From positions 1 to 64,000 of IMG/VR virus record IMGVR_UViG_3300005528_000063: 64,000 bases of DNA. One strand, given 5' to 3'. The position numbers and the translations under genes are program-made. This stretch comes from a virus. The notes under the pieces are model-generated. The model made no database searches. It saw only the letters and a program-made list of their open reading frames with translations, and was not told the DNA's origin. This document shows positions 1 to 64,000 of this stretch, piece by piece; position 1 is the stretch's first letter, and every line of letters starts with the position of its first letter.

Positions 1-863
1 CGACGCTCGTACTTGTAGTCCTCCGCACCGGACAGGTACGCCTCCGGGTTGAGCAGGTCGAGCCGGTGCCAGTAGCGGAGGAACATGCCACCGACCTCCT
101 CCCCAACGCAGCCGACGGCGAGCGGCCGGTAGATGGGGTCTTTCTGCTCGTACCCACAGGCACCCGCCGCAGCGAAGCAGCGGACGAGGTACGTCCACGT
201 CCGCAGGTTGGGGAAACTCATCGTCTCGTCGTCCTGCGGCAACTTCTCACGGGCGTCCGGTGCCGACCGGAGGAACGCCTCGACCAGCGAGCCGAACTGC
301 GGCAGGTGGTCTGCCCAGTGGGCGGGGACGAGTGGGAAAGTGGGTGCCTCCCACTCGCAGCCACGCCGCAGGCCGGTGAACCAGTGTTCGTAGTCCACCT
401 CCCAGTCGAAGTGGACGAACCGTGCCCGCATGGCAGGGGCCAGAGGCACCGCATTGGGGCACAGTTCCGGCGGGTTGCACGCCCCGACGATGATGGTCGA
501 GGCGGGCATCACGTACTCACCGATCCGCCGCTCCGACAGGACCGACAGCATGCCGCCCTGCGTAGCGGACGGCACGTTCGTCACCTCGTCCACGAGGACG
601 AGGGCCATGCCGTCTTTGGTCTTGTCCCACAGGGAGGTGGGCAGCATGCGAACCACGCCAGCCTTGTGGTCAGGGGTGGGGTAGCCCGAGAAGTCTTCGG
701 GCAGATGGGTTGCACCGTACAGCGGGACGAACGTGCGTCCCAGTGCGTGGGCAAGAGCCTCCCACGTGGAAGACTTGCCAACGCCGGTGCCACCACGCAC
801 GAGGACGGGGGCCACCTGACAGGCGAGGAATGCTGGGGTGTTGCCCAGTGATATACGGGACAT
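1..863 (-). CDS. MoxR-type AAA+ ATPase, copy A (3' end beyond left edge)
   Basis: Starts at the ATG whose complement is 861-863 and runs off the left edge. The visible 287 residues contain a Walker A motif GGTGVGKS (about residues 24-31), a Walker B LVLVDE (88-93) and an ordered sensor region beginning GACNPPELCP. This is the MoxR/CbbQ style of AAA+ ATPase, which typically works with a VWA-domain partner to remodel protein complexes; such a partner lies at 61,481-62,938. The C-terminal half is closely related to, but diverged from, the partial gene at the right edge, so the two are paralogs. A 13-bp core of the repeated box and a G/C-rich hairpin lie in its leader. Confidence 0.85.
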   Translation of the reverse strand, partial: MSRISLGNTPAFLACQVAPVLVRGGTGVGKSSTWEALAHALGRTFVPLYGATHLPEDFSGYPTPDHKAGVVRMLPTSLWDKTKDGMALVLVDEVTNVPSATQGGMLSVLSERRIGEYVMPASTIIVGACNPPELCPNAVPLAPAMRARFVHFDWEVDYEHWFTGLRRGCEWEAPTFPLVPAHWADHLPQFGSLVEAFLRSAPDAREKLPQDDETMSFPNLRTWTYLVRCFAAAGACGYEQKDPIYRPLAVGCVGEEVGGMFLRYWHRLDLLNPEAYLSGAEDYKYER

Positions 864-941
864 GGGATTGCTCCAGAGTTGGGGAACCAATGGCGATGGG
901 AGGGGGGGCAGCACGATGCTACCCCCGCTCCCCGAAAACAG

Positions 942-954
942 GACTCCGCAGCGG
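942..954 (-). repeat. Leader box, copy 1 (13-nt core)
   Basis: Core GACTCCGCAGCGG on the plus strand; the full consensus in the direction of transcription is CCGCTGCGGAGTCTG. This copy has one extra base in the AGTCTG part. It lies 16 nt after the stop of the gene at 971-1306 and 78 nt before the start of ATPase copy A. A hairpin (GGGGGTAGCA paired with TGCTGCCCCC) separates it from that gene. Confidence 0.7.
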
Positions 955-970
955 GAAACTGCGGGCGAAA

Positions 971-1306
971 CTAGAAGCCGCTGCCCACGCAGAAGGTGTA
1001 CGCCAGCGGCGGCATCGGCTGGGGTGCCGGCTCCACCGCAATGGCGTCCACCACGACCGGCTTGGGGTCTGCCGGCTGACGGAGGCCGAGCAGCCGCCGG
1101 CCCATGCGTGTCCGCCTCCTCATGCCCTTGAGTTGGGGGAGGACGACGCCACGCTTGGCGAGGGTTTCGATCCTGCCATGCAGGGTCGAGATGTGAAGTC
1201 CACTAACCTCGCAGAACTCTCGCACGCTCATGCCACTGCTGACAGCGTCGTTGTAGTCAGCGAGGAAACGGGTCACGTCGATGGTCAACTTACGCAACTT
1301 GCGCAT
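971..1306 (-). CDS. Helix-turn-helix protein, paralog A
   Basis: 111 residues; start supported by GGAG upstream on the minus strand. The N-terminal 55 residues read as a helix-turn-helix of the phage type: 'F..DYN.A...G.SVREFCEVSGL..STLHGRIETL' followed by the signature KRGVVLPQLK. The protein at 3063-3482 has the same arrangement and the same KRG..LPQLK ending of the domain, so the two are paralogs. The remaining 50 residues are basic, then proline-rich, with no recognised domain. Probably DNA binding; target unknown. Confidence 0.7.
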   Translation of the reverse strand: MRKLRKLTIDVTRFLADYNDAVSSGMSVREFCEVSGLHISTLHGRIETLAKRGVVLPQLKGMRRRTRMGRRLLGLRQPADPKPVVVDAIAVEPAPQPMPPLAYTFCVGSGF

Positions 1307-1335
1307 GGGTACTCTCCGTAGTGATGGGTTGGGAA

Positions 1336-2211
1336 TCAGACAGAAGCAGCGAGCAAACGGTTGACGGCGACGGCCTGCTTGACCTGCTCGATGGCAGCGG
1401 TCAGGTCGGGCATCGGCTTGCCAAGCACCTGCTCGTACACACGAACCTTCTCAAGGAACCGGTCGGCCCGGTTCAACCGGATGCTGATGGAGCGGTCGGC
1501 CATTCCGCCTGCCGCCTCCATCACCTCGTCCATGATCTCGGTCAGCCCGGCCTGCACCTCCGCACCGAGCCGGTCAAGCACGTGCATGACGGTGTCGGGG
1601 TCGGATGCGATCTCGACTTGATGCACCGTGAAGCGGGGACCATCGGCAGCGGGGCCAAGCACGATCCCGGCGAACGTGCGGAAGTCCTCAAGCGTCTGGC
1701 CAAGCAGGAACCACACGCCGCCGTCGTCCTTGAGCGGCGTGGCCCGCCAGTGCCGGAGCATCTTGACCACCACCTGCCCGACCACGCTGGACGGGAGGTA
1801 GTCGCGCATGGCAATCACCTTCTGGGAGAGGTGGTGCTCCAGGCTGGCTGTGTTCGTTGTGCCGTTCGTCTTGAGGACGGACACGCCCCAGTTGACGTCG
1901 ATGTTGGCGGAGAACAGGAACTGGTAGTCGTTCTCGGCGGCGCCCGGAATGGTGCGTCGCGCCTCGAACGACGAGGGATCGTCAAGCTGCCGGCTGACGA
2001 TGGGTTGCTTGCGCCGCTTGACGCAGAGCACATCGGCCACCCGCTTGACTGCCTCCCGCAGGACAGTGGTGCGGGCAGGCATGGCCGGGACGAATCGCCC
2101 GCAGCCGACAGCTTCGGCCGCATCGTACAGCCTCGCCCGCTCCACCTTGCGGGTGTTGAGGATGCAGATGCCGCCGAGTCCGGCGCCGATGGTGAGGGTT
2201 GTCGGTGTCAT
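1336..2211 (-). CDS. Conserved phage protein of unknown function, 291 aa
   Basis: Long, well-formed gene with AGGAG seven bases before the ATG. The sequence is a mixed alpha/beta protein with a hydrophobic, glycine-rich start (TLTIGAGLGGICIL) and helical C-terminal half rich in charged residues. No catalytic motif is recognised. Similar-sized proteins near MoxR-type ATPases occur in other phages, but I cannot name the family with confidence. It is in the same minus-strand run as the ATPase and the HTH gene, without a box in front. Confidence 0.75.
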   Translation of the reverse strand: MTPTTLTIGAGLGGICILNTRKVERARLYDAAEAVGCGRFVPAMPARTTVLREAVKRVADVLCVKRRKQPIVSRQLDDPSSFEARRTIPGAAENDYQFLFSANIDVNWGVSVLKTNGTTNTASLEHHLSQKVIAMRDYLPSSVVGQVVVKMLRHWRATPLKDDGGVWFLLGQTLEDFRTFAGIVLGPAADGPRFTVHQVEIASDPDTVMHVLDRLGAEVQAGLTEIMDEVMEAAGGMADRSISIRLNRADRFLEKVRVYEQVLGKPMPDLTAAIEQVKQAVAVNRLLAASV

Positions 2212-2220
2212 GGTCGCTCC

Positions 2221-2397
2221 TTAGTGGGTGATGAGAGACTTCTGCGCTGCCGTGAACCGTCGGTGCAGCACGGCGAACGCCGCCGCCTGCTCGTGTTCAT
2301 CGAACTGCTCTCGATCCTCTGCCGATTCGTGCAGCGCAGTGAGGATGAGGTCGATCTCGTGTGGCGTGAGGGTCACGGTAGTAGTCGGGTATGGCAT
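2221..2397 (-). CDS. Small hypothetical protein, 58 aa
   Basis: Start at 2397 is chosen over an upstream ATG because AGGAGG sits directly before it. The protein (VTLTPHEIDLILTALHESAEDREQ...) is two predicted helices with an acidic centre. Small helical proteins of this kind are common in phage accessory regions; function unknown. Confidence 0.65.
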   Translation of the reverse strand: MPYPTTTVTLTPHEIDLILTALHESAEDREQFDEHEQAAAFAVLHRRFTAAQKSLITH

Positions 2398-2425
2398 GGC
2401 CCGCCTCCTGTGTGAGTGTACATAA

Positions 2426-2605
2426 TTACACGTAATGTTCAATGGGTACGACGGCTGCGGACGGGTTGTCTAGCTCGCCGTTCTCGGCTGCGAGTCCCGT
2501 CCACACGACGATCTCGCCGCCCATTGACTCGTCCACGATTGCCTTTGGAAACGTGGCGACGATGAGTTCCATCAGCTCGGCCACCGTCTTGCTTCTGGTC
2601 TTCAT
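2426..2605 (-). CDS. Small acidic protein, 59 aa, nested in the HTH frame
   Basis: ATG at 2605 preceded by AAGGAGGA at ideal spacing. The product begins MKTRSKTVAELMELIVATFP and contains DESMGGEIVVWTGL, a fold-like amphipathic pattern rather than a random frame. It overlaps, in another reading frame, the last 167 nt of the winged-helix gene at 2439-2840. Together the ribosome site and protein-like composition argue that this frame is translated. Confidence 0.65.
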   Translation of the reverse strand: MKTRSKTVAELMELIVATFPKAIVDESMGGEIVVWTGLAAENGELDNPSAAVVPIEHYV

Positions 2606-2840
2606 GCTCTTCCTCCTTGAGGGTCAGGTAGTTCTTCCAGTCGAACGCAATCGCGCGGGAGCCGGCGCGCACGACGACTCCCTTCTTCTGCAACGAATGC
2701 ACAACCACCGTCACGTACCCGGCGCTGGCCCAGCCGAAGTAGCTGGCGATCTCCCGGTAGGACGGCTGGCATCCAGTGAAGAGCACCGCTCTTGCGACAA
2801 GGTGCAGTAGCTCCCGCTCTCGTGATGTCAGGTCAGGCAT
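2439..2840 (-). CDS. Winged-helix DNA-binding protein (LexA-type N-domain)
   Basis: Start MPDLTSRE at 2840. Residues 1-65 resemble the LexA N-terminal winged helix: 'LTSRERELLHLVARA...PSYREIASYFGWAS.GYVTVVVHSLQKKGVV'. No peptidase domain follows. The natural end of the domain is near LTLKEEEHEDQK; beyond this the frame continues for about 50 low-complexity residues that overlap the 59-aa gene in another frame, so the true C-terminus is doubtful. Could be a transcription regulator for the accessory arm. Confidence 0.6.
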   Translation of the reverse strand: MPDLTSRERELLHLVARAVLFTGCQPSYREIASYFGWASAGYVTVVVHSLQKKGVVVRAGSRAIAFDWKNYLTLKEEEHEDQKQDGGRADGTHRRHVSKGNRGRVNGRRDRRVDGTRSRERRARQPVRSRRTH

Positions 2841-3060
2841 GCGGCTCCTCCTCGATGTACGCCGTGTCACCAGCGAGGCGAACGCTGCCTCTGCCAGCCA
2901 TCACGACATGGGGTTGCTTGCTCCGCTCCCTGCTACGCACAGGGACAGAGCACACGATGTTGCGAACCAAGAGACACGCACCCTTGTGGTGTACCGTCAT
3001 GACCGGACGGCCCGCCTTCTGAGAGGCGGGCTTGTTGTAGTGAAAGAAGAACGCTGGCAT
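2833..3060 (-). CDS. Conserved small phage protein, 75 aa
   Basis: ATG at 3060 with GGAGGGTG upstream; a GTG six bases earlier is less likely. Begins MPAFFFHYNKPASQKAGRPV and has the pattern 'TVHHKGACLLVRNIVC', which I recognise as a recurring small phage protein with an Arg/Pro-rich C-terminal half (RSRERSKQPHVVMAG). Function is unknown. Overlaps the winged-helix start by 8 nt. Confidence 0.75.
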   Translation of the reverse strand: MPAFFFHYNKPASQKAGRPVMTVHHKGACLLVRNIVCSVPVRSRERSKQPHVVMAGRGSVRLAGDTAYIEEEPHA

Positions 3061-3062
3061 GT

Positions 3063-3482
3063 TCACCCTCCGATGGTGATGGTGATGGAGTTCGCACGCT
3101 CCTCGATCGTGAAGCGCGGGCCGGAAGAAACAGTGATGCTCGCCTGCCGTGCCGCCGGCGGGGCAGTCACGACCTCGCCTGACAGAGGAGCCAGAAGCTT
3201 GGACTTCTTGCGCCGCTTCCGCAGCACGCCCGAAGTCCAGCCGTTGTGGCCGGCGGCGTTGTGCTTGTTGCCTGCGTTGCCGTGCTTGAGCTGAGGCAGC
3301 TCGATGCCTCGCTTCCGAAGCTGATTGAACCGCTGGGTCACGAGTCCATAAGGGATGCCCGTGAGTTCCGCAAACTCAGTGCGGGTCAGGCCGGCGGCGG
3401 CGGCCTCGTTCCAGCGGGCTACGAACTCGGCGGTCCAGTTGCCGAGCCGACGGGCCTTGCGGGTGGTGGTGGCGTGGGGCAT
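3063..3482 (-). CDS. Helix-turn-helix protein, paralog B
   Basis: Start at 3482 (MPHATTTRKARRLGNW) follows GGAG. Residues 12-65 repeat the domain of the 971-1306 protein: 'F.ARWNEAAAAGLTRTEFAELTGIPYGLVTQRFNQLRKRGIELPQLK'. A Lys/Arg-rich linker follows, then a C-terminal beta-like segment ending SITITIGG. Likely DNA binding. Confidence 0.7.
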   Translation of the reverse strand: MPHATTTRKARRLGNWTAEFVARWNEAAAAGLTRTEFAELTGIPYGLVTQRFNQLRKRGIELPQLKHGNAGNKHNAAGHNGWTSGVLRKRRKKSKLLAPLSGEVVTAPPAARQASITVSSGPRFTIEERANSITITIGG

Positions 3483-3498
3483 ATCACTCTCCTTGTGA

Positions 3499-3576
3499 TT
3501 AGGAACGGAGACTGCGGAACAGTTCCGCAATCAGATGAAGCACGATCAGAACTAGGCGCATCTCGTCGTCGGACAT
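3499..3576 (-). CDS. Micropeptide, 25 aa
   Basis: ATG at 3576 with GGAGG five bases upstream. Product is MSDDEMRLVLIVLHLIAEL followed by FRSLRS: an acidic start, one short hydrophobic helix and a basic tail, as in a small membrane-associated peptide. Supported by ribosome site and position only. Confidence 0.45.
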   Translation of the reverse strand: MSDDEMRLVLIVLHLIAELFRSLRS

Positions 3577-3595
3577 GGGTGCCTCCTTGCGTGTG

Positions 3596-3617
3596 GCCGC
3601 AGCGTCCATGCTGCGGC
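3596..3617 (-). terminator. Intergenic hairpin, 8-bp perfect stem
   Basis: GCCGCAGC, six-base loop, GCTGCGGC between the genes at 3622-3834 and 3499-3576. There is no T-run, so it may be an RNA-stabilising or processing hairpin rather than an intrinsic terminator. Confidence 0.5.
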
Positions 3618-3621
3618 ATGG

Positions 3622-3834
3622 TCAGTCGCCTCGCACCATGCAGGCGACCTGTTCAGCGGACATGAACTCAGGCGGGAGCGGAGGGCGTGCGCCGTCCGCT
3701 CGCTCGACGGCCTCGAGCAGATCGAGCAGGCACTCGACCGGCACAAGAACCCTGCCTCCCTCGTAGTACCTTGCTCGTGCGAGCAGGACTTTGGAGCAGG
3801 TCAGGACGTCGGCCTCCGGTTCTTCGGGCCTCAT
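3622..3834 (-). CDS. Small hypothetical protein, 70 aa
   Basis: Start MRPEEPEADV at 3834 follows AGGAGG at seven bases; an upstream ATG lacks a ribosome site. Pattern 'LLARARYYEGGRVLVPVECLLDLLEAVERADG..PPLPPEF' suggests a compact helical protein. No family recognised. Confidence 0.6.
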   Translation of the reverse strand: MRPEEPEADVLTCSKVLLARARYYEGGRVLVPVECLLDLLEAVERADGARPPLPPEFMSAEQVACMVRGD

Positions 3835-3863
3835 GGGGAACCTCCTTGTTGGTGGATGGAACA

Positions 3864-3877
3864 CAGACTCCGCAGCG
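3864..3877 (-). repeat. Leader box, copy 2
   Basis: CAGACTCCGCAGCG, one base short of consensus at its 3' end. It lies 5 nt after the stop of 3883-4308 and 29 nt before the start of 3622-3834, the shortest leader of the set. Confidence 0.7.
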
Positions 3878-3882
3878 AGAAC

Positions 3883-4308
3883 TCACAGGTCTTCCCACTG
3901 CTTCTCGATGAGGTCGGCAAGCTGATCGAACGGCATGGCGCAGTCATCGTTCAGGTACGTGATGCCGTGATCGCCGGCATACGGTTCGTCGCTGTCAACG
4001 TGGATGCTGGGGTCAGCCTCACTAATCCCGGCCCACTGTCGCACTGAATGCGGCAGGTTGTCGGTGTGGTTGGCGTACGCACCGACGTGCCTGTGGCTGC
4101 CGCACAGCCTGCTTGGCAGCGACTCCCACTGGTAGTGGTAATCGGAGCCGTCGGCGTTGTGCTCCTTGCGGTGCAGTTCACAGAGCACGCCCAAGCAGCA
4201 GTAGCTGAGCGAGCCGTCTTCGTTAGCAAGCCGAAGCTCGCCGGTGGTCTGCGCGTACTGGCCGGAGCGCAACGCGGCCACCCACTTCTCCATCACTTCG
4301 CGGTTCAT
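3883..4308 (-). CDS. Conserved phage protein (YCCLGVLCEL family), 141 aa
   Basis: Start MNREVMEKWVAALRSG at 4308 after AGGAGA. The segment 'GELRLANEDGSLSYCCLGVLCELH' is a recurrent signature in phage and prophage proteins of unknown function. The middle has His/Tyr/Trp-rich motifs and the end (LNDDCAMPFDQLADLIEKQW) is helical. A metal- or ligand-binding role is possible from the Cys and His residues but unproven. Confidence 0.75.
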   Translation of the reverse strand: MNREVMEKWVAALRSGQYAQTTGELRLANEDGSLSYCCLGVLCELHRKEHNADGSDYHYQWESLPSRLCGSHRHVGAYANHTDNLPHSVRQWAGISEADPSIHVDSDEPYAGDHGITYLNDDCAMPFDQLADLIEKQWEDL

Positions 4309-4326
4309 CGAATCGTCTCCTGTCTT

Positions 4327-4367
4327 GGAAGGGAAAGCGGGGCCGCCGCACAGTGCGGCAGCCCCGC
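4327..4367 (-). terminator. Intrinsic terminator-like hairpin
   Basis: On the minus strand: GCGGGGC-T-GCCGCA, short loop, TGCGGC-G-GCCCCGC, then TTTCCCTTCC. The stem has 13 pairs with one mismatch. It lies between box copy 3 and the ribosome site of the 3883-4308 gene. Confidence 0.75.
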
Positions 4368-4373
4368 AGAACA

Positions 4374-4388
4374 CAGACTCCGCAGCGG
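4374..4388 (-). repeat. Leader box, copy 3
   Basis: Perfect CAGACTCCGCAGCGG. 11 nt after the stop of the amidotransferase gene and 65 nt before the start of 3883-4308, with the hairpin at 4327-4367 in between. Confidence 0.85.
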
Positions 4389-4399
4389 GAAAGCTGCGA

Positions 4400-5266
4400 T
4401 CACATGAGGTCGTGCAGCGCCTCGATGCCGGCGTGCCCGTACATCTCGAACACATCGTGCAGCGTCTCCTTGCGGAAGCCGAACGCACGCAGGTCGTCGA
4501 ACCGCATGTCGGTGTAGAACTGCGCCTCGTCCTCGAGCGTCTCGATCTCGTCCTCGTCGTAGCCCATCGGGTCACGCAGTAGGGTGGACTGCCGCTCGCA
4601 CAGGAGCAGGTCGTCGTTGTCACGCTCGGTGTCGAGAGCCTGCTCCTTGCTGCTGCTGTACGTCAGCCGGCTAGTGGACGGACCCATGTCACGCCAGTTG
4701 TAGTAGCCGATCGAGGTGTAGCGCGACGCCTTGTAGCCGTCGTTGCTGTACCAGTGACCGTCGCTGGCCCACGTGCCAGACTTGGCGTTCCAAATGCCGT
4801 GCTTGCCGTCCGCACGGAGGAAGCAGAACTTGCTGCCAGTGTGTGCCATCTCCTGCGTGTAGGTCATGTCTTGGTGCAGGAAGAAGTCAGGGTCACGACT
4901 GTGCATCGGCTTGAGAACCAGCTCGTTGAAGTGCCACGTGTCGGACATGGCCTGGTTCACGTTGCGTTCGATGCTGACGATGCCGTTGTGGATCATGGCG
5001 AGGTCGCCACTCACCATGAACGGATGGCAGTTGAGCAAGTCGGTGTTGCCGTGCGTCGCCCACCGAAAGTGGATGAGTGCTTGGCAGTCGGAGTACGGCT
5101 CGAACGCAGCGCGGAACTCCGAGTAATCGCCGAGCCCATGCACGACAAGCAGATGGCCGTCGTGCAGGGCAGCGAATCCCCACGAGTGCGGGTTGGAATC
5201 ATGGCCGTTCTCGTAGGCAGTCCAGTCGGGCTTGGTTTCGGCGGGCTTGTAGATGGCGAGGCACAT
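4400..5266 (-). CDS. Class II glutamine amidotransferase-like protein
   Basis: 288 residues from MCLAIYKP. Class II amidotransferases (Ntn hydrolases) use an N-terminal cysteine exposed after Met removal, and Cys2 fits. Further family motifs are visible: 'HSWGFAALHDG', 'IHFRWATHGNTDLLNCHPF' and 'DLAMIHNGIV', matching the glutamine-binding H-R-AT-G...N-HPF and HNG patterns. It would release ammonia from glutamine for a partner ligase. The neighbouring gene at 5320-6573 is an amidoligase, a pairing seen in other phages. GGAG precedes the start. Confidence 0.85.
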   Translation of the reverse strand: MCLAIYKPAETKPDWTAYENGHDSNPHSWGFAALHDGHLLVVHGLGDYSEFRAAFEPYSDCQALIHFRWATHGNTDLLNCHPFMVSGDLAMIHNGIVSIERNVNQAMSDTWHFNELVLKPMHSRDPDFFLHQDMTYTQEMAHTGSKFCFLRADGKHGIWNAKSGTWASDGHWYSNDGYKASRYTSIGYYNWRDMGPSTSRLTYSSSKEQALDTERDNDDLLLCERQSTLLRDPMGYDEDEIETLEDEAQFYTDMRFDDLRAFGFRKETLHDVFEMYGHAGIEALHDLM

Positions 5267-5319
5267 AAGCAAATGCTCCGGGAAGGGATGATGGATGGAT
5301 GAACACGACACGGGCAGGG

Positions 5320-6573
5320 CTAGGCGGCGGGCCTGTCCTTGCGTGGCTTGATCGACGGCTTGGCAACGGTCGCGTACATGCGGCCGAACGCCGAGTCGTG
5401 CGAGCGGAGCCACTGATCCAGCTCGATGTACTCGAAGCGTGCGTCAGTGGTGCCGAGCCACGTGAGGAACTCGGAAGGGCTGAGCTTGCGGCGATCCGCC
5501 GACGCCTGCCGGCAGAAGTCACGCACAGCCAGCACGTAGCACAGGTTCTTGAGGATGTTGCTCGTCCGTGCGGACGGGCGGAAGATGCGGAACTCCACCG
5601 TGCTACGCTTCACGTTGAGCGCCGAATACTTGTCGCTCTGGTCGGCCTTGTAGGGCAGGCCGGTCGAGACAAGCGAGCGGTGCGACGGGAAGGATGCGTA
5701 GTGCGTCTGCCGGCAGGCGATGTCGATGTGGAATCCGACGTTCGCCGGCAGGTGCATGAAGCACAGCATCTTGCCGAGCGTGAGCGGCGAGACACTGGAT
5801 CGGGCGAGATGCACGTGCATCCCGCACTGCGTCCTCGACCACGCACTGACCGCACCGTTGCCGAGCCGCCCGTCGGGGAACGCAGCGGCGAGTACCTTGC
5901 GGTGCTCGTCGAGCGTCATCGGGACGGTGACGAACTCGAGGCCGGTGCGATCGGGCAGGCTGCCGTCACGCTTGGCAATCGAGCCGTGACCGTACTCCGT
6001 ACCGCCGATCAGCTCGCGGTACGCCCTGTTGTACGGGCCGCAGATCGCTGCGGCTCCGGTGTTGGCGTCCTCGTGGCCGATGCACTCGAACTCGAAGGCG
6101 ACGGTCGGAGTCGTCCGCTTGTAGCGGTGCCGCTTCCAGCCCGTCTCCTCAAGCACGCACGTGTTGTATTCGAGCAGCTCGTCGCTGCCCTCCTCGCGGC
6201 ACGAGCAGTCCTCGTCGTTGCAGTCACCGTTCTCGCAGCGAGAGCCGCCGTGACGGTGATACCCGTCCTCGTTGTACCCGTCGCTGTCGTACCCGTCGCA
6301 GTCGAAGCCGTCCCGGTCGTAGCCCTCGCTGTCGTACCCCTCCTCGTTGTAGCCGGAGCGGTCGTAGCCATCGCAGTCGTAGCCGTATTCGTCAAAGCGG
6401 CCGCCGTCCCGCGTGCGTCCTTCGTCGTTGAACACCGTGCCGGTATCGCAGTGGATGCCGTGCTCGTCGAAGCCGCCCTCGTCGAAGGCGGTGCCGTTCA
6501 GGTGGACGCCGTCGCTGTCGAACCCGTACTCGTCACGCTCGACCTCGTTGGAGGCGGTGTTCTCGGTGGTCAT
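5320..6573 (-). CDS. Amidoligase with nine tandem GY pentapeptides
   Basis: 417 residues; start supported by GAGGAG. Residues 61-105 are nine uninterrupted pentapeptides of form [DN]-x-x-G-[YF] (DEYGY, DCDGY, DRSGY, NEEGY ...), preceded by looser copies from residue 14 and followed by a Cys/Glu-rich spacer. From about residue 155 the protein matches the COOH-NH2 (glutamine-synthetase-like) amidoligase fold: VAFEFE (158-163), GLEFVTVP (211-218), CGMHVHL (250-256), VEFRIFR (326-332). The family forms amide or peptide bonds using ATP. With the amidotransferase next door it probably modifies a peptide or protein; the substrate is unknown. Confidence 0.85.
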   Translation of the reverse strand: MTTENTASNEVERDEYGFDSDGVHLNGTAFDEGGFDEHGIHCDTGTVFNDEGRTRDGGRFDEYGYDCDGYDRSGYNEEGYDSEGYDRDGFDCDGYDSDGYNEDGYHRHGGSRCENGDCNDEDCSCREEGSDELLEYNTCVLEETGWKRHRYKRTTPTVAFEFECIGHEDANTGAAAICGPYNRAYRELIGGTEYGHGSIAKRDGSLPDRTGLEFVTVPMTLDEHRKVLAAAFPDGRLGNGAVSAWSRTQCGMHVHLARSSVSPLTLGKMLCFMHLPANVGFHIDIACRQTHYASFPSHRSLVSTGLPYKADQSDKYSALNVKRSTVEFRIFRPSARTSNILKNLCYVLAVRDFCRQASADRRKLSPSEFLTWLGTTDARFEYIELDQWLRSHDSAFGRMYATVAKPSIKPRKDRPAA

Positions 6574-6590
6574 GTCGAAACTCCTCAGGG

Positions 6591-6625
6591 GAAAAAGAAA
6601 AGGCCGCCCCACGTTGGGACGGCCT
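6591..6625 (-). terminator. Intrinsic terminator
   Basis: Minus strand: AGGCCG-T-CCC, loop, GGG-G-CGGCC followed by TTTTCTTTTT. It stands between box copy 4 and the amidoligase start, so it terminates or attenuates entry into the amidoligase gene. Confidence 0.85.
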
Positions 6626-6635
6626 GCCTCAGAAC

Positions 6636-6650
6636 CAGACTCCGCAGCGG
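6636..6650 (-). repeat. Leader box, copy 4
   Basis: Perfect CAGACTCCGCAGCGG, directly abutting the stop codon of 6651-6929 and 62 nt before the amidoligase start. Confidence 0.85.
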
Positions 6651-6929
6651 TCAATCGCGGCCGGCTTCGGTCGTGTCGGGGCAGGTGGCAAGCCGCATCG
6701 CCAGCTCTTCCTTGAACGTGTCCAGCGGAGTCGATGTAAAGCACGACACCTGCGTGAACGTCAGCGGGAAGGCTTTCTGAAACGCCCGAAGAAGCAGCAG
6801 GAAATCAACGGAAACCCCTTCTCCGAATCCGTTGTCGAAATAAACGCGACCGTCCTTGCTCAGTTCGAGTTCGCAATACTCATCTCCAACGTCTTCCGTC
6901 AGAACCAAATAGCCGCAGTCAACGTGCAT
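6651..6929 (-). CDS. Hypothetical protein, 92 aa
   Basis: Start MHVDCGYLVL at 6929 after AAAGG. Beta-rich first half (GYLVLTEDVGDEYCELELSKDGRVYFDNG) and a helical second half. No family recognised. Flanked by a box on each side. Confidence 0.6.
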   Translation of the reverse strand: MHVDCGYLVLTEDVGDEYCELELSKDGRVYFDNGFGEGVSVDFLLLLRAFQKAFPLTFTQVSCFTSTPLDTFKEELAMRLATCPDTTEAGRD

Positions 6930-6951
6930 GGCGTTGCCTTTCTGTGGCATG

Positions 6952-6993
6952 AAAACGCGAAGGGGCCAGCCGCCACCGTGACGACTGGCCCCT
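6952..6993 (-). terminator. Terminator-like hairpin
   Basis: GGGGCCAG paired with CTGGCCCC with a small inner helix, followed on the minus strand by TTCGCGTTTTC. Lies between box copy 5 and the 6651-6929 start. Confidence 0.7.
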
Positions 6994-7004
6994 GCCGCAA
7001 GGAT

Positions 7005-7019
7005 CAGACTCCGCATCGG
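7005..7019 (-). repeat. Leader box, copy 5
   Basis: CAGACTCCGCATCGG, one substitution. Three nt after the stop of 7023-7259; 75 nt before the start of 6651-6929. Confidence 0.8.
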
Positions 7020-7022
7020 GGA

Positions 7023-7259
7023 TCACCGCAGGTTGCGGCGACGGCCCACCATCGGCGTGAGCAGCCGGTCGATCTCGCGGTCGATCTCGACGGTGTTGTC
7101 GGCGGATTCCTCCGCACGCTCACGGGTACGGAAGGGGCCGACGGGCTCGGCTGCACTCCGCAGGTCGAGGAAGTAGAAGCCGCCCGTGCCAGGAAACACG
7201 ACGGCTTGGGCCTTGTTCTCGCTGTTGCGAACGACGGACAGGGTGGGATCGAGAGGCAT
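7023..7259 (-). CDS. Hypothetical protein, 78 aa
   Basis: Start MPLDPTLSVV at 7259 after AGGAG. Contains 'VVRNSENKAQAVVFPGTGGFYFLDL' (beta strands) and an acidic/basic helical end. It looks like a small soluble single-domain protein. Function unknown. Confidence 0.6.
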   Translation of the reverse strand: MPLDPTLSVVRNSENKAQAVVFPGTGGFYFLDLRSAAEPVGPFRTRERAEESADNTVEIDREIDRLLTPMVGRRRNLR

Positions 7260-7283
7260 GGTGATGCTCCTTATGGAACGTGG

Positions 7284-7316
7284 AAACAAAAACGCCCACC
7301 GCGAAGTGCGATGGGC
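7284..7316 (-). terminator. Intrinsic terminator
   Basis: Minus strand: GCCCATCGC, ACTTC loop, GCGGTGGGC, then GTTTTTGTTT. Between box copy 6 and the 7023-7259 start. Confidence 0.85.
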
Positions 7317-7367
7317 GAACCTGCGAGTGCAGGATTGGGGGCTGGCTGGCAGCACAGCCCCGTATCC

Positions 7368-7382
7368 CAGACTCCGCAGCGG
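7368..7382 (-). repeat. Leader box, copy 6
   Basis: Perfect CAGACTCCGCAGCGG, two nt after the stop of 7385-7774 and 108 nt before the 7023-7259 start. Confidence 0.85.
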
Positions 7383-7384
7383 GA

Positions 7385-7774
7385 TCACTCGCACGCCAGC
7401 TCGATGGCATCGACGGCATCGGCGTGCTTCAGCCCCTTGATGGCGGCCTTGAGCAGGTTGCCGTCATCCACGCGGAGCGAGCCGGCGAAGGCACCGTTCA
7501 CGTAGAGCAACACGTACTCGCGGCCCTGCTTCGTGGTGGAACCCTTGCGGAACTCGACGCCGCCGCACTCGACGCCCTCGACCTCCTCCGCCTCGACCTT
7601 CGGCTTGGCCTTCGCCTTCGCCGGAGCGGCTTTCTTGCCCTTCTGCGACTCACGCCACTTGCGGAGAGCCTCAGGGTTGCCCTTCTTCTTGCCCTTCGCC
7701 TTGCTCTTGGCAGGGGCGGCGGCAGCGTCAGCGATCAGCGAGAACAGCATCTTCTTCATCATGTCAGCGTTCAT
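7385..7774 (-). CDS. Lys/Ala-rich protein, 129 aa
   Basis: Start MNADMMKKMLFSL after GAGGAG. Residues 15-60 are low-complexity Lys/Ala/Pro (KAKGKKKGN, KAAPAKAKAKPK), like a histone-tail nucleic-acid-binding segment. A compact C-terminal domain follows (FRKGSTTKQGREYVLLYVNGAFAGSLRV). Possibly a nucleic-acid-associated protein; unproven. Confidence 0.6.
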   Translation of the reverse strand: MNADMMKKMLFSLIADAAAAPAKSKAKGKKKGNPEALRKWRESQKGKKAAPAKAKAKPKVEAEEVEGVECGGVEFRKGSTTKQGREYVLLYVNGAFAGSLRVDDGNLLKAAIKGLKHADAVDAIELACE

Positions 7775-7862
7775 AGGAAACTCCTCAGTGAAAGAACCAA
7801 TCGAACCTTCCCGCGAAGTGCGGGTGGAGGCGGGGTGACGAAGTGCCAGCCCCGCTACCATC

Positions 7863-7877
7863 CAGACTCCGCAGCGG
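7863..7877 (-). repeat. Leader box, copy 7
   Basis: Perfect CAGACTCCGCAGCGG. Four nt after the stop of 7882-8061; 88 nt before the 7385-7774 start. Small hairpins (CCCGC/GCGGG and GCGGGG/CCCCGC) lie between. Confidence 0.85.
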
Positions 7878-7881
7878 CAAA

Positions 7882-8061
7882 TCACGCCACCAACAGCACG
7901 GGATACCGACTCTCGACCACGACCTCGCCGGACGGGTCGTAGAGCACGAACAGACGCACGCCATCGGCGTTGTCGTTGATGTACCAGCGGGCCTTGCGTT
8001 CATTGGGGAACACGTAGGAACGACGCTCGCCGGACGACGCGATGGAAACGACGCAGAACAT
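7882..8061 (-). CDS. Small hypothetical protein, 59 aa
   Basis: Start MFCVVSIASSGERRSYVF at 8061. Beta-rich small protein ending 'LFVLYDPSGEVVVESRYPVLLVA'. No family recognised. Confidence 0.6.
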   Translation of the reverse strand: MFCVVSIASSGERRSYVFPNERKARWYINDNADGVRLFVLYDPSGEVVVESRYPVLLVA

Positions 8062-8119
8062 GGGACGCTCCTGTGGAACGTGGGAGGGACGCGGCAGCCG
8101 AACGTCGGCCACCGAAAGA

Positions 8120-8134
8120 CAGACTCCGCAGCGG
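8120..8134 (-). repeat. Leader box, copy 8
   Basis: Perfect CAGACTCCGCAGCGG, four nt after the stop of 8139-8336 and 58 nt before the 7882-8061 start. Confidence 0.85.
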
Positions 8135-8138
8135 CGAA

Positions 8139-8336
8139 TCACGCGGCCGGAGGGACGAACGCCACCTTGCTCGTGTCAGCGAGAGCCGACTCGATCGAGT
8201 GGTGGAAGGAGATGCTCTCGTACTCGTAGTCGAGGCTCACGAACTCCGACGCAGTGATGAAGGAGTTGAATGGCCCCGCTACGACGTTGGGTTGATCTGC
8301 GGGGGTGTGAACGACGATCCAGATTGGCTCACGCAT
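8139..8336 (-). CDS. Small hypothetical protein, 65 aa
   Basis: First gene of the minus-strand arm. Begins MREPIWIVVHTPADQPNVV; alpha/beta pattern with 'FNSFITASEFVSLDYEYESISFHH'. GGAGG lies before the ATG. Function unknown. Confidence 0.6.
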   Translation of the reverse strand: MREPIWIVVHTPADQPNVVAGPFNSFITASEFVSLDYEYESISFHHSIESALADTSKVAFVPPAA

Positions 8337-8396
8337 GGTGCAGTCCTCCGGTCGGTCACAACGACGGTCACTCGCCGTCGTCGTGCCGACACAACA

Positions 8397-8411
8397 CAGA
8401 CTCCGCAGCGG
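8397..8411 (-). repeat. Leader box, copy 9 (no upstream gene)
   Basis: Perfect CAGACTCCGCAGCGG lying in the 5' leader of the first minus-strand gene, 60 nt before its start. Because no gene ends upstream of it, this copy shows that the box belongs to the leader of the following gene rather than to the 3' end of the previous one. Confidence 0.85.
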
Positions 8412-8680
8412 GGATGGACGCCGTTTCTTGTGGCGTTTCGGGGGTCGGTTCCGCCTCTCCGTCGAGAGCGTGAAGCGGAAGTCCTTGTGCCTGCACGGGT
8501 TGCGGGGGGCGTAAGAAAGGAAGGGCGGAGCCCCCCCAGCCGCCGCACGTATCAGTTACGTTCCCCTCCTGGATTTTTTCCCAGTTTCATTGCGGCCCCT
8601 CTTGTGCGGGGGTAGCTGTTCGCCCGTCCACCGCTATACTGGGCGCCTGTATAGTCCCCCCTTGTACAGAAAGGGTTCCG
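8412..8680. promoter_or_regulatory. Divergent control region
   Basis: 269 bp with no gene, between the leftward arm and the rightward SSB operon. It holds the leftward leader with an ACGCC/GGCGT hairpin near 8420, a T-run and an ACGT pair around 8550-8575, and an operator-like dyad CTATAC...GTATAG at 8634-8654. TATACT at 8635-8640 is a good -10 box for rightward transcription; no clear -35 is seen at the usual distance. Confidence 0.6.
8634..8654. promoter_or_regulatory. Operator-like dyad over a -10 box
   Basis: CTATAC, nine bases (containing GGCGCC), GTATAG: a perfect 6+6 inverted repeat overlapping TATACT, 27 bp before the SSB start. A repressor bound here would block SSB transcription. 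Inference from position and symmetry. Confidence 0.5.
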
Positions 8681-9055
8681 ATGATCGAGGCAACCGTGAC
8701 GGGCAACGTGGGTCGTGCCCCAGAGATGAAGACGACCCGCAGTGGCAAGCAGATGGCTGGGTTCTCGGTGGCGTCCACCGAGAAGAAGGACGCCCCGACC
8801 ACGTGGGTGGAGGTCGTGTGCTTTGACGAGCAGGCCGACATGGTCTGCCAGAGCCTCCAGAAGGGCGACAGAGTCGTCGTGACCGGCAGGATGGCTCTGG
8901 AGACGTTCCAGAAGAAAGACGGCTCTACGGGCTTCTCATTGCGTCTAATGGCAAATGAGGTGGGCCGTAGCCTCCGGTGGCCCCGCCGGTCGGCTGGCGC
9001 CATGCCGGAGGTGTCGGAGGTCGAGGAAGAGGCTGCCGAGCCGATCCCGTTCTGA
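8681..9055 (+). CDS. ssb: Single-stranded DNA-binding protein
   Basis: 124 residues with the bacterial SSB OB-fold pattern: 'ATVTGNVGRAPEMKTTRSGKQMAGFSVASTEKK....TTWVEVVCFDEQA..V..SLQKGDRVVVTGRM' and an aromatic 'ETFQKKDGSTGFSLRLMANEV'. The C-terminus is acidic and ends EPIPF, resembling the DDIPF tip that recruits partner proteins. It would coat single-stranded DNA for the exonuclease/Erf recombination system. First gene of the rightward operon. Confidence 0.9.
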   Translation: MIEATVTGNVGRAPEMKTTRSGKQMAGFSVASTEKKDAPTTWVEVVCFDEQADMVCQSLQKGDRVVVTGRMALETFQKKDGSTGFSLRLMANEVGRSLRWPRRSAGAMPEVSEVEEEAAEPIPF

Positions 9056-9122
9056 ACACGTTGCCGGTCGCCGGGCGTGGCAGGGACGCTGCGCTCCGGC
9101 TGACTGGCTGAAGGGGTGACGC

Positions 9123-9338
9123 ATGGAAGCCACGCTTCGCTTCGACCTGAGCGATCCCGACGACGCCATTGAGCACCGCTACGCCCTTGCGGGCCGGGAT
9201 GCCCTCATCGCCCTAGAGGTGATCGACAACCGCTGCCGGTCGATCCTGAAGCACGGCGACCCGTCGCCTGAAACCGAGCGGGTTTTGGAAGAGCTTCGCA
9301 GCCTGATCCCGCATGAACTGGTGGGGTTGCTGGTATGA
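9123..9338 (+). CDS. Conserved small phage protein, 71 aa
   Basis: Begins MEATLRFDLSDPDDAIEHRYALAGRDALIALEVIDN. The FDLSDPDD...EH...A..ALiAL pattern recurs in small phage proteins beside SSB and replication genes. Helical and acidic; function unknown. Overlaps the next gene by 4 nt. Confidence 0.65.
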   Translation: MEATLRFDLSDPDDAIEHRYALAGRDALIALEVIDNRCRSILKHGDPSPETERVLEELRSLIPHELVGLLV

Positions 9339-9622
9339 CTTCCCGAGCGGGACAATCCGGCCGCCAGGGCGAGAATCTGCCCGAGCGGGACAGCAACGCC
9401 GAGCCGGCGGCGATAGCCTGCGACAGCGACCGGCCCGATAATCCGGCACCGCGACCCGCAGGCACCGGCGATACACCCACGCTCACGGCAGAGGAGCGGC
9501 TCGCCATTCGCGAGGCGGCAGACGCCTACGAGGAAAACAACGAAGACGCGGACTGTGAGCGGATCGCCCACACGCTGCGAGGGCTTCTGGACCGCACATC
9601 AGATGGCGGTAATCGCCAATAG
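9335..9622 (+). CDS. Hypothetical protein with LTxEER/LRxLLxRT module
   Basis: 95 residues. The first half is disordered (Asp/Pro/Ala-rich); the second half 'LTAEERLAIREAADAYEENNEDADCERIAHTLRGLLDRT' is a helical module shared with the protein at 10751-11068. ATGA overlap with the gene before it. Function unknown. Confidence 0.6.
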   Translation: MTSRAGQSGRQGENLPERDSNAEPAAIACDSDRPDNPAPRPAGTGDTPTLTAEERLAIREAADAYEENNEDADCERIAHTLRGLLDRTSDGGNRQ

Positions 9623-9677
9623 ATGCGCAGTCGGTAAGAGAAACGCATCATTAATGCTTACAGAATCTCGTTTGTGA

Positions 9678-9714
9678 AACATATCTGATTCGATATGTTA
9701 CGCCCGCAACATAT
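9678..9714. repeat. AACATAT half-sites at exact 15-bp spacing
   Basis: AACATAT at 9678-9684, its inverse ATATGTT at 9693-9699 and AACATAT again at 9708-9714. They lie in a 159-bp gene-free stretch (9623-9781) that is visibly AT-richer than its surroundings. The first two make a perfect 7-bp dyad. Candidate operator or replication-initiation element. Confidence 0.55.
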
Positions 9715-9781
9715 TGGAAACTCAACGAATCGCGTCGGATTGCCAATATGATCCGGCACTACACGCCGCAGAGGGGGACGT

Positions 9782-10042
9782 ATGAATGATACGAATGAGC
9801 GGTCTGATTCTGTGGCCAACTATCCGGCGAAACCGGATAGTTGGCTTTTGCTTTCCATATGCCCACCACGCGATAGTGAACGACTGCTGTGGTGTCTGCG
9901 CGGTTATGGATGTTTCAATCCAATAATCACGATCGGATACCTAGAGGACGGCTTTGTGTACGGCGAAAATGGATTCGCGTACCACTTGACCAAAGAAACT
10001 TGCTGGATGCCACTTCCGGCCCCTCCGGCAGGATGGAAGTAG
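9782..10042 (+). CDS. DUF551-like hypothetical protein, 86 aa
   Basis: Starts MNDTNERSDSVANYP after GAGGGGG. Ends with CWMPLPAPPAGWK, similar to the closing W.PLP.PP motif of DUF551 phage proteins. Contains several Cys and aromatic residues. AT content is higher than neighbouring genes, suggesting recent acquisition. Confidence 0.5.
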   Translation: MNDTNERSDSVANYPAKPDSWLLLSICPPRDSERLLWCLRGYGCFNPIITIGYLEDGFVYGENGFAYHLTKETCWMPLPAPPAGWK

Positions 10043-10058
10043 CTGTAGATTGGCTGCA

Positions 10059-10286
10059 ATGACAACAATACTGATTGTCGCCGCTGTTCTTGGCCTCTGG
10101 CAAGGCGAGCCGCGCGGGCAGGAGTATGCATTGCAGCATGGCGAACTGGTTCTGTTTTGGATTCCAGATGAGCGTCGACCTGCGTTTGGCACGGCCTTCT
10201 ATCTGTGGGGGTACGTTCCGGTGATCGTGAGCGACGGGCGGTCGTTCCGATTCCGTGACGTTGAATGGACGCGAGGCGAACTGTGA
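10059..10286 (+). CDS. Hypothetical protein, 75 aa, hydrophobic N-terminus
   Basis: ATG at 10059 preferred over an upstream TTG. Residues 2-14 (TTILIVAAVLGLW) could be a short membrane segment or signal; the remainder is beta-rich with many aromatic residues. Function unknown. Confidence 0.5.
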   Translation: MTTILIVAAVLGLWQGEPRGQEYALQHGELVLFWIPDERRPAFGTAFYLWGYVPVIVSDGRSFRFRDVEWTRGEL

Positions 10287-10471
10287 AGTCGTCGATTGCG
10301 ACGGACGAGTGGGGGCGATACGTCCGAGTAATTGGCCTCCGAAGCGGCTACCTCCTCTGCGAACGGATCGACAAGTGCGGCAAGCGCACTGGCGGCATGG
10401 CGATGTATTGGGACTGTGAGCTGAAGCCCGCGCGGCTCTGCAAGCGAGATGCAAAGAAAACCAAGCGGTAG
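10283..10471 (+). CDS. Small basic hypothetical protein, 62 aa
   Basis: GTG start at 10283 overlaps the previous TGA; an ATG at 10265 in the same frame is an alternative. Contains 'WGRYVRVIGLRSGYLLCERI' and a basic tail (RLCKRDAKKTKR). Possibly nucleic-acid binding from charge only. Confidence 0.5.
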   Translation: MKSSIATDEWGRYVRVIGLRSGYLLCERIDKCGKRTGGMAMYWDCELKPARLCKRDAKKTKR

Positions 10472-10498
10472 GCGCGCTCTTTGAGCGAAAGTGTTGCC

Positions 10499-10699
10499 AT
10501 GAAATGCGAATGGATTGAAGTGAGCGATCGACTGCCGGAGCTTGGCGAGTACGTCATTGTCGGCCACAGCAAACACAAGACTGTTTCCTTTGCCAAGCTC
10601 GTTGACGACGACGACACAGAAGACGAGTTCACGGTTTCGTGGATGACTGACTGCGGCGATAGCGTCTCGCTGCGGTACTTCACCCAGGTAAGGACATGA
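10499..10699 (+). CDS. DUF551-like small protein, 66 aa
   Basis: Start MKCEWIEVSDRLPELGEYVIVG at 10499. The W-I-x-V-S-D-R-L-P-E-x-G-x-x-V pattern is the usual N-terminus of DUF551 phage proteins. Function unknown. Confidence 0.6.
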   Translation: MKCEWIEVSDRLPELGEYVIVGHSKHKTVSFAKLVDDDDTEDEFTVSWMTDCGDSVSLRYFTQVRT

Positions 10700-10767
10700 C
10701 TGACAACGATCCGGCTGCATTGAGCAGCACCGAAGGGAGGATTCGCAACCATGAAAGACGAGGCTGA
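10696..10767 (+). CDS. Possible micropeptide, 23 aa
   Basis: ATG overlaps the TGA of the gene before it and the frame runs to 10767, overlapping the start of the next gene (MTDNDPAALSSTEGRIRNHE...). It may instead be only a translational coupling leader carrying the GGGAGG ribosome site for 10751. Confidence 0.25.
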   Translation: MTDNDPAALSSTEGRIRNHERRG

Positions 10768-11068
10768 GGTGTCTGCTCCAATGCTTGGTTCTGCTGCAAA
10801 GCCAGAAGCGTGGTTAGTTGAGTCTTTGGAAGGCATGACGTTTTGCTACCAAGACTACCGCTTTGCAGACCTTTGCGCCGCTGATTTTGGTGGCGAGATC
10901 ATTCCGCTTTACCGCTCGCCCTCGCTCACCGACGCGGAACGGGAGGCAATTTGTGACGCAGCATTAGAGCTGGACGAAATCACCGGAGAATCCATTCCAG
11001 AGACAGTTCTGCGGCGGCTGATGCGACAGGCGGCCATTCTGCGAGGCTTGTTAGAACGGACGAAGTGA
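10751..11068 (+). CDS. Hypothetical protein with LTxEER/LRxLLxRT module
   Basis: 105 residues, preceded by GGGAGG. The N-terminal half is unrelated to other proteins here; the C-terminal half 'LTDAEREAICDAALELDEITG......AAILRGLLERT' is the same helical module as in 9335-9622. The domain is probably a protein-protein interaction or regulatory unit. Function unknown. Confidence 0.6.
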   Translation: MKDEAEVSAPMLGSAAKPEAWLVESLEGMTFCYQDYRFADLCAADFGGEIIPLYRSPSLTDAEREAICDAALELDEITGESIPETVLRRLMRQAAILRGLLERTK

Positions 11069-11342
11069 CGGCAATGACAAATCAACACACCGGGCGTGCC
11101 TCTCGCCGACGGGCTGACGCACATCAAGGCCCGGTTTGCGAGAGGCGACGTGTGGCCTAGCCGATGTCTCGGTCGGCGAAGCGAACCGGCGGGAGCCAAA
11201 TACCCGCCGCCGGAATCTGGTAACCGGCAATACAAACGAAATCGAAGTGACGCTACTGAAATCAGAGACAGACATCACCGCGTCCAGCGTTCGACCTCGC
11301 CAGTCGAAGGAGCCGGATGGCAAACACCGGATAGTCCGCTAA
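11069..11342 (+). other. Weakly coding stretch
   Basis: 274 bp without a convincing gene. An ATG at 11074 gives 28 residues of Arg/His-rich sequence, and a TTG at 11136 gives 68 residues ending KEPDGKHRIVR at 11342. The second half of that frame (NTNEIEVTLLKSETDITASS) is protein-like, so a short gene starting at an internal GTG is possible, but no ribosome site stands out. Confidence 0.3.
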
Positions 11343-11498
11343 GTGACCATCGAATACTGGGTTAGTGGTCAGCCCTATGTCGGCTCTTGCAGTCTGGGTG
11401 CGGACAACAGTGGACGCGGTGATGTTTTGACGCTACAGAGCGAATGCAGCGCAGCCCGACCAGGGGGCGCGACCATACAGCGGCGAGGAAGCGCATGA
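11343..11498 (+). CDS. Small hypothetical protein, 51 aa
   Basis: GTG start directly after the TAA at 11340-11342. Product VTIEYWVSGQPYVGSCSLGA continues with a Gly/Ser-rich part and ends QRRGSA. ATGA overlap with the next gene supports translation. Confidence 0.4.
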   Translation: MTIEYWVSGQPYVGSCSLGADNSGRGDVLTLQSECSAARPGGATIQRRGSA

Positions 11499-11614
11499 GC
11501 GACGAACTGCCAGACAGCAAGATTCCCTGGTGGGACAACGAATACGAGGGCGTGTATTCGGACGATCCCGAAGACGGCTATCCGTACGACATGGGGGCGA
11601 AGGTTCAGGAGTGA
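11495..11614 (+). CDS. Small acidic protein, 39 aa
   Basis: ATG at 11495 with GAGGAA upstream. Sequence MSDELPDSKIPWWDNEYEGV and then YSDDPEDGYPYD: strongly acidic and aromatic. It could be a DNA-mimic-like or inhibitor peptide by composition only. Confidence 0.5.
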   Translation: MSDELPDSKIPWWDNEYEGVYSDDPEDGYPYDMGAKVQE

Positions 11615-11638
11615 CGCTCGCTGGAGGGCGGCAAAAGC

Positions 11639-11782
11639 ATGAGTGCATGGCTCATCATCGTGACCGGCTGCATCTACGCCTACGTGGCTGGTGAGCAGTT
11701 CTCTCGGGGGAACGTGGGCATGGGGATCGCCTACGCCGGGTACGCCTTCTCCAACATCGGGCTGTATCTGCTGGCCCGGTAG
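11639..11782 (+). CDS. Conserved small membrane protein, 47 aa
   Basis: MSAWLIIVTGCIYAYVAGEQ, then FSRGNVGMGIAYAGYAFSNI and a GLYLLAR end. Two transmembrane helices joined by a short polar loop. The pattern with RGN and GYAF.N.GL recurs in small phage inner-membrane proteins of unknown function. Confidence 0.7.
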   Translation: MSAWLIIVTGCIYAYVAGEQFSRGNVGMGIAYAGYAFSNIGLYLLAR

Positions 11783-11793
11783 CGCCTCTCGCA

Positions 11794-11825
11794 GGCCATA
11801 AACCCCGTGAGGGAGTTTTATGGCC
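11794..11825 (+). promoter_or_regulatory. Hairpin enclosing the start of the first virion gene
   Basis: GGCCATAAA at 11794-11802 pairs perfectly with TTTATGGCC at 11817-11825, which contains the ATG at 11820; the GGGAG ribosome site lies in the loop with a CCC/GGG helper stem. The start codon is buried in the stem. Confidence 0.55.
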
Positions 11826-12779
11826 GTACCGGGTATCAAGAGCGTCGCTGGGGCCGCGTCTGCGGCTGGCGAGAAGGTCAAGAAGCTAAAGGCAGAGCTT
11901 GCCGGCATGCTCGGAGTCTCGCCGCCGAAGGCTCCCGATCCGCCCGAGACGATGATTCCTGCCGGCGGCGTCCCGCAGCCGAAGAGCGCTGAGGGCTTTA
12001 CGCTGGCGCCGCTTGAGGAAGGCGACCCAAGCGACGTCGATCAGCAGCTTGAGGACTGGGGGTCGCAGTGGGAGAAGAGCAACGCCTACCAGCGCGTTGC
12101 AGGCGAAGGCGTACGGGATTACGTGGCTCGCCTCCGCAGCATGGCGGCCGACGACAAGCACAAGCCCGGAGTAGCGCGTGCGATTGGCGAGCTTGAGTCA
12201 CGGTTTGCAAGACTTCTGGGCGAAGGCAAGGTCGGCCCGATCGAGGCCGGACCTGAGGACGTGCCGGCCGAAACGACACTGAAAGGCAAGGTTGATGCCG
12301 CAAAGCGGTACACAAGGAACCAGATCACCAGGGACTACACCGACTACCTTGCGGCGAATGGCGTAGATCAGCGCACGATCGACGCCATTCTGTCCGGCGA
12401 ACTCCCGATGAACCCCACCGCGCGTGCGGAGCGCGCCTCGATGATGGGGCTCGATCCGAATGCGGTCTGGCACCGCTGGGACTACCCACTCAAGACTCAA
12501 TTCAAGGGCTATACAGGCGCCGCACTGTCGAAGCCCGAATACACGCGCTCCAAAAAGGGGGCTCTGTCGTTCGTCGACTTGGCGCCGTCCAAGGAGGGTC
12601 TGGTTTACGCCTCCCACAGCCCCGAATACGCAAAGCTTGGGGTGCAGGTGCCGAAGGATCAGATCGTCCAGTACCAGCTTCTCGCGCCACGCGAGGGAAT
12701 CGCAGGGCTCGATCGGCTTCCGCCTGAGGCGTACGACGCATTCCGGGAGCGGCAGGTGGCGGCGGCGAAGGGGCCATGA
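11820..12779 (+). CDS. Virion-module protein with degenerate ADP-ribosyltransferase-like C-terminus
   Basis: 319 residues. Begins with the MAVPG peptide shared with two other genes here, followed by a helical, Pro-rich region. From about residue 195, 'ARAERASMMGLDPNAVWHRWDYPL...F' and later 'GLVYASHSPEYAKLGVQV' follow the layout of the ADP-ribosyltransferase-like domain often seen at the ends of phage virion proteins (R..eMGfd....wyHGT...F...ytsp...A). Here the HGT is replaced by HRW, so activity may be lost. Assigned to the virion module by position. Confidence 0.55.
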   Translation: MAVPGIKSVAGAASAAGEKVKKLKAELAGMLGVSPPKAPDPPETMIPAGGVPQPKSAEGFTLAPLEEGDPSDVDQQLEDWGSQWEKSNAYQRVAGEGVRDYVARLRSMAADDKHKPGVARAIGELESRFARLLGEGKVGPIEAGPEDVPAETTLKGKVDAAKRYTRNQITRDYTDYLAANGVDQRTIDAILSGELPMNPTARAERASMMGLDPNAVWHRWDYPLKTQFKGYTGAALSKPEYTRSKKGALSFVDLAPSKEGLVYASHSPEYAKLGVQVPKDQIVQYQLLAPREGIAGLDRLPPEAYDAFRERQVAAAKGP

Positions 12780-12825
12780 ATAGCGATAGCGGCTCGCTGC
12801 TCGATGGATTGAAGGGGCGCTGACA

Positions 12826-14190
12826 ATGGCCGAAGGTCTTACCGACGACGAAGTGCTAGCCTACACGGCGATCCTGCCAGCCACCGCCCCTGAGCGCGAT
12901 CCGCAGAAGCTCCGCGCGGGCGCGATCCAGAAAGACATCTACAACCGTCACGGCCTCACTCCGGACATGCCAGCCGACGAAGCGGCCGCAAGGATTCTGG
13001 CAAAAGCCATGCTCGCCGGGCAGATTGACGATAACCGCCAGCCCGCATCCGGCTGGGCCAACCCAGAAGAAAGGGCCGCAGCCCGCGAGGCGTACGCGCG
13101 GAAGGGCAAGACGCCGGCCGAAGTGAAGGATCGGTGGGACAAGTCCGTCTACCTCATGGACCCCGCCACCTCCGACTACTACCAAAACCACCAGCGTGAC
13201 GCTGACTTCCTGACGCACGTGGCGTCGGTTCCGAAAGACGCCCCATTCCCGTACCACTACGGCATGGGCGCCTCTGGCCCACAAACGCCTCCCAAGCTGG
13301 CCGACGCTCTCGAGTATTGGGATCGCAGCAACATGAACCCGCTGTGGCGGGATTCGTGGTTGCAGGCGAACTACCAGAATCAGTCCGGTGCGGGGAATGC
13401 CGCGCTAAACGCCGCATCGAACCCAGACGTTCCAGCCGGAAACTACCTGAACTTCTCGGAGGTGGTGCCGGATTTCCTCCGCATGCAGGCCAGCGGCGAG
13501 ACTGACTCCGCAGGGCAATCGTGGGAGGCGGCTGCCGGCAAGCGGACTGCGCTGAACAGGTACAGGCCGCTGTCTCCGTCGATGATTCTCGACCTTCCTG
13601 GCGGCGCCTCGCCCAGTGACGTGCGCCAGCGCGTGCTTGCGTTGCGCGACGAGCTGCGGCAGGCCGAGCTTCCCAACCCCGACCAGCGCTGGAAGCAGTG
13701 GTCGAAGCAGAACTTTGGAACGGAGTGGGCGCCGCCGAAGTGGGTGTCGACCGGCCTGGACATGGTCTTCAGTCAAGCCGATCCGAGCGCCTTGATTCCT
13801 GGCATGGGGCCGGCGTGGAAGGCGGCTGGCGCAGGAGCCAGCGCCACGAAGGCCGCCATGACTGGGGCCAAGATCGCCGGCAAGGGATGGGTGGCGCCTG
13901 TCGTGAAGAACGCCGTCGTGCCGGTTGCGAAGGACGCGGCTTGGGACCAGGGCGCCGAGCAGGTCGTCGGGCAGACGCTCGTGCATACGGCTGGCGGGCC
14001 ACAGGACGGCGAGGCGAAGTCGCCTGACGAGATTGCGGCCGCCAACAGGGCGCGATCCGCCATCTACGACAGAACCGTGAATGACGGGGCTATCAAGAGC
14101 GCCGACGACGACGCATTCTTGCGGTTGCAGAAGGACGGGCTTCTGGGTGCCCACGACCAAGTGCGCGCGATGAACGCATTCGGTCGCTGA
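12826..14190 (+). CDS. Virion-module protein, 454 aa
   Basis: Soluble protein upstream of the scaffold gene. The N-terminal third is helical and charged; residues 90-200 contain repeated Tyr/Trp motifs (SDYYQNHQRDADFL, ALEYWDRSNMNPLWRDSW). The segment around 300-370 is Ala/Gly-rich and hydrophobic (SALIPGMGPAWKAAGAGASATKAAMTGAKIAGKG), which could be membrane-active. No family recognised. Probably an internal or portal-associated virion protein by context. Confidence 0.55.
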   Translation: MAEGLTDDEVLAYTAILPATAPERDPQKLRAGAIQKDIYNRHGLTPDMPADEAAARILAKAMLAGQIDDNRQPASGWANPEERAAAREAYARKGKTPAEVKDRWDKSVYLMDPATSDYYQNHQRDADFLTHVASVPKDAPFPYHYGMGASGPQTPPKLADALEYWDRSNMNPLWRDSWLQANYQNQSGAGNAALNAASNPDVPAGNYLNFSEVVPDFLRMQASGETDSAGQSWEAAAGKRTALNRYRPLSPSMILDLPGGASPSDVRQRVLALRDELRQAELPNPDQRWKQWSKQNFGTEWAPPKWVSTGLDMVFSQADPSALIPGMGPAWKAAGAGASATKAAMTGAKIAGKGWVAPVVKNAVVPVAKDAAWDQGAEQVVGQTLVHTAGGPQDGEAKSPDEIAAANRARSAIYDRTVNDGAIKSADDDAFLRLQKDGLLGAHDQVRAMNAFGR

Positions 14191-14238
14191 CGCTCTGCCT
14201 GTGTCCCGCTAGGCCAAGAACCCATAGGGAATGAACCC

Positions 14239-15366
14239 ATGTCGGAAGATTCCGCCGTTATTGAGAGCGATGCAATCGTAGACAGCGCTCCCGAGTCCAC
14301 CTCCACGCCGGAAGCGAGTGCCCCCAGTGCCCCTTCGACGCCGGAAGCTGCACCTGCGGCGACTCCTGCACCGGCTCAGCAGACGGTGTGGGACGCCTTC
14401 CGCTCTCTCCCTGACTTCAAAGGGCAGGACGACGTGGCGATTGCACGTCGCCTCTACTCCTCGATGGAGCGTGAGAAAGCAGCAACTGAAGCTCTTGCCC
14501 AATACCAGCAGTACATCCCCTACGCCCAACAGTACCTCCAAAACCGAGAACCCTTCGAGCGATGGCTCTCCTCCCAGCGAGAGCAGCCCGCCGCCCAGCA
14601 GCAGGTCGAGAAGACCACCGCAGCGGAGGCGGTGCGCAAGTGGTGGAACCCGCCGGAAGTCCGCGAGTCGTACAAGCAGTATCTCGTGAGGGACGAGAAC
14701 GGCCGGGAAGTCATCTCGCCCGACGCTCCGCTCGACGCCAAGCACTCCCTGTACGAGTACCAGAAGTACAAGGCCGACTTCGCCCAGAAGTTCCTCACCA
14801 ATCCTGAGGAAGCGCTGGGGCCGATGATTCAGGAGATTGCCCAGCAGCAGGCCCAGCAGATCGTGCAGACGCAGTTCCAGCAGGTGCAGGAACAGCAGTT
14901 CGTCTCGTCGCTCGAGGAGCAGAACCGCGATTGGCTGTACGAGGCCGATGGCAAGACGCCCACTGAGGAGGGCAAGGCCATCGAGTCGTACATCAACGAG
15001 GCCGCCAGCTTGGGCATTCAGAGCCCTGAGGCGCGATGGGAATACGCCACGATGAAAGTGGAATTGGAGCTGCACAACAAGGTGCGTGCGATGAACGCAC
15101 AGAAGGCCCAGCGCAGTGCGTTTGAGGCTGGATTACCGCAGCAAAACGCACCTGCGCCTGTCGCTCCTGCTGCGCCTTCTGCGCCTCCTGCTGCATCTCC
15201 GGATGCACCAAGTCAGGCTCAGAAAGACATAGAGTTTCTTAGAAGGGAAGCCTCTCGCAATCCGAGCAGGAGCGCGGGAACCAGCGACCCTCGAACACCA
15301 CAGGCACCGATGACTTTTGAGCAGCGTCTCGCGAAGCAGCTTCAGCGAGACGGCATCTCTTCCTGA
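14239..15366 (+). CDS. Probable capsid scaffolding protein
   Basis: 375 residues immediately before the capsid gene. Disordered Ala/Pro/Ser-rich N-terminus (1-55), then a highly charged, Gln-rich coiled-coil centre (residues 95-240) and another Ala/Pro-rich stretch before a basic, helical C-terminus ending FEQRLAKQLQRDGISS. This architecture, acidic/disordered then coiled coil with a basic capsid-binding tail, is typical of podovirus scaffolds. No protease domain seen. Confidence 0.75.
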   Translation: MSEDSAVIESDAIVDSAPESTSTPEASAPSAPSTPEAAPAATPAPAQQTVWDAFRSLPDFKGQDDVAIARRLYSSMEREKAATEALAQYQQYIPYAQQYLQNREPFERWLSSQREQPAAQQQVEKTTAAEAVRKWWNPPEVRESYKQYLVRDENGREVISPDAPLDAKHSLYEYQKYKADFAQKFLTNPEEALGPMIQEIAQQQAQQIVQTQFQQVQEQQFVSSLEEQNRDWLYEADGKTPTEEGKAIESYINEAASLGIQSPEARWEYATMKVELELHNKVRAMNAQKAQRSAFEAGLPQQNAPAPVAPAAPSAPPAASPDAPSQAQKDIEFLRREASRNPSRSAGTSDPRTPQAPMTFEQRLAKQLQRDGISS

Positions 15367-15380
15367 AAGGGTAAAGCGAC

Positions 15381-16499
15381 ATGGCTTCGAGCGTTGACTG
15401 GGCGCGTTCTATTGGCACGACCCTGACCCTGCATCTGAAGGAAGAGGAACAAACCACCTTCCGGAAGTACAAGGTGTTCGCGGCCCTCCAGGCGAACGGC
15501 AACGTCGCCATGAATCAAGGAGGTAGGGGCTTCGACTGGCAGGTGCGCTATCGCGACATCCCTGTGTCCTCGTACACGGGTGAGTCGCCTCGAGTCTTCG
15601 CTCGGCATGCCCTCTGGCAGAGAGCCTACCTGCCCTATCGTGGCTACAGCGTGACGGATCAGATCACAAAGCGTGAGATGCTCGAGAATCGCGGTCAGGC
15701 GCAGCTCATCGACGTCGCCGGGAAGATGGCGAACCGGCTCCGCGAGTCGATGGAGTCGCACCTCAGCAAGGAAGTGTTCATCGACGGCTATGCCAGCGGC
15801 AACGACAACCGCTGGATGGGCCTGGAGTCGATGTTCGCCGTGAACGGCACGGTCAACGTCGCCAACGGCTCGCAGCGTGCGGCCAATGCGGCTGACCCGT
15901 TCGGCTTCCCCGCCGACGAGTACGCCGGCCTGAAGACCGGGCTCGGCCAGTACGCTGGCTCGCAGCTGTCTGCGGGCTCGTGGCCCCGAGTGCCGGCCGA
16001 TCCGGAGTACGACTTTTGGTCGCCCCTGGTCTGCAATTACACCAGCACCTACTTCGGCGGCGCTACGGCGACGTGGAAGGATCAGTGCATCGAGGCGATC
16101 CGCGAGTCGGTCAACCACGCGAAGCGGAACGACACTCGCGAGAACCAGATCGACATGATCCTTCTGGATCGGTCGATGTACATCCAGTTCCTCAACCGGC
16201 TGGATGCTCGTGAGCGTGCCATCGTGTCGAAGACCAACGGCCTGAAGTCCTACGGCTTCGGGGACGTGGTCGAAATCGACGGCATCGAAACCGCGAGCGA
16301 CTATGCCGTGCCGGCCGGTGTGGGGTACGCCCTGTCCATCGGCAACATGGAGATGAAGGTGATGACCGGGCAGCTGATGGAAGCGGAGGGTCCGTTCTAC
16401 AACGAGGAGCTATCCGCGTACCGCTACGCCGTGTCGGTCCTTGCCAACATCAAGATGAAGTCGCCTCGCAACTTCGTGAAGTTCGCCGCCCTCGCCTGA
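15381..16499 (+). CDS. Major capsid protein
   Basis: 372 residues. Position after the scaffold and before a decoration-like protein, length, and mixed alpha/beta content fit an HK97-fold capsid protein. Characteristic stretches are 'LKEEEQTTFRKYKVFAALQANGNVAMNQGGRGFDWQVRYR' (N-arm/E-loop side), the helical 'ANRLRESMESHLSKEVFIDGY' spine and a C-terminal beta region with 'YALSIGNMEMKVMTGQLME.EGPFYNEELSAYRYAVSVLANIKMKSPRNFVKF'. No maturation-protease gene is nearby. Confidence 0.85.
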   Translation: MASSVDWARSIGTTLTLHLKEEEQTTFRKYKVFAALQANGNVAMNQGGRGFDWQVRYRDIPVSSYTGESPRVFARHALWQRAYLPYRGYSVTDQITKREMLENRGQAQLIDVAGKMANRLRESMESHLSKEVFIDGYASGNDNRWMGLESMFAVNGTVNVANGSQRAANAADPFGFPADEYAGLKTGLGQYAGSQLSAGSWPRVPADPEYDFWSPLVCNYTSTYFGGATATWKDQCIEAIRESVNHAKRNDTRENQIDMILLDRSMYIQFLNRLDARERAIVSKTNGLKSYGFGDVVEIDGIETASDYAVPAGVGYALSIGNMEMKVMTGQLMEAEGPFYNEELSAYRYAVSVLANIKMKSPRNFVKFAALA

Positions 16500-16521
16500 C
16501 CCAGAAGGAGTTTCCTAGCAG

Positions 16522-17058
16522 ATGAGTACGTTGACTGCTGATCCCGGTTTCGCTCGCGGCCAGACGCTCGGCATTACGATGCCGGCGTATGAGGCCGACG
16601 TCGGTGACGGCTCGAACGTCGTGGGCACCCGCAAGGTGTTTCGTGACGAAGACCCGAAGACCGGCGCCCTCAAGAGCAATCGGACGGTCGAGTGCATCGC
16701 CGTGAAGAACACGAGCGGCTCTGCCCTCCTTCCCGGTGCGGTTGCCAAGTTCAAGGACTCGGCGATCCTGTCGGAGGTGGACGGTCTGGCGGTGGCGGCT
16801 ACTACGCTCATGGGCGTGGTGGACGAGTACCTCCCGGCTGCGGGCGTGCCGAACGGCGAAGTGTTCTGGCTCGTGGTGCGTGGTCCCTCGACGGTGACGA
16901 AGACTGCCACCAGCGTTGCTGCCGGTGCGGCCTACGGCCCGTCGGCTACGGCTGGCTCGGCTGCTGCGCAGGGCGCCAACGCCCAGCTCGGCTTCGCCAT
17001 CGAGACGAGCGCCACGACCTCCGGCCGGATTCTCGTCCGCACGAACGCTGGCTTCTGA
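16522..17058 (+). CDS. Probable capsid decoration protein
   Basis: 178 residues, AAGGAG before the start. Beta-rich with Gly/Ala/Thr repeats: 'VECIAVKNTSGSALLPGAVAKFKDSAILSEVDG' and 'AAGAAYGPSATAGSAAAQGANAQLGFAIET'. It resembles small head-decoration proteins encoded after capsid genes. Followed by a strong terminator, so this is the end of the highly expressed capsid unit. Confidence 0.7.
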   Translation: MSTLTADPGFARGQTLGITMPAYEADVGDGSNVVGTRKVFRDEDPKTGALKSNRTVECIAVKNTSGSALLPGAVAKFKDSAILSEVDGLAVAATTLMGVVDEYLPAAGVPNGEVFWLVVRGPSTVTKTATSVAAGAAYGPSATAGSAAAQGANAQLGFAIETSATTSGRILVRTNAGF

Positions 17059-17084
17059 TTCTCGTCATCAACGTCGCGACGTTT

Positions 17085-17126
17085 GGCCGCAGGAGGGATG
17101 GGACGCCCCCCTGCGGCCTTTCTTTT
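17085..17126 (+). terminator. Strong intrinsic terminator after capsid genes
   Basis: GGCCGCAGG (17085-17093) pairs perfectly with CCTGCGGCC (17110-17118), with an additional G/C-rich extension in the loop, then TTTCTTTT. It separates the scaffold-capsid-decoration unit from the packaging genes. Confidence 0.9.
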
Positions 17127-17145
17127 GGACTCGGGGCTTTCTTCT

Positions 17146-17355
17146 ATGCCGCTCCCAAACCAACCTAGCCCGATGAGCCAGTTCGATCAGCCTGACCGGC
17201 AGGCGATCATGGCGCAGCTCCACAAGGCCGGCCTGCTCGACTTCCCGGAGCTTGAGGACTTGAAGGTGAAGCGGGAGGTCGGCGCCGGCAGCGTACCAAC
17301 CTCGAAGGACGGCATGGCTCCGATGATTACCTCTGTACCGCAGGCAGATCGATGA
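17146..17355 (+). CDS. Small hypothetical protein, 69 aa
   Basis: Start at 17146 (MPLPNQPSP) or 17173 (MSQFDQPDRQ); both lack a strong ribosome site. Contains 'IMAQLHKAGLLDFPELEDLKVKREVG', helical. Overlaps the next start by 4 nt. Unknown. Confidence 0.5.
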   Translation: MPLPNQPSPMSQFDQPDRQAIMAQLHKAGLLDFPELEDLKVKREVGAGSVPTSKDGMAPMITSVPQADR

Positions 17356-17669
17356 GCGAAAGAATTAGGCTTCTACAGTCATTGCTCAACAGGCCGGATT
17401 TTGACCGCGAGCGATTCTATCGCGGCCTTCACGCCGAACCGCCAGCGGGCGAGCCGGCCATGCCGCCAGCGTCCGACTACGACGCCATGCGGCAGATGCA
17501 CGAGCTGCAACAGTTCTATGCACGACATGGCATGCGTGGCCTGTATCACCGTGATCAAGACGGCGGGGATCACGTCGGCAAAAAGCCGCACGTAATGCCA
17601 ACGCTCATCCTGAGAAAACTGCAAAGCGAAGGCGACCCTTACATCCCCGAGACTCCGGCAGACAGGTGA
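17352..17669 (+). CDS. Hypothetical protein, 105 aa
   Basis: Begins MSERIRLLQSLLNRPDFDRE. Helical, basic, with 'AMRQMHELQQFYARHGMRGLYHRDQDGGDHVG'. ATGA overlap with the gene before it. No family recognised; lies in the packaging operon. Confidence 0.55.
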   Translation: MSERIRLLQSLLNRPDFDRERFYRGLHAEPPAGEPAMPPASDYDAMRQMHELQQFYARHGMRGLYHRDQDGGDHVGKKPHVMPTLILRKLQSEGDPYIPETPADR

Positions 17670-17672
17670 CGC

Positions 17673-17753
17673 ATGGCAGTGCCAGGACGATCCGCCCTTG
17701 CTGTGCCCGGCGGCCCGGCCGCTGCGATTGCGGCTCGTGCCGCGCCCCTCTAG
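17673..17753 (+). CDS. MAVPG micropeptide, 26 aa
   Basis: MAVPGRSALAVPGGPAAAIA then ARAAPL. Its first residues match the N-termini of the virion proteins at 11820 (MAVPGIKS) and 37104 (MAVPGRSVVG). It may be a remnant of a larger gene or a functional leader-like peptide. Good in-frame ATG but a weak ribosome site. Confidence 0.4.
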   Translation: MAVPGRSALAVPGGPAAAIAARAAPL

Positions 17754-17773
17754 ACGCAGATGTGTGGTGAGCC

Positions 17774-18451
17774 ATGAGCGACAAGACCTGCACCGACTGC
17801 GGCGAAGACTTCCCCCTCACTCGGGACCACTTCCGGGTCAAGAAGGACGGGTCGTTCGACGCTCGGTGCGTGGTCTGTCGCGCAAAGGTGAACAGGGGCA
17901 AGAAGCGCAAGCAGAAGGCCACTGACATGAAGGCCATCGAAGAGGGCGCCCTCAGTGCCTTCACGAAGGCTGCTGGTCGTGGAGGGGAGAACATCCCGCA
18001 CTCCAGCGAACTGCTTGAGCGGCTGATGGAATACTTCGGCGGGTCCAGCGGGTTCGCCGCGATGATGGTGAAGCAGTACTTCGACGCACCTCCAGGCGGC
18101 TCGCACCGCACCAAGCTACTGGAGGGCATCGTGCGGCTCGTCACGAAGAACACTGAGCTTGGCGGCGCCAAGAAGCCACTCACCCAGTGGTCGGACGAAG
18201 AGCTTGAGAGCGAACTCGATCAGCGGCTGGGCCGCATTGCCATGAGCATTCAGGGAGGATTCCTCAATGTCCAAGTCGCGCCGGAAACCCCCGCAGATTT
18301 CGCCGCTGCCGTCCGTCAAGCGATTGGGGGCGTTCCAGCAGAGCGAGCTGAAGGAGATGCAGGCGGAGCTGGCGAGCCGCCGGATCGAAGCCTTGAAGCT
18401 CTACCGGCCGACTCCGCAGCAGGAGGAGATTCACAAGTGCAAGGCGAGTGA
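17774..18451 (+). CDS. Zinc-finger protein, candidate terminase small subunit
   Basis: 225 residues. N-terminal CTDCGEDFPLTRDHFRVKKDGSFDARCVVCR is a CxxC...CxxC zinc finger, followed by a Lys-rich region and helices (LERLMEYFGGSSGFAAMMVKQYFDAPP). Position directly before the large terminase and DNA-binding look suggest the small subunit. The last 185 nt overlap the large subunit gene in another frame; this part encodes a Pro/Ala/Gly-rich tail. Confidence 0.6.
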   Translation: MSDKTCTDCGEDFPLTRDHFRVKKDGSFDARCVVCRAKVNRGKKRKQKATDMKAIEEGALSAFTKAAGRGGENIPHSSELLERLMEYFGGSSGFAAMMVKQYFDAPPGGSHRTKLLEGIVRLVTKNTELGGAKKPLTQWSDEELESELDQRLGRIAMSIQGGFLNVQVAPETPADFAAAVRQAIGGVPAERAEGDAGGAGEPPDRSLEALPADSAAGGDSQVQGE

Positions 18452-19973
18452 GATTCTCGTACTGGGCGGCAACCGCTCAGGCAAGTCGCTCTGCACGTTC
18501 GTCGAGGATGCCCGTGCCGTCTGCGGGAAAGACCCGTACGGCAAGTACCCAGAGAAGGACGGCATCCTGGCGATTGTCGGCAAGGACTGGAAGCACATCG
18601 GCCTTGTCGTCTACCCCATGCTGTTCATGGCGGGTGCGTTCAAGATCATCAAGGACGAGCAGACCGGCGAGTGGCGGGCCTACAACCCGCTGACTGATTC
18701 GGCGCGAGAGAAGGAGGCCAAGCCAGCGCCTCCGCTGATTCCGCCTCGCATGGTGGCGAAGAAGTCGTGGATTTTGAAATCAGCGCGGTACATCCAGTCC
18801 TGCACGCTGACGAACGGCTGGCAGATTTACTTCTTCTCGTCTGAGGGAGAGCCTCCGCAGGGCTGGCAGGCGAACAGGGTCCACATCGACGAGGACGTAA
18901 ACAACGGCGATGCGTGGGTTCCTGAGATGCAGGCTCGTCTCTCCGACCGTCGCGGTGTGCTGTCTTGGTCGGCTATGCCGCACTCCCGGAATGACTCGCT
19001 TCAGTCGCTGGCAGAGCGGGCCGACAAGCTTGTCGAGCAAGGGGTCGAGAACCCGGCCATCGTCAAGTTCCAGCTGCGCTTTCTCGACAACCCCCATATC
19101 CCGTCCGATGAGAAGACCAAGCGCATCGAGGCGTGGGCTGCGCTGGGCGAGGACGTCTTGCGGATGCGCAGCGAGGGCGAGTTCATCAGCGACTCGATCC
19201 TCTGCTACCCCACGTTCGCCATGCACATTCATGGCTACGAGCGCACGGAGCTAGAGAACCTCACCGTGCCGCCCGACTGGTGCCGGTACGCGGCCATCGA
19301 CCCTGGACACGCCGTGACGTCGGTGCTGTTTGCTGCCGTTCCGCCAGACGAGTCGATGCTCTTGATCTACGACCAGCTCTATATCCGCAACTGCAACGCC
19401 ATCATCTTCGGGGAGAAGATGCGCGAGAAGTGCATGGGGCAGAACTTCCACGCCTTCCTCATCGACATGCACGGCGGCCGCCTCCGGGAAATCGGGTCAG
19501 GCCGCCTGCCGGTCGAGCTGTACACGGAGGAGCTGAAGAAGCAGGGCGTGTCGAGCCAGACCACCGGGCACAGTTTTATTGCTGGCTGTGATGACATTCA
19601 GGCCCGCATGTCGGCCGTCCGCAACTACCTGCACATTCGCCCTGAGGGCAAGCCGACGCTGCGGGTGCTGCGGAGCGCCTGCCCCGACCTCGAGCGGGAA
19701 ATGAAGCGCTACAAGCACAAGACCCAGCTGGTTGCCGGAACCTACGTGGTGACGGACCAGCCGAACACTCGGGGCGAAGTCCACGCCTGCCAGTGTCTTG
19801 AGTATTTGTGTGCCTATCGACCTCGATACCACAAGCCTAAGGTGGATGCCGGTCCCGAACCCTGGTACGTCGACTGGATGCGGAAGCGCAAGAAGCGCAT
19901 GGCCGCAGAGGCCGACGACTTCATCTTCTTAGGCCCACAGTCAGGAGCAAAATATGGAAGCCGAATCCTTTAG
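18267..19973 (+). CDS. terL: Terminase large subunit
   Basis: 568 residues; start supported by GGGAGGA seven bases upstream. Walker A GGNRSGKS (67-74), Walker B VHIDED (205-210), and the nuclease domain's first aspartate in AAIDPGH (D345) followed by a second acidic cluster FLIDMHG. This packages DNA into proheads with ATP and cuts concatemers. The start lies inside the preceding gene by 185 nt. Confidence 0.92.
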   Translation: MSKSRRKPPQISPLPSVKRLGAFQQSELKEMQAELASRRIEALKLYRPTPQQEEIHKCKASEILVLGGNRSGKSLCTFVEDARAVCGKDPYGKYPEKDGILAIVGKDWKHIGLVVYPMLFMAGAFKIIKDEQTGEWRAYNPLTDSAREKEAKPAPPLIPPRMVAKKSWILKSARYIQSCTLTNGWQIYFFSSEGEPPQGWQANRVHIDEDVNNGDAWVPEMQARLSDRRGVLSWSAMPHSRNDSLQSLAERADKLVEQGVENPAIVKFQLRFLDNPHIPSDEKTKRIEAWAALGEDVLRMRSEGEFISDSILCYPTFAMHIHGYERTELENLTVPPDWCRYAAIDPGHAVTSVLFAAVPPDESMLLIYDQLYIRNCNAIIFGEKMREKCMGQNFHAFLIDMHGGRLREIGSGRLPVELYTEELKKQGVSSQTTGHSFIAGCDDIQARMSAVRNYLHIRPEGKPTLRVLRSACPDLEREMKRYKHKTQLVAGTYVVTDQPNTRGEVHACQCLEYLCAYRPRYHKPKVDAGPEPWYVDWMRKRKKRMAAEADDFIFLGPQSGAKYGSRIL

Positions 19974-20313
19974 CCCGCCGACGGTCAGGATTGGCGACAG
20001 CGTGTACTGGTATCACGACCCGCTCACCTGCGCCGAGCCGGTGCTTGGGTGGATCGTGCAGCGGCCGGGCATCAACACGGTCTGCGTGCTGACGTTCAGT
20101 CCGCTCTCCGGCTTTCAGGAGAAGCCCTCCGTCCGGCACCGCGACGATCCCGGTCTTCAGGAAAACCCCGACTGGCGGCAGTGGGGATGCTGGGAGTTCT
20201 CTCCGCAGACCGCACAGCTCAAGAAGCTCGACGGCTTGATGTCTCAGATCGCCAACCTGACGGAACAGGTTGCCCTTGCAAGGAAGCAAAACGGTGGAAC
20301 CAAGAACGGGTGA
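19954..20313 (+). CDS. Conserved small protein between terminase and portal, 119 aa
   Basis: Begins MEAESFSPPTVRIGDSVYWYHDP. The beta-rich 'VRIGDSVYWYHDP....AEPVLGWIVQRPGINTVCVLTF' pattern recurs between terminase and portal genes in related phages. It has a short helical tail. Overlaps terminase by 20 nt and the portal start. Function unknown. Confidence 0.65.
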   Translation: MEAESFSPPTVRIGDSVYWYHDPLTCAEPVLGWIVQRPGINTVCVLTFSPLSGFQEKPSVRHRDDPGLQENPDWRQWGCWEFSPQTAQLKKLDGLMSQIANLTEQVALARKQNGGTKNG

Positions 20314-22318
20314 GGATGCCCTGCGCTCGATTGCGCAAGGGTGGATCAAGAAGATCGAGCTGTCGCTGAAGCACAAGCGCCCCTTCACGGAAGACGCGAA
20401 GGAGGCGATGTGCTTCTTCGACGGTCCTCACAACTGGTTCTGGCGTGACACGTACGCCCGGCACGAGTACGGCTACAACCGCACGATTGCGCCCCCCGCC
20501 TTTCGTATGCAGTGCAACCGTGTTTTCGAGGCCGTGAAGCTGTTCGGCAGCGTCATCTACCACCGCAATCCGGTGCGTACGGTCACGCCGGCCCGCTACC
20601 CGTTCGTCACGCCAGAGGTGGTTGGCGCCATGGACGACGCCAGCATGATGGCGTACCAGCAGGCTGCCCAAGAGACGATGCGCCTGTCGGAGGTGCGCAA
20701 GGTGGCGGCCCTGCTGATGGAGCGATACTTGAACTACACCCCCAACGAGCTTGACCTCAAGACGCACAGTCGCCGCGTCGTGGACGAGGCCATCATCAAG
20801 GGGATGGGCGTGTGGTGGACGGAGCTTGTCCAGCTTCCCGGCACCAACATGGCGCTCGTGGGGTCGTTCGCGGACAGCGTCGACAACTTTACGATGGACC
20901 CGGACGCCACCGAGATCGAGGACATTACGTGGTGCGCCCGCCGCTGCACGCACCCGATCGACGTCGTGGCTCGTCAGTACGGCCTCGACCGGGAGCAGCT
21001 CAAGGGCCACCTCGAAGGCGTCAAGCCGATTGACGGCGATGCCGAGTCGCAGATTTTCAGCGACGACGACGCTCCCTACAAGGGGCGCCGTGTCGGCAAG
21101 AGTAATGAGCTGGTGACCTACTGGAAGATTTGGAGCAAGACGGGGCTGGGCGACCGACTCAAGGACATGCCCAAAGACCTCGTCGGCGCCTTCGACGGGC
21201 TGGGCGACAACTGCTACGTCGTGGTGTGCGAGGGCGTGAATTTCCCCCTCAACATGCCGCCGTCGATGCTGGAGGCTCCCGTCGAGGAGTCGGCTGGCGT
21301 GCCGCCGGACCTGTTCCGTGCGGTGCAGTGGCCGATCCCGTTCTGGGCAGAGGCGAATGGCTGGCCGTTCGTGCCGCTCGACTTCCACCGGAAGCCCGGC
21401 TACATCTGGCCCATCTCGCACATCAAGCCCGGCATTGGCGAGCTTCGGTTCATCAACTTCGCGCTGTCGTTCATCGCCCAGCGCGTTGCCGTCAGCTGCG
21501 AGACGCTGCTTGGCGTCAGCAAGGCTGCGGACCAAGACATCAAGGATCAAATCCTTGCTGGCTCGGAAAAGGGATTCAAGGTCGTCGAGATCAGCGAAAC
21601 GCTCGGCCGCAGCGTGAACGACCTCATCTCGGTCTTCCAGATGCCGGAGGTTTCTCCGGAGTTGTGGAAGATTTTGGAGGCCGTGACGGCGATGTTCGAC
21701 AAGCGGGTCGGCCTGACCGAACTCGCCTACGCTATGACCTCCAGCCAGATACGGAGTGCCACAGAGGCGACCGTGAAGGCGGAGCAGCTGTCGGTGCGCC
21801 CAGACGACATGGCGAACCGGCTAGAAGACTCTATGAGTCTGCTGGCTCGCAGGGAGGCGTTTGCGGCCCGGTGGCTCTTGGAGCCGCAGGATGTCGAGCC
21901 GGTCATCGGGCCGCTTGGTGCCGCCGCATGGGCGCAGCACGTCAAGCCGCTGGACCCGGCGGTCCTGGCTCGGGAGTTCGAGTACCGCATCGAGGCCGGC
22001 TCGGCCCGCAAGCCGAACAAGGCGACCCGTGTCGAGCAGATGCAGGCCGCCCTCCAGACGCTTGGGCCGATCCTGCAAGGGCTGGTGCCGATGGGAGTCG
22101 TAGACCCGCTGAACGCCCTCATCACCGACTGGGCCGACAGCCTCGACATCGACGCCAAGCCGTACCTCATTCCACCCCCTCCGGCGCCGCCTGCGCCTGA
22201 CCCATCCCAGCAGCCGCCCGCAGGCCCGGAGGGGGTGGGTGGGGGTTCTGAGGCTCCGCTGCCTCCAGAAGCCCCGCCGGCCGACATTCCGCAGGTGCCG
22301 CCAGAAATGCAGCCGTGA
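20294..22318 (+). CDS. Portal protein
   Basis: About 674 residues. The GTG at 20294 follows AAGGAAG and is preferred; a TTG at 20270 is an alternative. Helical, with the stem/wing-type pattern: 'WFWRDTYARHEYGYNRTIAPPAFRMQCNRVFEAVKLFGSVIYHRNP' early, 'KPGYIWPISHIKPGIGELRFINFALSFIAQRVAVSCETLLGVSKAADQDIKDQILAG' in the centre, and a Pro-rich C-terminus (PPPPAPPAPDPSQQPP). Forms the dodecameric DNA gate at one vertex. Confidence 0.85.
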   Translation: MEPRTGEDALRSIAQGWIKKIELSLKHKRPFTEDAKEAMCFFDGPHNWFWRDTYARHEYGYNRTIAPPAFRMQCNRVFEAVKLFGSVIYHRNPVRTVTPARYPFVTPEVVGAMDDASMMAYQQAAQETMRLSEVRKVAALLMERYLNYTPNELDLKTHSRRVVDEAIIKGMGVWWTELVQLPGTNMALVGSFADSVDNFTMDPDATEIEDITWCARRCTHPIDVVARQYGLDREQLKGHLEGVKPIDGDAESQIFSDDDAPYKGRRVGKSNELVTYWKIWSKTGLGDRLKDMPKDLVGAFDGLGDNCYVVVCEGVNFPLNMPPSMLEAPVEESAGVPPDLFRAVQWPIPFWAEANGWPFVPLDFHRKPGYIWPISHIKPGIGELRFINFALSFIAQRVAVSCETLLGVSKAADQDIKDQILAGSEKGFKVVEISETLGRSVNDLISVFQMPEVSPELWKILEAVTAMFDKRVGLTELAYAMTSSQIRSATEATVKAEQLSVRPDDMANRLEDSMSLLARREAFAARWLLEPQDVEPVIGPLGAAAWAQHVKPLDPAVLAREFEYRIEAGSARKPNKATRVEQMQAALQTLGPILQGLVPMGVVDPLNALITDWADSLDIDAKPYLIPPPPAPPAPDPSQQPPAGPEGVGGGSEAPLPPEAPPADIPQVPPEMQP

Positions 22319-22893
22319 CGGGACACAAACCTATGGGTGCCATGAGCGACGCTATCGACCTGCCGCCGGACATTGCCAACGCCTCGCACGAGGTGCGGTC
22401 GCACTACGTCCGCATGGTGCAGGACGGCCAGAGCCCCCGCTTTGCCGAGATGTGCGCTCTCCAGGCTCCTCCCGGCACGCGAGGCACAGATCGGGCCTTC
22501 ATGCAGGGCCGCATGGCTGGCGAGTGGCTAAACGCTCTGCCAAAGAAGCAGGCGGCTTGGCTTATCAAGCAGGCGGAAGCAGCCGGGATCAGCACGACCG
22601 GCAAGTTCTACATGGGCGGAATCGCGGACAAGCGGGGCCACCTCGACCCAGAGGCGTGGGTGGATTCGACCGCCGACATTCTCAAGGTGGCGAAGAAGCG
22701 CGACCTCGAAGTTCACGGAATCGTGGACTACGTGCCGCCCGAGAAAGGCCCACCGAAAGAGGTCGACATCAACCCCCGCATCCTTCGTGAGCATGTCCGC
22801 AAGGAGATGAAAGCCAACCCGAAGCTCAAGCGCGGAGAGGCGATCGAGAAGGTGAAGGACCGCATTGTGCCCCACTGGAAAAGGAAGAAGTGA
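22315..22893 (+). CDS. Head-module hypothetical protein, 192 aa
   Basis: GTG at 22315 overlaps the portal stop; ATG at 22333 or 22342 are alternatives. Contains 'RSHYVRMVQDGQSPRFAEMCALQAPPGTRGTDRAFMQGR', a signature I have seen next to portal genes, and a basic helical C-terminus (KRGEAIEKVKDRIVPHWKRKK). Function unknown. Confidence 0.65.
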   Translation: MTGHKPMGAMSDAIDLPPDIANASHEVRSHYVRMVQDGQSPRFAEMCALQAPPGTRGTDRAFMQGRMAGEWLNALPKKQAAWLIKQAEAAGISTTGKFYMGGIADKRGHLDPEAWVDSTADILKVAKKRDLEVHGIVDYVPPEKGPPKEVDINPRILREHVRKEMKANPKLKRGEAIEKVKDRIVPHWKRKK

Positions 22894-23225
22894 TGCCGAA
22901 CAAGATCGAACGCCTGAACTCGATTGCCGGGCCAATCACGGTCACGGCCTCTGCTGCAACTAGCCCCAAGATTCCGTTCGGCCCTGCCGGCGGTGGCGTC
23001 ATCATCGTGGACTCGCTGGCTGGGGGCGCAACCACGCTGGCGTGGCACGTCGCCTTCGGTCCCGACCTTGAGGCTCGCCCGCTCTTCGACGGCACGACCG
23101 CTGTCACGACCAGCGTGACGGCTGGCCGAGCCTACGCCATTCCGGATGCGGCCTTTGCGGCTCCGTACATCGTGGCCGTTGCCAATGCCGGCACTGCTTC
23201 CATTCGCATCAGCGTGAAGGGCTAG
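22893..23225 (+). CDS. Small beta-rich virion protein, 110 aa
   Basis: ATG at 22893 in TGATG overlap. 'SIAGPITVTASAATSPKIPFGPAGGGVIIVDSLAGGATTLAWHVAF' is a beta-sandwich-like sequence. Possibly a decoration or fibre-attachment protein; it is placed directly before the giant adhesin. Confidence 0.55.
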   Translation: MPNKIERLNSIAGPITVTASAATSPKIPFGPAGGGVIIVDSLAGGATTLAWHVAFGPDLEARPLFDGTTAVTTSVTAGRAYAIPDAAFAAPYIVAVANAGTASIRISVKG

Positions 23226-23232
23226 ATCACAC

Positions 23233-26200
23233 ATGGCGCTCGTCAGGATTCAGGTTCGTCGCGATCCGGCCGCCACATGGGCGGCAGCCAACCCGGTCCT
23301 CGCAGCTGGCGAGCCGGGCCTCGAGACGGATACTGGCAAGATCAAGTACGGCGACGGCGTTCGCGCCTGGAACTCGCTGCCGTACTCGTCGGGCGTCAGC
23401 TTGGGCAGCAGCGTTCCGCCGGCGGCAGGGACGGCTGCGGCTGGGACGAGCCAGGACGCTGCGCGAGCGGATCACTCGCATGCCCTGCCGACGAACCTTC
23501 AGGCCCAGACGATCCAGGCTTCCGGCAGTGCCTCTGTCGGCGGCACGCTGACCGTCACCGGGCAGCTTATTGGTGGCACGCACCGGCACAACGCTGCCGA
23601 CATCAACGACCTTACGGCCGCCGTTTTCTCTCGCATCGTCTCGTCCATCAAGGCCGGAGCGAACATCCAGGCGGAGGTCGACAGTGCAGCGCAGACGATC
23701 ACGCTCAGCAGCACGTCCGCAGGCTCTGCACCACTGGTAATCACGCAGAATCCGATCGACTACGCAGCGACGAGCGGAACGGCCACCTTCTCTGCCACAG
23801 CCATCGGAGGCCGAGACACGCTTACCTACGAGTGGCAGGTATCCACAGACGGCGGCAACACGTGGGCCGCAGTTCCTGGCGCCAGCGGCTCTACACTCGT
23901 GCTTTCTGGCGTCACCGGCGCGATGAGCGGCAATCGCTATCGCCTTCAAGTGTCGTCGGGCACTGAGGTGGTGGTTTCAGCGCATGCCGTCCTGACTGCC
24001 GGCGGAGTGACCATTACCGCGCAGCCCCCCGACTCGACGGTCGACGTTGGCGGCACTGTCCGGTTGGCGGTGGCCGCATCGGCAGGGTCGACGGCCATCT
24101 CCTACCAGTGGCAGCAGTACAACGCGACATCCGACTCGTGGGCCGACGTCCCAGAGGCCGACCTGCCCGTGTATTCGTTCATTGCCGCCGCCGCTACAGG
24201 CTCCTCTGGTAATCAGTATCGCGCCGTCGTGAGGGCGGCGGGCCAGACGGTCGAGTCTCGCACTGCCGTCGTTGTGGTTCGCCCGGCGGCCGTATCGTTT
24301 CCGGTGCAGCCAGAGAGCACCACAGACGTTGCCGGCGCCGCCACGTTTGCCGCCGACGTTGTGGGTGGCACTGATCCGCTGGTACTGCGGTGGCAGAGGC
24401 TCGGTGGCGGCTCGTCTGCGTGGAGCAGCTCCAGTGTGTTTGAGGACATACCGGACGGGGCGTCTGGCGTGAGCGGCCAGGCCGCAGAGACGTTGTTGCT
24501 GACAAGCCAGACTGCGTCGCAGCATCTGCGCCGCTATCGCCTAAAGGTGACGGACGCAGACTCCCGCGTCGCCTACAGCGCAGAGGCCACGCTTCGCACG
24601 CTGTCTTTGGAGATAACCGCACACCCGGAGGACGTTTCAGCAACTTCTGGCGACACGCTGTCGGCATCCGCCTTCTCCGTGACAGCATCGGCCGACGGGG
24701 GCGTCACGTACCAGTGGCAGAAGTCAGTCAATAACGGCACGACTTGGTCGAACATCGCCGGAGCCACGTCTGCGACATACGGCGGATTTGCCGTCACGTT
24801 CCTCGACGACGGCGCGTTGTTTCGGTGCGCCGTGACTGGCGACGGCCAGACGCTGAACAGCGAGTCGGCCTCGCTGGCTGTAGCCGCGCCTGCGCTTACG
24901 ATCACCACGCAACCCCAGAACGTCACCGCCACAGGATCGACCGCCACCTTCTCCTTCGGCCACTCCGGCGGCCCGTCAGTTACGCCTCAGGTGTACTGGG
25001 AGTCGCGAACGGCCTCTACCGGGTGGGTGCGCATCCCTGGAGCCACCACCACAACGCTCGCCGTTTCCGGCATCACGCCAGAAAACAACGGAACCGCATA
25101 TCGTGGCGTCGTGCAGCGAGGCTCCGCCACCGCGTTCACCGACGCGGTCACGCTGACCGCTCCAGGCGCAATCATTTTCTTGCAGCCGCAAGACGCGACG
25201 GCAGCGTCCGGTAACGCCAGCTTCAGCGTGGACTTTACGTCCGTCGCTTGCTCTGCGCCGACAATTACGTGGCAGCTGCGCACCTCGCCAAGCGGCTCAT
25301 GGTCTGCCGTTGCCGGCGCCGGGAGCGTCAAGACGCTTGAGATCGGAGGGCTGACGACATCGTTCAGCGGCTACCAATACCGCGCACTCGTGGCGTGCGG
25401 CGGAAGAGAGGTTGCGTCGAATCCAGCCACGCTCACGGTCCCAGTGCCTCCGGTCGTTATCACAACTCAGCCAAGCGACGCCACTGCCGCTCTGGCGCAG
25501 GCGACGTTTACGTTTGCCTTCTCCGGCGGCGACGGCTCTGCGCCCAGCATCGTGTGGGAGCGGGCGCTTCCAGGCGGCGCGTTTGCCGTCGTGCCCGGCG
25601 CCACTACGAACACGCTGGCGGTCAACGGCATAACGACATCCATGTCTGGCGCACAGTATCGTGCGACCGTGACTATCGGCTCTCAGTCCGCCACGACCCG
25701 CTCCGCAGTGCTGACCGTCGGCGGCGCCACGATCACGCTTCACCCCGTAGACGCCATTGCGGTCGATAGGGCCGCGACGTTCACCTTCGACTTCTCGTCG
25801 TCGTGCTCGTCGCCCTCAATTCAGTGGGAGAGCAAGCCGCCGACGTTCACCGTGTGGTCGCCGGTGCTCGGGGCCACTTCGCGCACCCTGTCTCTTACTA
25901 ACCTGCTGCCGTCCGATTCCAACCGCCAATATCGTGCCGCCGTTGAGTGCGGCGGATCGGTTTCGTACTCCAGCGCTGCCACGCTGACCGTTCCGTCCTA
26001 CGAGTTTTTTATCACCCAGCCCGGCTCTCAGAGCGTCAATGCCGGCGACACCGTGACGTTCTCGTACCAGGGCATGTTCAATGTCCCGGATTACCAAGCG
26101 CGCTGGCAGATGCGGCGGATCGGCGGCGGCTGGTCTAATGTGGCTCGCGGTCAGTCCTACACCTTCAAAGCCAACGCTCGCGCGCACCACAACACCGAGT

Positions 26201-28215
26201 GGCGAGTGCAGGTTGCCACTCCTGGCGGCGTGCTGTTTAGTGCTGTAGCGAGGCTGACCGTTGGTAAGCTGACTTCGACCAAGCCAGTGGCGCTCGCCGG
26301 AACATCCGATCTCGTCGGCATCGCCTATGCGAAGGGTGCGTTCGTGGCGTTAGCATCTGACCAGACGGCCATCATTCGCCGATCCACAGACGGTGGCGAC
26401 ACGTGGCAGACGCACTGGCTTCCCGAGTCTCGCTACTGGGACGGCGTTACTGCCAGCCAGAACGGAGCGCTGTTCGCGTACGGCAGCGGCGAGAGCGGAA
26501 CCGTCAACGCCGACTTTTCTCCACAAACCAACCCCAACACGCCGTTCAACTGGACGCCGACGTGGAGGGACGATCCCGACTCCCGCGTTGGCCCGAAGCG
26601 GACGGCCACTGTGGCGCGGAGCCTGGACGGCGGTAGGACGTGGGCAAAGCTCCAGCTTCCATTCTTCGCAGGCAACTGCCTGCGGATGTGGGGAACGAAT
26701 TACAACAACGCGGTCGTGGCGTTCTTTTTCTCCGAGAGCCTGACGGGACGGCGCAGCCGAGAGCACTGGTGGTTTGGGTCGCGCGCCGGAGCCGGCGGTG
26801 GGCGGCGTCGCAACGGACGGCTGAAGATGGCCGTGACGCTCAATGATGGCGCCTCGTGGAGCGTCTTTGATTGGCCGCTGCCCCCGCAGGGTGGCGCCGT
26901 GTATCCACCTCCGCGCGCCCTTGTTCCAAAGCAGGTCGCCATCAGCCCGTCTGGGGTCATGGTGGTCGCCACTCGCGTGACAGACTTTGGCGCAGACAAG
27001 GAATACCCTGGCCTGCTGTTGACGAGAAACATAGCGGCAAGCGGCTGGGGCACGCCCACGACCGCATCGACGGCCACTATTAGGATTGCCACTAGTAACG
27101 GCAACTCAGCGCGCACCATCGCGACTGGCCTCCTTCGCACCGGCGGCGTGGTGGGCGACCTGACATACAGCCGCTCTCCGTCGCTGGCGGAAGGATTCAA
27201 TGTGGGCCGCGCAATCACCAACCACGACGCCAATTCGGTCGAGTGGGTTCCCGGCGCCGGATTCATTGCTGCGCATGACAGGTATCGCGTGGCAATGATT
27301 TCTCAGGACGGAAACCTGTGGGGGGCCGTGCCGACCGAGCGCATCTTAGGCGAAGTGCCGCTGCACGTCGTGGGCAACGCGCTGTACGGCATCGACACGA
27401 CGCTTCCCAATTACGAATGGGTGACGACAGCCACGTCTGAGTCGTATCCCGACTTCGTCAACATGAATCTTGGCATCACGACCATCACGGACACGGTGAA
27501 CTGCTGGGCGCACAGCCCGTCCGAGATCATGCTTCTTGAGACTGGTGGGTCGATTACGTGGATTCCTCGCGACGACGCTCCGAGCGCCAATCCCGGCGAG
27601 CTGGCCGACCCTGACTCGCCAGACGACCTCACCGTCGAATCTCGCTCACAGTCCGCAGTCCTCTCTTGGACGCCGTCGCCGAGCGCGACCGCAAACCCAC
27701 CGCAGCGATACGACGTGGAGTACACATCCGACGATGGCAGGACGTGGACGACGCACACCGCTCCGGCCAGCACAGCTACTTCGCGCACGGTGTCGGGCTT
27801 GACGCGCGGCACGACGTACTACTTCAGGGTGGCGGCAGTGTTTTCGTCTGGGACAAAGGCGTACTCCGCGTGGAGCCCACCAGTCACGCCTGCCGCCTCG
27901 CCGCCTGGAGCGCCGGCGTGGGTTCGCGCCATGTGGAGCCAAGTGGCGCTGCCGGGCAATCCGCGAAGGATACTTGTCTCGTGGGGAGCGCCTACGGACG
28001 ACGGAGGCGCTCCCATCACCTCGTACATCGTCCAGACGTCGGACGGCTTGGCCACCCTCGCCAACCATATTAACTTGACGCGGCTCACGGCGTTTATCGA
28101 CCCCGCGCTTCTGCGCAGCCGTCCCGGCGGAGCCAACGCGGCGACGTTCCGCGTGCTCGCGGTCAATTCGGCAGGCATTAGCGCTGCAAGCCCCACGTCC
28201 GGTGTAGCCAGCTAG
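23233..28215 (+). CDS. Giant Ig-repeat tail adhesin / fibre, 1660 aa
   Basis: Residues 1-55 match the N-terminal attachment domain of many phage fibres (IQVRRDPAATWAAANPVLAAGEPGLETDTGKIKYGDGVRAWNSLPY). From about residue 170 to 1020 there are nine Ig-like repeats of about 90 residues, each opening with 'ITxQPxDxTAxxGxATF' and containing 'YQWQ'. A six-bladed or similar beta-propeller-like region follows (STDGGDTW, RSLDGGRTW) and the end holds two fibronectin III domains (SWTPSPSATANPPQRYDVEYTSDDGRTW; VSWGAPTDDGG). Likely host-surface binding, possibly carbohydrate. Confidence 0.85.
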   Translation: MALVRIQVRRDPAATWAAANPVLAAGEPGLETDTGKIKYGDGVRAWNSLPYSSGVSLGSSVPPAAGTAAAGTSQDAARADHSHALPTNLQAQTIQASGSASVGGTLTVTGQLIGGTHRHNAADINDLTAAVFSRIVSSIKAGANIQAEVDSAAQTITLSSTSAGSAPLVITQNPIDYAATSGTATFSATAIGGRDTLTYEWQVSTDGGNTWAAVPGASGSTLVLSGVTGAMSGNRYRLQVSSGTEVVVSAHAVLTAGGVTITAQPPDSTVDVGGTVRLAVAASAGSTAISYQWQQYNATSDSWADVPEADLPVYSFIAAAATGSSGNQYRAVVRAAGQTVESRTAVVVVRPAAVSFPVQPESTTDVAGAATFAADVVGGTDPLVLRWQRLGGGSSAWSSSSVFEDIPDGASGVSGQAAETLLLTSQTASQHLRRYRLKVTDADSRVAYSAEATLRTLSLEITAHPEDVSATSGDTLSASAFSVTASADGGVTYQWQKSVNNGTTWSNIAGATSATYGGFAVTFLDDGALFRCAVTGDGQTLNSESASLAVAAPALTITTQPQNVTATGSTATFSFGHSGGPSVTPQVYWESRTASTGWVRIPGATTTTLAVSGITPENNGTAYRGVVQRGSATAFTDAVTLTAPGAIIFLQPQDATAASGNASFSVDFTSVACSAPTITWQLRTSPSGSWSAVAGAGSVKTLEIGGLTTSFSGYQYRALVACGGREVASNPATLTVPVPPVVITTQPSDATAALAQATFTFAFSGGDGSAPSIVWERALPGGAFAVVPGATTNTLAVNGITTSMSGAQYRATVTIGSQSATTRSAVLTVGGATITLHPVDAIAVDRAATFTFDFSSSCSSPSIQWESKPPTFTVWSPVLGATSRTLSLTNLLPSDSNRQYRAAVECGGSVSYSSAATLTVPSYEFFITQPGSQSVNAGDTVTFSYQGMFNVPDYQARWQMRRIGGGWSNVARGQSYTFKANARAHHNTEWRVQVATPGGVLFSAVARLTVGKLTSTKPVALAGTSDLVGIAYAKGAFVALASDQTAIIRRSTDGGDTWQTHWLPESRYWDGVTASQNGALFAYGSGESGTVNADFSPQTNPNTPFNWTPTWRDDPDSRVGPKRTATVARSLDGGRTWAKLQLPFFAGNCLRMWGTNYNNAVVAFFFSESLTGRRSREHWWFGSRAGAGGGRRRNGRLKMAVTLNDGASWSVFDWPLPPQGGAVYPPPRALVPKQVAISPSGVMVVATRVTDFGADKEYPGLLLTRNIAASGWGTPTTASTATIRIATSNGNSARTIATGLLRTGGVVGDLTYSRSPSLAEGFNVGRAITNHDANSVEWVPGAGFIAAHDRYRVAMISQDGNLWGAVPTERILGEVPLHVVGNALYGIDTTLPNYEWVTTATSESYPDFVNMNLGITTITDTVNCWAHSPSEIMLLETGGSITWIPRDDAPSANPGELADPDSPDDLTVESRSQSAVLSWTPSPSATANPPQRYDVEYTSDDGRTWTTHTAPASTATSRTVSGLTRGTTYYFRVAAVFSSGTKAYSAWSPPVTPAASPPGAPAWVRAMWSQVALPGNPRRILVSWGAPTDDGGAPITSYIVQTSDGLATLANHINLTRLTAFIDPALLRSRPGGANAATFRVLAVNSAGISAASPTSGVAS

Positions 28216-28230
28216 GCATGGAGGCGGTTG

Positions 28231-29151
28231 GTGTACTACGCAGCTCAAGACATCGTCGAGTACCTCATGAACTCCGTAGGCGGAGGCTCGCAGGACAGCG
28301 AGCATCGCCTGCTGCGTTCGGCGGCGCACCATGCGTACCGCGACTTGATGCACTGCCGTGAGTGGCACTGGCTCTCGTCGGAGGCTCCGCTTCCGGCGGC
28401 CGTCTCCGGCACCAACGGCAAGGAGTACGTACTTCCTGCGAACGTGAAGACTGTGGACGGGCTCATCACGCCCGACCGCACGACGGCCGTGTCGTACATC
28501 ACGCCGCGAGAATGGCGCATCCTCGAGTCCGAGAGCCTCGCCCCTGGCTCCGCCGTCTACTGGACTGTCGTACCGGACCCAACCAAGCCCGACAGGTGGA
28601 GGCTCAAGATCGCCGGCAATCCAACTCCGATTGAGAGCGGCAAGACGTACTACATCACCTTCCGGCGCAAGCCGCTGCCCCTGAAGTACATGGGGTTCGA
28701 GGAAATCTGTCGCAACGGAACTCTGGACGCCACTTCAGCGCCTGGCGCCGTCAAGCGGTATGGCACAGCTACGCATCATCCTGAGGGGCCGTCTGGAATC
28801 TACCCGTACACGGCCGAAGAGGTGCTCGGCGTAGCCGGAAGCTTGATCGGCACGCCGCCGGCTGGCGCACGCACCGTCGTCAGCGATCGACTCGACGTCT
28901 CGGAGAGCATGTTCACGGCACTGCTTTCTGGGGCGGAGGTGTGGCTGGCAAAGATGCTCGGCAAGAACGTGGAGGGCGCATTGGCGGTCTACAATCGCGA
29001 CCTGCGCATGGCATTCGAGGCCGACTCCCCCGCCCCGATCGCCGGCCGCCGAGAAGGCATTGGGCGTTATCCGGAGGTGGATGCTGTCTCGTGGGGAACG
29101 CCGCGAGCAATGGGGTACTACTCGCCCAGCCAGCCCGACACGGGGGTCTAA
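28231..29151 (+). CDS. Head-tail adaptor (gp4/gp11-like)
   Basis: GTG at 28231 with GGAGG at six bases; a TTG three bases earlier is less likely. 306 residues. 'VYYAAQDIVEYLMNSVGGGSQDSEHRLLRSAAHHAYRDLMHCREWHW' is the helical opening typical of podovirus tail-tube-A/adaptor proteins, and the rest is beta-rich with a helical end. It would sit between portal and nozzle. Confidence 0.75.
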   Translation: MYYAAQDIVEYLMNSVGGGSQDSEHRLLRSAAHHAYRDLMHCREWHWLSSEAPLPAAVSGTNGKEYVLPANVKTVDGLITPDRTTAVSYITPREWRILESESLAPGSAVYWTVVPDPTKPDRWRLKIAGNPTPIESGKTYYITFRRKPLPLKYMGFEEICRNGTLDATSAPGAVKRYGTATHHPEGPSGIYPYTAEEVLGVAGSLIGTPPAGARTVVSDRLDVSESMFTALLSGAEVWLAKMLGKNVEGALAVYNRDLRMAFEADSPAPIAGRREGIGRYPEVDAVSWGTPRAMGYYSPSQPDTGV

Positions 29152-29154
29152 GCG

Positions 29155-29724
29155 ATGCGCGCAGACTCGTGGGCTGGGCTTGTCACCAACGCAAGTCCGT
29201 TTGCACTGCCTCCCGGCGCTGCTGTCGAGCAGGTCAACCTGAACTGCTCCATTCCGGGACAGCTTCAGTCTCGCGGAGGCATGCGGCCGCTTGCTGTCTC
29301 GCCAGAGGACAGGTCGTCCATCGTCCACTGCCACGCCGTGCAGCTTCCTTCAGGAACAGCTGTCATAGCGCAGCGGGTAGACGGAACGGTGATTGTGCTC
29401 GGTGGCATTGCGCCGGCCGCAGCTCCTTCCGTCGGATTTGAGCCGCAGCTGTCCGTCGCGTCAGGGCAGATTGCCACCTCGTACACGCACCGCTACGCCG
29501 ACGGGAGGTACGGAGCCGCCCAAGACGCGCCAGAGCCGCAGCCCCGAAACCCGCTTGTCGAGGCGCTGGATGGCGGCGAGTCCGACACTGCTGAGTGGCC
29601 GTTCGTCGTCGATTCGGTTGCCGGGTGCCCGGTCAGCGGCAAGCTGTCTGTTGTTGATGGCGGTGTGGCTCGTGACGACGAGCTGCCACCCGACGTTCGC
29701 GAGTCGGAGCTGTGCGAAACATGA
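29155..29724 (+). CDS. Tail nozzle-associated protein, 189 aa
   Basis: 'MRADSWAGLVTNASPFALPPGAAVEQVNLNCSIPGQLQSRGGMRPL' is the standard opening of podovirus nozzle proteins. It ends after 189 residues and the nozzle continues in the next gene with an ATGA overlap, so this and 29721-32720 look like one nozzle protein split into two genes. Confidence 0.7.
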   Translation: MRADSWAGLVTNASPFALPPGAAVEQVNLNCSIPGQLQSRGGMRPLAVSPEDRSSIVHCHAVQLPSGTAVIAQRVDGTVIVLGGIAPAAAPSVGFEPQLSVASGQIATSYTHRYADGRYGAAQDAPEPQPRNPLVEALDGGESDTAEWPFVVDSVAGCPVSGKLSVVDGGVARDDELPPDVRESELCET

Positions 29725-32720
29725 GCGTAGGTTCCTTCTCTCCGGATCGGCCCATCTCGTGCGCTCAGGGGCGCTACGGAGAAGTCATTGTCGTTCAGGG
29801 CGGAGGCAAGAAGCCGATCCGCATTGACGGCACGACGTCCAGGCTGGCGGGGCTTATCGCTCCGGAGGCAGCCCCTGAGATTTCCACCATCTCGCCGGTG
29901 GCGTACTACATCGCCCGCGTGGACGTGACGCGGCCTGGAGCCGTGTACTACTCAGCCCCCACCGTGACGTTCGAGCAGGCGTCCAGCGGGTTCAACGACC
30001 TAGTTCTCTTGCCGCCAGGAGCAACGCCTCCCGAGTTTCGCGCCGCAAAGGCGGCCGCGTACCTCAACCAGTCTGGCGTTTCCGAGATCGTCGTCAGCGA
30101 TGGCGGCAAGGGATACGCCGCTCCGCCCAACGGGGTGCTCGGTGACTCGCACGGCAAGGGGGCCGTCCTAACTCCGATCACGACCGGGCCGTCCGTCACC
30201 GACCCAGCCAACAACCCATACACCGGCATCACGCAGTGGGAGGTCGTGTCGCAGCCAGCTGACACGAGCAGCGCCGCAGCGTGCGGTGGCGGAAACGAGC
30301 CGCGATTTGCAGCCACGAACTGCGTTGGCGTCGACTTGCCGATCACGGGCGACGGCACGTTCACTGTGCATTCCACGTACGGGTACGTGAGGACGCGGAT
30401 AGGAAACGGGGCTGTGTGCTGCGGGTTTTGCCCGCCCCCTCGCGAGCCGGACTACACGCGGACCATCACGTATCGTGTTACTGGGGCGTCCGGCGGGGCT
30501 GGTGCTGTACTGCGACTCGTGTGGAATGGGTCGACGTGGGTGCAGTCGTGTAGTGGCGGCGGCGAGACGCCCCCCTGGAGTCGCTGGGAGGGAGCCACTC
30601 AGGTCGAGGCCGCAAGCCCTCACAAGATCGGGGCCGGATACTCCGACGCACGCACAGTGCGCGTCGAGATCGACTCCATTGCTGGCGAGCAGGCCACCAT
30701 CGTCATTGAAGGGTACACGGCCGGCAATCCAGCAAACACCGAGTCTCGAGGCTACAGCCTCACCGGCATCCGCATCGACAATGCCGGCTCTGGCTATGTC
30801 GTCGCGCCGCAAATCAAGATCACGAGCGCATCCGGCTTCGGAGCATACGCCACGTGCCGCGTTGCCGGCGGCCGCATCGTGGAGGTCACGCTAGAGAACG
30901 GAGGCGGTGGATACAAGACGCCCCCCAAGATCGAGGCAGTTGCCGGCGGTGCGGAGGCGTTCGCTGTTGCGCGACCGCACCTGCGCGGAAAGTATCAGTG
31001 CTACTACAGATACATCGACGACACGCCGGAATCCGCTGGCGGGCCTATTCCAAGCAGCCTTTCGCCAGTGCGTGAGGTGGATGCCGGCGAAGGAGTCGCT
31101 GGACTAGCATGGACCGTGCCGTCATTGACGCCCGGCGGACGAGCGACATCCGTCGAGCTGTGGCGAACGACCGGCAATCAAGCCACGACGCTCTACCGAG
31201 TGGCGACTCTCGCCGGCGGCCTGCACAGCGACACGTTGACAGACGATGAGCTGCGCGACCCGGATAGGGCTGGCTATGCCGCCATGCCCATCGTGCTGCC
31301 GAACGGCGGCATCAACGCCAACCGATTCACGCCGCCTCCCAGCGACAAGGCTGTGGTCGTGCGGTTTCAGGACCGCTTTTGGTACGGCGTGGACACGGGA
31401 GGAAAGCAGCCAAACACCGTCCTGTTTTCTGGCGTCGACGAGCCGGAGAGCGTGCCGGACATCAACGAGATCATCCTGCAACAAAACACAGTCGATGCGG
31501 ATGCCATCTCGGCGCTCATTCCCTTTGGCCCCACCCTGCTTATCATGCAGGCCCGCCACGCCTATTCACTGTCGTTCTCGAAGCAGCCGGTGCTGGACGC
31601 TCAGGTGGTGCCAATCGCCCACAGAGGCGCCCTGAACCAGCGCTGCTGGGGCATCCACGACGGCGTGTGCTACGTGCTCGACCAGTACGGCATCTACGCC
31701 ATCTCGCCGGGAGGCCGCGTCGAAGGGCTGTCGGAAGCAATCGAGGATATGTTCCGCAGCCGCATCGACTTTGGCAAGCGGACGTGGCCGTTCCTGACAA
31801 TCGACCCAACGACCAATACGCTGCGGGCGTTTGTCGCATTGCGTGGCGATGGCTCGGACGGGTTCCCGACGGCGGCGCTCTGCTATTCGCTGGCGTCGAA
31901 GGCGTGGTGGATCGAGACTTACCCTTCCCGCATCCAGTGCGCAACGCAAGCGCTCCTGACGACTGGAGACTACAGGTGCGTCTTCGGCACGCCTGGAGGA
32001 CTGTACACGCTCGACGACGGCCACCTTGACATGGCTCGCGGAGCCGTCGTGTCCGTCAAGATTACGAATCCCGGCTCTGGCTACACGTCGCCCCCAACCG
32101 TGACGGCACGAGGCGGGTCGTGCGCCAAATTCCAGGCCGTGTTGGATGGCGACGGGAAGATAAGGGCCATCTGGATTCTGTCTCCGGGATACGGATACGC
32201 AAGCGGCTCTCTCGTCGTCTCCGATCCGGAGTCTGATGGTGGCGTCACCGCTGTGGCGGAATACACGGCCACGACGAACTCCGCAGACACCCCGCTGCAT
32301 CCGACCTACCGCTACAAGACGGGCTGCGCCGAGTACCCGTCTGACGCGCAGAACCCGAAGGCAGCGTCCGTGTCGTCGCGGAACATCAGCCTGCTTTACG
32401 CCCCGCAACGTCGGTCGTGCCCACTGTCGATGCGGCTCTACTACAACAACTCGCCCGCTCCGCGCCGGAACGTCGCAGCCCGAAACAGAGGCGTCGGCTT
32501 CACGGCCGATGTTGTGGATAGCGCAGCCCGCCTCGACATGGCGGCCAATACGCTCAAGCACGGCGAGGACACCGGCGTGGCGAGTGCCATGTTCGCCGGC
32601 CGCACTATCGACGACGTGGCCTCTGCCGACCGATACGTCGCCGTCGAGCTGGTTGGGGCACGCCGGAACACAGACCCGGTTGTGTTCTACAAACTTGACG
32701 TCATGGGGACCGCCGAATGA
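29721..32720 (+). CDS. Tail nozzle protein with inserted GSGY modules
   Basis: 999 residues from MSVGSF. The C-terminal half carries the beta-propeller nozzle pattern: 'VVRFQDRFWYGV', 'TVLFSGVDEPESVPDINEI', 'LIPFGPTLLIMQARHAYSLSF', 'AHRGALNQRCWGIHDGVCYVLDQYGIYAIS', 'ALCYSLASKAWWIETYPSRIQC'. Inserted around it are at least four short modules of form 'I.x.xPGSGYxxPPxVT' (near residues 60, 130, 355, 395 and 775). These probably decorate the tail surface. Translationally coupled to the preceding gene. Confidence 0.8.
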   Translation: MSVGSFSPDRPISCAQGRYGEVIVVQGGGKKPIRIDGTTSRLAGLIAPEAAPEISTISPVAYYIARVDVTRPGAVYYSAPTVTFEQASSGFNDLVLLPPGATPPEFRAAKAAAYLNQSGVSEIVVSDGGKGYAAPPNGVLGDSHGKGAVLTPITTGPSVTDPANNPYTGITQWEVVSQPADTSSAAACGGGNEPRFAATNCVGVDLPITGDGTFTVHSTYGYVRTRIGNGAVCCGFCPPPREPDYTRTITYRVTGASGGAGAVLRLVWNGSTWVQSCSGGGETPPWSRWEGATQVEAASPHKIGAGYSDARTVRVEIDSIAGEQATIVIEGYTAGNPANTESRGYSLTGIRIDNAGSGYVVAPQIKITSASGFGAYATCRVAGGRIVEVTLENGGGGYKTPPKIEAVAGGAEAFAVARPHLRGKYQCYYRYIDDTPESAGGPIPSSLSPVREVDAGEGVAGLAWTVPSLTPGGRATSVELWRTTGNQATTLYRVATLAGGLHSDTLTDDELRDPDRAGYAAMPIVLPNGGINANRFTPPPSDKAVVVRFQDRFWYGVDTGGKQPNTVLFSGVDEPESVPDINEIILQQNTVDADAISALIPFGPTLLIMQARHAYSLSFSKQPVLDAQVVPIAHRGALNQRCWGIHDGVCYVLDQYGIYAISPGGRVEGLSEAIEDMFRSRIDFGKRTWPFLTIDPTTNTLRAFVALRGDGSDGFPTAALCYSLASKAWWIETYPSRIQCATQALLTTGDYRCVFGTPGGLYTLDDGHLDMARGAVVSVKITNPGSGYTSPPTVTARGGSCAKFQAVLDGDGKIRAIWILSPGYGYASGSLVVSDPESDGGVTAVAEYTATTNSADTPLHPTYRYKTGCAEYPSDAQNPKAASVSSRNISLLYAPQRRSCPLSMRLYYNNSPAPRRNVAARNRGVGFTADVVDSAARLDMAANTLKHGEDTGVASAMFAGRTIDDVASADRYVAVELVGARRNTDPVVFYKLDVMGTAE

Positions 32721-33541
32721 GCTTCAGCCTACAGGGCAGCCAGATTCGTGCGTCTCTCGTGGGGGCTGGCCTTCCGGCCGACGCGGCCACCACGATCGCC
32801 AACGTGCTCAGCAATGCCGTGCAGACGCTGCGTCACGCCGGCGACGTGGAGGTTGATCGCACGCCAAGCAACCTGCGGCTCGTCACGCCGGACGACCGCA
32901 AGCACTCACTGAAGAATCTCGACTTCCGGGCTGGCGACCCAGACCATCGCCAGACTCAGGCCAATGTGGCCGGCAGCGAGGGGAGGCGCGAGCCGGAGCC
33001 AGAGCCTGCCGTCCTTGTCGAGCGTTCGCCGCAACGCGACCAAGCGCCATTCCGCGTAGCTGGCGGTGCCTACACGGACACCAATGCGCAGGGCGACGCA
33101 GTGCGAGTGGACTTGCGCCTGCGTGGCAACGGCGACTGCGCCTTCATCGAGCCTCGCGCCAACACGCTGATCGGCAAAAGCCTTCGAGCAGAGGCAGGCG
33201 GTGGCGATGACGGCCGGCTCCGGTTCTTTATCGAGCAGACCGAGCGCGAGGCCATCTGGAAGCTCCAGCTCATCAACGTGCAGAAAGTGCGGGTCGTGAG
33301 CGACATCCAATACCAGCAGGGGCGCGGCCTTGTCGTGAGCTATCGAGACATCGAGACGTGGTCATACTCGAAGCCGTCCATCGAGGTGATCCCTGTGGTT
33401 AGCCAGCAGGTCATTTCCGGCGTCGTGCTCGGCGAGGACGGCATTGCCATCTCCAGCGCAGTAGTGGACGTGCTAGGGGCTGTCGCCGGGCCGGCCGGTC
33501 TAATCGAGACGGACGACTGCCCTGAGGAGCCACCAGCGTGA
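32717..33541 (+). CDS. Tail-associated protein, 274 aa
   Basis: ATGA overlap with the nozzle gene. N-terminal helices, a basic/acidic linker (residues 85-110, EPEPEPAVLVERSPQRD), then a beta-rich domain with 'FIEPRANTLIGKSLRAEA' and 'WKLQLINVQKVRVVSDIQYQQGRGLVVSYRDIETWSY', and a hydrophobic Ala/Gly end. No family recognised. Probably structural. Confidence 0.55.
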   Translation: MSFSLQGSQIRASLVGAGLPADAATTIANVLSNAVQTLRHAGDVEVDRTPSNLRLVTPDDRKHSLKNLDFRAGDPDHRQTQANVAGSEGRREPEPEPAVLVERSPQRDQAPFRVAGGAYTDTNAQGDAVRVDLRLRGNGDCAFIEPRANTLIGKSLRAEAGGGDDGRLRFFIEQTEREAIWKLQLINVQKVRVVSDIQYQQGRGLVVSYRDIETWSYSKPSIEVIPVVSQQVISGVVLGEDGIAISSAVVDVLGAVAGPAGLIETDDCPEEPPA

Positions 33542-34542
33542 AGCTGGCAACGATAGGCGGAAAGCTGCTTAGGACGGCTGCGGGAGCGCTTGCAACCGCC
33601 TGCCGGTGCTGCGTACCGCCGCCGCCGCCGAAGTATTGGTGCTTCCCGGCCGGCCTTGATCCGTGCGGCAACCCGCTCTACGAGTGCCGCCAAGACGAGA
33701 CAGGCGAAGGCGCGCATTCAGGGCCGTTCGAGTCATGCGAGGGGGCGTGCCCGCCTCCGCAGCCGTGCGAGTTTCCGTACTGGTGCTTCACGAACGGAAC
33801 CGATCCGTGTGGGAATCCAACCTACGAGTGCCGCCAAGACGAGACAGGCGAAGGCGCGCACTCTGGCCCATTCGAGTCGTGCGAAGGAGCGTGCCCAACA
33901 CCTCCGCCATGCCAGTATTACTGCTGCTACGACTCGGAGCCGAGCCTCGACCCGAACGCTCCGCTGCCAAGCAAGTCCTGCCAGCAAGGCCCGTGCTCGT
34001 CGCCGTCGCTGACGGCGGGAGGCCCATTCGCAACGGCGGCAGCGTGCGAGGAGCAGTGCGTGCCGCCGCCATGCTCAGGCCCGTGCCCCTGCCCGCCTGG
34101 GTGCGAGTGCGTGACAGAGTGGTATCTACACCAGGCAACTTGCGAATACATCGCGCTTCCGCCTTTTGACCCGCCGGAATGCAACGACCTCATCGGCAAC
34201 GGCATAAACCTTGCGATTTCTGGACTCTACAATGTCGGCGGGGAAGTTGGGCCGTTTGAAACCTACGAGGAGGCAAGAAGCGCGGCGTTGGCAACTGGGT
34301 ATGTGTCGTGGGAATCTCTTTACGGCGGCGAGAATCCAGATTCAACCGACGCCCCTTGGGTGGCCCCCGATGACGAGCCCGGCCTGTGCGTGCCGCCCCA
34401 GCACGGGCTAAGTATGAGCAACGATGGACGCCCGCAATTCCAAGGCTGCACTTGGGTTGGCGAACTATCCATGACCCTGCCGCCCCCGCTTATATGGGCC
34501 TTTACCAAGTCTCGGTGCGACAGCAGCAACCCGCTCCCATGA
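33538..34542 (+). CDS. Cysteine-rich tandem-repeat protein, 334 aa
   Basis: GTG start overlapping the previous TGA. Residues 28-75 and 76-123 are near-identical 48-residue repeats: 'YWCF..G.DPCGNP.YECRQDETGEG' then 'AHSGPFESCEGACP.P.PC'. Two looser copies of the GPF...CE..C end follow ('GGPFATAAACEEQC', 'VGPFETYEEARSAA'). The DNA includes a 38-nt exact duplication at 33679 and 33823. The Cys spacing suggests disulfide-rich knot domains on the outside of the virion. The role is unknown. Confidence 0.7.
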   Translation: MKLATIGGKLLRTAAGALATACRCCVPPPPPKYWCFPAGLDPCGNPLYECRQDETGEGAHSGPFESCEGACPPPQPCEFPYWCFTNGTDPCGNPTYECRQDETGEGAHSGPFESCEGACPTPPPCQYYCCYDSEPSLDPNAPLPSKSCQQGPCSSPSLTAGGPFATAAACEEQCVPPPCSGPCPCPPGCECVTEWYLHQATCEYIALPPFDPPECNDLIGNGINLAISGLYNVGGEVGPFETYEEARSAALATGYVSWESLYGGENPDSTDAPWVAPDDEPGLCVPPQHGLSMSNDGRPQFQGCTWVGELSMTLPPPLIWAFTKSRCDSSNPLP

Positions 34543-35018
34543 TCTCCTGCGAACTCAAACACCTTGCCGCCCGCTGCCGCCAACGCGGCTACACGCTAGA
34601 CGAAGTGCGGCCGTGCATCGTCAGCGAAGACGGCGATCAGATCACCGTAGACGTTGACCATCCGGCGTACCCGCGTGCGCCGAAGCCGGGATTCGTGCCA
34701 TCGCAGCCGAAGCCCCTCGAACCCGCCCCCGACCTCACCCGCACCGACGCCCCTTCGTTCCTGACGAAGGTGAAGAACTTCGCCGTCGCCACAGCTGGGC
34801 ATGTTGCCGCAGGGATGCCGATGGCGAGTGACGAGGAAATCCTGCGTCGGCACGACATCTGCCGGGCCTGCGAGTTCCTGAAAGACAACGCCTGCACCAA
34901 ATGCGGCTGCCCAATCGTCAGGGAGCGGCAGTACGTCTCCAAGCTCTCGTGGGCCGACCAAGAGTGCCCCATTGGAAAATGGGGGAAAGCGACCCCTTCT
35001 GGGCCGAGCAGGCCGTAA
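34539..35018 (+). CDS. Zinc-ribbon protein with CGC/CPIGKW motif, 159 aa
   Basis: ATG at 34539 overlaps the previous TGA. The N-terminus has 'LAARCRQRGYTLDEVRPCIVSEDGDQITVDVDHPAYPRAP'. The C-terminal 'CRACEFLKDNACTKCGCPIV' and 'SWADQECPIGKW' form a CxxC...CxxCxC...C zinc-binding cluster that recurs in phage tail-region proteins. Probably a small structural zinc protein. Confidence 0.7.
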   Translation: MISCELKHLAARCRQRGYTLDEVRPCIVSEDGDQITVDVDHPAYPRAPKPGFVPSQPKPLEPAPDLTRTDAPSFLTKVKNFAVATAGHVAAGMPMASDEEILRRHDICRACEFLKDNACTKCGCPIVRERQYVSKLSWADQECPIGKWGKATPSGPSRP

Positions 35019-35069
35019 ATCGCCGGTCGGGAGCCCCCTCGCGGACATAAATCCAGCGAGAGGGCACCG

Positions 35070-35612
35070 ATGATCTTTCCGTCGCATATCACCAGCTACA
35101 AGGCTCCCGGCTCCAGCTCCAGCGGCAGCGAGAGCTACAGCCTGGACTACAGCGGACTCGACGAAATCCGCAAGCGCCAGAACGAGGCGTCTGCAACGAA
35201 CGCAGGCCGGTACAAGGCGCTCTACGACGGCAATCCTGGCGATGCCATCGCGGCGGGGCAGCGCATCCGCGACCTGCTTGGCTCGCTCAACAGCATCGAG
35301 CCGGTGCGCATGTCGAGCTACAGCTCGAACTCCTCGTCGAACGCTGACGGCCCGGTGATTGGCGGAGAGCACGCCGACCTCAAGTACCTCGAGGCTGCGA
35401 CCAAGATGCAGCCGGCTGGTGGCAACGCCGGAGGCGGAGGCATGCCAGTGGCCCGGCCGATCGCCGGCGGTGCTCCGCAGAACCCAAATGCGGTGAAGCC
35501 AGACGTGCAGCTCCCGTCCGCTCCGGCTGCACGCAAGCAATCCAAAGACGGCAAGCGTCCGGGCGCCCACGTGATTACCGGCGACCCGATGCGGGCTGAT
35601 TACTTCGCGTAG
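35070..35612 (+). CDS. Disordered virion-module protein, 180 aa
   Basis: Ser/Gly-rich (SSSSGSESYSLDYSGLDEI, SSYSSNSSSNADG) with one helical centre. Part of a run of small genes before the giant internal proteins. No family recognised. Confidence 0.55.
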   Translation: MIFPSHITSYKAPGSSSSGSESYSLDYSGLDEIRKRQNEASATNAGRYKALYDGNPGDAIAAGQRIRDLLGSLNSIEPVRMSSYSSNSSSNADGPVIGGEHADLKYLEAATKMQPAGGNAGGGGMPVARPIAGGAPQNPNAVKPDVQLPSAPAARKQSKDGKRPGAHVITGDPMRADYFA

Positions 35613-35622
35613 GAGATGAGAG

Positions 35623-35865
35623 ATGAAGCAGTTTGGCTACACGCCGTATGGCAACGTCGCCCGAATGTTGCAGTCCAACAATCCGGACCTTATCGCGCAG
35701 GGCGAGAACATCGCTGGCGCCTACGGGCGTGACCTGCAGCGCGAGAACAACGAGATGGGGCTGCTCCAGCAAGAGCAGAAGCGCCGTCAGTACGACTCCG
35801 AAACTCAGCGCCAGAAGCTTGGCATTCTCGGCGGTCTTCTTGGTGCCCCCAGAAGGATCGGCTGA
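35623..35865 (+). CDS. Small coiled-coil protein, 80 aa
   Basis: MKQFGYTPYGNVARMLQSNN then 'LQRENNEMGLLQQEQKRRQYDSETQRQK', a Gln/Glu/Arg-rich coiled coil. AGGAG precedes the start. TGATG overlap with the next gene. Probably an internal virion component. Confidence 0.55.
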   Translation: MKQFGYTPYGNVARMLQSNNPDLIAQGENIAGAYGRDLQRENNEMGLLQQEQKRRQYDSETQRQKLGILGGLLGAPRRIG

Positions 35866-36239
35866 TGTACCAGCAGGCAGTCGGTTTCAATCCGAGCGGT
35901 CGCCTTCTCTCCGGCCTGAGCCGGAAGGGAGATGCAGGGGCGTTTGGGTACGGCCAAGCAATGTCGGCGGCGGCCAACCTGAACCTCGACAAGGAGAAGC
36001 AGAATCAAGAGATGGGCGTGCAGCAGATGCAGGCCGACAGCCAGTTCCGCCAGCGGGACGCCCAGAACAAGGCCAGCCGGCTCCAGAGCGACGCCCAGAT
36101 TCGCACCCGGCAGGGCGACATGCAGTCGCGGAAGAACGTGTTCGACACGTCGATGGCCTTTGACTATGCCGCCCTCAACAAGCGCCGGCAGACGTCGCTG
36201 CAACAGGCGCTTCTGAACAACATGGCGAGGGACTTCTAG
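35865..36239 (+). CDS. Gln-rich helical protein, 124 aa
   Basis: Begins MYQQAVGFNPSGRLLSGLSRKG; residues 35-100 are polar, helical and Gln-rich (QQMQADSQFRQRDAQNKASRLQSDAQIRTRQGD), like ejection-protein or small coiled virion proteins. Overlaps neighbours at both ends. Confidence 0.55.
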   Translation: MYQQAVGFNPSGRLLSGLSRKGDAGAFGYGQAMSAAANLNLDKEKQNQEMGVQQMQADSQFRQRDAQNKASRLQSDAQIRTRQGDMQSRKNVFDTSMAFDYAALNKRRQTSLQQALLNNMARDF

Positions 36240-36775
36240 TGGCTATTGGAGCCGACCTCTCGCTGCCGAAGTCGCAGCCGTCTCCGCTGCGTGGGCTGAC
36301 TGCACGGCCGACTCGCCAGCAGTCTTCGCCATCGTACGGCTATCGCCCGCCGATGCTGAACGATGGAAAGGTGCAAGACGTCGCGAGCAATCAGCTCGCC
36401 TCGTCGGCCGGCGCCGGAAAGATGGCGATGCAGGACATGGATCGCGCGGGCGTATCGAGAGGCAAGGGCCAGCAATACCGTGCTGATATGGCGCAGGCAG
36501 GCGCTGACGTCCAGGCGCGCATGCAGGCTGCCCAAACGGAGATGGGCGCCTCCGCCGCCAACGCCAACGCACAGATGGCATACGACACAGCAATGCGAAA
36601 CGAGCAGCTCAGCAACGCCGGCCTGCTCGACAACCTGCGCAACAGCGACGCAATGGAGCGGCTGGCTCGACAGGGATGGCGACAAGACCTGAATGAGGCC
36701 CGCCGTCGCGGCCAGTTCGGACTCGACCAGATTCAGTTGGACTACACCCCGCTTCTCGGCGGCTTGTTTCAGTAA
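36239..36775 (+). CDS. Helical virion protein, 178 aa
   Basis: GTG start overlapping the previous TAG. Ala/Gln/Met-rich helices (ADMAQAGADVQARMQAAQTEMGASAANANAQMAYDTAMRNEQLSNAG) and a hydrophobic C-terminus (YTPLLGGLFQ). Composition fits an internal virion protein. Together with the two genes before it, it forms a set with similar composition. Confidence 0.55.
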   Translation: MAIGADLSLPKSQPSPLRGLTARPTRQQSSPSYGYRPPMLNDGKVQDVASNQLASSAGAGKMAMQDMDRAGVSRGKGQQYRADMAQAGADVQARMQAAQTEMGASAANANAQMAYDTAMRNEQLSNAGLLDNLRNSDAMERLARQGWRQDLNEARRRGQFGLDQIQLDYTPLLGGLFQ

Positions 36776-36786
36776 GGAGATTCGCA

Positions 36787-37104
36787 GTGGCAGACAGCAA
36801 GGACTCGAACGACCTCGACGAGAAGGTGCTCAGCAGCATGAACGCGCCGGCACTGCGGGAGTACATCCGCAGCTTGCTGTCTAAGCGCGGCAAGCCATCC
36901 GGCGACAAGGAAGCCGAGAAGGCCGACAAGGAGCGCGAGGCGCTGGCCGACCTGCACGAGGAGCACACCGGCAAGGCGAAGGGCGTGCCCGTCGAGAAGG
37001 ACGACATCTCGTTCGATCTTGGCGAGGACGACGGAGAAGGCGAGGAGGACTCGCAGGTCAGCGAGGACGCTAGCGAGCCGGCCAAGAAGAAGCGGGGTGA
37101 GTGA
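36787..37104 (+). CDS. Highly charged protein, 105 aa
   Basis: GTG start after AAGGAG. Lys/Asp/Glu-rich throughout (SGDKEAEKADKEREALADLHEEHTGKAKG) and an acidic end (DLGEDDGEGEEDSQVSEDASEPAKKKRGE). Likely unstructured; possibly a chaperone-like or packaging helper. TGATG overlap with the next gene. Confidence 0.5.
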   Translation: MADSKDSNDLDEKVLSSMNAPALREYIRSLLSKRGKPSGDKEAEKADKEREALADLHEEHTGKAKGVPVEKDDISFDLGEDDGEGEEDSQVSEDASEPAKKKRGE

Positions 37105-40100
37105 TGGCAGTCCCTGGCCGCTCAGTCGTTGGCGCTGCATTTCCGGCCGCTGGCCGGCTCGATCGCATCAAGCAGATGCAGCGAGAGCTGACCCGCGCAG
37201 CTGCGGAGGGCGGCATGGTCGCTCGGCCGACGTCTGCGGCCCCTGCCCCGCCCACGCCTTCCTATGGCGTCGTGCTCGATCCCGATCCGGTGGAGATTCC
37301 TGCCGATGTGCCGGCCGCTGCGCCCGCACTTGCTCCGGCCCCAGAGGGCATGCCGCAGCGCCCGCCACTTCAGGTTGGCGCCGGCCGATTTGCTGACGCC
37401 GAAGGGCGCCCTGCTGTTCGCCGTGACGGCCAGACGTTCGTCTACGAGGACGGCACCGTCGTGGACGTTGAAGGCAACGTCGTCGGCGTGGTTACTCCCG
37501 GCGACCTGACGGACACCTCTGCCGCACCAGCCGACAACCTCGCCGCCTCTGCGGTCGAGATCGAAGACGGCACCCCCAATCTCAAGCCGAACACAAAGAA
37601 GATCGACCCGCTGGAGAAGCTGGCTGGCGACATCTTCCAGGCAACGACTGAGGCTCCGGGCGAGTCGCTCAGCCAGGGCACCGTTCGCCGCCTGTACCGC
37701 CAGTTCTCCAAGCTCTCCCCAGAAGAGCAGGCGATGGTTTCTGAGATCATGCCTGCCCTTACCATTCCAGACCCCGATACTGGAAAAACGCGGCTATCCC
37801 GCTTGGCCGAGATTGCCGGCGAAGACCCGCAGTTCCGTGCCGCCCAGCAGATCGACAATGCGGCGCAGGCGGTCGAGGCATCGCAGGCGCCGGGCCGACG
37901 AACAGCTGATCCTGCCCTCGCAGCAGAGAACGTAGCCGTCGCTCGCTCGCTCATTGAGGGGCAGCTACCCGAAGGCGACTGGAATGCGCTGTCGCGTGTG
38001 TTTGGCGAGCTGCCTCCGGAGCAACGTGCCGCCGTGCTTCAGCGGCTCTCTGGGCAAGGCGCCGACGACCCCACTTCGGCGCGTGGATTCGTGTCACGAA
38101 TGCTCGATGGCAACCAGGCCGAGCCGGTGTTTGTGCCGAATCAGATGGCGCGCGCGCTCGCTCCTGCCAATGACGTCGATGCGATGCTGATGGACATTGA
38201 CGCCGCCAAGCGCGTCGGAGACTCGGAGCGACAGGCCGCCCTGAGCGAGCAGCTGCGGCAGGGCATTTCCAGCGGGCAGTTTACGTCCGAGCAAGTCAAC
38301 GACGCCCGCTCGCGATTCCTGCTGCGACGGCAGGTCGAGCAGGAGCTTCGCAGGGCAATCATTGGCACTGACGAAACGTACAGCGCCGAGCAGGCTCAAC
38401 TGCTTGAGGCTGGCCGTCCGGCCCCGCAGGCGCCGACTATTCCGCAGGGGGCTCGCACGCCTGAAATCTCGCCCGTCGTGCGCGACGAGTTTGACATGCC
38501 GAAGGCTCCGGACGGAGCCGACGCGACGGCCCTGCTTCGCGAGCGACAAGAGCAGGCCGATGCCCGCGCTCCCGGCGCATTTCTGACTCGCGACCAACGC
38601 CTTGTAGCTGCTGGCCTCGACCCGGCCGACGAGCAGGCCGCACGCCGGCTTCCTCTCTGGATGAAGGGCAACAGCAGCAAGCCTGGAACGCCATTCGAGA
38701 GCCGCACTGCCGGCGATCGAGGCACGTCAACCCGCGACGATGCCGCCGTGCTTCAGGCCCAAGAGCTGAAGGCGGCGATGGACGAGGCGCAGGGCGAGCT
38801 GAGACAGGCCGTGTACGAGCTGCGTCTCGCCCAGATTGGACGCACGTCTGGCACGGCGCAAACCACTGCCGACGACGTCGCTGCGGCTGCGGCGCAGGTC
38901 GAGTCTGCGCGAAGTGTCATCCGGCGACTGGGGGAAATGGAAGACGAGCTGTTCCCGCCCCGAGTCATCAACGCCAGCACTGGCGCACTTGTCATCAACC
39001 CGTCCACCGGCCAGCCCGCCCGCGTGCCTAAGGAGTGGCTGCGCAACCCCGACGCCGTGCCTGAGCAGTACAGCATTGAGCGCGGTTATCGCGGGCTCAG
39101 CGACTCGCAGCTAAATCGAGGAGGCCAGAGAGAGACGTACAACCAGCTGCTCGCCACCATCGCCGGCTTCCGGCCGAAGGCAGCCGACAATGTCGGGCGG
39201 GCAAACGCCGCGATGAACCCACTGGATGCCGCCGCTATCCGCGACGAAGCCATCGAGATGTTTGGCGACGACGCTGCGGAGCTGCTGGACGAAGACTTCC
39301 GGCCGAACTGGGCGGCTGATCCCGACGACTTGCGCCAGCCCGGCGCGCCGCTCCGTGACGGCCGACTTGGCGGCAATCCGCAGGACAGCCGCGTTCGGTC
39401 TGCCGTTCTGTCGCTGTTCAACGGCCCCAATCCGCTGACGCTCATCAACCCAGCTACCGGCCGTCGATTCACGGCGGCGGAGGCTGTGGACGAGGCGATG
39501 AACAAGGGCGACATCTTTGGCCCTGACCCCACGAGTGCCGCCTACCAAGCCGCCAGAGAGCGCATCATCACGCAGGTTGAGCGCGAATTCGGGGACGCCG
39601 CGCGATCCGCACCCACCGTGCGTCTGGTGGAGACTGATGACGGCGTGCAAGTCCAGCCAGTGACCGGAGCCGATGCGGCCCCTGCCGCCGACCCTGCCGC
39701 AGAAGGCGTTGCCACTTCGCAAGACCCAAGCGCCATTCCGCGACAGGAAGGTGCATGGCCTGAGGGCACCATGAACCAAAAGGCCGTAGCTGGCCCCGAC
39801 CCGCGCGACAACGTGCGTGGCGCTCAGCCGGCAACTACGTCGACCAAAGACTTCTCTGCCCCCGAGACGGTGCTGTCTCCTGAAGACGAAGCCCTGCTGG
39901 CGTCCAACATGCCGATTGAAGACCCCGACGTCATCGACGCCCCCGACCGCACGCCTGCTGCCGCACGCAGTCAGGGGGGCGACTCTACGGCGGAAGTCGT
40001 GGACGCCCCCAACGACGCCGATGCGTACACGCCCCAGCAGCTTGAGTCTCTCTGGCGGGCGTGGTTTGCCAAGCAAAAGCCGCAGCGCATCCCGCACAAC

Positions 40101-40823
40101 GATCGGGACGTCTGGATCATGGGCGTCCGTCCTGGCATGACGTTCGAGGAGTGGGCCGCCGAGACGCTCGATGGCAAGGGGCTGAGAAATTACGCTCCCG
40201 CCGAGATCGACGACGCCGGCCGCGTGGTGCGACCGCAGCGCAAGGTCAAGATCATTGGGGTCGATGGCGGCGAGGTGGTGGATGCGGCCGATGATGCGGC
40301 TGCCGCAACGCCTGCACCAGACGCGACCTCCCCTCGCTCGCTTGGGGCCGACGACGCAGAGGTCATTGACGCCCCTGACGACCCGCCGGCTGCGGCCAGA
40401 CAAGCGGCCGACGATGCAGCGGAAACAGCCGATTCTGCCGATACCGCCACTCCAGACGGTGCGGCCAAGAAAGCGGACGCGCAGAAGGACGGAACCGACG
40501 CCAGAAAGAAGGACAAGTGGCGATTCCCATTGGGGCGTGTCGGGCTTGGTGCTGGGGCCGTCATTGGTGGTGCCACTCTGATTTCCAACCTGTCGAAGCC
40601 TGACCTCACTGGCCCAATCGACATTCCCGGAGGCGGGGGTCCAGGCGACGGCGGTGGAGTGCCATATATCCCTGTAGGGGCGCAGGCCGGCGCTCTTGCG
40701 CCTGCGTCGGCCGTGTCGCCTGAGGACGCGATTGAGCGGGCTCTGGAGCGGATTCGCGGAGCGCGGGCTTCGCGAGGGGCTCCGGCCTACAACACGATGT
40801 TCAACTACACGTACCGGAGCTGA
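37104..40823 (+). CDS. Giant internal virion protein 1, about 1240 aa
   Basis: Begins MAVPGRSVVGAAFPAAG. Largely helical, Ala/Arg/Glu/Gln-rich, with long charged helices separated by Pro-rich linkers. Near the C-terminus four copies of the short motif [ED]V[IV]DA[PA].D occur (about residues 940, 963, 1055, 1086). A single hydrophobic segment follows (LGRVGLGAGAVIGGATLISNL), then a Gly-rich linker and a terminal helix. Position and composition suggest an ejected internal core protein such as those of podoviruses; no enzyme domain is seen. Confidence 0.65.
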   Translation: MAVPGRSVVGAAFPAAGRLDRIKQMQRELTRAAAEGGMVARPTSAAPAPPTPSYGVVLDPDPVEIPADVPAAAPALAPAPEGMPQRPPLQVGAGRFADAEGRPAVRRDGQTFVYEDGTVVDVEGNVVGVVTPGDLTDTSAAPADNLAASAVEIEDGTPNLKPNTKKIDPLEKLAGDIFQATTEAPGESLSQGTVRRLYRQFSKLSPEEQAMVSEIMPALTIPDPDTGKTRLSRLAEIAGEDPQFRAAQQIDNAAQAVEASQAPGRRTADPALAAENVAVARSLIEGQLPEGDWNALSRVFGELPPEQRAAVLQRLSGQGADDPTSARGFVSRMLDGNQAEPVFVPNQMARALAPANDVDAMLMDIDAAKRVGDSERQAALSEQLRQGISSGQFTSEQVNDARSRFLLRRQVEQELRRAIIGTDETYSAEQAQLLEAGRPAPQAPTIPQGARTPEISPVVRDEFDMPKAPDGADATALLRERQEQADARAPGAFLTRDQRLVAAGLDPADEQAARRLPLWMKGNSSKPGTPFESRTAGDRGTSTRDDAAVLQAQELKAAMDEAQGELRQAVYELRLAQIGRTSGTAQTTADDVAAAAAQVESARSVIRRLGEMEDELFPPRVINASTGALVINPSTGQPARVPKEWLRNPDAVPEQYSIERGYRGLSDSQLNRGGQRETYNQLLATIAGFRPKAADNVGRANAAMNPLDAAAIRDEAIEMFGDDAAELLDEDFRPNWAADPDDLRQPGAPLRDGRLGGNPQDSRVRSAVLSLFNGPNPLTLINPATGRRFTAAEAVDEAMNKGDIFGPDPTSAAYQAARERIITQVEREFGDAARSAPTVRLVETDDGVQVQPVTGADAAPAADPAAEGVATSQDPSAIPRQEGAWPEGTMNQKAVAGPDPRDNVRGAQPATTSTKDFSAPETVLSPEDEALLASNMPIEDPDVIDAPDRTPAAARSQGGDSTAEVVDAPNDADAYTPQQLESLWRAWFAKQKPQRIPHNDRDVWIMGVRPGMTFEEWAAETLDGKGLRNYAPAEIDDAGRVVRPQRKVKIIGVDGGEVVDAADDAAAATPAPDATSPRSLGADDAEVIDAPDDPPAAARQAADDAAETADSADTATPDGAAKKADAQKDGTDARKKDKWRFPLGRVGLGAGAVIGGATLISNLSKPDLTGPIDIPGGGGPGDGGGVPYIPVGAQAGALAPASAVSPEDAIERALERIRGARASRGAPAYNTMFNYTYRS

Positions 40824-40826
40824 GCG

Positions 40827-42557
40827 ATGGCGATCATGTCTGACTTGCGAGCCGGCCAGAGGCGGGGTGGCGTTGTGGCCCGACGGCCCGAGACGCTGCC
40901 TGAGGACGCCGGCCAGCCGGTTGCCGCCGCTCCGGTGGTTCCTGCCGCCATGCCGCCCGCACCGTCTGGCGTCCTGCCCGGAGAGGAGCAGGTCACGACG
41001 CAGGACACGTTCCGCCAGCTTGCCCCTGAGGAGCAGGCTGCGCTTCGCCAGAAGTACGAGGGTGGCGGCCACTCCAGCACCATGTCGTACGACGACTGGC
41101 TGAGCGAGAACTTCGGGGAGCTTCCTCCGCAGGACCGGGCTGCGACCATGCGTGCGTCCGCGAAGTCCACGCCGCGCATGCAGATCGGCCGCGACCCATC
41201 TCTTCCGCCGGAGACGAATAGCCCTCTTGCCCAGAACAGGCAGGCCGCTGGCAAGCCACTGCCCGAAGGGCGTGCCGCACGCCAGTACACGCCCGAGCAG
41301 CGGGCCACGATGCAGCAGAACGCCGAAAGCCCGGAAGTGCCGATGGGCCAGTTCGGCGGCAGCTTCTCGATGAGCGCTGATGGCTCGCAGGCCAGACGCG
41401 CCCCGAACCCAACGCTCGTTGCAGAGGCCGACAAGATCGCCGCCGACCAGGGGCCGGGCTCGCCTTCGCACGTCGTGGCATTGGCTCAGGCGTACGGCAT
41501 CGACGCCACCCAGTACGGCGACGACATGGACTTGCTCCGTGCAGATGTCATGCGCGAGAAGGCCAAGCACGACAAGCTGGGCCAGTATCTCGGCGTCCGC
41601 GACAATGGCATGGGCGGGTTCGTCTACGTTGAAGACGCCGCTCAGCGGCAGCGCGGGAGGGACCAGTTCGACGCCACGCTGACGCCACAGCAGCTGAACA
41701 ACCAAGCGATCAGCATGCGCCGTGCATACGCGGGCGTGATTACGCCCGAAGAAGAGGCAGCCCTTTCCGCTGCTGTGCGCACTCCCGGCGGCATGGCGCA
41801 TATTCGCGACCTCCGCATGGAGCTTCAGGCACGCCAGAAGCAGCAGTCGTGGAAGAACCATCTCGACCGAGTCGCCGGACAGGCGCTTGGGCGAGACATG
41901 GCGAACCCGGAGCGTGCTCGTGGTTTCATGATCCGCTCGCTGGCAGAGGCCGTCCGCAGCGGCGACCCGATGGCACAGGCCGCTGCCTACAGCATGATGG
42001 GCCAGCCGATGCTTGCCATGCGGGCCATTGACGCCGGCATGTCCGACCGTCGCAGCGCCGCAGAGCTTGCTGGCATCCAGGCCCAGATGGCTGGGCAGGC
42101 TGGGAATGATCCGCAGACGCTGGCTGCGCAGATGAACAAGGAGATCGAGTCTGCGCTGGCGCTTGGCAAGCCGTCGCAGCAGGCGCAGCAGCTGACGCTC
42201 ATCTTCCAGAAGGCTGGCTATCCTCCGGAGCAGATTCCGCAGGCCGTGAACGACGTGCTGGTTGAGCGGTTTGCGACAACCGACCCGAATCATCCTGCGG
42301 TAGCGACGGTCATGCGGGCGAAGCTGAAGGAGGGTCGCGGCGCTTGGTTGCAGTGGGCGCAGTCCGTGATGGGACTGACGGAAGATCAAGCGAATGCCGT
42401 GTACGACAAAGAGGTCGGCACGCCACAGGATGCCGGCCGTCGTTCCGCAGAGAACGCACAGCGGAATGTGGCCGGGTGGCTTGGGTGGGCTCAGGGGGTC
42501 GTTCAGGGGCTGACTGGCGGTGGCGTTCCTCCGCAGGCGTATGGCACTGGCAAGTGA
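40827..42557 (+). CDS. Internal virion protein 2, 576 aa
   Basis: MAIMSDLRAGQRRGG start, Pro/Ala-rich linker, then helical repeats. Contains 'EEQAALRQKYEGGGHSSTMSYDDWLSENFGELPPQDRAATMRA' and long Ala/Gln/Met helices. The C-terminal quarter is helical with 'AWLQWAQSVMGLTEDQANAVYDKEVG'. Between two giant internal proteins with 3- and 11-nt gaps. No lytic domain recognised. Confidence 0.6.
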   Translation: MAIMSDLRAGQRRGGVVARRPETLPEDAGQPVAAAPVVPAAMPPAPSGVLPGEEQVTTQDTFRQLAPEEQAALRQKYEGGGHSSTMSYDDWLSENFGELPPQDRAATMRASAKSTPRMQIGRDPSLPPETNSPLAQNRQAAGKPLPEGRAARQYTPEQRATMQQNAESPEVPMGQFGGSFSMSADGSQARRAPNPTLVAEADKIAADQGPGSPSHVVALAQAYGIDATQYGDDMDLLRADVMREKAKHDKLGQYLGVRDNGMGGFVYVEDAAQRQRGRDQFDATLTPQQLNNQAISMRRAYAGVITPEEEAALSAAVRTPGGMAHIRDLRMELQARQKQQSWKNHLDRVAGQALGRDMANPERARGFMIRSLAEAVRSGDPMAQAAAYSMMGQPMLAMRAIDAGMSDRRSAAELAGIQAQMAGQAGNDPQTLAAQMNKEIESALALGKPSQQAQQLTLIFQKAGYPPEQIPQAVNDVLVERFATTDPNHPAVATVMRAKLKEGRGAWLQWAQSVMGLTEDQANAVYDKEVGTPQDAGRRSAENAQRNVAGWLGWAQGVVQGLTGGGVPPQAYGTGK

Positions 42558-42568
42558 GGTAGCGGTGC

Positions 42569-45500
42569 ATGGACTTGTTCGACCAGCCGCCCTCGCGAAG
42601 GCGTCCCGCCGGCTACATCCCGCTGTTCGATGAGGCTGCGCTGGCCGACCAGCCGGCGAGCCAGATCGACGTCACGCCAGAGATGCGTGACTCCGTCCTG
42701 CGCGAGATCGGCGCCGTCACTGGCGGCACCCTATCCCGGATCGGAGATGCCCTCTCCGCTCCTGGCGACTACTTTCGCGGCCTGCTGACCGGCAAGGCGG
42801 GAGAGCGAGTCACTGGCCGCGAGATGTTGCGAGACGCCGGGCTGATTTCCCAGCAGGACAACTGGGGCAACTTCGCAGCGGGCCTCGCCACCGACATCGT
42901 CACCGACCCGCTCTCGATGGTGACTGGGCCGACGAAGGCCGTGACCGCTGCCGGTCAGGCTCTCAAGAAGGCTGGCCTCGCAGATGCGCTCCCAGCCGCC
43001 ATGACTCGCAAGGCTATCTCGACAGGTGCCGTGCGGTCTGGCGACATTCCTGGCGTTGCCAAGCGGACGCTGAAGGCGCTGGAAGACTCTGGCCGCACGA
43101 TCAGCACGATGGACCCGGCAGTGGTCGGCAGGCCGCTGTACGGTACTCGCACGTCGATGCGGGCTGGCACGCTTGACGATGCCATCCGTTACGCCGGAGA
43201 CGACGCTGCGCAAAAAGCGGCAGAGGATGCACTGCTCGGCGTGCTTGGGCCTGACGAGCTGGCGCGGCTGCGTAACGAGCCGCTCGCCAAGACGGTCGGT
43301 TTCGGCCTGCCGCTCAGCCAGCCAAGCATCACAGCCGACATCTTTGGCAAGGGTTTCGGGGACCAGTACGCCAACGTCCTCGACACGATCGGGCAGGCCT
43401 ACCGCTGGAGCCCGGTCGGCAGAGGCATGGCGGCGGCGTTCGACCAGCGGGTGTGGGGCAAGCTCGATGCCGAAGAGCAGCTGACGAACATCGCCAACTT
43501 CGAGGCTCGCCAGAAGGCCGGCGGCATTGCTACTGCGGCCCACACGTATCACCTCGCCAAGCTCTACAAAGAGAATCCGGAGGTCTTCAGCGAGGACGGG
43601 AACCGGGCGCTTGGGAGATACCTCGAAGGCAGCGCCGCACGCACTGCTGATGACGTGGCATACGTCGAGAGCCGTCCGGCGCTCAAGGAGTACGCCGACT
43701 GGTGGGTGAACAACCGACAGGACTACCTTGCCGAGTCTCGTCGCATGGGCCTGTCGGCCGCAGAGCTGACCGACAAGTACGGCATCGACTACCTGCCCCG
43801 CCGGGCAGAGGCCGTCCTCGAGATGGAAGCAAGGCGGAACCGGAAGCTCGGGGAGGTCTTGACGACCTTCACGGGCGATATGCTGCGGCGTACGGACGCC
43901 ATGCAACTGCCCGGCGGGCGGGACACGATCATCGACCTGTCTCGGGACGCCAACGTAGCCGGCGCCAAACGGGCGCTGACAACCGACGAGGATGCAGCGC
44001 AGTATCTCCTCAACAAGCTCTCTCCGCTGGTGCAGCCCGGCCAGCCGCCGCTTGAGCTTGACCAGATGAAGCGTCTCGCCCGCGTGCTGAACAGACTTCC
44101 GGACGAGGTGACGCAGAAGTCTCCGCTGTTCGGCCAGCATCCGACGGAGATGATTGGGTCGTACATGCGTGGCAGGAACGAGAGCATGGCGACGGCCGGC
44201 GTCATGTACGACTCGCTGGCGTCCTTCGCTAAGGATGGGGCGTACGACACGATCGAGGGCGGCCGGCACATCTCGATGCAGGAAGCGCTGAATCGTCTTG
44301 GCGTCAAGAGCTACGACGACGACGCCGTTGGCGCGGCTCGCCAGATGCGAGAGCGAATCGCCGGGCTTCGTGGTGTTGACCCAGACCAGATCAAGCTCTC
44401 CGAGATCAGCGTTCCAGAAGAGCACATCAATCGGCTCATGCGTGCCCGCGATGCGTTCGAGACTGGCGAGGCATCCCAATCGCTGCTCAACTGGCTCGAT
44501 CACTACACGCAAGCTTGGAAGGGTGCAATTCTCACATGGCCCGCACGAGCAACACGCGATCTCTATTCAGGAGCCATCAGCAACTGGCTTGAGGGTGCGC
44601 TCGACTCCGACGCCGTGCTTGCCACTCGCGCTCTCATGCAGGAGGGGCCGCAGAGCCAACGCTTTCTGCGAACTCTGCAAGGCATTCCTCGCTACGCCGG
44701 CGACGACGGGCTGGAGCAGTTCTATGCAGACATCGCCGGCAACGGACTGGTGGGCGCCCAGAACGGATTCGAGATCGGCGGCAGCGTCGTGGGGCGTGGT
44801 GCTCTTGGGCAGCTGCCGGGAACCACTCCGATCACGTTCGGCACCATCACTGGCGAACTCACGAAGGGCTGGGGCTGGAACAACTTCCGGCAGTGGCGCT
44901 CCAATCTGCGCCCGTTGGCCGAAACGAAGAACCCAATCTTGCGTGCAGGCGAGCAACTCAACTCACTCTCGGATGGCATCAACCGCATCAGCGGGTTCCT
45001 TGCTCTCATGAAGCAGGGCTACGATCCGTCCGCTGCGGCAAAGGCGATGAAGCGCGCCCACGTGGACCCATCAAGCCTTTCGCAGCTAGAGAAGACCGTG
45101 CTGCGGCGGATTTTTCCCTGGTACAGTTTCCAGAGCCGCATGTTCCGTGAGGTGCTGCGGCAACTGGTGGAGCAGCCCGGTGGTCGGTACGCCCAGCTGA
45201 TCCGCACGACCGAGTCATTGCAGGACGAAGGCGACGACGCCTACATCCCCAGCGGATTGCGCTCGCGGTTTGCCTTCCCGCTGCCTGAGGAGTGGGGCGG
45301 CGTTCCGGCTCCCGGAACGCAGCGATACCTGACCGGCCTTCAGGTGCCTGGATTCACAGAGCTTGGGATGATCGAGACACCCGGCACGGTCGCCGGGACA
45401 GTGACTGGAACGGGGCGTCAGATCGGCATGCAGCTGCACCCCGCCTTGCGCACTGGCGTCGAACTGATGGCCGGAAAAGACCTTTTTACCAATAGGCCGA

Positions 45501-45973
45501 TTGGAGAGTCCACGTCCACGCTCGACGCCATTGCGCGCTCCGTGACAGGCAACCCCAATGCGGACGTACCTGCGCTTGCTGAGAAGCTCGTCGAAATCCT
45601 TCCGTTCGCAGGTCGCCCGCTGTATGCGCTGCGCTCGTTGCTCGACAACAGGGACGGGCAGCCGATTGCGTCTCGCGGCATCCGGACTGTATTCAATAGC
45701 ACGACCGGAATGGCATTGCGTGATGCCACGAAGCGAGACGTCCTCTCCGACGCAGTGCGCCAGATCGAGGAGAGCATCGACCCGTACACCCGCGAGTTTA
45801 CGCAGACCTACATCCCCGAAGAACTTATGCCGATGGTTCCGCAGTGGGCGCAGGAACGGCAAGCCGTGTCGCGTGCGCTTGTCCGCGAGAAGCGAGAGGA
45901 CGACAAGCCCCAGAAGACCTCTCGCAAGAAGAAGCGCACGTCGGACACTGGCTTCCCTCAGCTATTCGAGTAG
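42569..45973 (+). CDS. Giant internal virion protein 3, 1134 aa
   Basis: Large helical protein with recurring hydrophobic helices: 'NFAAGLATDIVTDPLSMVTGPTKAVTAAGQALKKAGLADALPAA' near residue 95 and 'HYTQAWKGAILTWPARATRDLYSGAISNWLEGAL' near 650. The pattern WK..llt.pa...RnlysG.fsNw resembles conserved internal proteins of marine podoviruses. The C-terminus is basic (RKKKRTSDTGFPQLFE). Probably DNA-ejection conduit. The stop overlaps, tail to tail, the integrase stop within CTATTCGAGTAG. Confidence 0.65.
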   Translation: MDLFDQPPSRRRPAGYIPLFDEAALADQPASQIDVTPEMRDSVLREIGAVTGGTLSRIGDALSAPGDYFRGLLTGKAGERVTGREMLRDAGLISQQDNWGNFAAGLATDIVTDPLSMVTGPTKAVTAAGQALKKAGLADALPAAMTRKAISTGAVRSGDIPGVAKRTLKALEDSGRTISTMDPAVVGRPLYGTRTSMRAGTLDDAIRYAGDDAAQKAAEDALLGVLGPDELARLRNEPLAKTVGFGLPLSQPSITADIFGKGFGDQYANVLDTIGQAYRWSPVGRGMAAAFDQRVWGKLDAEEQLTNIANFEARQKAGGIATAAHTYHLAKLYKENPEVFSEDGNRALGRYLEGSAARTADDVAYVESRPALKEYADWWVNNRQDYLAESRRMGLSAAELTDKYGIDYLPRRAEAVLEMEARRNRKLGEVLTTFTGDMLRRTDAMQLPGGRDTIIDLSRDANVAGAKRALTTDEDAAQYLLNKLSPLVQPGQPPLELDQMKRLARVLNRLPDEVTQKSPLFGQHPTEMIGSYMRGRNESMATAGVMYDSLASFAKDGAYDTIEGGRHISMQEALNRLGVKSYDDDAVGAARQMRERIAGLRGVDPDQIKLSEISVPEEHINRLMRARDAFETGEASQSLLNWLDHYTQAWKGAILTWPARATRDLYSGAISNWLEGALDSDAVLATRALMQEGPQSQRFLRTLQGIPRYAGDDGLEQFYADIAGNGLVGAQNGFEIGGSVVGRGALGQLPGTTPITFGTITGELTKGWGWNNFRQWRSNLRPLAETKNPILRAGEQLNSLSDGINRISGFLALMKQGYDPSAAAKAMKRAHVDPSSLSQLEKTVLRRIFPWYSFQSRMFREVLRQLVEQPGGRYAQLIRTTESLQDEGDDAYIPSGLRSRFAFPLPEEWGGVPAPGTQRYLTGLQVPGFTELGMIETPGTVAGTVTGTGRQIGMQLHPALRTGVELMAGKDLFTNRPIGESTSTLDAIARSVTGNPNADVPALAEKLVEILPFAGRPLYALRSLLDNRDGQPIASRGIRTVFNSTTGMALRDATKRDVLSDAVRQIEESIDPYTREFTQTYIPEELMPMVPQWAQERQAVSRALVREKREDDKPQKTSRKKKRTSDTGFPQLFE

Positions 45974-46777
45974 CGACGGTGTGCAGGGAATGTCCCTCCT
46001 GACCTGCGACCAGTCGATGTAGAACCGCTCGGCCATGCCGGGCGTCTTGTGGCCGAGATGCACTCGGGCCTTTCCGGGCTGACGCATCTCGATGTGGGTG
46101 GCGCCCGACCGGCGGAGCCACTTGCCAGAGCCACGCATGCCAAGCGACTTCAGGTACTTCTTCATTCGCTTGCAGCCGCCCACCATGCCGATGGCCCAGC
46201 TAAGGACTGTCCCGTCCGGAGACAGGGCCAGCATTTGCGTCACTGCCTCCCAGCAGGCAGGAGACAGCACCTTCGAGACGGGCTCTCCGGTCTTGTGCTG
46301 GGACCACTGAACCGCCCCATCCGTAAAGTCCTCCTCCCGCAAGGCCCAAATGTCAGCGTGCCTTGCCCCAGTTTCGTACCCCAACAGCATCCAGCACCGC
46401 AGGAACAGGCCAAGCGGGGCACCTGAACGGAGCTTCTTTCGCCCCATCTGGAACGTACCCTTGACAGCCGTACAGCACTGTTCTAAAGTCCATGCCCGAG
46501 TTGGTTTGCGGGCAACTTTGATCTTGACCAATCCACGCGGCATGCGTTTCACTAGGCCGCGATCAAGAGCAAAAAGCCACAAGGACACGATGATGGATCG
46601 CTGCGGAGCAACGGTAACGGGAGCGGCTTGCGACAGCCTTCGCCGTAAAAACTCGTTGCACGACGCTACGTCCAGTTCCCGACACCCGTCCGCAACGGCA
46701 CGCACCCGCTTGGCATAGGCGTCACACACGACACGTTCGCGAAGATAGTCCTCCGCAATGGCAGGAAGCCCCCCCAT
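45962..46777 (-). CDS. int: Tyrosine recombinase / integrase
   Basis: 271 residues from MGGLPAIAED; an upstream ATG at 46828 gives 17 more residues but TTGGAG sits before 46777. Visible catalytic positions: R139 in YETGARHADIWAL, K162 in HKTG, R222 in KWLRRSGATH (the usual His of HxxR is Lys219), H243 in LGHKT, nucleophile Y253 in ERFYID. Catalyses site-specific integration or dimer resolution. Transcribed divergently from the recombination operon. Confidence 0.85.
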   Translation of the reverse strand: MGGLPAIAEDYLRERVVCDAYAKRVRAVADGCRELDVASCNEFLRRRLSQAAPVTVAPQRSIIVSLWLFALDRGLVKRMPRGLVKIKVARKPTRAWTLEQCCTAVKGTFQMGRKKLRSGAPLGLFLRCWMLLGYETGARHADIWALREEDFTDGAVQWSQHKTGEPVSKVLSPACWEAVTQMLALSPDGTVLSWAIGMVGGCKRMKKYLKSLGMRGSGKWLRRSGATHIEMRQPGKARVHLGHKTPGMAERFYIDWSQVRRDIPCTPSLLE

Positions 46778-46839
46778 GATTGCTAGCTCCAACGTTGAAG
46801 CGCAAAAAACTGGGGGCCAGCTCGGCATGGTTGGTCATG

Positions 46840-46852
46840 GCGATAGCATCGC
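46840..46852. promoter_or_regulatory. Dyad GCGATagcATCGC in int-exo region
   Basis: 5-bp perfect inverted repeat with three-base spacer; TAGCatcGCTA is a second overlapping dyad. Located 63 bp upstream of the integrase start and 35 bp before the exonuclease start. Candidate repressor or integrase-binding site. Confidence 0.4.
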
Positions 46853-46877
46853 TACAGCCCTTGCAACCGGACCCGAC

Positions 46878-46904
46878 GGATCGGACATGACGAATGTCCG
46901 GTCC
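46878..46904. promoter_or_regulatory. 27-bp inverted repeat over the exonuclease start
   Basis: GGA-T-CGGACAT, five bases, ATGTCCG-G-TCC: ten pairs with one internal mismatch. The ATG at 46887 is part of the left arm. It could be a transcriptional operator or an mRNA hairpin that hides the start codon. Confidence 0.5.
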
Positions 46905-47756
46905 ATCAGCACTCCCAGTGTTTTGCATGCGGACATACGTCGTGGAGAGGCAAACGACGCATATCACGCCAACGAAACGCACAGGTCATGCAGCCGAGCC
47001 AAAACACTCCTTGACTCGCCCGTCCTGTACTACCAGCGGTACATCGCCAAAACCCTTCCGCCATTCAGCAGCAGCGCCACCGATCACGGGACGCTGATGC
47101 ACCTGTGGATGGAGTTTGGAGACGACTTCCTTGAAAGGCTGGTCGTCCCTCCATCTGAAACCCTAACTGCCACAGGGCTCGTAGGCAAAGAGGCGCAGAA
47201 ATGGGCGGAAAACGAGGCACCCGCAGACGCCATCATCGTGTCGCCAAAGGAGCGGGCGCAGCTCCTGGCTGAAATCCGCGCCATCAAGGCGAATCCGGCC
47301 GCAGCCGAGCACATCGCCCGCATCGCTGAACATGAGATCAGCGTCTACTGGACGGACGCGGACGGCAACAACCTCAAGTGCCGCTTCGACGCAGTGACGT
47401 CGGACGGTCTGGTGCTCGACCTCAAGACGACCCGCGAGGCTGACATCCTCTCCGGGTTTTGGAAGTCGGTGATCGACTTCAAGTACCACCTGCAAGATGC
47501 GTGGTATCGCAGGGGCATGGAGGCGTGCGGCATGGACCCCGCCCCGCTCCGCTTCATCGTCATCAGCACTTCGCTGCCGCACGACTGTCAGGTCGTGACG
47601 CTGCCAGACGCCGTCGTTGCCGAAGGGCAGCGGCTCATGGACAAGGCGCTGGCTGATCTTCGTCTTCGTGAATCCCTCGACTGGTGGTTGCCGGACACGC
47701 ACGGCGAGGTGGTTGAGCTTTCGTTTCCGGCGCATGTTCTGGGGAGGATGAGATGA
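46887..47756 (+). CDS. PD-(D/E)XK exonuclease (RecE-like)
   Basis: 289 residues from MTNVRSIST; in-frame ATGs at 46827, 46776 and 46758 are alternatives but would run into the integrase start. The family start pattern 'YHANETHRSCSRAKTLLDSPVLYYQRYI' is followed by 'GTLMHLWMEFG' and the nuclease core 'CRFDAVTSDGLVLDLKTT' (D...DxK) and 'YHLQDAWYRRGM'. With Erf immediately downstream (ATGA overlap) this is a two-component recombinase: the exonuclease makes single strands for Erf. Confidence 0.8.
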   Translation: MTNVRSISTPSVLHADIRRGEANDAYHANETHRSCSRAKTLLDSPVLYYQRYIAKTLPPFSSSATDHGTLMHLWMEFGDDFLERLVVPPSETLTATGLVGKEAQKWAENEAPADAIIVSPKERAQLLAEIRAIKANPAAAEHIARIAEHEISVYWTDADGNNLKCRFDAVTSDGLVLDLKTTREADILSGFWKSVIDFKYHLQDAWYRRGMEACGMDPAPLRFIVISTSLPHDCQVVTLPDAVVAEGQRLMDKALADLRLRESLDWWLPDTHGEVVELSFPAHVLGRMR

Positions 47757-48445
47757 GCAAGGTTATGGATATGTCGGTGTGGAACGCATGCAGCGACCAC
47801 GTTGACGAGCTTTCGTCTGCAATGGCGAAGGCGTTCGGGCAGTTGCAGAACGTCGCGCGGAACAAGGTTTCGCACTTCGCCAAGAAGGGCAAGGACGGCA
47901 AGCCGAAACCGGACTACGCCGACCTCGCATCGTGCTTCGACTGCATCCGCACGGCGTACTCAGCCAACGGGCTGTCGGTCAGCCAGACGTTCCACCCGTA
48001 CGGCGAGGACGGGACGATCCACCTCGTCACGACGGTGCGGCATTCCAGCGGCCAGTTTGAGCGGTCGTACCTGCCGATGCCTGGACGCATCCCGCCGCAG
48101 GAGTTGGCGAAGACCGCCACCTACCTCAAGCGGATCGCCCTGTGCGCCATCGCAGGCATCGCTGCCGACGATGACGACGACGGAGAGCAGGCCGAGAAGT
48201 CGGCTGCCAACGCTGCCGCAAACGACGAGGCCCGCATCGAGAAGGCTCTCGTGGCGAAGGTGCGTGCTTCACAGGACGCAGAGGCGATTGCCGCCGTGAT
48301 GGATCAGGTGGCTCGTGGCGTGTCGTCAGGCCAGCTTTCGGAGGCGGCTGCCAGCCGTGTTCGCCTGCTGGGCGCTGACTGCGCCGCCAAGCTCGCGAAG
48401 AAGCAGACGAAGGAAGAGGCCAAGCAGCCCGCACTGGCGTCGTGA
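47753..48445 (+). CDS. erf: ERF-family single-strand annealing protein
   Basis: 230 residues. Classic ERF features: 'YADLASCFDCIRTAYSANGLSVSQTF' then 'HLVTTVRHSSGQFERSYLPMPG', 'PQELAKTATYLKRIALCAIAGIAADDDDDG'. The acidic run after GIA is typical. The C-terminal half is variable and helical. It would anneal complementary strands and support recombination-dependent replication. GGAGGATG before the start. Confidence 0.9.
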   Translation: MSKVMDMSVWNACSDHVDELSSAMAKAFGQLQNVARNKVSHFAKKGKDGKPKPDYADLASCFDCIRTAYSANGLSVSQTFHPYGEDGTIHLVTTVRHSSGQFERSYLPMPGRIPPQELAKTATYLKRIALCAIAGIAADDDDDGEQAEKSAANAAANDEARIEKALVAKVRASQDAEAIAAVMDQVARGVSSGQLSEAAASRVRLLGADCAAKLAKKQTKEEAKQPALAS

Positions 48446-48518
48446 ACTGAACACTCAGGTCGGGGAGTCCTCCTCAGCGGCACGCCGGATGCCGTCCCGC
48501 CCGTCCGGTAACTAAATC

Positions 48519-48791
48519 ATGGACGAGAAACTCATCGACTACACCCGCGTCGTCGCCCTCATGGCGCAGCAGGACTTGCTGGAAGAGAAGGCTGCCGTGC
48601 AGTTCTGCAAGGCCATCCTCCCCCAGCTGCTTGCCGAGCTTGAGGTGATGAGCCGCGTTGCCCAGAGCGCTCACTCCTTCCTTGCGTCCCTGCCTGCCCC
48701 GACGCAGCCAGAGCCGCCAGCCGCCAAGCCGTCGCAGCCGGCCAAGAAGGCCAAGCCAAAGCGGCGCAAGGCGAAGGGGGTGCGCAAATGA
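48519..48791 (+). CDS. Small helical protein with basic tail, 90 aa
   Basis: MDEKLIDYTRVVALMAQQDL, a helical first half and a Pro/Ala/Lys/Arg-rich tail (AKPSQPAKKAKPKRRKAKGVRK) suitable for nucleic-acid contact. ATGA overlap with the helicase gene. Possibly a helicase accessory protein. Confidence 0.6.
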   Translation: MDEKLIDYTRVVALMAQQDLLEEKAAVQFCKAILPQLLAELEVMSRVAQSAHSFLASLPAPTQPEPPAAKPSQPAKKAKPKRRKAKGVRK

Positions 48792-50338
48792 GCCGCCAGC
48801 AGATTCGCTCTGCGGTACGTGCCGCACTCCGCGACTACCAGCGGAACGCCATCGAGGGCGTGTGCTCGTCAGCCAAGCGCGGCGACCGCAGGATCGTCGT
48901 GTGCCAGCCGGTCGGCAGCGGCAAGACGGAGGTTATGGCAGAGCTGTGCCGTATCGCACGGTATCCGCTCTCCATCGTGCCGCTCGTCGACCTCATGCGC
49001 CAGAACCGCGACCGGCTGGAGCTGCGTCTCGGCGAGTCCTGCGACATCGAGCAAGGCGGGAACTTCGCGGAATCCATCGAGGGGCTTCGCAGCCGCGTCA
49101 TCGTCGGCTCTCGCAACAGTCTTCTCAGCAGCGGCCGCTACAAGGCGAAGGCGTATGAGCGCGTGACGCTGGTGCTGGTTGACGAGTGCCACGTCGGCAT
49201 GACGCCGCAGATGGAGGAGATGCTGCGGTGGTTCGAGGATCGCGGAGCCACAATCGTCGGCTTCTCCGCCACTCCGTACAAGGGCAAGGGCAAGGCGCTC
49301 CGCTACTGGCCTCGCCCGCAGGTCGTGTACTCCCTCATGGAGGGAATCAACGACGGCTACCTCGTCGGCCCGACGTGCTACCTGTCGGAGGCTAAGTCCT
49401 TCGACCTGACGATGGTGGACGAGGTGTCTGGCGAGTGGAACAAGACGCAGCTCGCCGCCGTCCTGGCTGCCGAGCACTTCGCTCAGGAGGTGTCGAGCCT
49501 CGTTCTCTCGACCCACAAGCAGATGCCGTCAGTCGTGTACGCCGCCAACGTGCGTCAGGCCAAGCTGCTGGTAGAGGTGCTTCAGCGGTACGGTGCGAAG
49601 GTCAGCCTTGTGTACGGCACGCAGAACCCGCTGGAGCGAAAGGCGAACATGGACGCCTTCGTGTCGGGCGAGGCGAAAATCATCGTCAACGTCGGCATTC
49701 TCGGCTACGGCTGGGACCACCCCGAGCTGATGAACATCTACATGGCGGCGCCGACGCGCTCGCTTTCACGCTACGAGCAGCGTCTCGGAAGAGGCACGCG
49801 GACGTGGCGTGGCATCATCCATCCTGACATGACCCGCGACGAGCGGCTGGATGCGATCCGCAATTCCCCGAAGCCGACGTTCAACCTCTACGACATCACC
49901 GACTCGAGCCGCAGCCATCAACTGCTCTCGGCCCTCGACGTTCTCGACGCCAAGACCCGCAAGAGCGCAGCCCGCAAGGAGCGCATGCTCGGCCAGCTGT
50001 CGATGGACGGAACCAACGCCGTCGATGCAATCCGTCAAGCCGACGAGTTCGACCTTGCGGAGCTGGAGGCGAAGGCCGCAGAGATGATCGAGAAGCGGAA
50101 GCGCCTCGTCGTGGGCGTGACGTTCGATCACAGCACTCGCGACCTGTTCTCGGAGCCGGAAGGCCCGAAGCGTCGTGGCTGGCGGATGCTCTACGGCAAA
50201 TACAAGGGGCAGCAGCTGGACTCGATCCCGGAGAGCTACCTGTCGTGGGTCATGGAATCCACCAAGAAGGAGTCTCCGTTCAAGCAGGCCGTGCGTCGTG
50301 AACTCGGAAGGCGGCACAAGGAGAAGGCCGCCGATTAG
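48788..50338 (+). CDS. SF2 DEAD/DEAH-type helicase
   Basis: 516 residues. Motif I PVGSGKT (41-47), motif II VDECH (131-135), motif III FSATPYKG, and motif VI EQRLGRGTRTW, in the usual order; UvsW/ResIII-like. After the two RecA-like domains a C-terminal extension contains 'RGWRMLYGKYKGQQLDSIPESYLSWV', a recurrent phage helicase tail. It unwinds or remodels branched DNA during recombination and replication. Confidence 0.88.
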   Translation: MSRQQIRSAVRAALRDYQRNAIEGVCSSAKRGDRRIVVCQPVGSGKTEVMAELCRIARYPLSIVPLVDLMRQNRDRLELRLGESCDIEQGGNFAESIEGLRSRVIVGSRNSLLSSGRYKAKAYERVTLVLVDECHVGMTPQMEEMLRWFEDRGATIVGFSATPYKGKGKALRYWPRPQVVYSLMEGINDGYLVGPTCYLSEAKSFDLTMVDEVSGEWNKTQLAAVLAAEHFAQEVSSLVLSTHKQMPSVVYAANVRQAKLLVEVLQRYGAKVSLVYGTQNPLERKANMDAFVSGEAKIIVNVGILGYGWDHPELMNIYMAAPTRSLSRYEQRLGRGTRTWRGIIHPDMTRDERLDAIRNSPKPTFNLYDITDSSRSHQLLSALDVLDAKTRKSAARKERMLGQLSMDGTNAVDAIRQADEFDLAELEAKAAEMIEKRKRLVVGVTFDHSTRDLFSEPEGPKRRGWRMLYGKYKGQQLDSIPESYLSWVMESTKKESPFKQAVRRELGRRHKEKAAD

Positions 50339-50346
50339 GGGGCTGC

Positions 50347-50757
50347 ATGAGCAATGGAATGCTCGCTGGAAAAGTCATCGCAGAGATCGGCGTGGCAATC
50401 GCTGTGGAGCGGCTCCTGCGGGCTGGCTTCGGCGTTGCCGTCCCGATCGTCGACGACGGATACGACCTCCTTGCGTTCGCTGGAAGGCGATACTGGCGCA
50501 TTCAGGTCAAGGCAAGTGAGTGCCGCTCTCGCCGCAACGGCAGCCGCATACGAATCACGAGGGGCGGCCAGCGGAAGTGCCACCAGCGCTACTGCCCTGA
50601 GTCTGTCGACGCCTTCATCGCCGTCAACACACGAACACACGACGTCATGTGCGTGCCCGTCGCTGCCACAAACGGCCGGGCTTGGCTCACGTGGCGGGAG
50701 GGCAGCAGGTGGTCCGACATGGGCGTCCTGCACCGCATCAAAACACAACGCTGTTGA
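50347..50757 (+). CDS. PD-(D/E)XK endonuclease-like protein, 136 aa
   Basis: 'GKVIAEIGVAIAVERLLRAGFGVAVPIVDDGYDLLAF....YWRIQVKAS' matches the small PD-(D/E)XK fold of resolvase- or restriction-like enzymes: E13, D40 and Q-V-K55. The E-to-Q change at the ExK position is common in one subgroup. Probably trims or resolves DNA junctions. Followed by a non-coding structured region. Confidence 0.65.
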   Translation: MSNGMLAGKVIAEIGVAIAVERLLRAGFGVAVPIVDDGYDLLAFAGRRYWRIQVKASECRSRRNGSRIRITRGGQRKCHQRYCPESVDAFIAVNTRTHDVMCVPVAATNGRAWLTWREGSRWSDMGVLHRIKTQRC

Positions 50758-50810
50758 TTTCCTCGTACCGACCAGCGTTTCAGAAATCAAAACGGTCGAG
50801 CCTAAACAAA

Positions 50811-51016
50811 CCGCCCTGGACCGAATCGGGCGGCTGAGTGGTGTCAGCGCGAAATCCGGGCAACGGGCAGGTATTCGATCCTGCTGCAAGCCAGTCATGG
50901 CCCAAGCCGCTACGTCCCGGTGGTTTGCTGAGGACAGGGCCGAATAAGGCTGAACAACGCTACCCCGAACGGGGTTGCTGACGCAGGGCTCCCGGCCCTT
51001 CTCAGCACGGAAGCGG
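50811..51016 (+). ncRNA. Candidate structured RNA
   Basis: The 278 bp between genes at 50757 and 51036 have no gene on the plus strand but many perfect stems. Hairpins: CCGCCC/GGGCGG (50811-50833), GCTGA/TCAGC (50833-50848), GCAGG/CCTGC (50867-50884). Then four nested helices: CCGCT 50907-50911 with AGCGG 51012-51016; TGCTGAG 50926-50932 with CTCAGCA 51001-51007; GGGCCG 50937-50942 with CGGCCC 50993-50998; ACCCC 50962-50966 with GGGGT 50971-50975 around a GAAC loop. No T-run follows. Could be a riboregulator of the next gene, a small RNA or a ribozyme; class not recognised. Confidence 0.5.
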
Positions 51017-51035
51017 TCTAGACAGAGACAACCAA

Positions 51036-51305
51036 ATGCCAAAAGACCTCGTACTCCTGCGCTACACCGACTCCACCGGCCGGCGTCTCGCCGCACTCTG
51101 CCGCCCAAGCGAGGGCGTCGAGACGCTGCGTCAGGTGGTGGGAGAGGAATCGGAAGAGGACCGGGAGTGGTACAGGAAGCCGCACAAGTCGGCCGTCGTC
51201 ATCGACACGGATGGCACGCTGACGATCACGAAGGCCGACGACTTGATGCTGCTGTCGTTCTGGTTCACGGTCGCAGCCAACTGGCTGCGTGAGCACGGAG
51301 GGTGA
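51036..51305 (+). CDS. Hypothetical protein, 89 aa
   Basis: MPKDLVLLRYTDSTGRRLAA; alpha/beta with 'SAVVIDTDGTLTITKADDLMLLSFWF'. First gene after the structured stretch. The IDTDGTLTI segment is only coincidentally HAD-like, as no other HAD motif follows. Unknown. Confidence 0.55.
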   Translation: MPKDLVLLRYTDSTGRRLAALCRPSEGVETLRQVVGEESEEDREWYRKPHKSAVVIDTDGTLTITKADDLMLLSFWFTVAANWLREHGG

Positions 51306-51306
51306 G

Positions 51307-51582
51307 ATGAACGGATTCACGAAAGGAGCGATCGTCATGTCTGGGTTGCTATCGCAGGCGCTGGGCGCCCTGTTCAAGGAGAACGAGCAGATCGTGGCTC
51401 CGGCAAAGGCGCTGGCTGGCGTGGCGTCGTGCCGCATTTCATTCAAGGAGTCGGCCACAGACCTTGCTACTGGGGAGAAGAAGTACCGCTGGTGCATCGA
51501 GTTCCAGAACGGCGAGGACTGCATGGTGTTTGACGAGGCAGTGCGCCACATCATCGACGCCGTGACTGGAGAGGAGCAGTGA
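51307..51582 (+). CDS. Hypothetical protein, 91 aa
   Basis: ATG at 51307 after GGGTGAG. 'GLLSQALGALFKENEQIVAPAKALAGVASCRISFKESATDLATGEKKYRW' then an acidic helical end. ATGA-type overlap with the next gene. No family recognised. Confidence 0.5.
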   Translation: MNGFTKGAIVMSGLLSQALGALFKENEQIVAPAKALAGVASCRISFKESATDLATGEKKYRWCIEFQNGEDCMVFDEAVRHIIDAVTGEEQ

Positions 51583-52283
51583 GCAATGGGCGTGAGGAAC
51601 TATCGGCCTTCGCGAACGAATACCATTTCTGTGCAGTGTGCTGGTCGCGCACGGAAGCGTTGCACATCCACCACCTGCAACAGGGGGCGGGGCGCGTGCA
51701 TGACAGAAGGTGCCTGCTGCGGCTCTGTCACTACTGCCACGACGGCCTTCACTTCGGAGGCAAGCACGACCTCACGAAGGGCATGTGCCTCACTGCCAAG
51801 CGAGAAGTCGACGACGAGAACTACGACCCTGCGTTCCTGGCTGAGCTGCGCCACAAGCGCCATCTCGGCTACGGCCCGGAGCGTTACCCGTTTCGTGTGT
51901 TCATGTGGCGGCGGAAGAACGGAGTCCCGCAGGAGTTAGTACGCATGGCAATCAACAGCAGAAACAAGGGAAAGCGTGGCGAGCTGGAGGCTGCGGCCGA
52001 GTGGAACCGGCTGGTTCCCAATGCCCATGCCCGGCGCAGTCAGCAGCACAGCGGCACGGAGAGCGCCAGCGACCTCATCAGTCCCGGCACCCCGCACCTC
52101 TGGCTGGAGGTGAAGCGCGTCGAGCGTGGGCTGAACCTCGAGGCCGTGATGGAGAAGTCACAGGAGCAGTGCGGGGAGCTTGCGCCCGTCGTCCTGCACC
52201 GCAAGAACGACAGCGACTGGCTGGTCACGTTCCGGCTGGAAGACATCCGGCGATTCGTGCAGCAGGTGCAGGGAGCCATGTAA
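51579..52283 (+). CDS. HNH-like endonuclease fused to a PD-(D/E)XK nuclease-like domain
   Basis: 234 residues, GTG start. Residues 18-60 form an HNH/zinc domain: CAVC, HIHH, then LCHYCHDGLH. From residue 123 (internal ATG at 51945 with AGGAG nine bases upstream) the sequence 'NSRNKGKRGELEAAAEWNRL....SASDLI......LWLEVKR' is a Holliday-junction-resolvase-like PD-(D/E)XK core (E135, D165, E177-V-K179). Either a two-nuclease fusion or two products from one frame through the internal start. Confidence 0.7.
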   Translation: MSNGREELSAFANEYHFCAVCWSRTEALHIHHLQQGAGRVHDRRCLLRLCHYCHDGLHFGGKHDLTKGMCLTAKREVDDENYDPAFLAELRHKRHLGYGPERYPFRVFMWRRKNGVPQELVRMAINSRNKGKRGELEAAAEWNRLVPNAHARRSQQHSGTESASDLISPGTPHLWLEVKRVERGLNLEAVMEKSQEQCGELAPVVLHRKNDSDWLVTFRLEDIRRFVQQVQGAM

Positions 52284-52573
52284 TGCCAGAGAACCACTCG
52301 TTCCTCATCAACGGCGTCCGCTGGCTGTGGAGATACACACGGCTCAAGGGGCAGGCGGTTGGCTGGGCGCAGTGGCCCGACCAGCGGAATCCGCACCTCG
52401 ACAAGAAGGTGCTGATCGACGAGCGGCTCAAGGGGCGCGCTCGCCTGAACACGGAGATTCACGAGTACCTGCACGCGGCCAATCCGACCCTGAGCGAGGA
52501 GCACGTCTCGCAGCAGGGCGATGACCTGAGCCGAATCCTGTGGGCGCTGGGCTACCGGCGCATGGAGGGCTGA
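52283..52573 (+). CDS. Small HExxH metallopeptidase-like protein, 96 aa
   Basis: Start MPENHSFLINGVRWLWRYTR overlaps the previous TAA. Contains 'LNTEIHEYLHAANPTLSEEHVSQQGDDLSRILWALGYRR': an HEYLH zinc-peptidase motif and the closing helix seen in a small phage family. The third ligand could be E498-type (SEEHV). Activity unproven. Confidence 0.6.
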   Translation: MPENHSFLINGVRWLWRYTRLKGQAVGWAQWPDQRNPHLDKKVLIDERLKGRARLNTEIHEYLHAANPTLSEEHVSQQGDDLSRILWALGYRRMEG

Positions 52574-53046
52574 TGCACGTCGCACTTGAGTGGTTCGAGG
52601 TGAGCCGGGCTGCGCTCGTAGGCGTGTCCCGCAACGTCGAGGCTCTTCGGAAGGGGTGTCAGAACCGCATGCCAATCAACGACGAGTGGAGCATCCACAT
52701 ACTCGGAGCGCTAGGCGAGTGTGCCTTCGCGAAGGCGACCAACCGCTACTGGAACGGAAGCGTCAATACCTTCAAGGCCGGTGGCGACGTCGGCGAGTCG
52801 ATTCAGGTGCGCACGAGATCGAAGCACAGCTACGACCTCATCGTCAGGCGCGACGACCGAGACGCCGACGTGTTCGTGCTTGTTACGGGCGGGCCTCACG
52901 ACTTCGAGGTGCGAGGCTGGATGCTCGGCAAGGACGCGAAGGCCGACAAGTACAAGGCGAACTATGGCAACTACGGCGAGGCGTACTTTGTTCCCAGTCG
53001 GGAGCTGCGCTCTGTCGCGGACTTGGTTCTCGGAGGTGGGCAATGA
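52573..53046 (+). CDS. Phage PD-(D/E)XK-fold protein, 157 aa
   Basis: Start MHVALEWFEVSRAALVGVSR. 'LGALGECAFAKATNRYWNGSVNTFKAGGDVGESIQVRTRSKHSYDLIVR' has the E...D...QxR layout of a small nuclease-fold family common in phages, ending with 'GWMLGKDAKADKYKANYG'. Catalytic Lys is replaced by Arg; may bind DNA without cutting. Confidence 0.6.
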   Translation: MHVALEWFEVSRAALVGVSRNVEALRKGCQNRMPINDEWSIHILGALGECAFAKATNRYWNGSVNTFKAGGDVGESIQVRTRSKHSYDLIVRRDDRDADVFVLVTGGPHDFEVRGWMLGKDAKADKYKANYGNYGEAYFVPSRELRSVADLVLGGGQ

Positions 53047-53558
53047 ATGCCACGACGATGCAGACGTTCAGCGGCCGGCTCATAGACCTTTCTGCGTTCT
53101 CCGTCGAGGACGTGCGCATAGCCGACATTGCGCACGCCCTGTCGATCATCAACCGCTTCACCGGCCACAGCAAAGTCCCGTACTCGGTGGCGCAGCACAG
53201 CGTCATGGTGAGCCGTATATGCGAGCCGGAGCATGCGCTGTGGGGGCTGCTGCACGACGCCAGCGAAGCATATCTGGGCGACATGGCAACGCCGCTCAAG
53301 ACCCTGCTGCCTCAGTACCGCGAGCTAGAGGAGCGCGTCCAGAGGACGATTGCCCTGGCGTTCGGATTGGCGTGGCCCATGCCGCCTGTCGTCAAGGTCG
53401 CCGACCTGCGCGCCTTGATGGGCGAGAAGCGCGACCTCGTTCCTGGCTCGGCCGACTGGGGGATCGACATTGAGCCGGCATGCGGGCCGATCAACCCGTA
53501 CTGCTGGCGCGAAGCAAAGAAACTTTTTGAGGACCGTTACAAGGAGCTAGTTCCATGA
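53043..53558 (+). CDS. HD-domain phosphohydrolase
   Basis: 171 residues. 'QTFSGRLIDLSAFSVEDVRIADIAHALSIINRFTGHSKVPYSVAQHSVMVSRIC' then 'ALWGLLHDASEAYLGDMATPLK' gives the HD motif H71-D72 and the preceding H52. Phage members of this family hydrolyse nucleotides (YfbR-like 5'-nucleotidases; DatZ is a dATP triphosphohydrolase of the same superfamily). Directly followed by a dNTP pyrophosphohydrolase-like gene. Confidence 0.82.
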   Translation: MNATTMQTFSGRLIDLSAFSVEDVRIADIAHALSIINRFTGHSKVPYSVAQHSVMVSRICEPEHALWGLLHDASEAYLGDMATPLKTLLPQYRELEERVQRTIALAFGLAWPMPPVVKVADLRALMGEKRDLVPGSADWGIDIEPACGPINPYCWREAKKLFEDRYKELVP

Positions 53559-53917
53559 TGATGAAGGTATGCGAAGAGAAGGCGGTTCGGTATCAGAGCG
53601 GTGCGGTGCGGTCGAGCGACGCAGAGGCGACGCGCTACGACCTCATCACTCCGATTGGACTGGCGGCTGTAGCTGCCGCTTGCGCGGAGGGTGCCGCTAA
53701 GTACGGCGACTACAACTGGGAGAAGGGCATGCCGGCGAACGACATGCTGAATCACGCACTGCGCCATATCTATATGTTCCTCTCCGGAAACCGGGACGAG
53801 GATCATCTCGGACACGCAGCGTGGAACGTCATGGCGGCGATCCACTCCCTCGAGGTTTGGCCGGAACTGAACGAGGGAACACTTCGCAGCGGCTATTGTG
53901 AGGCACCGCGACACTAA
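53555..53917 (+). CDS. dATP/dGTP pyrophosphohydrolase-like protein
   Basis: 120 residues. 'RYDLITPIGLAAVAAACAEGAAKYGDYNWEKGMPANDMLNHALRHIYMFLSGNRDEDHLGHAAWNVMAAIHSLE' matches the phage dATP/dGTP diphosphohydrolase family: KYGxxNW, RH, and EDHLxHAxWN metal-binding motif. MazG-like helical fold. It removes pyrophosphate from selected dNTPs. ATGA overlap with the HD gene suggests joint control of nucleotide pools. Confidence 0.78.
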   Translation: MMMKVCEEKAVRYQSGAVRSSDAEATRYDLITPIGLAAVAAACAEGAAKYGDYNWEKGMPANDMLNHALRHIYMFLSGNRDEDHLGHAAWNVMAAIHSLEVWPELNEGTLRSGYCEAPRH

Positions 53918-54490
53918 ATGATTGCCGTCGCCGTAACGGAATACGACGACGAGAACATCGTTGAGGAATGCGAGAGCGGCTGGAGGAGGTTCTGTGCAGA
54001 GGTTCTCGTTAGGACGCACTACCACGTGCGGGAATTGTGTAATCGCCATCGTCGGCTGGGGTGCGCACGGATGCAGCCCTCCAGCCGGAAGGAGTGGGAA
54101 ATCCTACGCCGGCAGGTAGCCGCCTACCGCTGGGTATTCGAGGGCACTGGGGAGGGCTTTACGTTTGCCCAGACGTGCCTGGATTTGGGCCTTTGCCCGG
54201 TGGTTGTGCGCCGGAAGCTGCTGTCTCTGTGCCGCCCAGAGCGGGACATAAACCTCTTAGTGGGCTGGGTCCGCAGGCAAGAGGAGAGGCAACGTGGCAA
54301 CCATCGCGCAAAAGGTAAAGCAGCTCGTGGAATGGGCGCCAGCATTGTCGCTGCTGTCCGAGATTTCCGCAGCCGACACGGCGAAAGAGAGGGTCGACGG
54401 GGCGCTCAAACTCATGCGGTTTGTCGCTACCAAAACCCAGACGCCAATCGACGACGAGCTTCTGGAGAGGCTGGAGGCAGTGCTCCTTAG
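53918..54490 (+). CDS. Putative HTH protein with long 3' overlap
   Basis: 190 residues if the whole frame is used. Residues 45-115 are helical with an HTH-like 'GFTFAQTCLDLGLCPVVVRRKLLSLCR'. The last 197 nt overlap, in another frame, the well-supported gene at 54294, and the corresponding tail is Arg/Gly-rich low complexity. The functional part probably ends near residue 125. Confidence 0.5.
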   Translation: MIAVAVTEYDDENIVEECESGWRRFCAEVLVRTHYHVRELCNRHRRLGCARMQPSSRKEWEILRRQVAAYRWVFEGTGEGFTFAQTCLDLGLCPVVVRRKLLSLCRPERDINLLVGWVRRQEERQRGNHRAKGKAARGMGASIVAAVRDFRSRHGEREGRRGAQTHAVCRYQNPDANRRRASGEAGGSAP

Positions 54491-54566
54491 CTCGCAGGGC
54501 CAGGAGCTGTTCGAGTACATCGTCACCCTGGTCACGGCGGTGTCGTTCACGGAGATCGACGAATGA
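54294..54566 (+). CDS. Helical acidic protein, 90 aa
   Basis: GTG start with GAGGAGAGG upstream. 'MATIAQKVKQLVEWAPALSL' then 'AADTAKERVDGALKLMRFVATKTQTPIDDELLERLEAVLLSSQGQELFEYIV'. A small all-helical protein similar to phage proteins found near lysis genes. ATGA overlap with the next gene. Function unknown. Confidence 0.6.
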   Translation: MATIAQKVKQLVEWAPALSLLSEISAADTAKERVDGALKLMRFVATKTQTPIDDELLERLEAVLLSSQGQELFEYIVTLVTAVSFTEIDE

Positions 54567-54808
54567 CCCCCGCGATGGTGGCGATCGTAGCTGCGCTCGT
54601 GGCTGGCGGGGCGTTTGCCCTGCCGTACATTCCTTTCCCGGCCCGGTCGGCCGGACTCTCGTCTTCCGACCGGGCCGGATGGGTGAACCGCCTGTTTGCG
54701 CTGGCCGCTGCGGCTGATGATGCCGGCGAGCCGCACGTGGCGGCGCAGGCCCGTGCGCTCATCGCCGCGCTTGTGAATCAGCAGGAGCCCGCTAAGAGGG
54801 GGAAGTAG
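54563..54808 (+). CDS. Small protein with N-terminal membrane segment, 81 aa
   Basis: MTPAMVAIVAALVAGGAFAL is one hydrophobic helix; the rest is soluble and helical. First of several membrane-attached small proteins around the cysteine protease. Possibly a lysis or envelope protein. Confidence 0.55.
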   Translation: MTPAMVAIVAALVAGGAFALPYIPFPARSAGLSSSDRAGWVNRLFALAAAADDAGEPHVAAQARALIAALVNQQEPAKRGK

Positions 54809-54809
54809 C

Positions 54810-55238
54810 ATGGGCTGGGTTCGTGCCTCCGTCATCGCTGCGTGCCTGCTTGTGTGCGCTGGCGCAGCCGGCGTGAGCTGGGTGCAGTCTGTGCTGCGCC
54901 CTGTAGATACGCGCCCGGTTGTTGTTCCCGCCTCCGTCCTGGCTGGCGTGGGTTCGGCCGACGCCAAGCAGCTTCGCGACTTCTACGCCGCGATGGCCGA
55001 CATCGTGGTGCGTGACGGGCAGGCGAAGGAGCCGGTGTGCAAGACGACGCTCGACCTCCGCAATCGGCACAAGGCTGCATTGCAGATGGCGTTCGCAATG
55101 ACCGGCATGGTCGGCAAGTATCCGGGTCTTGGCGAGCGGCTCGACGCCTATCTGCTTGATGCCATTGGCGGCACGGATGTTCCGCTGACTTCGGCTATTC
55201 GAGAGTCGGCCTCGAAGGCGTTCGCGGCGATCCGATAG
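54810..55238 (+). CDS. Signal-anchored protein, 142 aa
   Basis: MGWVRASVIAACLLVCAGAA is a signal or anchor sequence; the remaining 115 residues are helical and would lie outside the membrane. Contains 'ADAKQLRDFYAAMADIVVRDG'. Similar proteins occur in phage lysis or accessory clusters; function unknown. Overlap-free with neighbours. Confidence 0.6.
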   Translation: MGWVRASVIAACLLVCAGAAGVSWVQSVLRPVDTRPVVVPASVLAGVGSADAKQLRDFYAAMADIVVRDGQAKEPVCKTTLDLRNRHKAALQMAFAMTGMVGKYPGLGERLDAYLLDAIGGTDVPLTSAIRESASKAFAAIR

Positions 55239-55247
55239 GGAGAGGCG

Positions 55248-56183
55248 ATGGAAGACACCTACTCCCCAGAAGAGATCGTGCGGCTGTACGAGGATGGGCT
55301 TGTCGGGTCGGTCTGCGACCCAGAGGCGACCGCCCGTCTGGCCGCTACCCTGCCGATGCCGTTCTTTGGGTTCACGCTGCACGGCAGTGGAGCCGGCAAG
55401 TTGAGCCTGCCGTTCAAGGCCGTCGTCGAGTTCGAGAAAGCGACCGGCCGGAAGCCATACGACGAGGCGCAGACGACTGGCGACTGCGTGTCCCATGCCG
55501 TCCGCAATGCCATCGACATTGCGAGAGCCAACGACCCTGACATCCACTCCACAGAAGACTGGGTGGACCGCACCGCAACTGAGCCTCTCTACGGCGCTCG
55601 CGGCCATTCCGGGCAGGGCGCTATCTGCTCCGACATCGTGGGCTGGGCGCACCGCACCGGCGGCTGCATGCTCCGCAAGAAGTACGACGAGCTGGGGCTC
55701 GACCTGTCGCAGTACAACGCATCTGTCGGCATCCGGTGGGGCGGCAGGGGCGTGCCGGCGAATGTCACTTCCGCAGCGGCGAAGCATCGCGTCGGCACGA
55801 TCAGCTTGATCCAGTCGTGGGAGCAAGCTCGTGATGCACTGGCCAATGGGTATGGCGTGCTGGCGTGCTCGAGCGTCGGCTTCCAGCACACCAGAAACTC
55901 GGAGGGCGTGGCCCGGCCTTCTGGGGTATGGCAGCACGCGATGGCCTGGACGGCGGCGGATGACACCCGTCCTGGCGACTGCCGCTTTTGCGTGCAGAAC
56001 AGCTGGGGCTATTCGTGGATCAAGGGAGATAGGGTTCACGGCCAGCCGGAGGGCTCGTTCTGGGTTACGCAGGACGTTGCCAAGCGGATCATAGATCACG
56101 GTGGCACGTGGGCCGTGAGCAACGTGGACGGCTTCCCGCGCCGCCAGCTCAAGGACTGGGGCGCGAAGGAGGTGCTCGGGTGA
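55248..56183 (+). CDS. Papain-like (C1-type) cysteine protease
   Basis: 311 residues; GGGAGAGG before the ATG. Q75 and C80 in 'EAQTTGDCVSHAVRNA' correspond to the oxyanion Gln and nucleophile Cys of papain; H230 in 'VWQHAMAWTAADD' and N251 in 'CVQNSWGYSW' complete the triad, followed by 'GSFWVTQDV'. No signal peptide. It sits among membrane-anchored proteins where other phages have a lysin, yet no glycosidase or amidase is seen. Could be a lytic, maturation or host-targeting protease. Confidence 0.82.
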   Translation: MEDTYSPEEIVRLYEDGLVGSVCDPEATARLAATLPMPFFGFTLHGSGAGKLSLPFKAVVEFEKATGRKPYDEAQTTGDCVSHAVRNAIDIARANDPDIHSTEDWVDRTATEPLYGARGHSGQGAICSDIVGWAHRTGGCMLRKKYDELGLDLSQYNASVGIRWGGRGVPANVTSAAAKHRVGTISLIQSWEQARDALANGYGVLACSSVGFQHTRNSEGVARPSGVWQHAMAWTAADDTRPGDCRFCVQNSWGYSWIKGDRVHGQPEGSFWVTQDVAKRIIDHGGTWAVSNVDGFPRRQLKDWGAKEVLG

Positions 56184-56422
56184 AGATCAGCGTTGCGACT
56201 GTGGCGGTGTGGCTGGCGTTCGCGCCTGCTGCCGTGTCTCCCAAGCCAGAGCCAGCCCCGCAGAAGTGCTGCGGTGCGTGCAATGGAACGGGGATGGTGT
56301 GGACCGGCGATGGTCTGGCGCGGGTGCATTGCCCGTGCCCGTCTACCTGCCCGTGCGCTAAGAACCGCCCAAAGATGACGCTCTCCGGGACGTGCGTCGG
56401 AGGCCAGTGCAATGTCCGCTGA
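56180..56422 (+). CDS. Secreted cysteine-rich protein, 80 aa
   Basis: GTG start overlapping the protease stop. Signal-like 'VKISVATVAVWLAFAPAAVS' then 'CCGACNGTGMVWTGDG', a DnaJ-type CxxCxGxG zinc knuckle, and 'HCPCPSTCPCAKN'. Probably an exported, metal- or disulfide-stabilised protein linked to the protease. Confidence 0.6.
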   Translation: MKISVATVAVWLAFAPAAVSPKPEPAPQKCCGACNGTGMVWTGDGLARVHCPCPSTCPCAKNRPKMTLSGTCVGGQCNVR

Positions 56423-56693
56423 CAACATCCGCAAGCTGAAGGAGGAGCTGGAGCCGAACTCCCCACGCCGCACGCCCAGTCATCCGACGAAGAGCCACGT
56501 CGTCCTGGCGAAGCGTGGCGGCGAGGAGCGACTCATTCGGTTCGGCCAGCAGGGCGTCGAGGGTGCTGGCTCCGACCCGAAGACCGAAGAGGAGAAGGCC
56601 CGGCGCCGCAGCTATTACGCACGACACAACGCCCAAGACTCTGATCCTGACATCTTCTCGGCGCGTTACTGGTCGCACAAGGTGAAGTGGTAG
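56412..56693 (+). CDS. Conserved small phage protein (RF....RRxYxxRH), 93 aa
   Basis: 'SHVVLAKRGGEERLIRFGQQGVEGAG' and 'EEEKARRRSYYARHNAQDSDPDIFSARYWSHKVKW' form a pattern repeated in small phage proteins near portal or lysis genes, with R-R-x-Y-x-x-R-H and a terminal W. Function unknown. Overlaps the upstream gene by 11 nt. Confidence 0.7.
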   Translation: MSADNIRKLKEELEPNSPRRTPSHPTKSHVVLAKRGGEERLIRFGQQGVEGAGSDPKTEEEKARRRSYYARHNAQDSDPDIFSARYWSHKVKW

Positions 56694-56695
56694 GC

Positions 56696-57034
56696 ATGGA
56701 AGAACTAAAGGAATACGTCCGCTCTCGCGTGCCGGTGCGTGCTGCACTGGTCGGCCGGGCCGGCCTGGACGGGCTGGTCGAGGACGCCGTTGCGGAGTGG
56801 CCCATCTCGCCGCTCATGGAGTGTGCTCATGGAACTTCGATGGAGCGCAAGGTGCTCGACGGGCTGTCGGGGCGGGTTCGTCGTCGACGCCAGCGATACG
56901 GCTTTATCTGGTCGCTGCTGCTGGCATCTGCCCTGTCGGCGGTGATTCGCATCATTCTGGAATGGTGGCTATCCAGACCGGCCAATCGGGTGAAGCTGGC
57001 TGGGTGGCAGTGTGCGTCGAGAGGTGAGTCGTGA
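56696..57034 (+). CDS. Membrane protein, 112 aa
   Basis: Start MEELKEYVRSRVPVRAALVG. One clear transmembrane helix (FIWSLLLASALSAVIRIILEWWL) at residues about 69-91 after a basic stretch RVRRRRQRYG, so the N-terminus should face the cytoplasm. Possibly holin-related by position. Confidence 0.55.
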   Translation: MEELKEYVRSRVPVRAALVGRAGLDGLVEDAVAEWPISPLMECAHGTSMERKVLDGLSGRVRRRRQRYGFIWSLLLASALSAVIRIILEWWLSRPANRVKLAGWQCASRGES

Positions 57035-57294
57035 GCAGCGTAGAGGTATACGAGACAGCGCTTCGCATGCTTGAGCGGTACGGGTTCGGAATCATCCTGG
57101 CCACCGCCGTGCTGTGGTTTGTGCGAACGGACCTTGTGCTGCCGATGGTCGAGGCACACAAGTCCTTCCTGCATGAGATGGCTCAGACCCAGCGAGAGAT
57201 TACCACTGCGATCCGCGAGCAGACCCAGTTGCTCTACGCCTTGCAGCCGAAGGTCAGTGCGACTGGCACCGATGCCGGGCGCGACCTGAACTGA
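57031..57294 (+). CDS. Holin-like membrane protein, 87 aa
   Basis: GTG start with GAGGTGAG. 'ETALRMLERYGFGIILATAVLWFVRTDLVLPMVEAHKSFLHEMAQTQREITTAIREQ': one transmembrane helix then a coiled coil. Small proteins with this layout are common in phage lysis clusters. Whether it is the holin is not certain. Confidence 0.6.
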   Translation: MSSVEVYETALRMLERYGFGIILATAVLWFVRTDLVLPMVEAHKSFLHEMAQTQREITTAIREQTQLLYALQPKVSATGTDAGRDLN

Positions 57295-57322
57295 CCTTAC
57301 ATCCCTACAGTAACGCCGCGCT

Positions 57323-57430
57323 ATGTCCATGAATCCTCGCCTCCTTCGTCCTCTGGCTCGCCTTGCGGAAGAGGTTTCAGCATGGTTTGCGAGCCTGTTT
57401 GATCCGACTTTCTGGCACTGGAGTGAATGA
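57323..57430 (+). CDS. Micropeptide, 35 aa (MNPRLLRP type)
   Basis: MSMNPRLLRPLARLAEEVSA then WFASLFDPTFWHWSE. The MNPRLLRP opening recurs at the start of surface proteins in environmental phages. The stop overlaps the next ATG (ATGA), which supports translation. Could be a coupling peptide. Confidence 0.45.
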   Translation: MSMNPRLLRPLARLAEEVSAWFASLFDPTFWHWSE

Positions 57431-57792
57431 CAATGGCTGCACCGAACCTGTTCCGCCCCGCTTCTGTGACCGCGAAGAATGCCAAGGCGGCGATCACCAC
57501 ATCGTCCACTGCGATCATCAGCAACGCTGCCGAAAGCGGCAAGACGCTGCGCGTGACCTCGCTCTACATCTCCAACATCGACGGCACCGATTCGGCTGCT
57601 GTTACCGTCGATATTTTTGATGGCACACACGCCCGCCATCTGGCAAAGACGGTTGCTGTCCCGGCCGACGCCACGCTGACGGTTATTACCCGAGAAGACG
57701 CCGTCTACCTGACGGAAGGCGACTCGCTGCGGTTGTCAGCCAGCGCGGAAAATGACCTTGAGGCAGTCGCCAGCTACGAGGAGATCGCTTGA
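57427..57792 (+). CDS. Beta-sandwich virion-associated protein, 121 aa
   Basis: ATG at 57427 in ATGA overlap; a second ATG at 57433. 'SSTAIISNAAESGKTLRVTSLYISNIDGTDSAAVTVDIFDGTHARHLAKTVAVPADATLTVI' is a regular beta-strand pattern of small phage surface proteins. Overlaps the fibre gene that follows. Probably structural. Confidence 0.6.
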   Translation: MTMAAPNLFRPASVTAKNAKAAITTSSTAIISNAAESGKTLRVTSLYISNIDGTDSAAVTVDIFDGTHARHLAKTVAVPADATLTVITREDAVYLTEGDSLRLSASAENDLEAVASYEEIA

Positions 57793-58805
57793 TGACCCGC
57801 TGCAACGGCTCCATCATCGGCCCAGCCAACGAGCCAACGAACACCGTTGCCGGTGGCGTGTGGCGGCTGCGTGAGGCTGCCACCTACCTCCAAGCCGACG
57901 AGTGGCCGTCGCAGCCAGCGGTGCCGCCTGCGCCTACGGCAGTGGCAGGCAACGCGCGGGTGTCGCTGTCATGGACGGCACCTTCAGGTGGTTCTCCTAT
58001 CACTGATTACGGCATTGAATACAGCAGCAACAGTGGATCAACATGGACTACTTTTGCGGATGGAGTTAGCACTTCCACGTCGGCCGTCGTCACTGGGCTG
58101 ACGAACGGCACGGCGTACATCTTTCGCTTGGTGACAATCAATCCGCTAGGAGAGGTGTACGGCAGCGCGAGTGCGAGCGTGACGCCCGAGCCGGCTGTTA
58201 TCGCCTTGCTCCTGCACTTTGACGGCACCAATGGCGGAACGACCTTTACAGATTCCTCTCCGGCAGCGTTGACTGTGACGCGAAACGGAGACGCAGTGAT
58301 TAGCACGGCCCAGAGTAAGTTCGGCGGGGCGAGTGGCTATTTTGATGGCGCTGGCGATTACCTGACTGCTCCGTCGTCCGCGCTGAGCGGATTAGGCGAC
58401 GGCGACTTTACGATTGAGGCATTTATTCGCGCGGACGCCGACAATCTGAACGCCATCTGCACCGTAGATTATGACGCCACTGGGTCGTTTTGGCTTGGGC
58501 TATATCAGGGTCAAGTGGCCTGCTTTGGCAACGGCTCGCAAGTCGCAGCCGGCGGCGACGTGCAAACTGGACAGTGGCATCACGTCGCTGTAACTAGACT
58601 CGGCGGCGCGGTAACGCTTTGGCTTGATGGCGCAAGCGTTGGCACAGGAAGTTTTGGCAGCGGCATAACCTTAGAGAACGCCATTGGAATCGGCGGCGGC
58701 TACAGCGGGACGTATCCGTTCTCTGGCTACATTGACGAACTCCGCATCGTCAAAGGCAATGCCGTCTACACCGGCAACTTCACGCCGCCGACTGCGCCGT
58801 TCTAG
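57792..58805 (+). CDS. FN3 + LamG-like surface fibre, 337 aa
   Basis: ATG at 57792. Residues about 45-135 are a fibronectin III domain (VSLSWTAPSGGSPITDYGIEYSSNSGSTWTTF...LTNGTAYIFRLVTINPLG). Residues 140-337 are a concanavalin/LamG-like domain: 'LLLHFDGTNGGTTFTDSS', 'FTIEAFIRADADNL', 'WHHVAVTRLGGAVTLWLDG', 'GYIDELRIVKGNAVY'. Probably binds host glycans. Its FN3 resembles those at the end of the giant adhesin. Confidence 0.8.
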   Translation: MTRCNGSIIGPANEPTNTVAGGVWRLREAATYLQADEWPSQPAVPPAPTAVAGNARVSLSWTAPSGGSPITDYGIEYSSNSGSTWTTFADGVSTSTSAVVTGLTNGTAYIFRLVTINPLGEVYGSASASVTPEPAVIALLLHFDGTNGGTTFTDSSPAALTVTRNGDAVISTAQSKFGGASGYFDGAGDYLTAPSSALSGLGDGDFTIEAFIRADADNLNAICTVDYDATGSFWLGLYQGQVACFGNGSQVAAGGDVQTGQWHHVAVTRLGGAVTLWLDGASVGTGSFGSGITLENAIGIGGGYSGTYPFSGYIDELRIVKGNAVYTGNFTPPTAPF

Positions 58806-58866
58806 CGCTGCGCTACACCCACAGCCTAGCGCACTGAAGGCATTGAGTTGCGAAGGAGAGGATTTA

Positions 58867-59331
58867 ATGCTGACGACTGAACAGAAGGCGACAAACAATG
58901 ACACCTTTCGCCACATTGAGCGAGTTCGCAACCTGCTGAACGCATGCGCTATCGACCTGCTTAGAAGGGGCGAGCAGCACGACCAAACAAAACTGGAATC
59001 GCCAGAAGTTGAAGCATTCACGGAATACACGCCAAAACTGGCTGGCTGCACATACGGCAGCGACGAATACAAGGGCTACTTGGAAGCCATCAAGCCAGCA
59101 CTCAGCCACCATTACGCTCACAATCGGCACCATCCAGAGCATCACAAAAACGGCGTGAACGACATGGGCTTGCTTGATCTTGTTGAAATGCTCTGCGACT
59201 GGAAGGCGGCGAGCGAACGGCACAACGACGGGGATATCCGCAGGTCGATTGAGATCAACACAAACCGTTTCGGACTGTCGCCGCAACTTGTGGCGATTCT
59301 AGAGAACACGGCGGACGTGCTGTTCAAGTGA
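58867..59331 (+). CDS. DUF5662-like protein, 154 aa
   Basis: Start MLTTEQKATNNDTFRHIERV after GAAGGAGAGG. 'RRGEQHDQTKLESPEVEAFTEY', 'HHYAHNRHHPEHH' and 'GLLDLVEMLCDWKAASER' are the DUF5662 signatures. The His-rich cluster may bind metal in an HD-like fold. Function unknown. Base composition is less GC-rich than its neighbours. Confidence 0.75.
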   Translation: MLTTEQKATNNDTFRHIERVRNLLNACAIDLLRRGEQHDQTKLESPEVEAFTEYTPKLAGCTYGSDEYKGYLEAIKPALSHHYAHNRHHPEHHKNGVNDMGLLDLVEMLCDWKAASERHNDGDIRRSIEINTNRFGLSPQLVAILENTADVLFK

Positions 59332-59358
59332 CGCTCTTCACCGTAGGTGCGGCGGTCG

Positions 59359-59401
59359 AATTAGGTAGGATCGCCGGAACTAGGTAGTAAATTAGGTAGT
59401 A
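59359..59401 (+). repeat. Three AAYTAGGTAGKA direct repeats
   Basis: 12-bp copies starting at 59359, 59378 and 59390; the last two are contiguous. Only the third and last bases-but-one vary. Confidence 0.6.
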
Positions 59402-59537
59402 CCGAACACTAAGCCCTCCGTCAGCCGACGCCGCGCCACACGGCGTCTATGGTGGCTGGCGGCGGGCAGGGGCGAGACGTGCGCGGCCCGATACAAAGGG
59501 ACAGGCGACGAGTGGGCCGCCCCAGCGGCTTTCCAGA

Positions 59538-59552
59538 TTCGCGAATCGCGAA
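59538..59552. promoter_or_regulatory. 15-bp perfect dyad TTCGCGA-A-TCGCGAA
   Basis: 7-bp arms with a single central base, 48 bp before the sigma-like start codon. A typical size for a dimeric repressor site. Confidence 0.5.
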
Positions 59553-59599
59553 CATGACCCTGCCTATCAGCACGGCAAGGCGCATCTCACAGTGATGGG

Positions 59600-60121
59600 A
59601 TGCGACTCACGGACGAGCAGCGGCAGCTTGCAGAGCAGGCGATGGAGATAGTGCCGAAGGCGATCATCGCCTTCCGGTGCCGGTATCCCACGCTCCGCAA
59701 GCAGGTGGCGAGCATCGACGCAGAGAGCGTGGCGTACCTTGCCATCTGCCGGGCGGCTACGACGTATGATCCTGCCCAGTCCAAGATCACCACGTACTTC
59801 TCGATGGCCGTGCGGAATGCTCTCCTCAAGGAGATAGACCGCAACCGCCGGGCGAGATACGACTCGCCGGATCGAGTGCCGCTGGAGCTGGCGGAGGCGC
59901 TGGCGATAGCCCCGTCCAGCATGTCCACCAAACTCCAGACGGCAATCGCCCGGCTGCCGGCAAAGGCCCGCAAGCTCATCCACCTCAGGTTCTACAAGGG
60001 GCTGAGCATGCGAGAGATAGGCGAGCAATCGAGGTGCGACCCCCGCACTATACGGCGACGGCTTTCCGTCGCTTTGGAGATGCTACAAACTCTTTTGCAA
60101 AGCGAGCCTTTGCTGCCTTGA
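59600..60121 (+). CDS. Small sigma-70-like factor
   Basis: 173 residues. Region 2-like: 'DAESVAYLAICRAATTYDPAQSKITTYFSMAVRNALLKEIDR' (about 40-82). Region 4-like HTH: 'AIARLPAKARKLIHLRFYKGLSMREIGEQSRCDPRTIRRRLSVALEML' (about 115-162). No regions 1 or 3, as in ECF-sized sigma factors. It could direct host RNA polymerase to phage promoters. The 3' end overlaps the convergent serine recombinase gene by 74 nt. Confidence 0.75.
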   Translation: MRLTDEQRQLAEQAMEIVPKAIIAFRCRYPTLRKQVASIDAESVAYLAICRAATTYDPAQSKITTYFSMAVRNALLKEIDRNRRARYDSPDRVPLELAEALAIAPSSMSTKLQTAIARLPAKARKLIHLRFYKGLSMREIGEQSRCDPRTIRRRLSVALEMLQTLLQSEPLLP

Positions 60122-60788
60122 GCGCACGCGAGATGGAGTTGATGTTCCACCGCTTGCCGTTGGGTCGAGTCACGCAGTACATGTGGTTCGTGATCCGCTC
60201 CAGGCTGGCGCCAGACTGACGCAGGGCCACCATCTCGGCCACCTGCCCACGCTCAAGAGGGTCGGGCAGGTAGTAGGAATCCTTGCCGCGACCGCACTTG
60301 CGCCACCCGATTGGTGCGTGCTTACTGTACGGCTTGCCCTCCGCCCGCTTGGCCCGCAGGCTGTCGGTTGTGCGCTGCCGGATGAACTCCAGTTCCAGCT
60401 CGGCAAACGCAGACAGGATGGTGAACACGCACCGTCCGATGGGCGTGCTGGTGTCGAGGCCCAAGTCCAGCGACGAGAACGTCACGTCCTTGCGTTGCAG
60501 CAAGGCCATCGTCTGCGCTGCGTCCACGACCGAGCGGAAGGCCCGGTCCAGCTTGGCCCACACGATCTTGTCTCCAGGCTGCACGAGCGCCCACAGCTTG
60601 CGGCCGTCGTCCCTCTCGAACATTGGCTTGCTGCCGCTGGTAGCTGAGTCGTAGAGCCACCCGCCATAGGTGAACCCGGCGCTCAGGAGCGTGCGGTTGA
60701 TGAACTCCTCGCAAGTAGATCGCTGGTGCGATTCGGTGATGGTCTGGCGCCCAGTGCTGGCGCGCCCGTAGGCGTACACGGTAGGCAT
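60048..60788 (-). CDS. Serine recombinase (resolvase/invertase family)
   Basis: 246 residues from MPTVYAYGRAST; AGGAG before the ATG. Nucleophile S11 in YGRAST, with 'WAKLDRAFRS' (catalytic Arg pair) and 'LGLDTSTPIGRCVFTILSAFAELELEFIRQRT' (long E helix) all present. A short recombinase/HTH C-domain follows (GKPYSKHAPIGWRKCG, ...ITNHMYCVTRPNGKRWNINSISRALK). Larger than a simple resolvase, smaller than a large serine integrase. May invert or resolve a segment; the repeats at 59359 are close by. Confidence 0.85.
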   Translation of the reverse strand: MPTVYAYGRASTGRQTITESHQRSTCEEFINRTLLSAGFTYGGWLYDSATSGSKPMFERDDGRKLWALVQPGDKIVWAKLDRAFRSVVDAAQTMALLQRKDVTFSSLDLGLDTSTPIGRCVFTILSAFAELELEFIRQRTTDSLRAKRAEGKPYSKHAPIGWRKCGRGKDSYYLPDPLERGQVAEMVALRQSGASLERITNHMYCVTRPNGKRWNINSISRALKAAKARFAKEFVASPKRRKAVAV

Positions 60789-60798
60789 GGCTGTCTCC

Positions 60799-60990
60799 TT
60801 AGGCGGGGTAGAAGTAGTAGAGCGCAACGCCGATCACCCACAGGTGCGGCGCGATGTAGTAGCTGGCCGATGGATCGCTTGCGGCGTAGCAGGCAGCCGC
60901 CAGCCAGCATGCTCGACAGACCCAGATGAAGGGAGTCGCTCCGGCGCCGAGCAGGATGTCGAGTCGTTTCTGAAATGAGTAGCCGTTCAC
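60799..60990 (-). CDS. Small membrane protein, 63 aa
   Basis: GTG start with AGGAG upstream. Hydrophobic segments 'TPFIWVCRACWLAAACYAAS' and 'YYIAPHLWVIGVALYYFYPA' suggest two transmembrane helices. Ten nt upstream of the serine recombinase start. Function unknown. Confidence 0.6.
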   Translation of the reverse strand: MNGYSFQKRLDILLGAGATPFIWVCRACWLAAACYAASDPSASYYIAPHLWVIGVALYYFYPA

Positions 60991-61001
60991 GGTCGTGTCT
61001 C

Positions 61002-61484
61002 CTAGAGGTAGGGGATATGAAGTCCAGCCATGACCCACTCCAGCACGGCACCCATCGCTTCGCCCGATCGCTTCCAGTGCTGGCATCTTGCGATGGGCAT
61101 GGAGTGGTATAGGCCGTAGCGTGGTGGCGCGGGTGCGGTAACGAACTGGTTGTGGGACAGGGCGTATTCGCGGCTGATGCCGAAGAACTTCTCCGAGTCC
61201 TCGCTGTGGGGGGCAGTCCACACGAACAGTCCGTTCCACGACGAGCCGGGCTTGGGTGGCATGAGCACGCACAGTCGCAGGGCGAACGAGTCGTACGGCG
61301 TCTGGCCGATGCGGTAGTCACGGTCGTATCGGATGCGTGTCTCCATCGGCAGGTCGTCGAGGCGCTGCTGTAGCCGGATGGCAAACCGCCTCGCTCGCTT
61401 GGCGAAAGCGTCGTAGTTACGCACGGGGTCTTCGTCTCTCCACCGTCGATGCACCCACGCCTCAAGCGTTGCAACCTCACTCAT
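61002..61484 (-). CDS. Hypothetical protein of the VWA operon, 160 aa
   Basis: Start MSEVATLEAWVHRRWRDEDP at 61484, overlapping the VWA stop (ATGA). Basic, helical start with 'NYDAFAKRARRFAIRLQQRL', then 'YDRDYRIGQTPYDSFALRLCVLMPPKPGSSWNGLFVWTAP'. Tight coupling suggests it works with the VWA/MoxR proteins. No family recognised. Confidence 0.65.
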   Translation of the reverse strand: MSEVATLEAWVHRRWRDEDPVRNYDAFAKRARRFAIRLQQRLDDLPMETRIRYDRDYRIGQTPYDSFALRLCVLMPPKPGSSWNGLFVWTAPHSEDSEKFFGISREYALSHNQFVTAPAPPRYGLYHSMPIARCQHWKRSGEAMGAVLEWVMAGLHIPYL

Positions 61485-62938
61485 GCCGCACCTCCTCGCT
61501 CGAGCACTACCGTGCGATACCGCTTCGGAATGGAGCTGCACCAGCGCGATGACGGGTCGCCCGTGTAGGCCACGACGATGCGTGCTCGTGGTTTGTAGGC
61601 AGTCCAGTACGTCTCGGCGTCGGTGACGAGGATGATGGAGTCGGGCTTGTCCCGCCGGTCCACTTCCTCGATAGCCTTCGCCATGTCGGTGCCGCCACCA
61701 CCGACCCACTCGAACCGCTCGGTCGTGCCGACCAGCTTGTTGCTGCGGATGTGCGTGTCGGCGCAGTACACCTTCACCCGGCCCAGCTTCCGCAGCCCCT
61801 GCCCGATGACGGACAGTGCCTTCGCTTTCGTCTCACGCCCCAGCATGGAGCCGGAGGTGTCCACGATTACGACGGCGTGCGGCTGCGTGCAGATGCGGCC
61901 GTGCAGCAGGGGCTGGTCGTCGCCCGGCGGTTGCTTCCGGGAGATGCGACGGTGCGAGAACTCCCGGCCGCCGACGGGAGAGGCCACGCTTGTGCAGACG
62001 GCAGACCGCAGCTGGTCGAACGGGTCGGGCTGCGGGCGTAGCTTCTGCTTGAGTACCTCCTTGAGGTTGTCGGGAACCGTGCCGGGATGCGAGGACTCTA
62101 TCTCTGCGATGGCTTCTTCGGCTTTGGCTGCGGCCATGTCTTCGCCGTAGGCTTCCCAAGACCCGTCGCTCTCCACTTCATAGGGCCGCCTCTGCCCGTC
62201 GGCGCACGACCCGCCGGAGCCCGGCGAGCATGGCGGTGGCGGTGCCTCGCCCTGCCCAGACGGAGGCGCTCCCGCTCCGCCGCTAGGCGCATCCGCCTCG
62301 CCGTCCTCCTGAGGGTCGCTGCCGTCGTTGCCGGCCTCGCCTCCACTGTCACCTGCTCCAGAATCCTGGCCGCTACCAGAGTCCTGTTGCTTGTCTCCAT
62401 CATCTGCCTGTCCGTCGCCGCTGTCAGATGCACCGTCGCCATCCTCGTTCTCCTCAGGTGGGTTGCCTTGATTGCCCTTCAGCTTCTCGCAGATGAGCCG
62501 GTAGTATTCCTGCATCGACTTGTTCTCAGGGAAGTCGAGCTTGATCCCGAGCTTGGGAACCTTCGCCCCGAGATGCACAGCACCGTCTGGTCGCAGGTGC
62601 CGCATCATGTGGAGCGTCTGCTCGATGACGAGGTCGGCGGCGATGTTGCAGATGTACCTCTCCGACTCCGACATATCCTCGCCCAGCATCTCGACCGCCC
62701 GCCTGTGGTGGTCGAAGATGAGGTGCAGCGCCTCGTGTGCGATCACGTAGGCGGCAGTCTCCTTGCCGATCGAGGTGATGTACTCCGGGCACCAGTACAG
62801 GTTGCCGGCATCATCCACCGCAGCGGTGCCGATGCCGGGCGTCTCGTGTTCCCGCAGGCTGTAGATATATGAGGCAAGGTACGGGACATACTCGAAGGTA
62901 TGCACCCGTGCCTGCCCCAGCAGTTGTCTTGGTGTCAT
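61481..62938 (-). CDS. Metallopeptidase-like + VWA protein (DUF2201/CobT-like)
   Basis: 485 residues. The N-terminal domain has a zinc-peptidase motif HEALH (68-72) in 'AAYVIAHEALHLIFDHHRRA'. A long Asp/Gly/Gln/Ser/Pro-rich linker (about 155-245) follows. The C-terminal VWA domain carries the MIDAS start DTSGSM and 'GGGTDMAKAIEEV' with 'ILVTDAE'. This is the partner architecture for MoxR-type AAA+ ATPases. The ATPase at the right edge is two genes upstream in the same operon. Confidence 0.85.
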   Translation of the reverse strand: MTPRQLLGQARVHTFEYVPYLASYIYSLREHETPGIGTAAVDDAGNLYWCPEYITSIGKETAAYVIAHEALHLIFDHHRRAVEMLGEDMSESERYICNIAADLVIEQTLHMMRHLRPDGAVHLGAKVPKLGIKLDFPENKSMQEYYRLICEKLKGNQGNPPEENEDGDGASDSGDGQADDGDKQQDSGSGQDSGAGDSGGEAGNDGSDPQEDGEADAPSGGAGAPPSGQGEAPPPPCSPGSGGSCADGQRRPYEVESDGSWEAYGEDMAAAKAEEAIAEIESSHPGTVPDNLKEVLKQKLRPQPDPFDQLRSAVCTSVASPVGGREFSHRRISRKQPPGDDQPLLHGRICTQPHAVVIVDTSGSMLGRETKAKALSVIGQGLRKLGRVKVYCADTHIRSNKLVGTTERFEWVGGGGTDMAKAIEEVDRRDKPDSIILVTDAETYWTAYKPRARIVVAYTGDPSSRWCSSIPKRYRTVVLERGGAA

Positions 62939-63246
62939 TCGGTCCTCCCTTCTGCCTTAGAGATTGCCCTGTCGCATGCGCTGGCAATGGCGTAGCTGTC
63001 GGTGTCGCCAACCCGAAAGCGCGGGGCCATGTTCAGCGCGGTGACCGACTGCCGCAGCGCGGACAGCAACTCCGGTGCAGCTGCCACCAAGTCGATCATC
63101 GACTGCCAGTCGTCGCCGCCGAGCGGTGCCGCCGACTCGTACAGCTCACCGGGCAGTCGCTCCAGCACGGCAACGTCCTCTCCGGTATCGTCCGACAGAA
63201 ACGCCACCGTCGGGGTGGCTTCCGTCACGCTCCATTTGCGAGCCAT
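62935..63246 (-). CDS. Hypothetical protein, 103 aa
   Basis: MARKWSVTEATPTVAFLSDD start after AAGGAGA. Contains 'LVAAAPELLSALRQSVTALNMAPRFRVGDTDSYAIASACDRAISKAEG'; the AAPELL.AL motif is frequent in small phage proteins. ATGA overlap with the VWA gene. Function unknown. Confidence 0.65.
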   Translation of the reverse strand: MARKWSVTEATPTVAFLSDDTGEDVAVLERLPGELYESAAPLGGDDWQSMIDLVAAAPELLSALRQSVTALNMAPRFRVGDTDSYAIASACDRAISKAEGRTE

Positions 63247-63270
63247 GTGTATGTCTCCTTGTGTGTTGGG

Positions 63271-64000
63271 TCAGGACTGAACCATCGACATCAGCTTCGC
63301 CATCACGTCCTTCGGTGGCGACCAGCCGTCTGGGCGAACGCCACCCTTACTGACGGGCGTCCAGAAGGAACGGAACTGCATGAGGAACGACTCGATCTCG
63401 TGCTCGCCGATGGTGATGAACACCTTCGCCGCATTGAGCCAGCGGTCTGCGCTGGTGTTGTCACGCAGCCCCTTCACCAGCCCAGTGAGCAGGCAGATGT
63501 TGGCATCCGGCCGCTTCTCGTACTCGTACTTCTCGTCGCCAGAGAGGAACGCCTCTGGGTTGGCGAGGTCGAGGTTGTGCCAGTACCGCAGGAACTCACC
63601 GCCGACCGCATCACCCACGCAGCCGGTCGCCAGCGGCCGGAACATCGGGTGCTTGCGGTCGTAGCCGCACGACTCGGCGGCGGCGAAGCACTTCACCAGA
63701 TACGTCCACGTGCGTGGGTTCGGGAACGACATGGTTTCGTCGTCGGTCGGCAGCTTCTCCAGGCAGTCGGGTGCCGACCGGAGGAACGCCTCGACCAGCG
63801 AGCCGAACTGCGGGAGCAGATCGACCCAGTGTTCCGGCACGACCGGGAACTCAGGCGCCGACCACTGGCAGCCAGCACGCAGGCCGGAGAACCAGTGCTC
63901 GCGGTCGATCACCCAGTCAAAGTGGAAGAACCGAGCCCGCATCGCAGGCGACAGTGGCACGGCGTTGGGGCACAGCTCGGGCGGATTGCACGCACCCACG
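63271..64000 (-). CDS. MoxR-type AAA+ ATPase, copy B (5' end beyond right edge)
   Basis: Visible part begins within the sensor region (GACNPPELCPNAVPLSPAMRARFFHFDW) and runs to the stop at 63271, ending DVMAKLMSMVQS. It aligns with the second half of copy A (1-863) through PNPRTWTYLVKCFAAA, FLRYWHNLDL and LSGDEKYEYEKRPD. The Walker A and B motifs would lie past the edge. First or early gene of the operon leading to the VWA protein. Confidence 0.8.
   Translation of the reverse strand, partial: VGACNPPELCPNAVPLSPAMRARFFHFDWVIDREHWFSGLRAGCQWSAPEFPVVPEHWVDLLPQFGSLVEAFLRSAPDCLEKLPTDDETMSFPNPRTWTYLVKCFAAAESCGYDRKHPMFRPLATGCVGDAVGGEFLRYWHNLDLANPEAFLSGDEKYEYEKRPDANICLLTGLVKGLRDNTSADRWLNAAKVFITIGEHEIESFLMQFRSFWTPVSKGGVRPDGWSPPKDVMAKLMSMVQS

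Follow-up and report, generated by a model that had tools for sequence, protein, structure and literature searches.

A repeated box-and-hairpin leader that looks like a gene-by-gene expression switch in an uncultured phage group

The window analysed here, a stretch of 64,000 nucleotides of the IMG/VR record IMGVR_UViG_3300005528_000063, carries a leftward operon in which nearly every gene is preceded by a copy of a short box. The features are, in the direction of transcription:

8554-8582, minus strand: candidate promoter block GGGAAA-N17-GTAACT, conserved and also present in relatives with other boxes
8397-8411, minus: box 1 in the slot-1 leader, which leads the operon; this leader class comes first wherever found
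8351-8390, minus: slot-1 hairpin without T-run, covarying in 17 leaders
8139-8336, minus: slot-1 gene, 65 aa, no assigned function; the gene behind this leader varies between phages
8120-8134, minus: box 2 (pattern match)
8092-8114, minus: leader 2 hairpin, triloop A-CGU-U (folding)
7882-8061, minus: gene 2, 59 aa, no assigned function
7863-7877, minus: box 3 (pattern match)
7810-7855, minus: leader 3, two hairpins read from the sequence, the second of which can alternatively pair with the box
7385-7774, minus: gene 3, 129 aa
7368-7382, minus: box 4 (pattern match)
7293-7361, minus: leader 4 hairpins, the last (7317-7293) followed by TTTTTGTTT and terminator-like
7023-7259, minus: gene 4, 78 aa
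7005-7019, minus: box 5, one mismatch (pattern match)
6961-6993, minus: leader 5 hairpin, 15 bp with triloop; this leader class fronts eight gene families in relatives
6651-6929, minus: gene 5, 92 aa
6636-6650, minus: box 6 (pattern match)
6601-6625, minus: leader 6 terminator-like hairpin with TTTTCTTTTTC
5320-6573, minus: amidoligase-like gene; tblastn matches it to a putative amidoligase, and a weak Pfam hit stays under the curated cut-off
4400-5266, minus: glutamine amidotransferase-like gene without its own box (weak Pfam match)
4374-4388, minus: box 7 (pattern match), with an upstream hairpin 1 at 4399-4380
4337-4367, minus: leader 7 hairpin, 14 bp with T-rich tail (folding)
3883-4308, minus: gene 7, 141 aa
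3864-3878, minus: box 8, one mismatch, in a 29-nt leader without hairpin
3622-3834, minus: gene 8, 70 aa
2439-2840, minus: gene for a LexA-type winged-helix protein, present in nearly all close relatives; candidate regulator
940-954, minus: box 9, two mismatches, with an upstream hairpin 1 at 964-946
898-932, minus: leader 9 hairpin, triloop A-UCG-U, covarying in 13 leaders
1-861, minus: gene 9, truncated by the record end, a MoxR-like ATPase as judged from sequence reading alone

The nine minus-strand boxes of the initial annotation are real, except that pattern search places the last at 940-954 rather than 942. Six match exactly, two have one mismatch and one has two, and all nine share one strand and one arm. 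With up to three mismatches allowed, the window holds 19 matches, where shuffled sequence has a mean of 6.6 and a maximum of 15. The record runs to 65,377 bases, and a tenth box lies in it just past the window end, at 64452-64465. The sites are asymmetric, oriented with transcription and located in short intergenic regions; on remeasurement the distances given earlier, 0-16 nt from the previous stop to the box and 29-108 nt from the box to the start, both held. The dyad noted in the box (CCGC-T-GCGG) is present but is not conserved as such, as positions 0 and 3 vary and GCGG is nearly invariant, and a functional palindrome was rejected because the motif profile does not conserve the dyad. Known Rfam RNA families gave no match at gathering score, and no known element family matching box and hairpin was found in this analysis.

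The full element consists, in order, of the box, GNTTNYR, a hairpin, a Shine-Dalgarno sequence and the start codon. As first noticed, a hairpin follows most boxes (8/9 in the window, the exception being the copy at 3864). Across 125 distinct leaders a hairpin was found in 110 (88%), at a low threshold that about 50% of composition shuffles also pass. The hairpins covary as RNA. In the alignment of 17 slot-1 leaders 92% of cells are paired, with double changes at 9 pairs and in 24 cells against shuffle means of 5.4 and 11.2 (0/500); slid controls gave at most three pairs, and G-U intermediates are seen in the real alignment. In the 13 moxR leaders, double changes occur in 8 of 17 pairs. Pairing of the box with the terminator arm, as in a classical antiterminator, is not general, because hairpin sequences vary by slot while the box is constant. 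In slots 3-4 there are ACUUC loops with potential pairing to GGAGU.

A T-run of at least 5/9 is present in 33% of distinct leaders, compared with 4% of shuffles, and its occurrence is slot-specific: 0/45 leaders in slots 1-3 and 17/17 in the class before the amidoligase gene. Hairpin covariation with G-U pairs and these slot-specific T-runs together argue for a role at the RNA level. The earlier suggestion of a terminator before every gene was too strong, as only three leaders in the window contain a textbook terminator (4367-4337, 6625-6601 and 7317-7293). A clear T-run is missing from two thirds of leaders, and the leader of a gene of about 30 aa lacks the hairpin while retaining the box and TTNTR; termination is therefore not the whole story.

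The initial annotation placed a promoter ahead of each such terminator. This is wrong in detail, given the restriction of T-runs to certain slots, and a promoter in the box itself is not supported: the box lacks a -35/-10 pair, a search of 800-9000 detected no sigma-70-like promoter, and a promoter-like block lies upstream of box 1. That block, GGGAAA-N17-GTAACT, is conserved across box families A, B and C. An ECF/sigma-70 promoter inside the box was rejected because the motif profile shows no second conserved block. Between T-run and start codon there is too little room for a promoter.

A lack of conserved box positions in relatives, which would have spoken against the element, was looked for and not found. 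Related contigs keep the boxes: clusters of up to 13 copies, confined to one arm and pointing the same way, occur in about 25 IMG/VR contigs of this phage group, whereas a control search with the reversed pattern stays near zero. Leaders are tied to positions and not to genes, as the slot-1 leader is always first where found and yet precedes 10 unrelated gene families. The exchange junctions examined (slot 1 of genome G007 and slot l4) fall between the hairpin and the ribosome site, outside the box. Box variants are concerted within genomes; at position 13, one genome has C in place of T in 10/11 of its boxes, as does its relative in 3/3 (permutation p~0.0005), although homogenisation between copies could be an alternative source of such change.

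In two other lineages the box has been replaced with the layout unchanged: the more distant relatives G309 and G310 (six copies each) have two different boxes. In families B and C an upstream hairpin has the 5′ half of the box as its closing arm, and at one copy in the G309/G310 set a matched change has occurred (CACT..AGTG, where other copies have CCCT..AGGG). Two hairpins fold in C leaders and several B leaders. Family A leaders have an upstream hairpin of at least 7 bp in 39/115 cases (about a third; about 7 expected). In the energy comparison the value of -8.8 is nearly matched by shifted native upstream sequence as a control (-8.3).

Neither a repeated box nor the promoter block was found in the fetched stretches of G311 and G312 (62-65% terminase identity). 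Cultured phages gave no DNA match and only distant protein matches. Searching cellular genome contigs for the box with TTNYR gave 24 single hits, about the number expected by chance (~30, our own estimate) and none in a leader context. Among 294 Planctomycetota genomes a clear terminase relative (35% identity) was present in one MAG contig only, in which no repeats of the box type were seen; perhaps the host belongs to this phylum.

We propose, with some reservation, that the box and its leader form an intercistronic RNA element that is recognised in trans and acts on each gene separately through read-through or processing. A single promoter upstream of box 1 would give a polycistronic leftward RNA in which, between genes, some or all copies would start with a hairpin in which the 5′ half of the box forms the closing arm. 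Next would come the conserved single-stranded GGAGUCUG and U-rich NUUNUR, and then a strong hairpin (often with an A-NNN-U triloop, and with a U-run in a third), the ribosome site and the start codon. A trans-acting factor, which may be a protein of the phage or of the host or else RNA polymerase, would read the box in the nascent RNA and decide for each leader whether polymerase crosses the hairpin; the first slots would be open and the amidoligase-type slots closed by default through their terminator. Because each gene sits between a leader and the next box, genes could be exchanged or lost with the gates undisturbed. A leader for attenuation, antitermination or RNA recognition, as first suggested, fits the terminator-like subset, the covariation of the hairpins and the conservation of the element in relatives. 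Counting against our preferred reading, a processive antitermination site before every gene would be superfluous, and no antitermination protein was identified.

Another explanation, which we consider rather unlikely, is that the leaders serve mRNA processing or stability. A nuclease would cut the polycistronic RNA between box and hairpin, in the U-rich single-stranded segment, and each monocistronic mRNA released would carry a hairpin that protects its 5′ end; a processing or protecting factor would bind at the box. Boxes directly after stop codons, a U-rich single strand flanked by hairpins, hairpins that in most slots lack a T-run, and hairpin structure kept while sequence varies would all fit. 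T-runs retained in specific slots are left unexplained, however, and a 15-nt box is superfluous if structure and U-richness alone direct cutting.

It is less likely still that the box is a promoter after all, namely a single 25-bp block with a TTNT melting region and a purine start at +21, used by a non-canonical or phage-modified polymerase, with the hairpin protecting the 5′ end. There is one oriented site per gene, contiguous box and TTNTR persist in the hairpin-less leader, R is conserved at +21, and box replacement between lineages could track polymerase specificity. But a terminator immediately downstream of a promoter makes little sense, and an RNA element is favoured by the promoter-like block ahead of box 1 and, in families B and C, by pairing between the box and upstream arms. 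Among the scanned proteins (part of the ORFs) there was no Pfam or PHROGs match to a phage RNA polymerase. An N4-like virion RNA polymerase is likewise unsupported; no family match was obtained for the 1134-aa virion protein, whose model is of low confidence (pLDDT 51) and mainly helical.

Binding of the asymmetric box DNA by a phage protein that halts elongation, in the manner of a stoperator, appears improbable. These phages encode LexA-type and other HTH proteins, and genome-wide concerted change of oriented intergenic sites is what immunity specificity would lead one to expect; yet the boxes are restricted to one arm and go with RNA-structured leaders, the searched stretches of G309 and G310 yielded no LexA-type gene, and no tyrosine integrase was seen among the scanned proteins. 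That the box only marks a cassette boundary or an integron-like site of recombination, and does nothing for expression, is very improbable, for although genes swap behind leaders, boxes lie immediately 3′ of stop codons and some members have a serine recombinase gene, the examined junctions are not in the box, leader order is kept, no recombinase is common to all, and the hairpin covariation and slot-specific T-runs argue for an RNA role. An integron cassette array would have an attC site behind each gene and a tyrosine integrase; no integrase turned up among the scanned proteins.

Several known systems resemble parts of this arrangement. Lambda nut sites consist of a linear conserved boxA followed by a short boxB hairpin in RNA, an order also seen here, but in our leaders no boxA-like sequence was seen, the hairpin sequence is not conserved and the element is repeated per gene. 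The HK022 put and conAn RNA elements, located near the operon start, alter the elongation complex in operons with several internal terminators (PMC8955417). By analogy, the same polymerase would here have several internal intrinsic terminators to cross; unlike put, the present element stands before nearly every gene, in many cases with no terminator, and it has no Rfam match. A put RNA has two hairpins near the promoter and acts on polymerase; here two hairpins fold in the C leaders and several B leaders, the first is strong in about a third of family A, and the arrangement recurs gene by gene instead of standing only near the promoter. The 13-bp stoperators of cluster A mycobacteriophages (L5/TipsytheTRex repressor) are also asymmetric, intergenic and oriented with transcription, but they are spread over the whole genome, other transcription units included, where the immunity repressor binds them as DNA, and hairpin leaders are not described for them (PMC9283540); our boxes occupy one strand of one arm, with RNA-structured leaders.

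The closest known systems also include the SAS/ESAS repeats of cluster K mycobacteriophages, with 11-19 short asymmetric copies, mostly in one orientation, that are confined to the non-structural arm at the starts of varied gene families, are accompanied by an inverted repeat in about half the cases, are nearly absent from hosts and have no assigned function (PMC3203893, PMC11373665, PMC12699233). The present boxes share the orientation, the limitation to the non-structural arm and the association with varied gene families. SAS, however, is a 13-bp sequence, GGGATAGGAGCCC, that forms the ribosome-site region and lies 3-9 bp from the start codon, and ESAS contains, upstream of it, a putative SigA-like promoter with 17-18 bp spacing (PMC3203893, PMC11373665, PMC12699233). 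Here the box is unrelated in sequence, follows the upstream stop and ends 29-108 nt before starts in the window, with a hairpin between it and the ribosome site, and neither a sigma-70-like promoter in 800-9000 nor a second conserved block in the motif profile was found.

Oriented repeats of the SAS/ESAS type have been known in phage non-structural arms since 2011 without a function. The present case is independent of and unrelated to them, and provides a richer natural experiment, with a set of 125 distinct leaders, one layout shared by three unrelated boxes, concerted variants and swapped genes, so that one can ask what recognises the element, which of its parts is read, and whether this happens on RNA or on DNA. 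It is possible, if somewhat doubtful, that these phages use an undescribed form of control in which an RNA gate precedes nearly every gene of an early-type operon, the recognition box is rewritten genome-wide in each lineage along with its reader, and genes can be exchanged as cassettes while the gates, specific to their positions, stay fixed. The system looks like a gene-by-gene expression switch of no known type in an uncultured phage group, and its gate layout may explain how a long operon stays expressible while accessory genes are exchanged.

The initial annotation's nine copies of a 15-bp box in the window were borne out, with one copy corrected to 940-954, where it carries two mismatches, and the virus record (65,377 bases) has an extra, tenth copy beyond the window, at 64452-64465. 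Every copy is on the minus strand, inside a leftward operon whose start adjoins the divergent ssb gene. An exact scan of IMG/VR returned 117 stretches, the majority single, out-of-context matches, and box clusters in about 25 contigs. Across the full length of 11 virus records, the box plus TTNYR tail kept to one strand and one arm except for a few stray matches bearing one mismatch, and the reversed pattern was almost absent. Relatives of gene 1336-2211 were encoded by 20 contigs, all within the box-bearing group by contig name or inspection. All sequences compared are from uncultured phages, whose hosts are perhaps Planctomycetota. Exact boxes also occur within coding sequences of box-bearing relatives, in the same orientation and without a T-rich tail (L045, 1059 and 4801; L071, 3062; L083, 2643; L091, reverse complement, 5630); these are about four independent events, against an expectation far below one, and are possibly remnants of fused cassettes.

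By sequence comparison, leaders (box, tail, hairpin and ribosome site) and genes are decoupled. The comparison covered 172 leaders in 26 classes and 43 gene families. The slot-1 leader class is first in every genome where it is found, yet 10 gene families, unrelated at a BLAST E of 1e-4, stand behind it, and eight stand behind class l4. For some classes the gene is constant, as with the amidoligase and MoxR-like genes. In one relative (G007) the slot-2 gene stands behind the slot-1 hairpin, and the junction falls between hairpin and ribosome site.

A profile of 132 leaders gave a near-invariant TGCGGAGTC followed at fixed spacing by GNTTNYR, with T at -3/-4 and G or C at -10/-9; leaders were collected via boxes, so box conservation is partly by construction, a constraint from which the flanks, the hairpins and the two other box families are free. 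A strong hairpin lies downstream of the box in 110/125 distinct leaders, most commonly starting ~6 nt past it; about 60% of leader hairpins have triloops, with a mostly A-U closing pair. That the structure forms in RNA is supported by covariation that includes G-U intermediates. One class without a hairpin retains the box, TTNTR and ribosome site. T-runs depend on slot, with none in the first three slots and 13/17 in class l2; they occur in 17/17 leaders preceding the amidoligase gene and 8/9 preceding gene family f7. The hairpin loops ACUUC/ACUC of leaders 3 and 4 (7810-7824 and 7293-7317) are complementary to GGAGU of the box.

Box variants are concerted within genomes. Position 13 changes from T to C in 10/11 boxes of G012 and 3/3 of its relative L197, and position 9 from A to C in 5/11 boxes of G010 (slot-stratified permutation, p~0.0005 for position 13 and p~0.001 for position 9), a pattern that either a co-evolving reader or homogenisation of the copies could produce. 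Judging by leaders of L178, L174 and L097, ribosome-site context appears genome-specific (CGGAGG in G012, TGGAGG in G008 and L097, TGAGGAG elsewhere) and may vary in concert too.

Where a leader carries a terminator, this sits between stop and start and leaves too little space for a promoter beyond it; the gene can therefore be reached only if polymerase reads through, with regulated read-through as the simplest interpretation of these leaders. Processing or pausing is possible for the remainder. We regard gating through RNA-level recognition of the box in trans as the most likely explanation, although tentatively, and rank it above a promoter or DNA stoperator. The principle of a modified polymerase passing through many terminators is shared with put and conAn (PMC8955417). 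That such recognition acts instead through processing is a weaker candidate. It is rather unlikely that the box is a promoter. A GGGAAA-N17-GTAACT promoter-like block lies upstream of box 1 and is retained in all three box types, with its second half altered. The closest phenomenon, the SAS/ESAS of cluster K mycobacteriophages (PMC3203893, PMC11373665, PMC12699233), is defined by position at the ribosome site and a SigA promoter, and the phage box has neither feature. A DNA stoperator is improbable; stoperators (PMC9283540) share asymmetry and orientation with the box but differ in distribution. An Rfam search gave no match, and nothing relevant came up when the literature was searched for the three box sequences.

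Several other features were observed. A conserved run of Gs lies 3' of the promoter-like block (8400-8582 and relatives), block and G-run being common to all three box types, and box-A relatives have an inverted repeat, TTCACG..CGTGAA, ahead of box 1 (within 8400-8582 in the window). A dyad, CTATACTGGGCGCCTGTATAG, lies ahead of ssb at 8634-8656 with a TATACT -10-like element (TATGCT/TACACT in relatives). Two related HTH-like small proteins (3063-3482 and 971-1306; 39% identical over 59 aa) lie on either side of a LexA-type protein, all in one operon. A serine recombinase (Resolvase domain) is encoded at 60048-60788, the end of the leftward arm, with matches, several incomplete, in 6/20 sequences compared, window included. 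The record end (63517-65377) repeats its start (6-1734) in the same orientation at 77-82% identity and holds a MoxR-like gene, a leader and part of gene 1336-2211; either this sequence is genuinely duplicated or the record has been joined to a related phage.

More distant relatives, at 61-74% terminase identity, came from a terminase profile search, and two of them have different boxes in the same layout. The box is AGGGTCGGCTCT in six leaders of G309, one of them with GTGTCGG, and CAGGGGYYGGCGAGTTCT in six leaders of G310; a T-rich stretch comes next, then in most cases a hairpin, then the ribosome site and start. In both, a hairpin lying upstream, its loop rich in U, takes the 5' half of the box as its 3' arm, with a matched double change at one G309 copy; an equivalent in the window's box family is only partly supported. 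The stretches of G309 and G310 that were searched yielded few of the window's cassette-arm genes, and the layout therefore outlives its genes.
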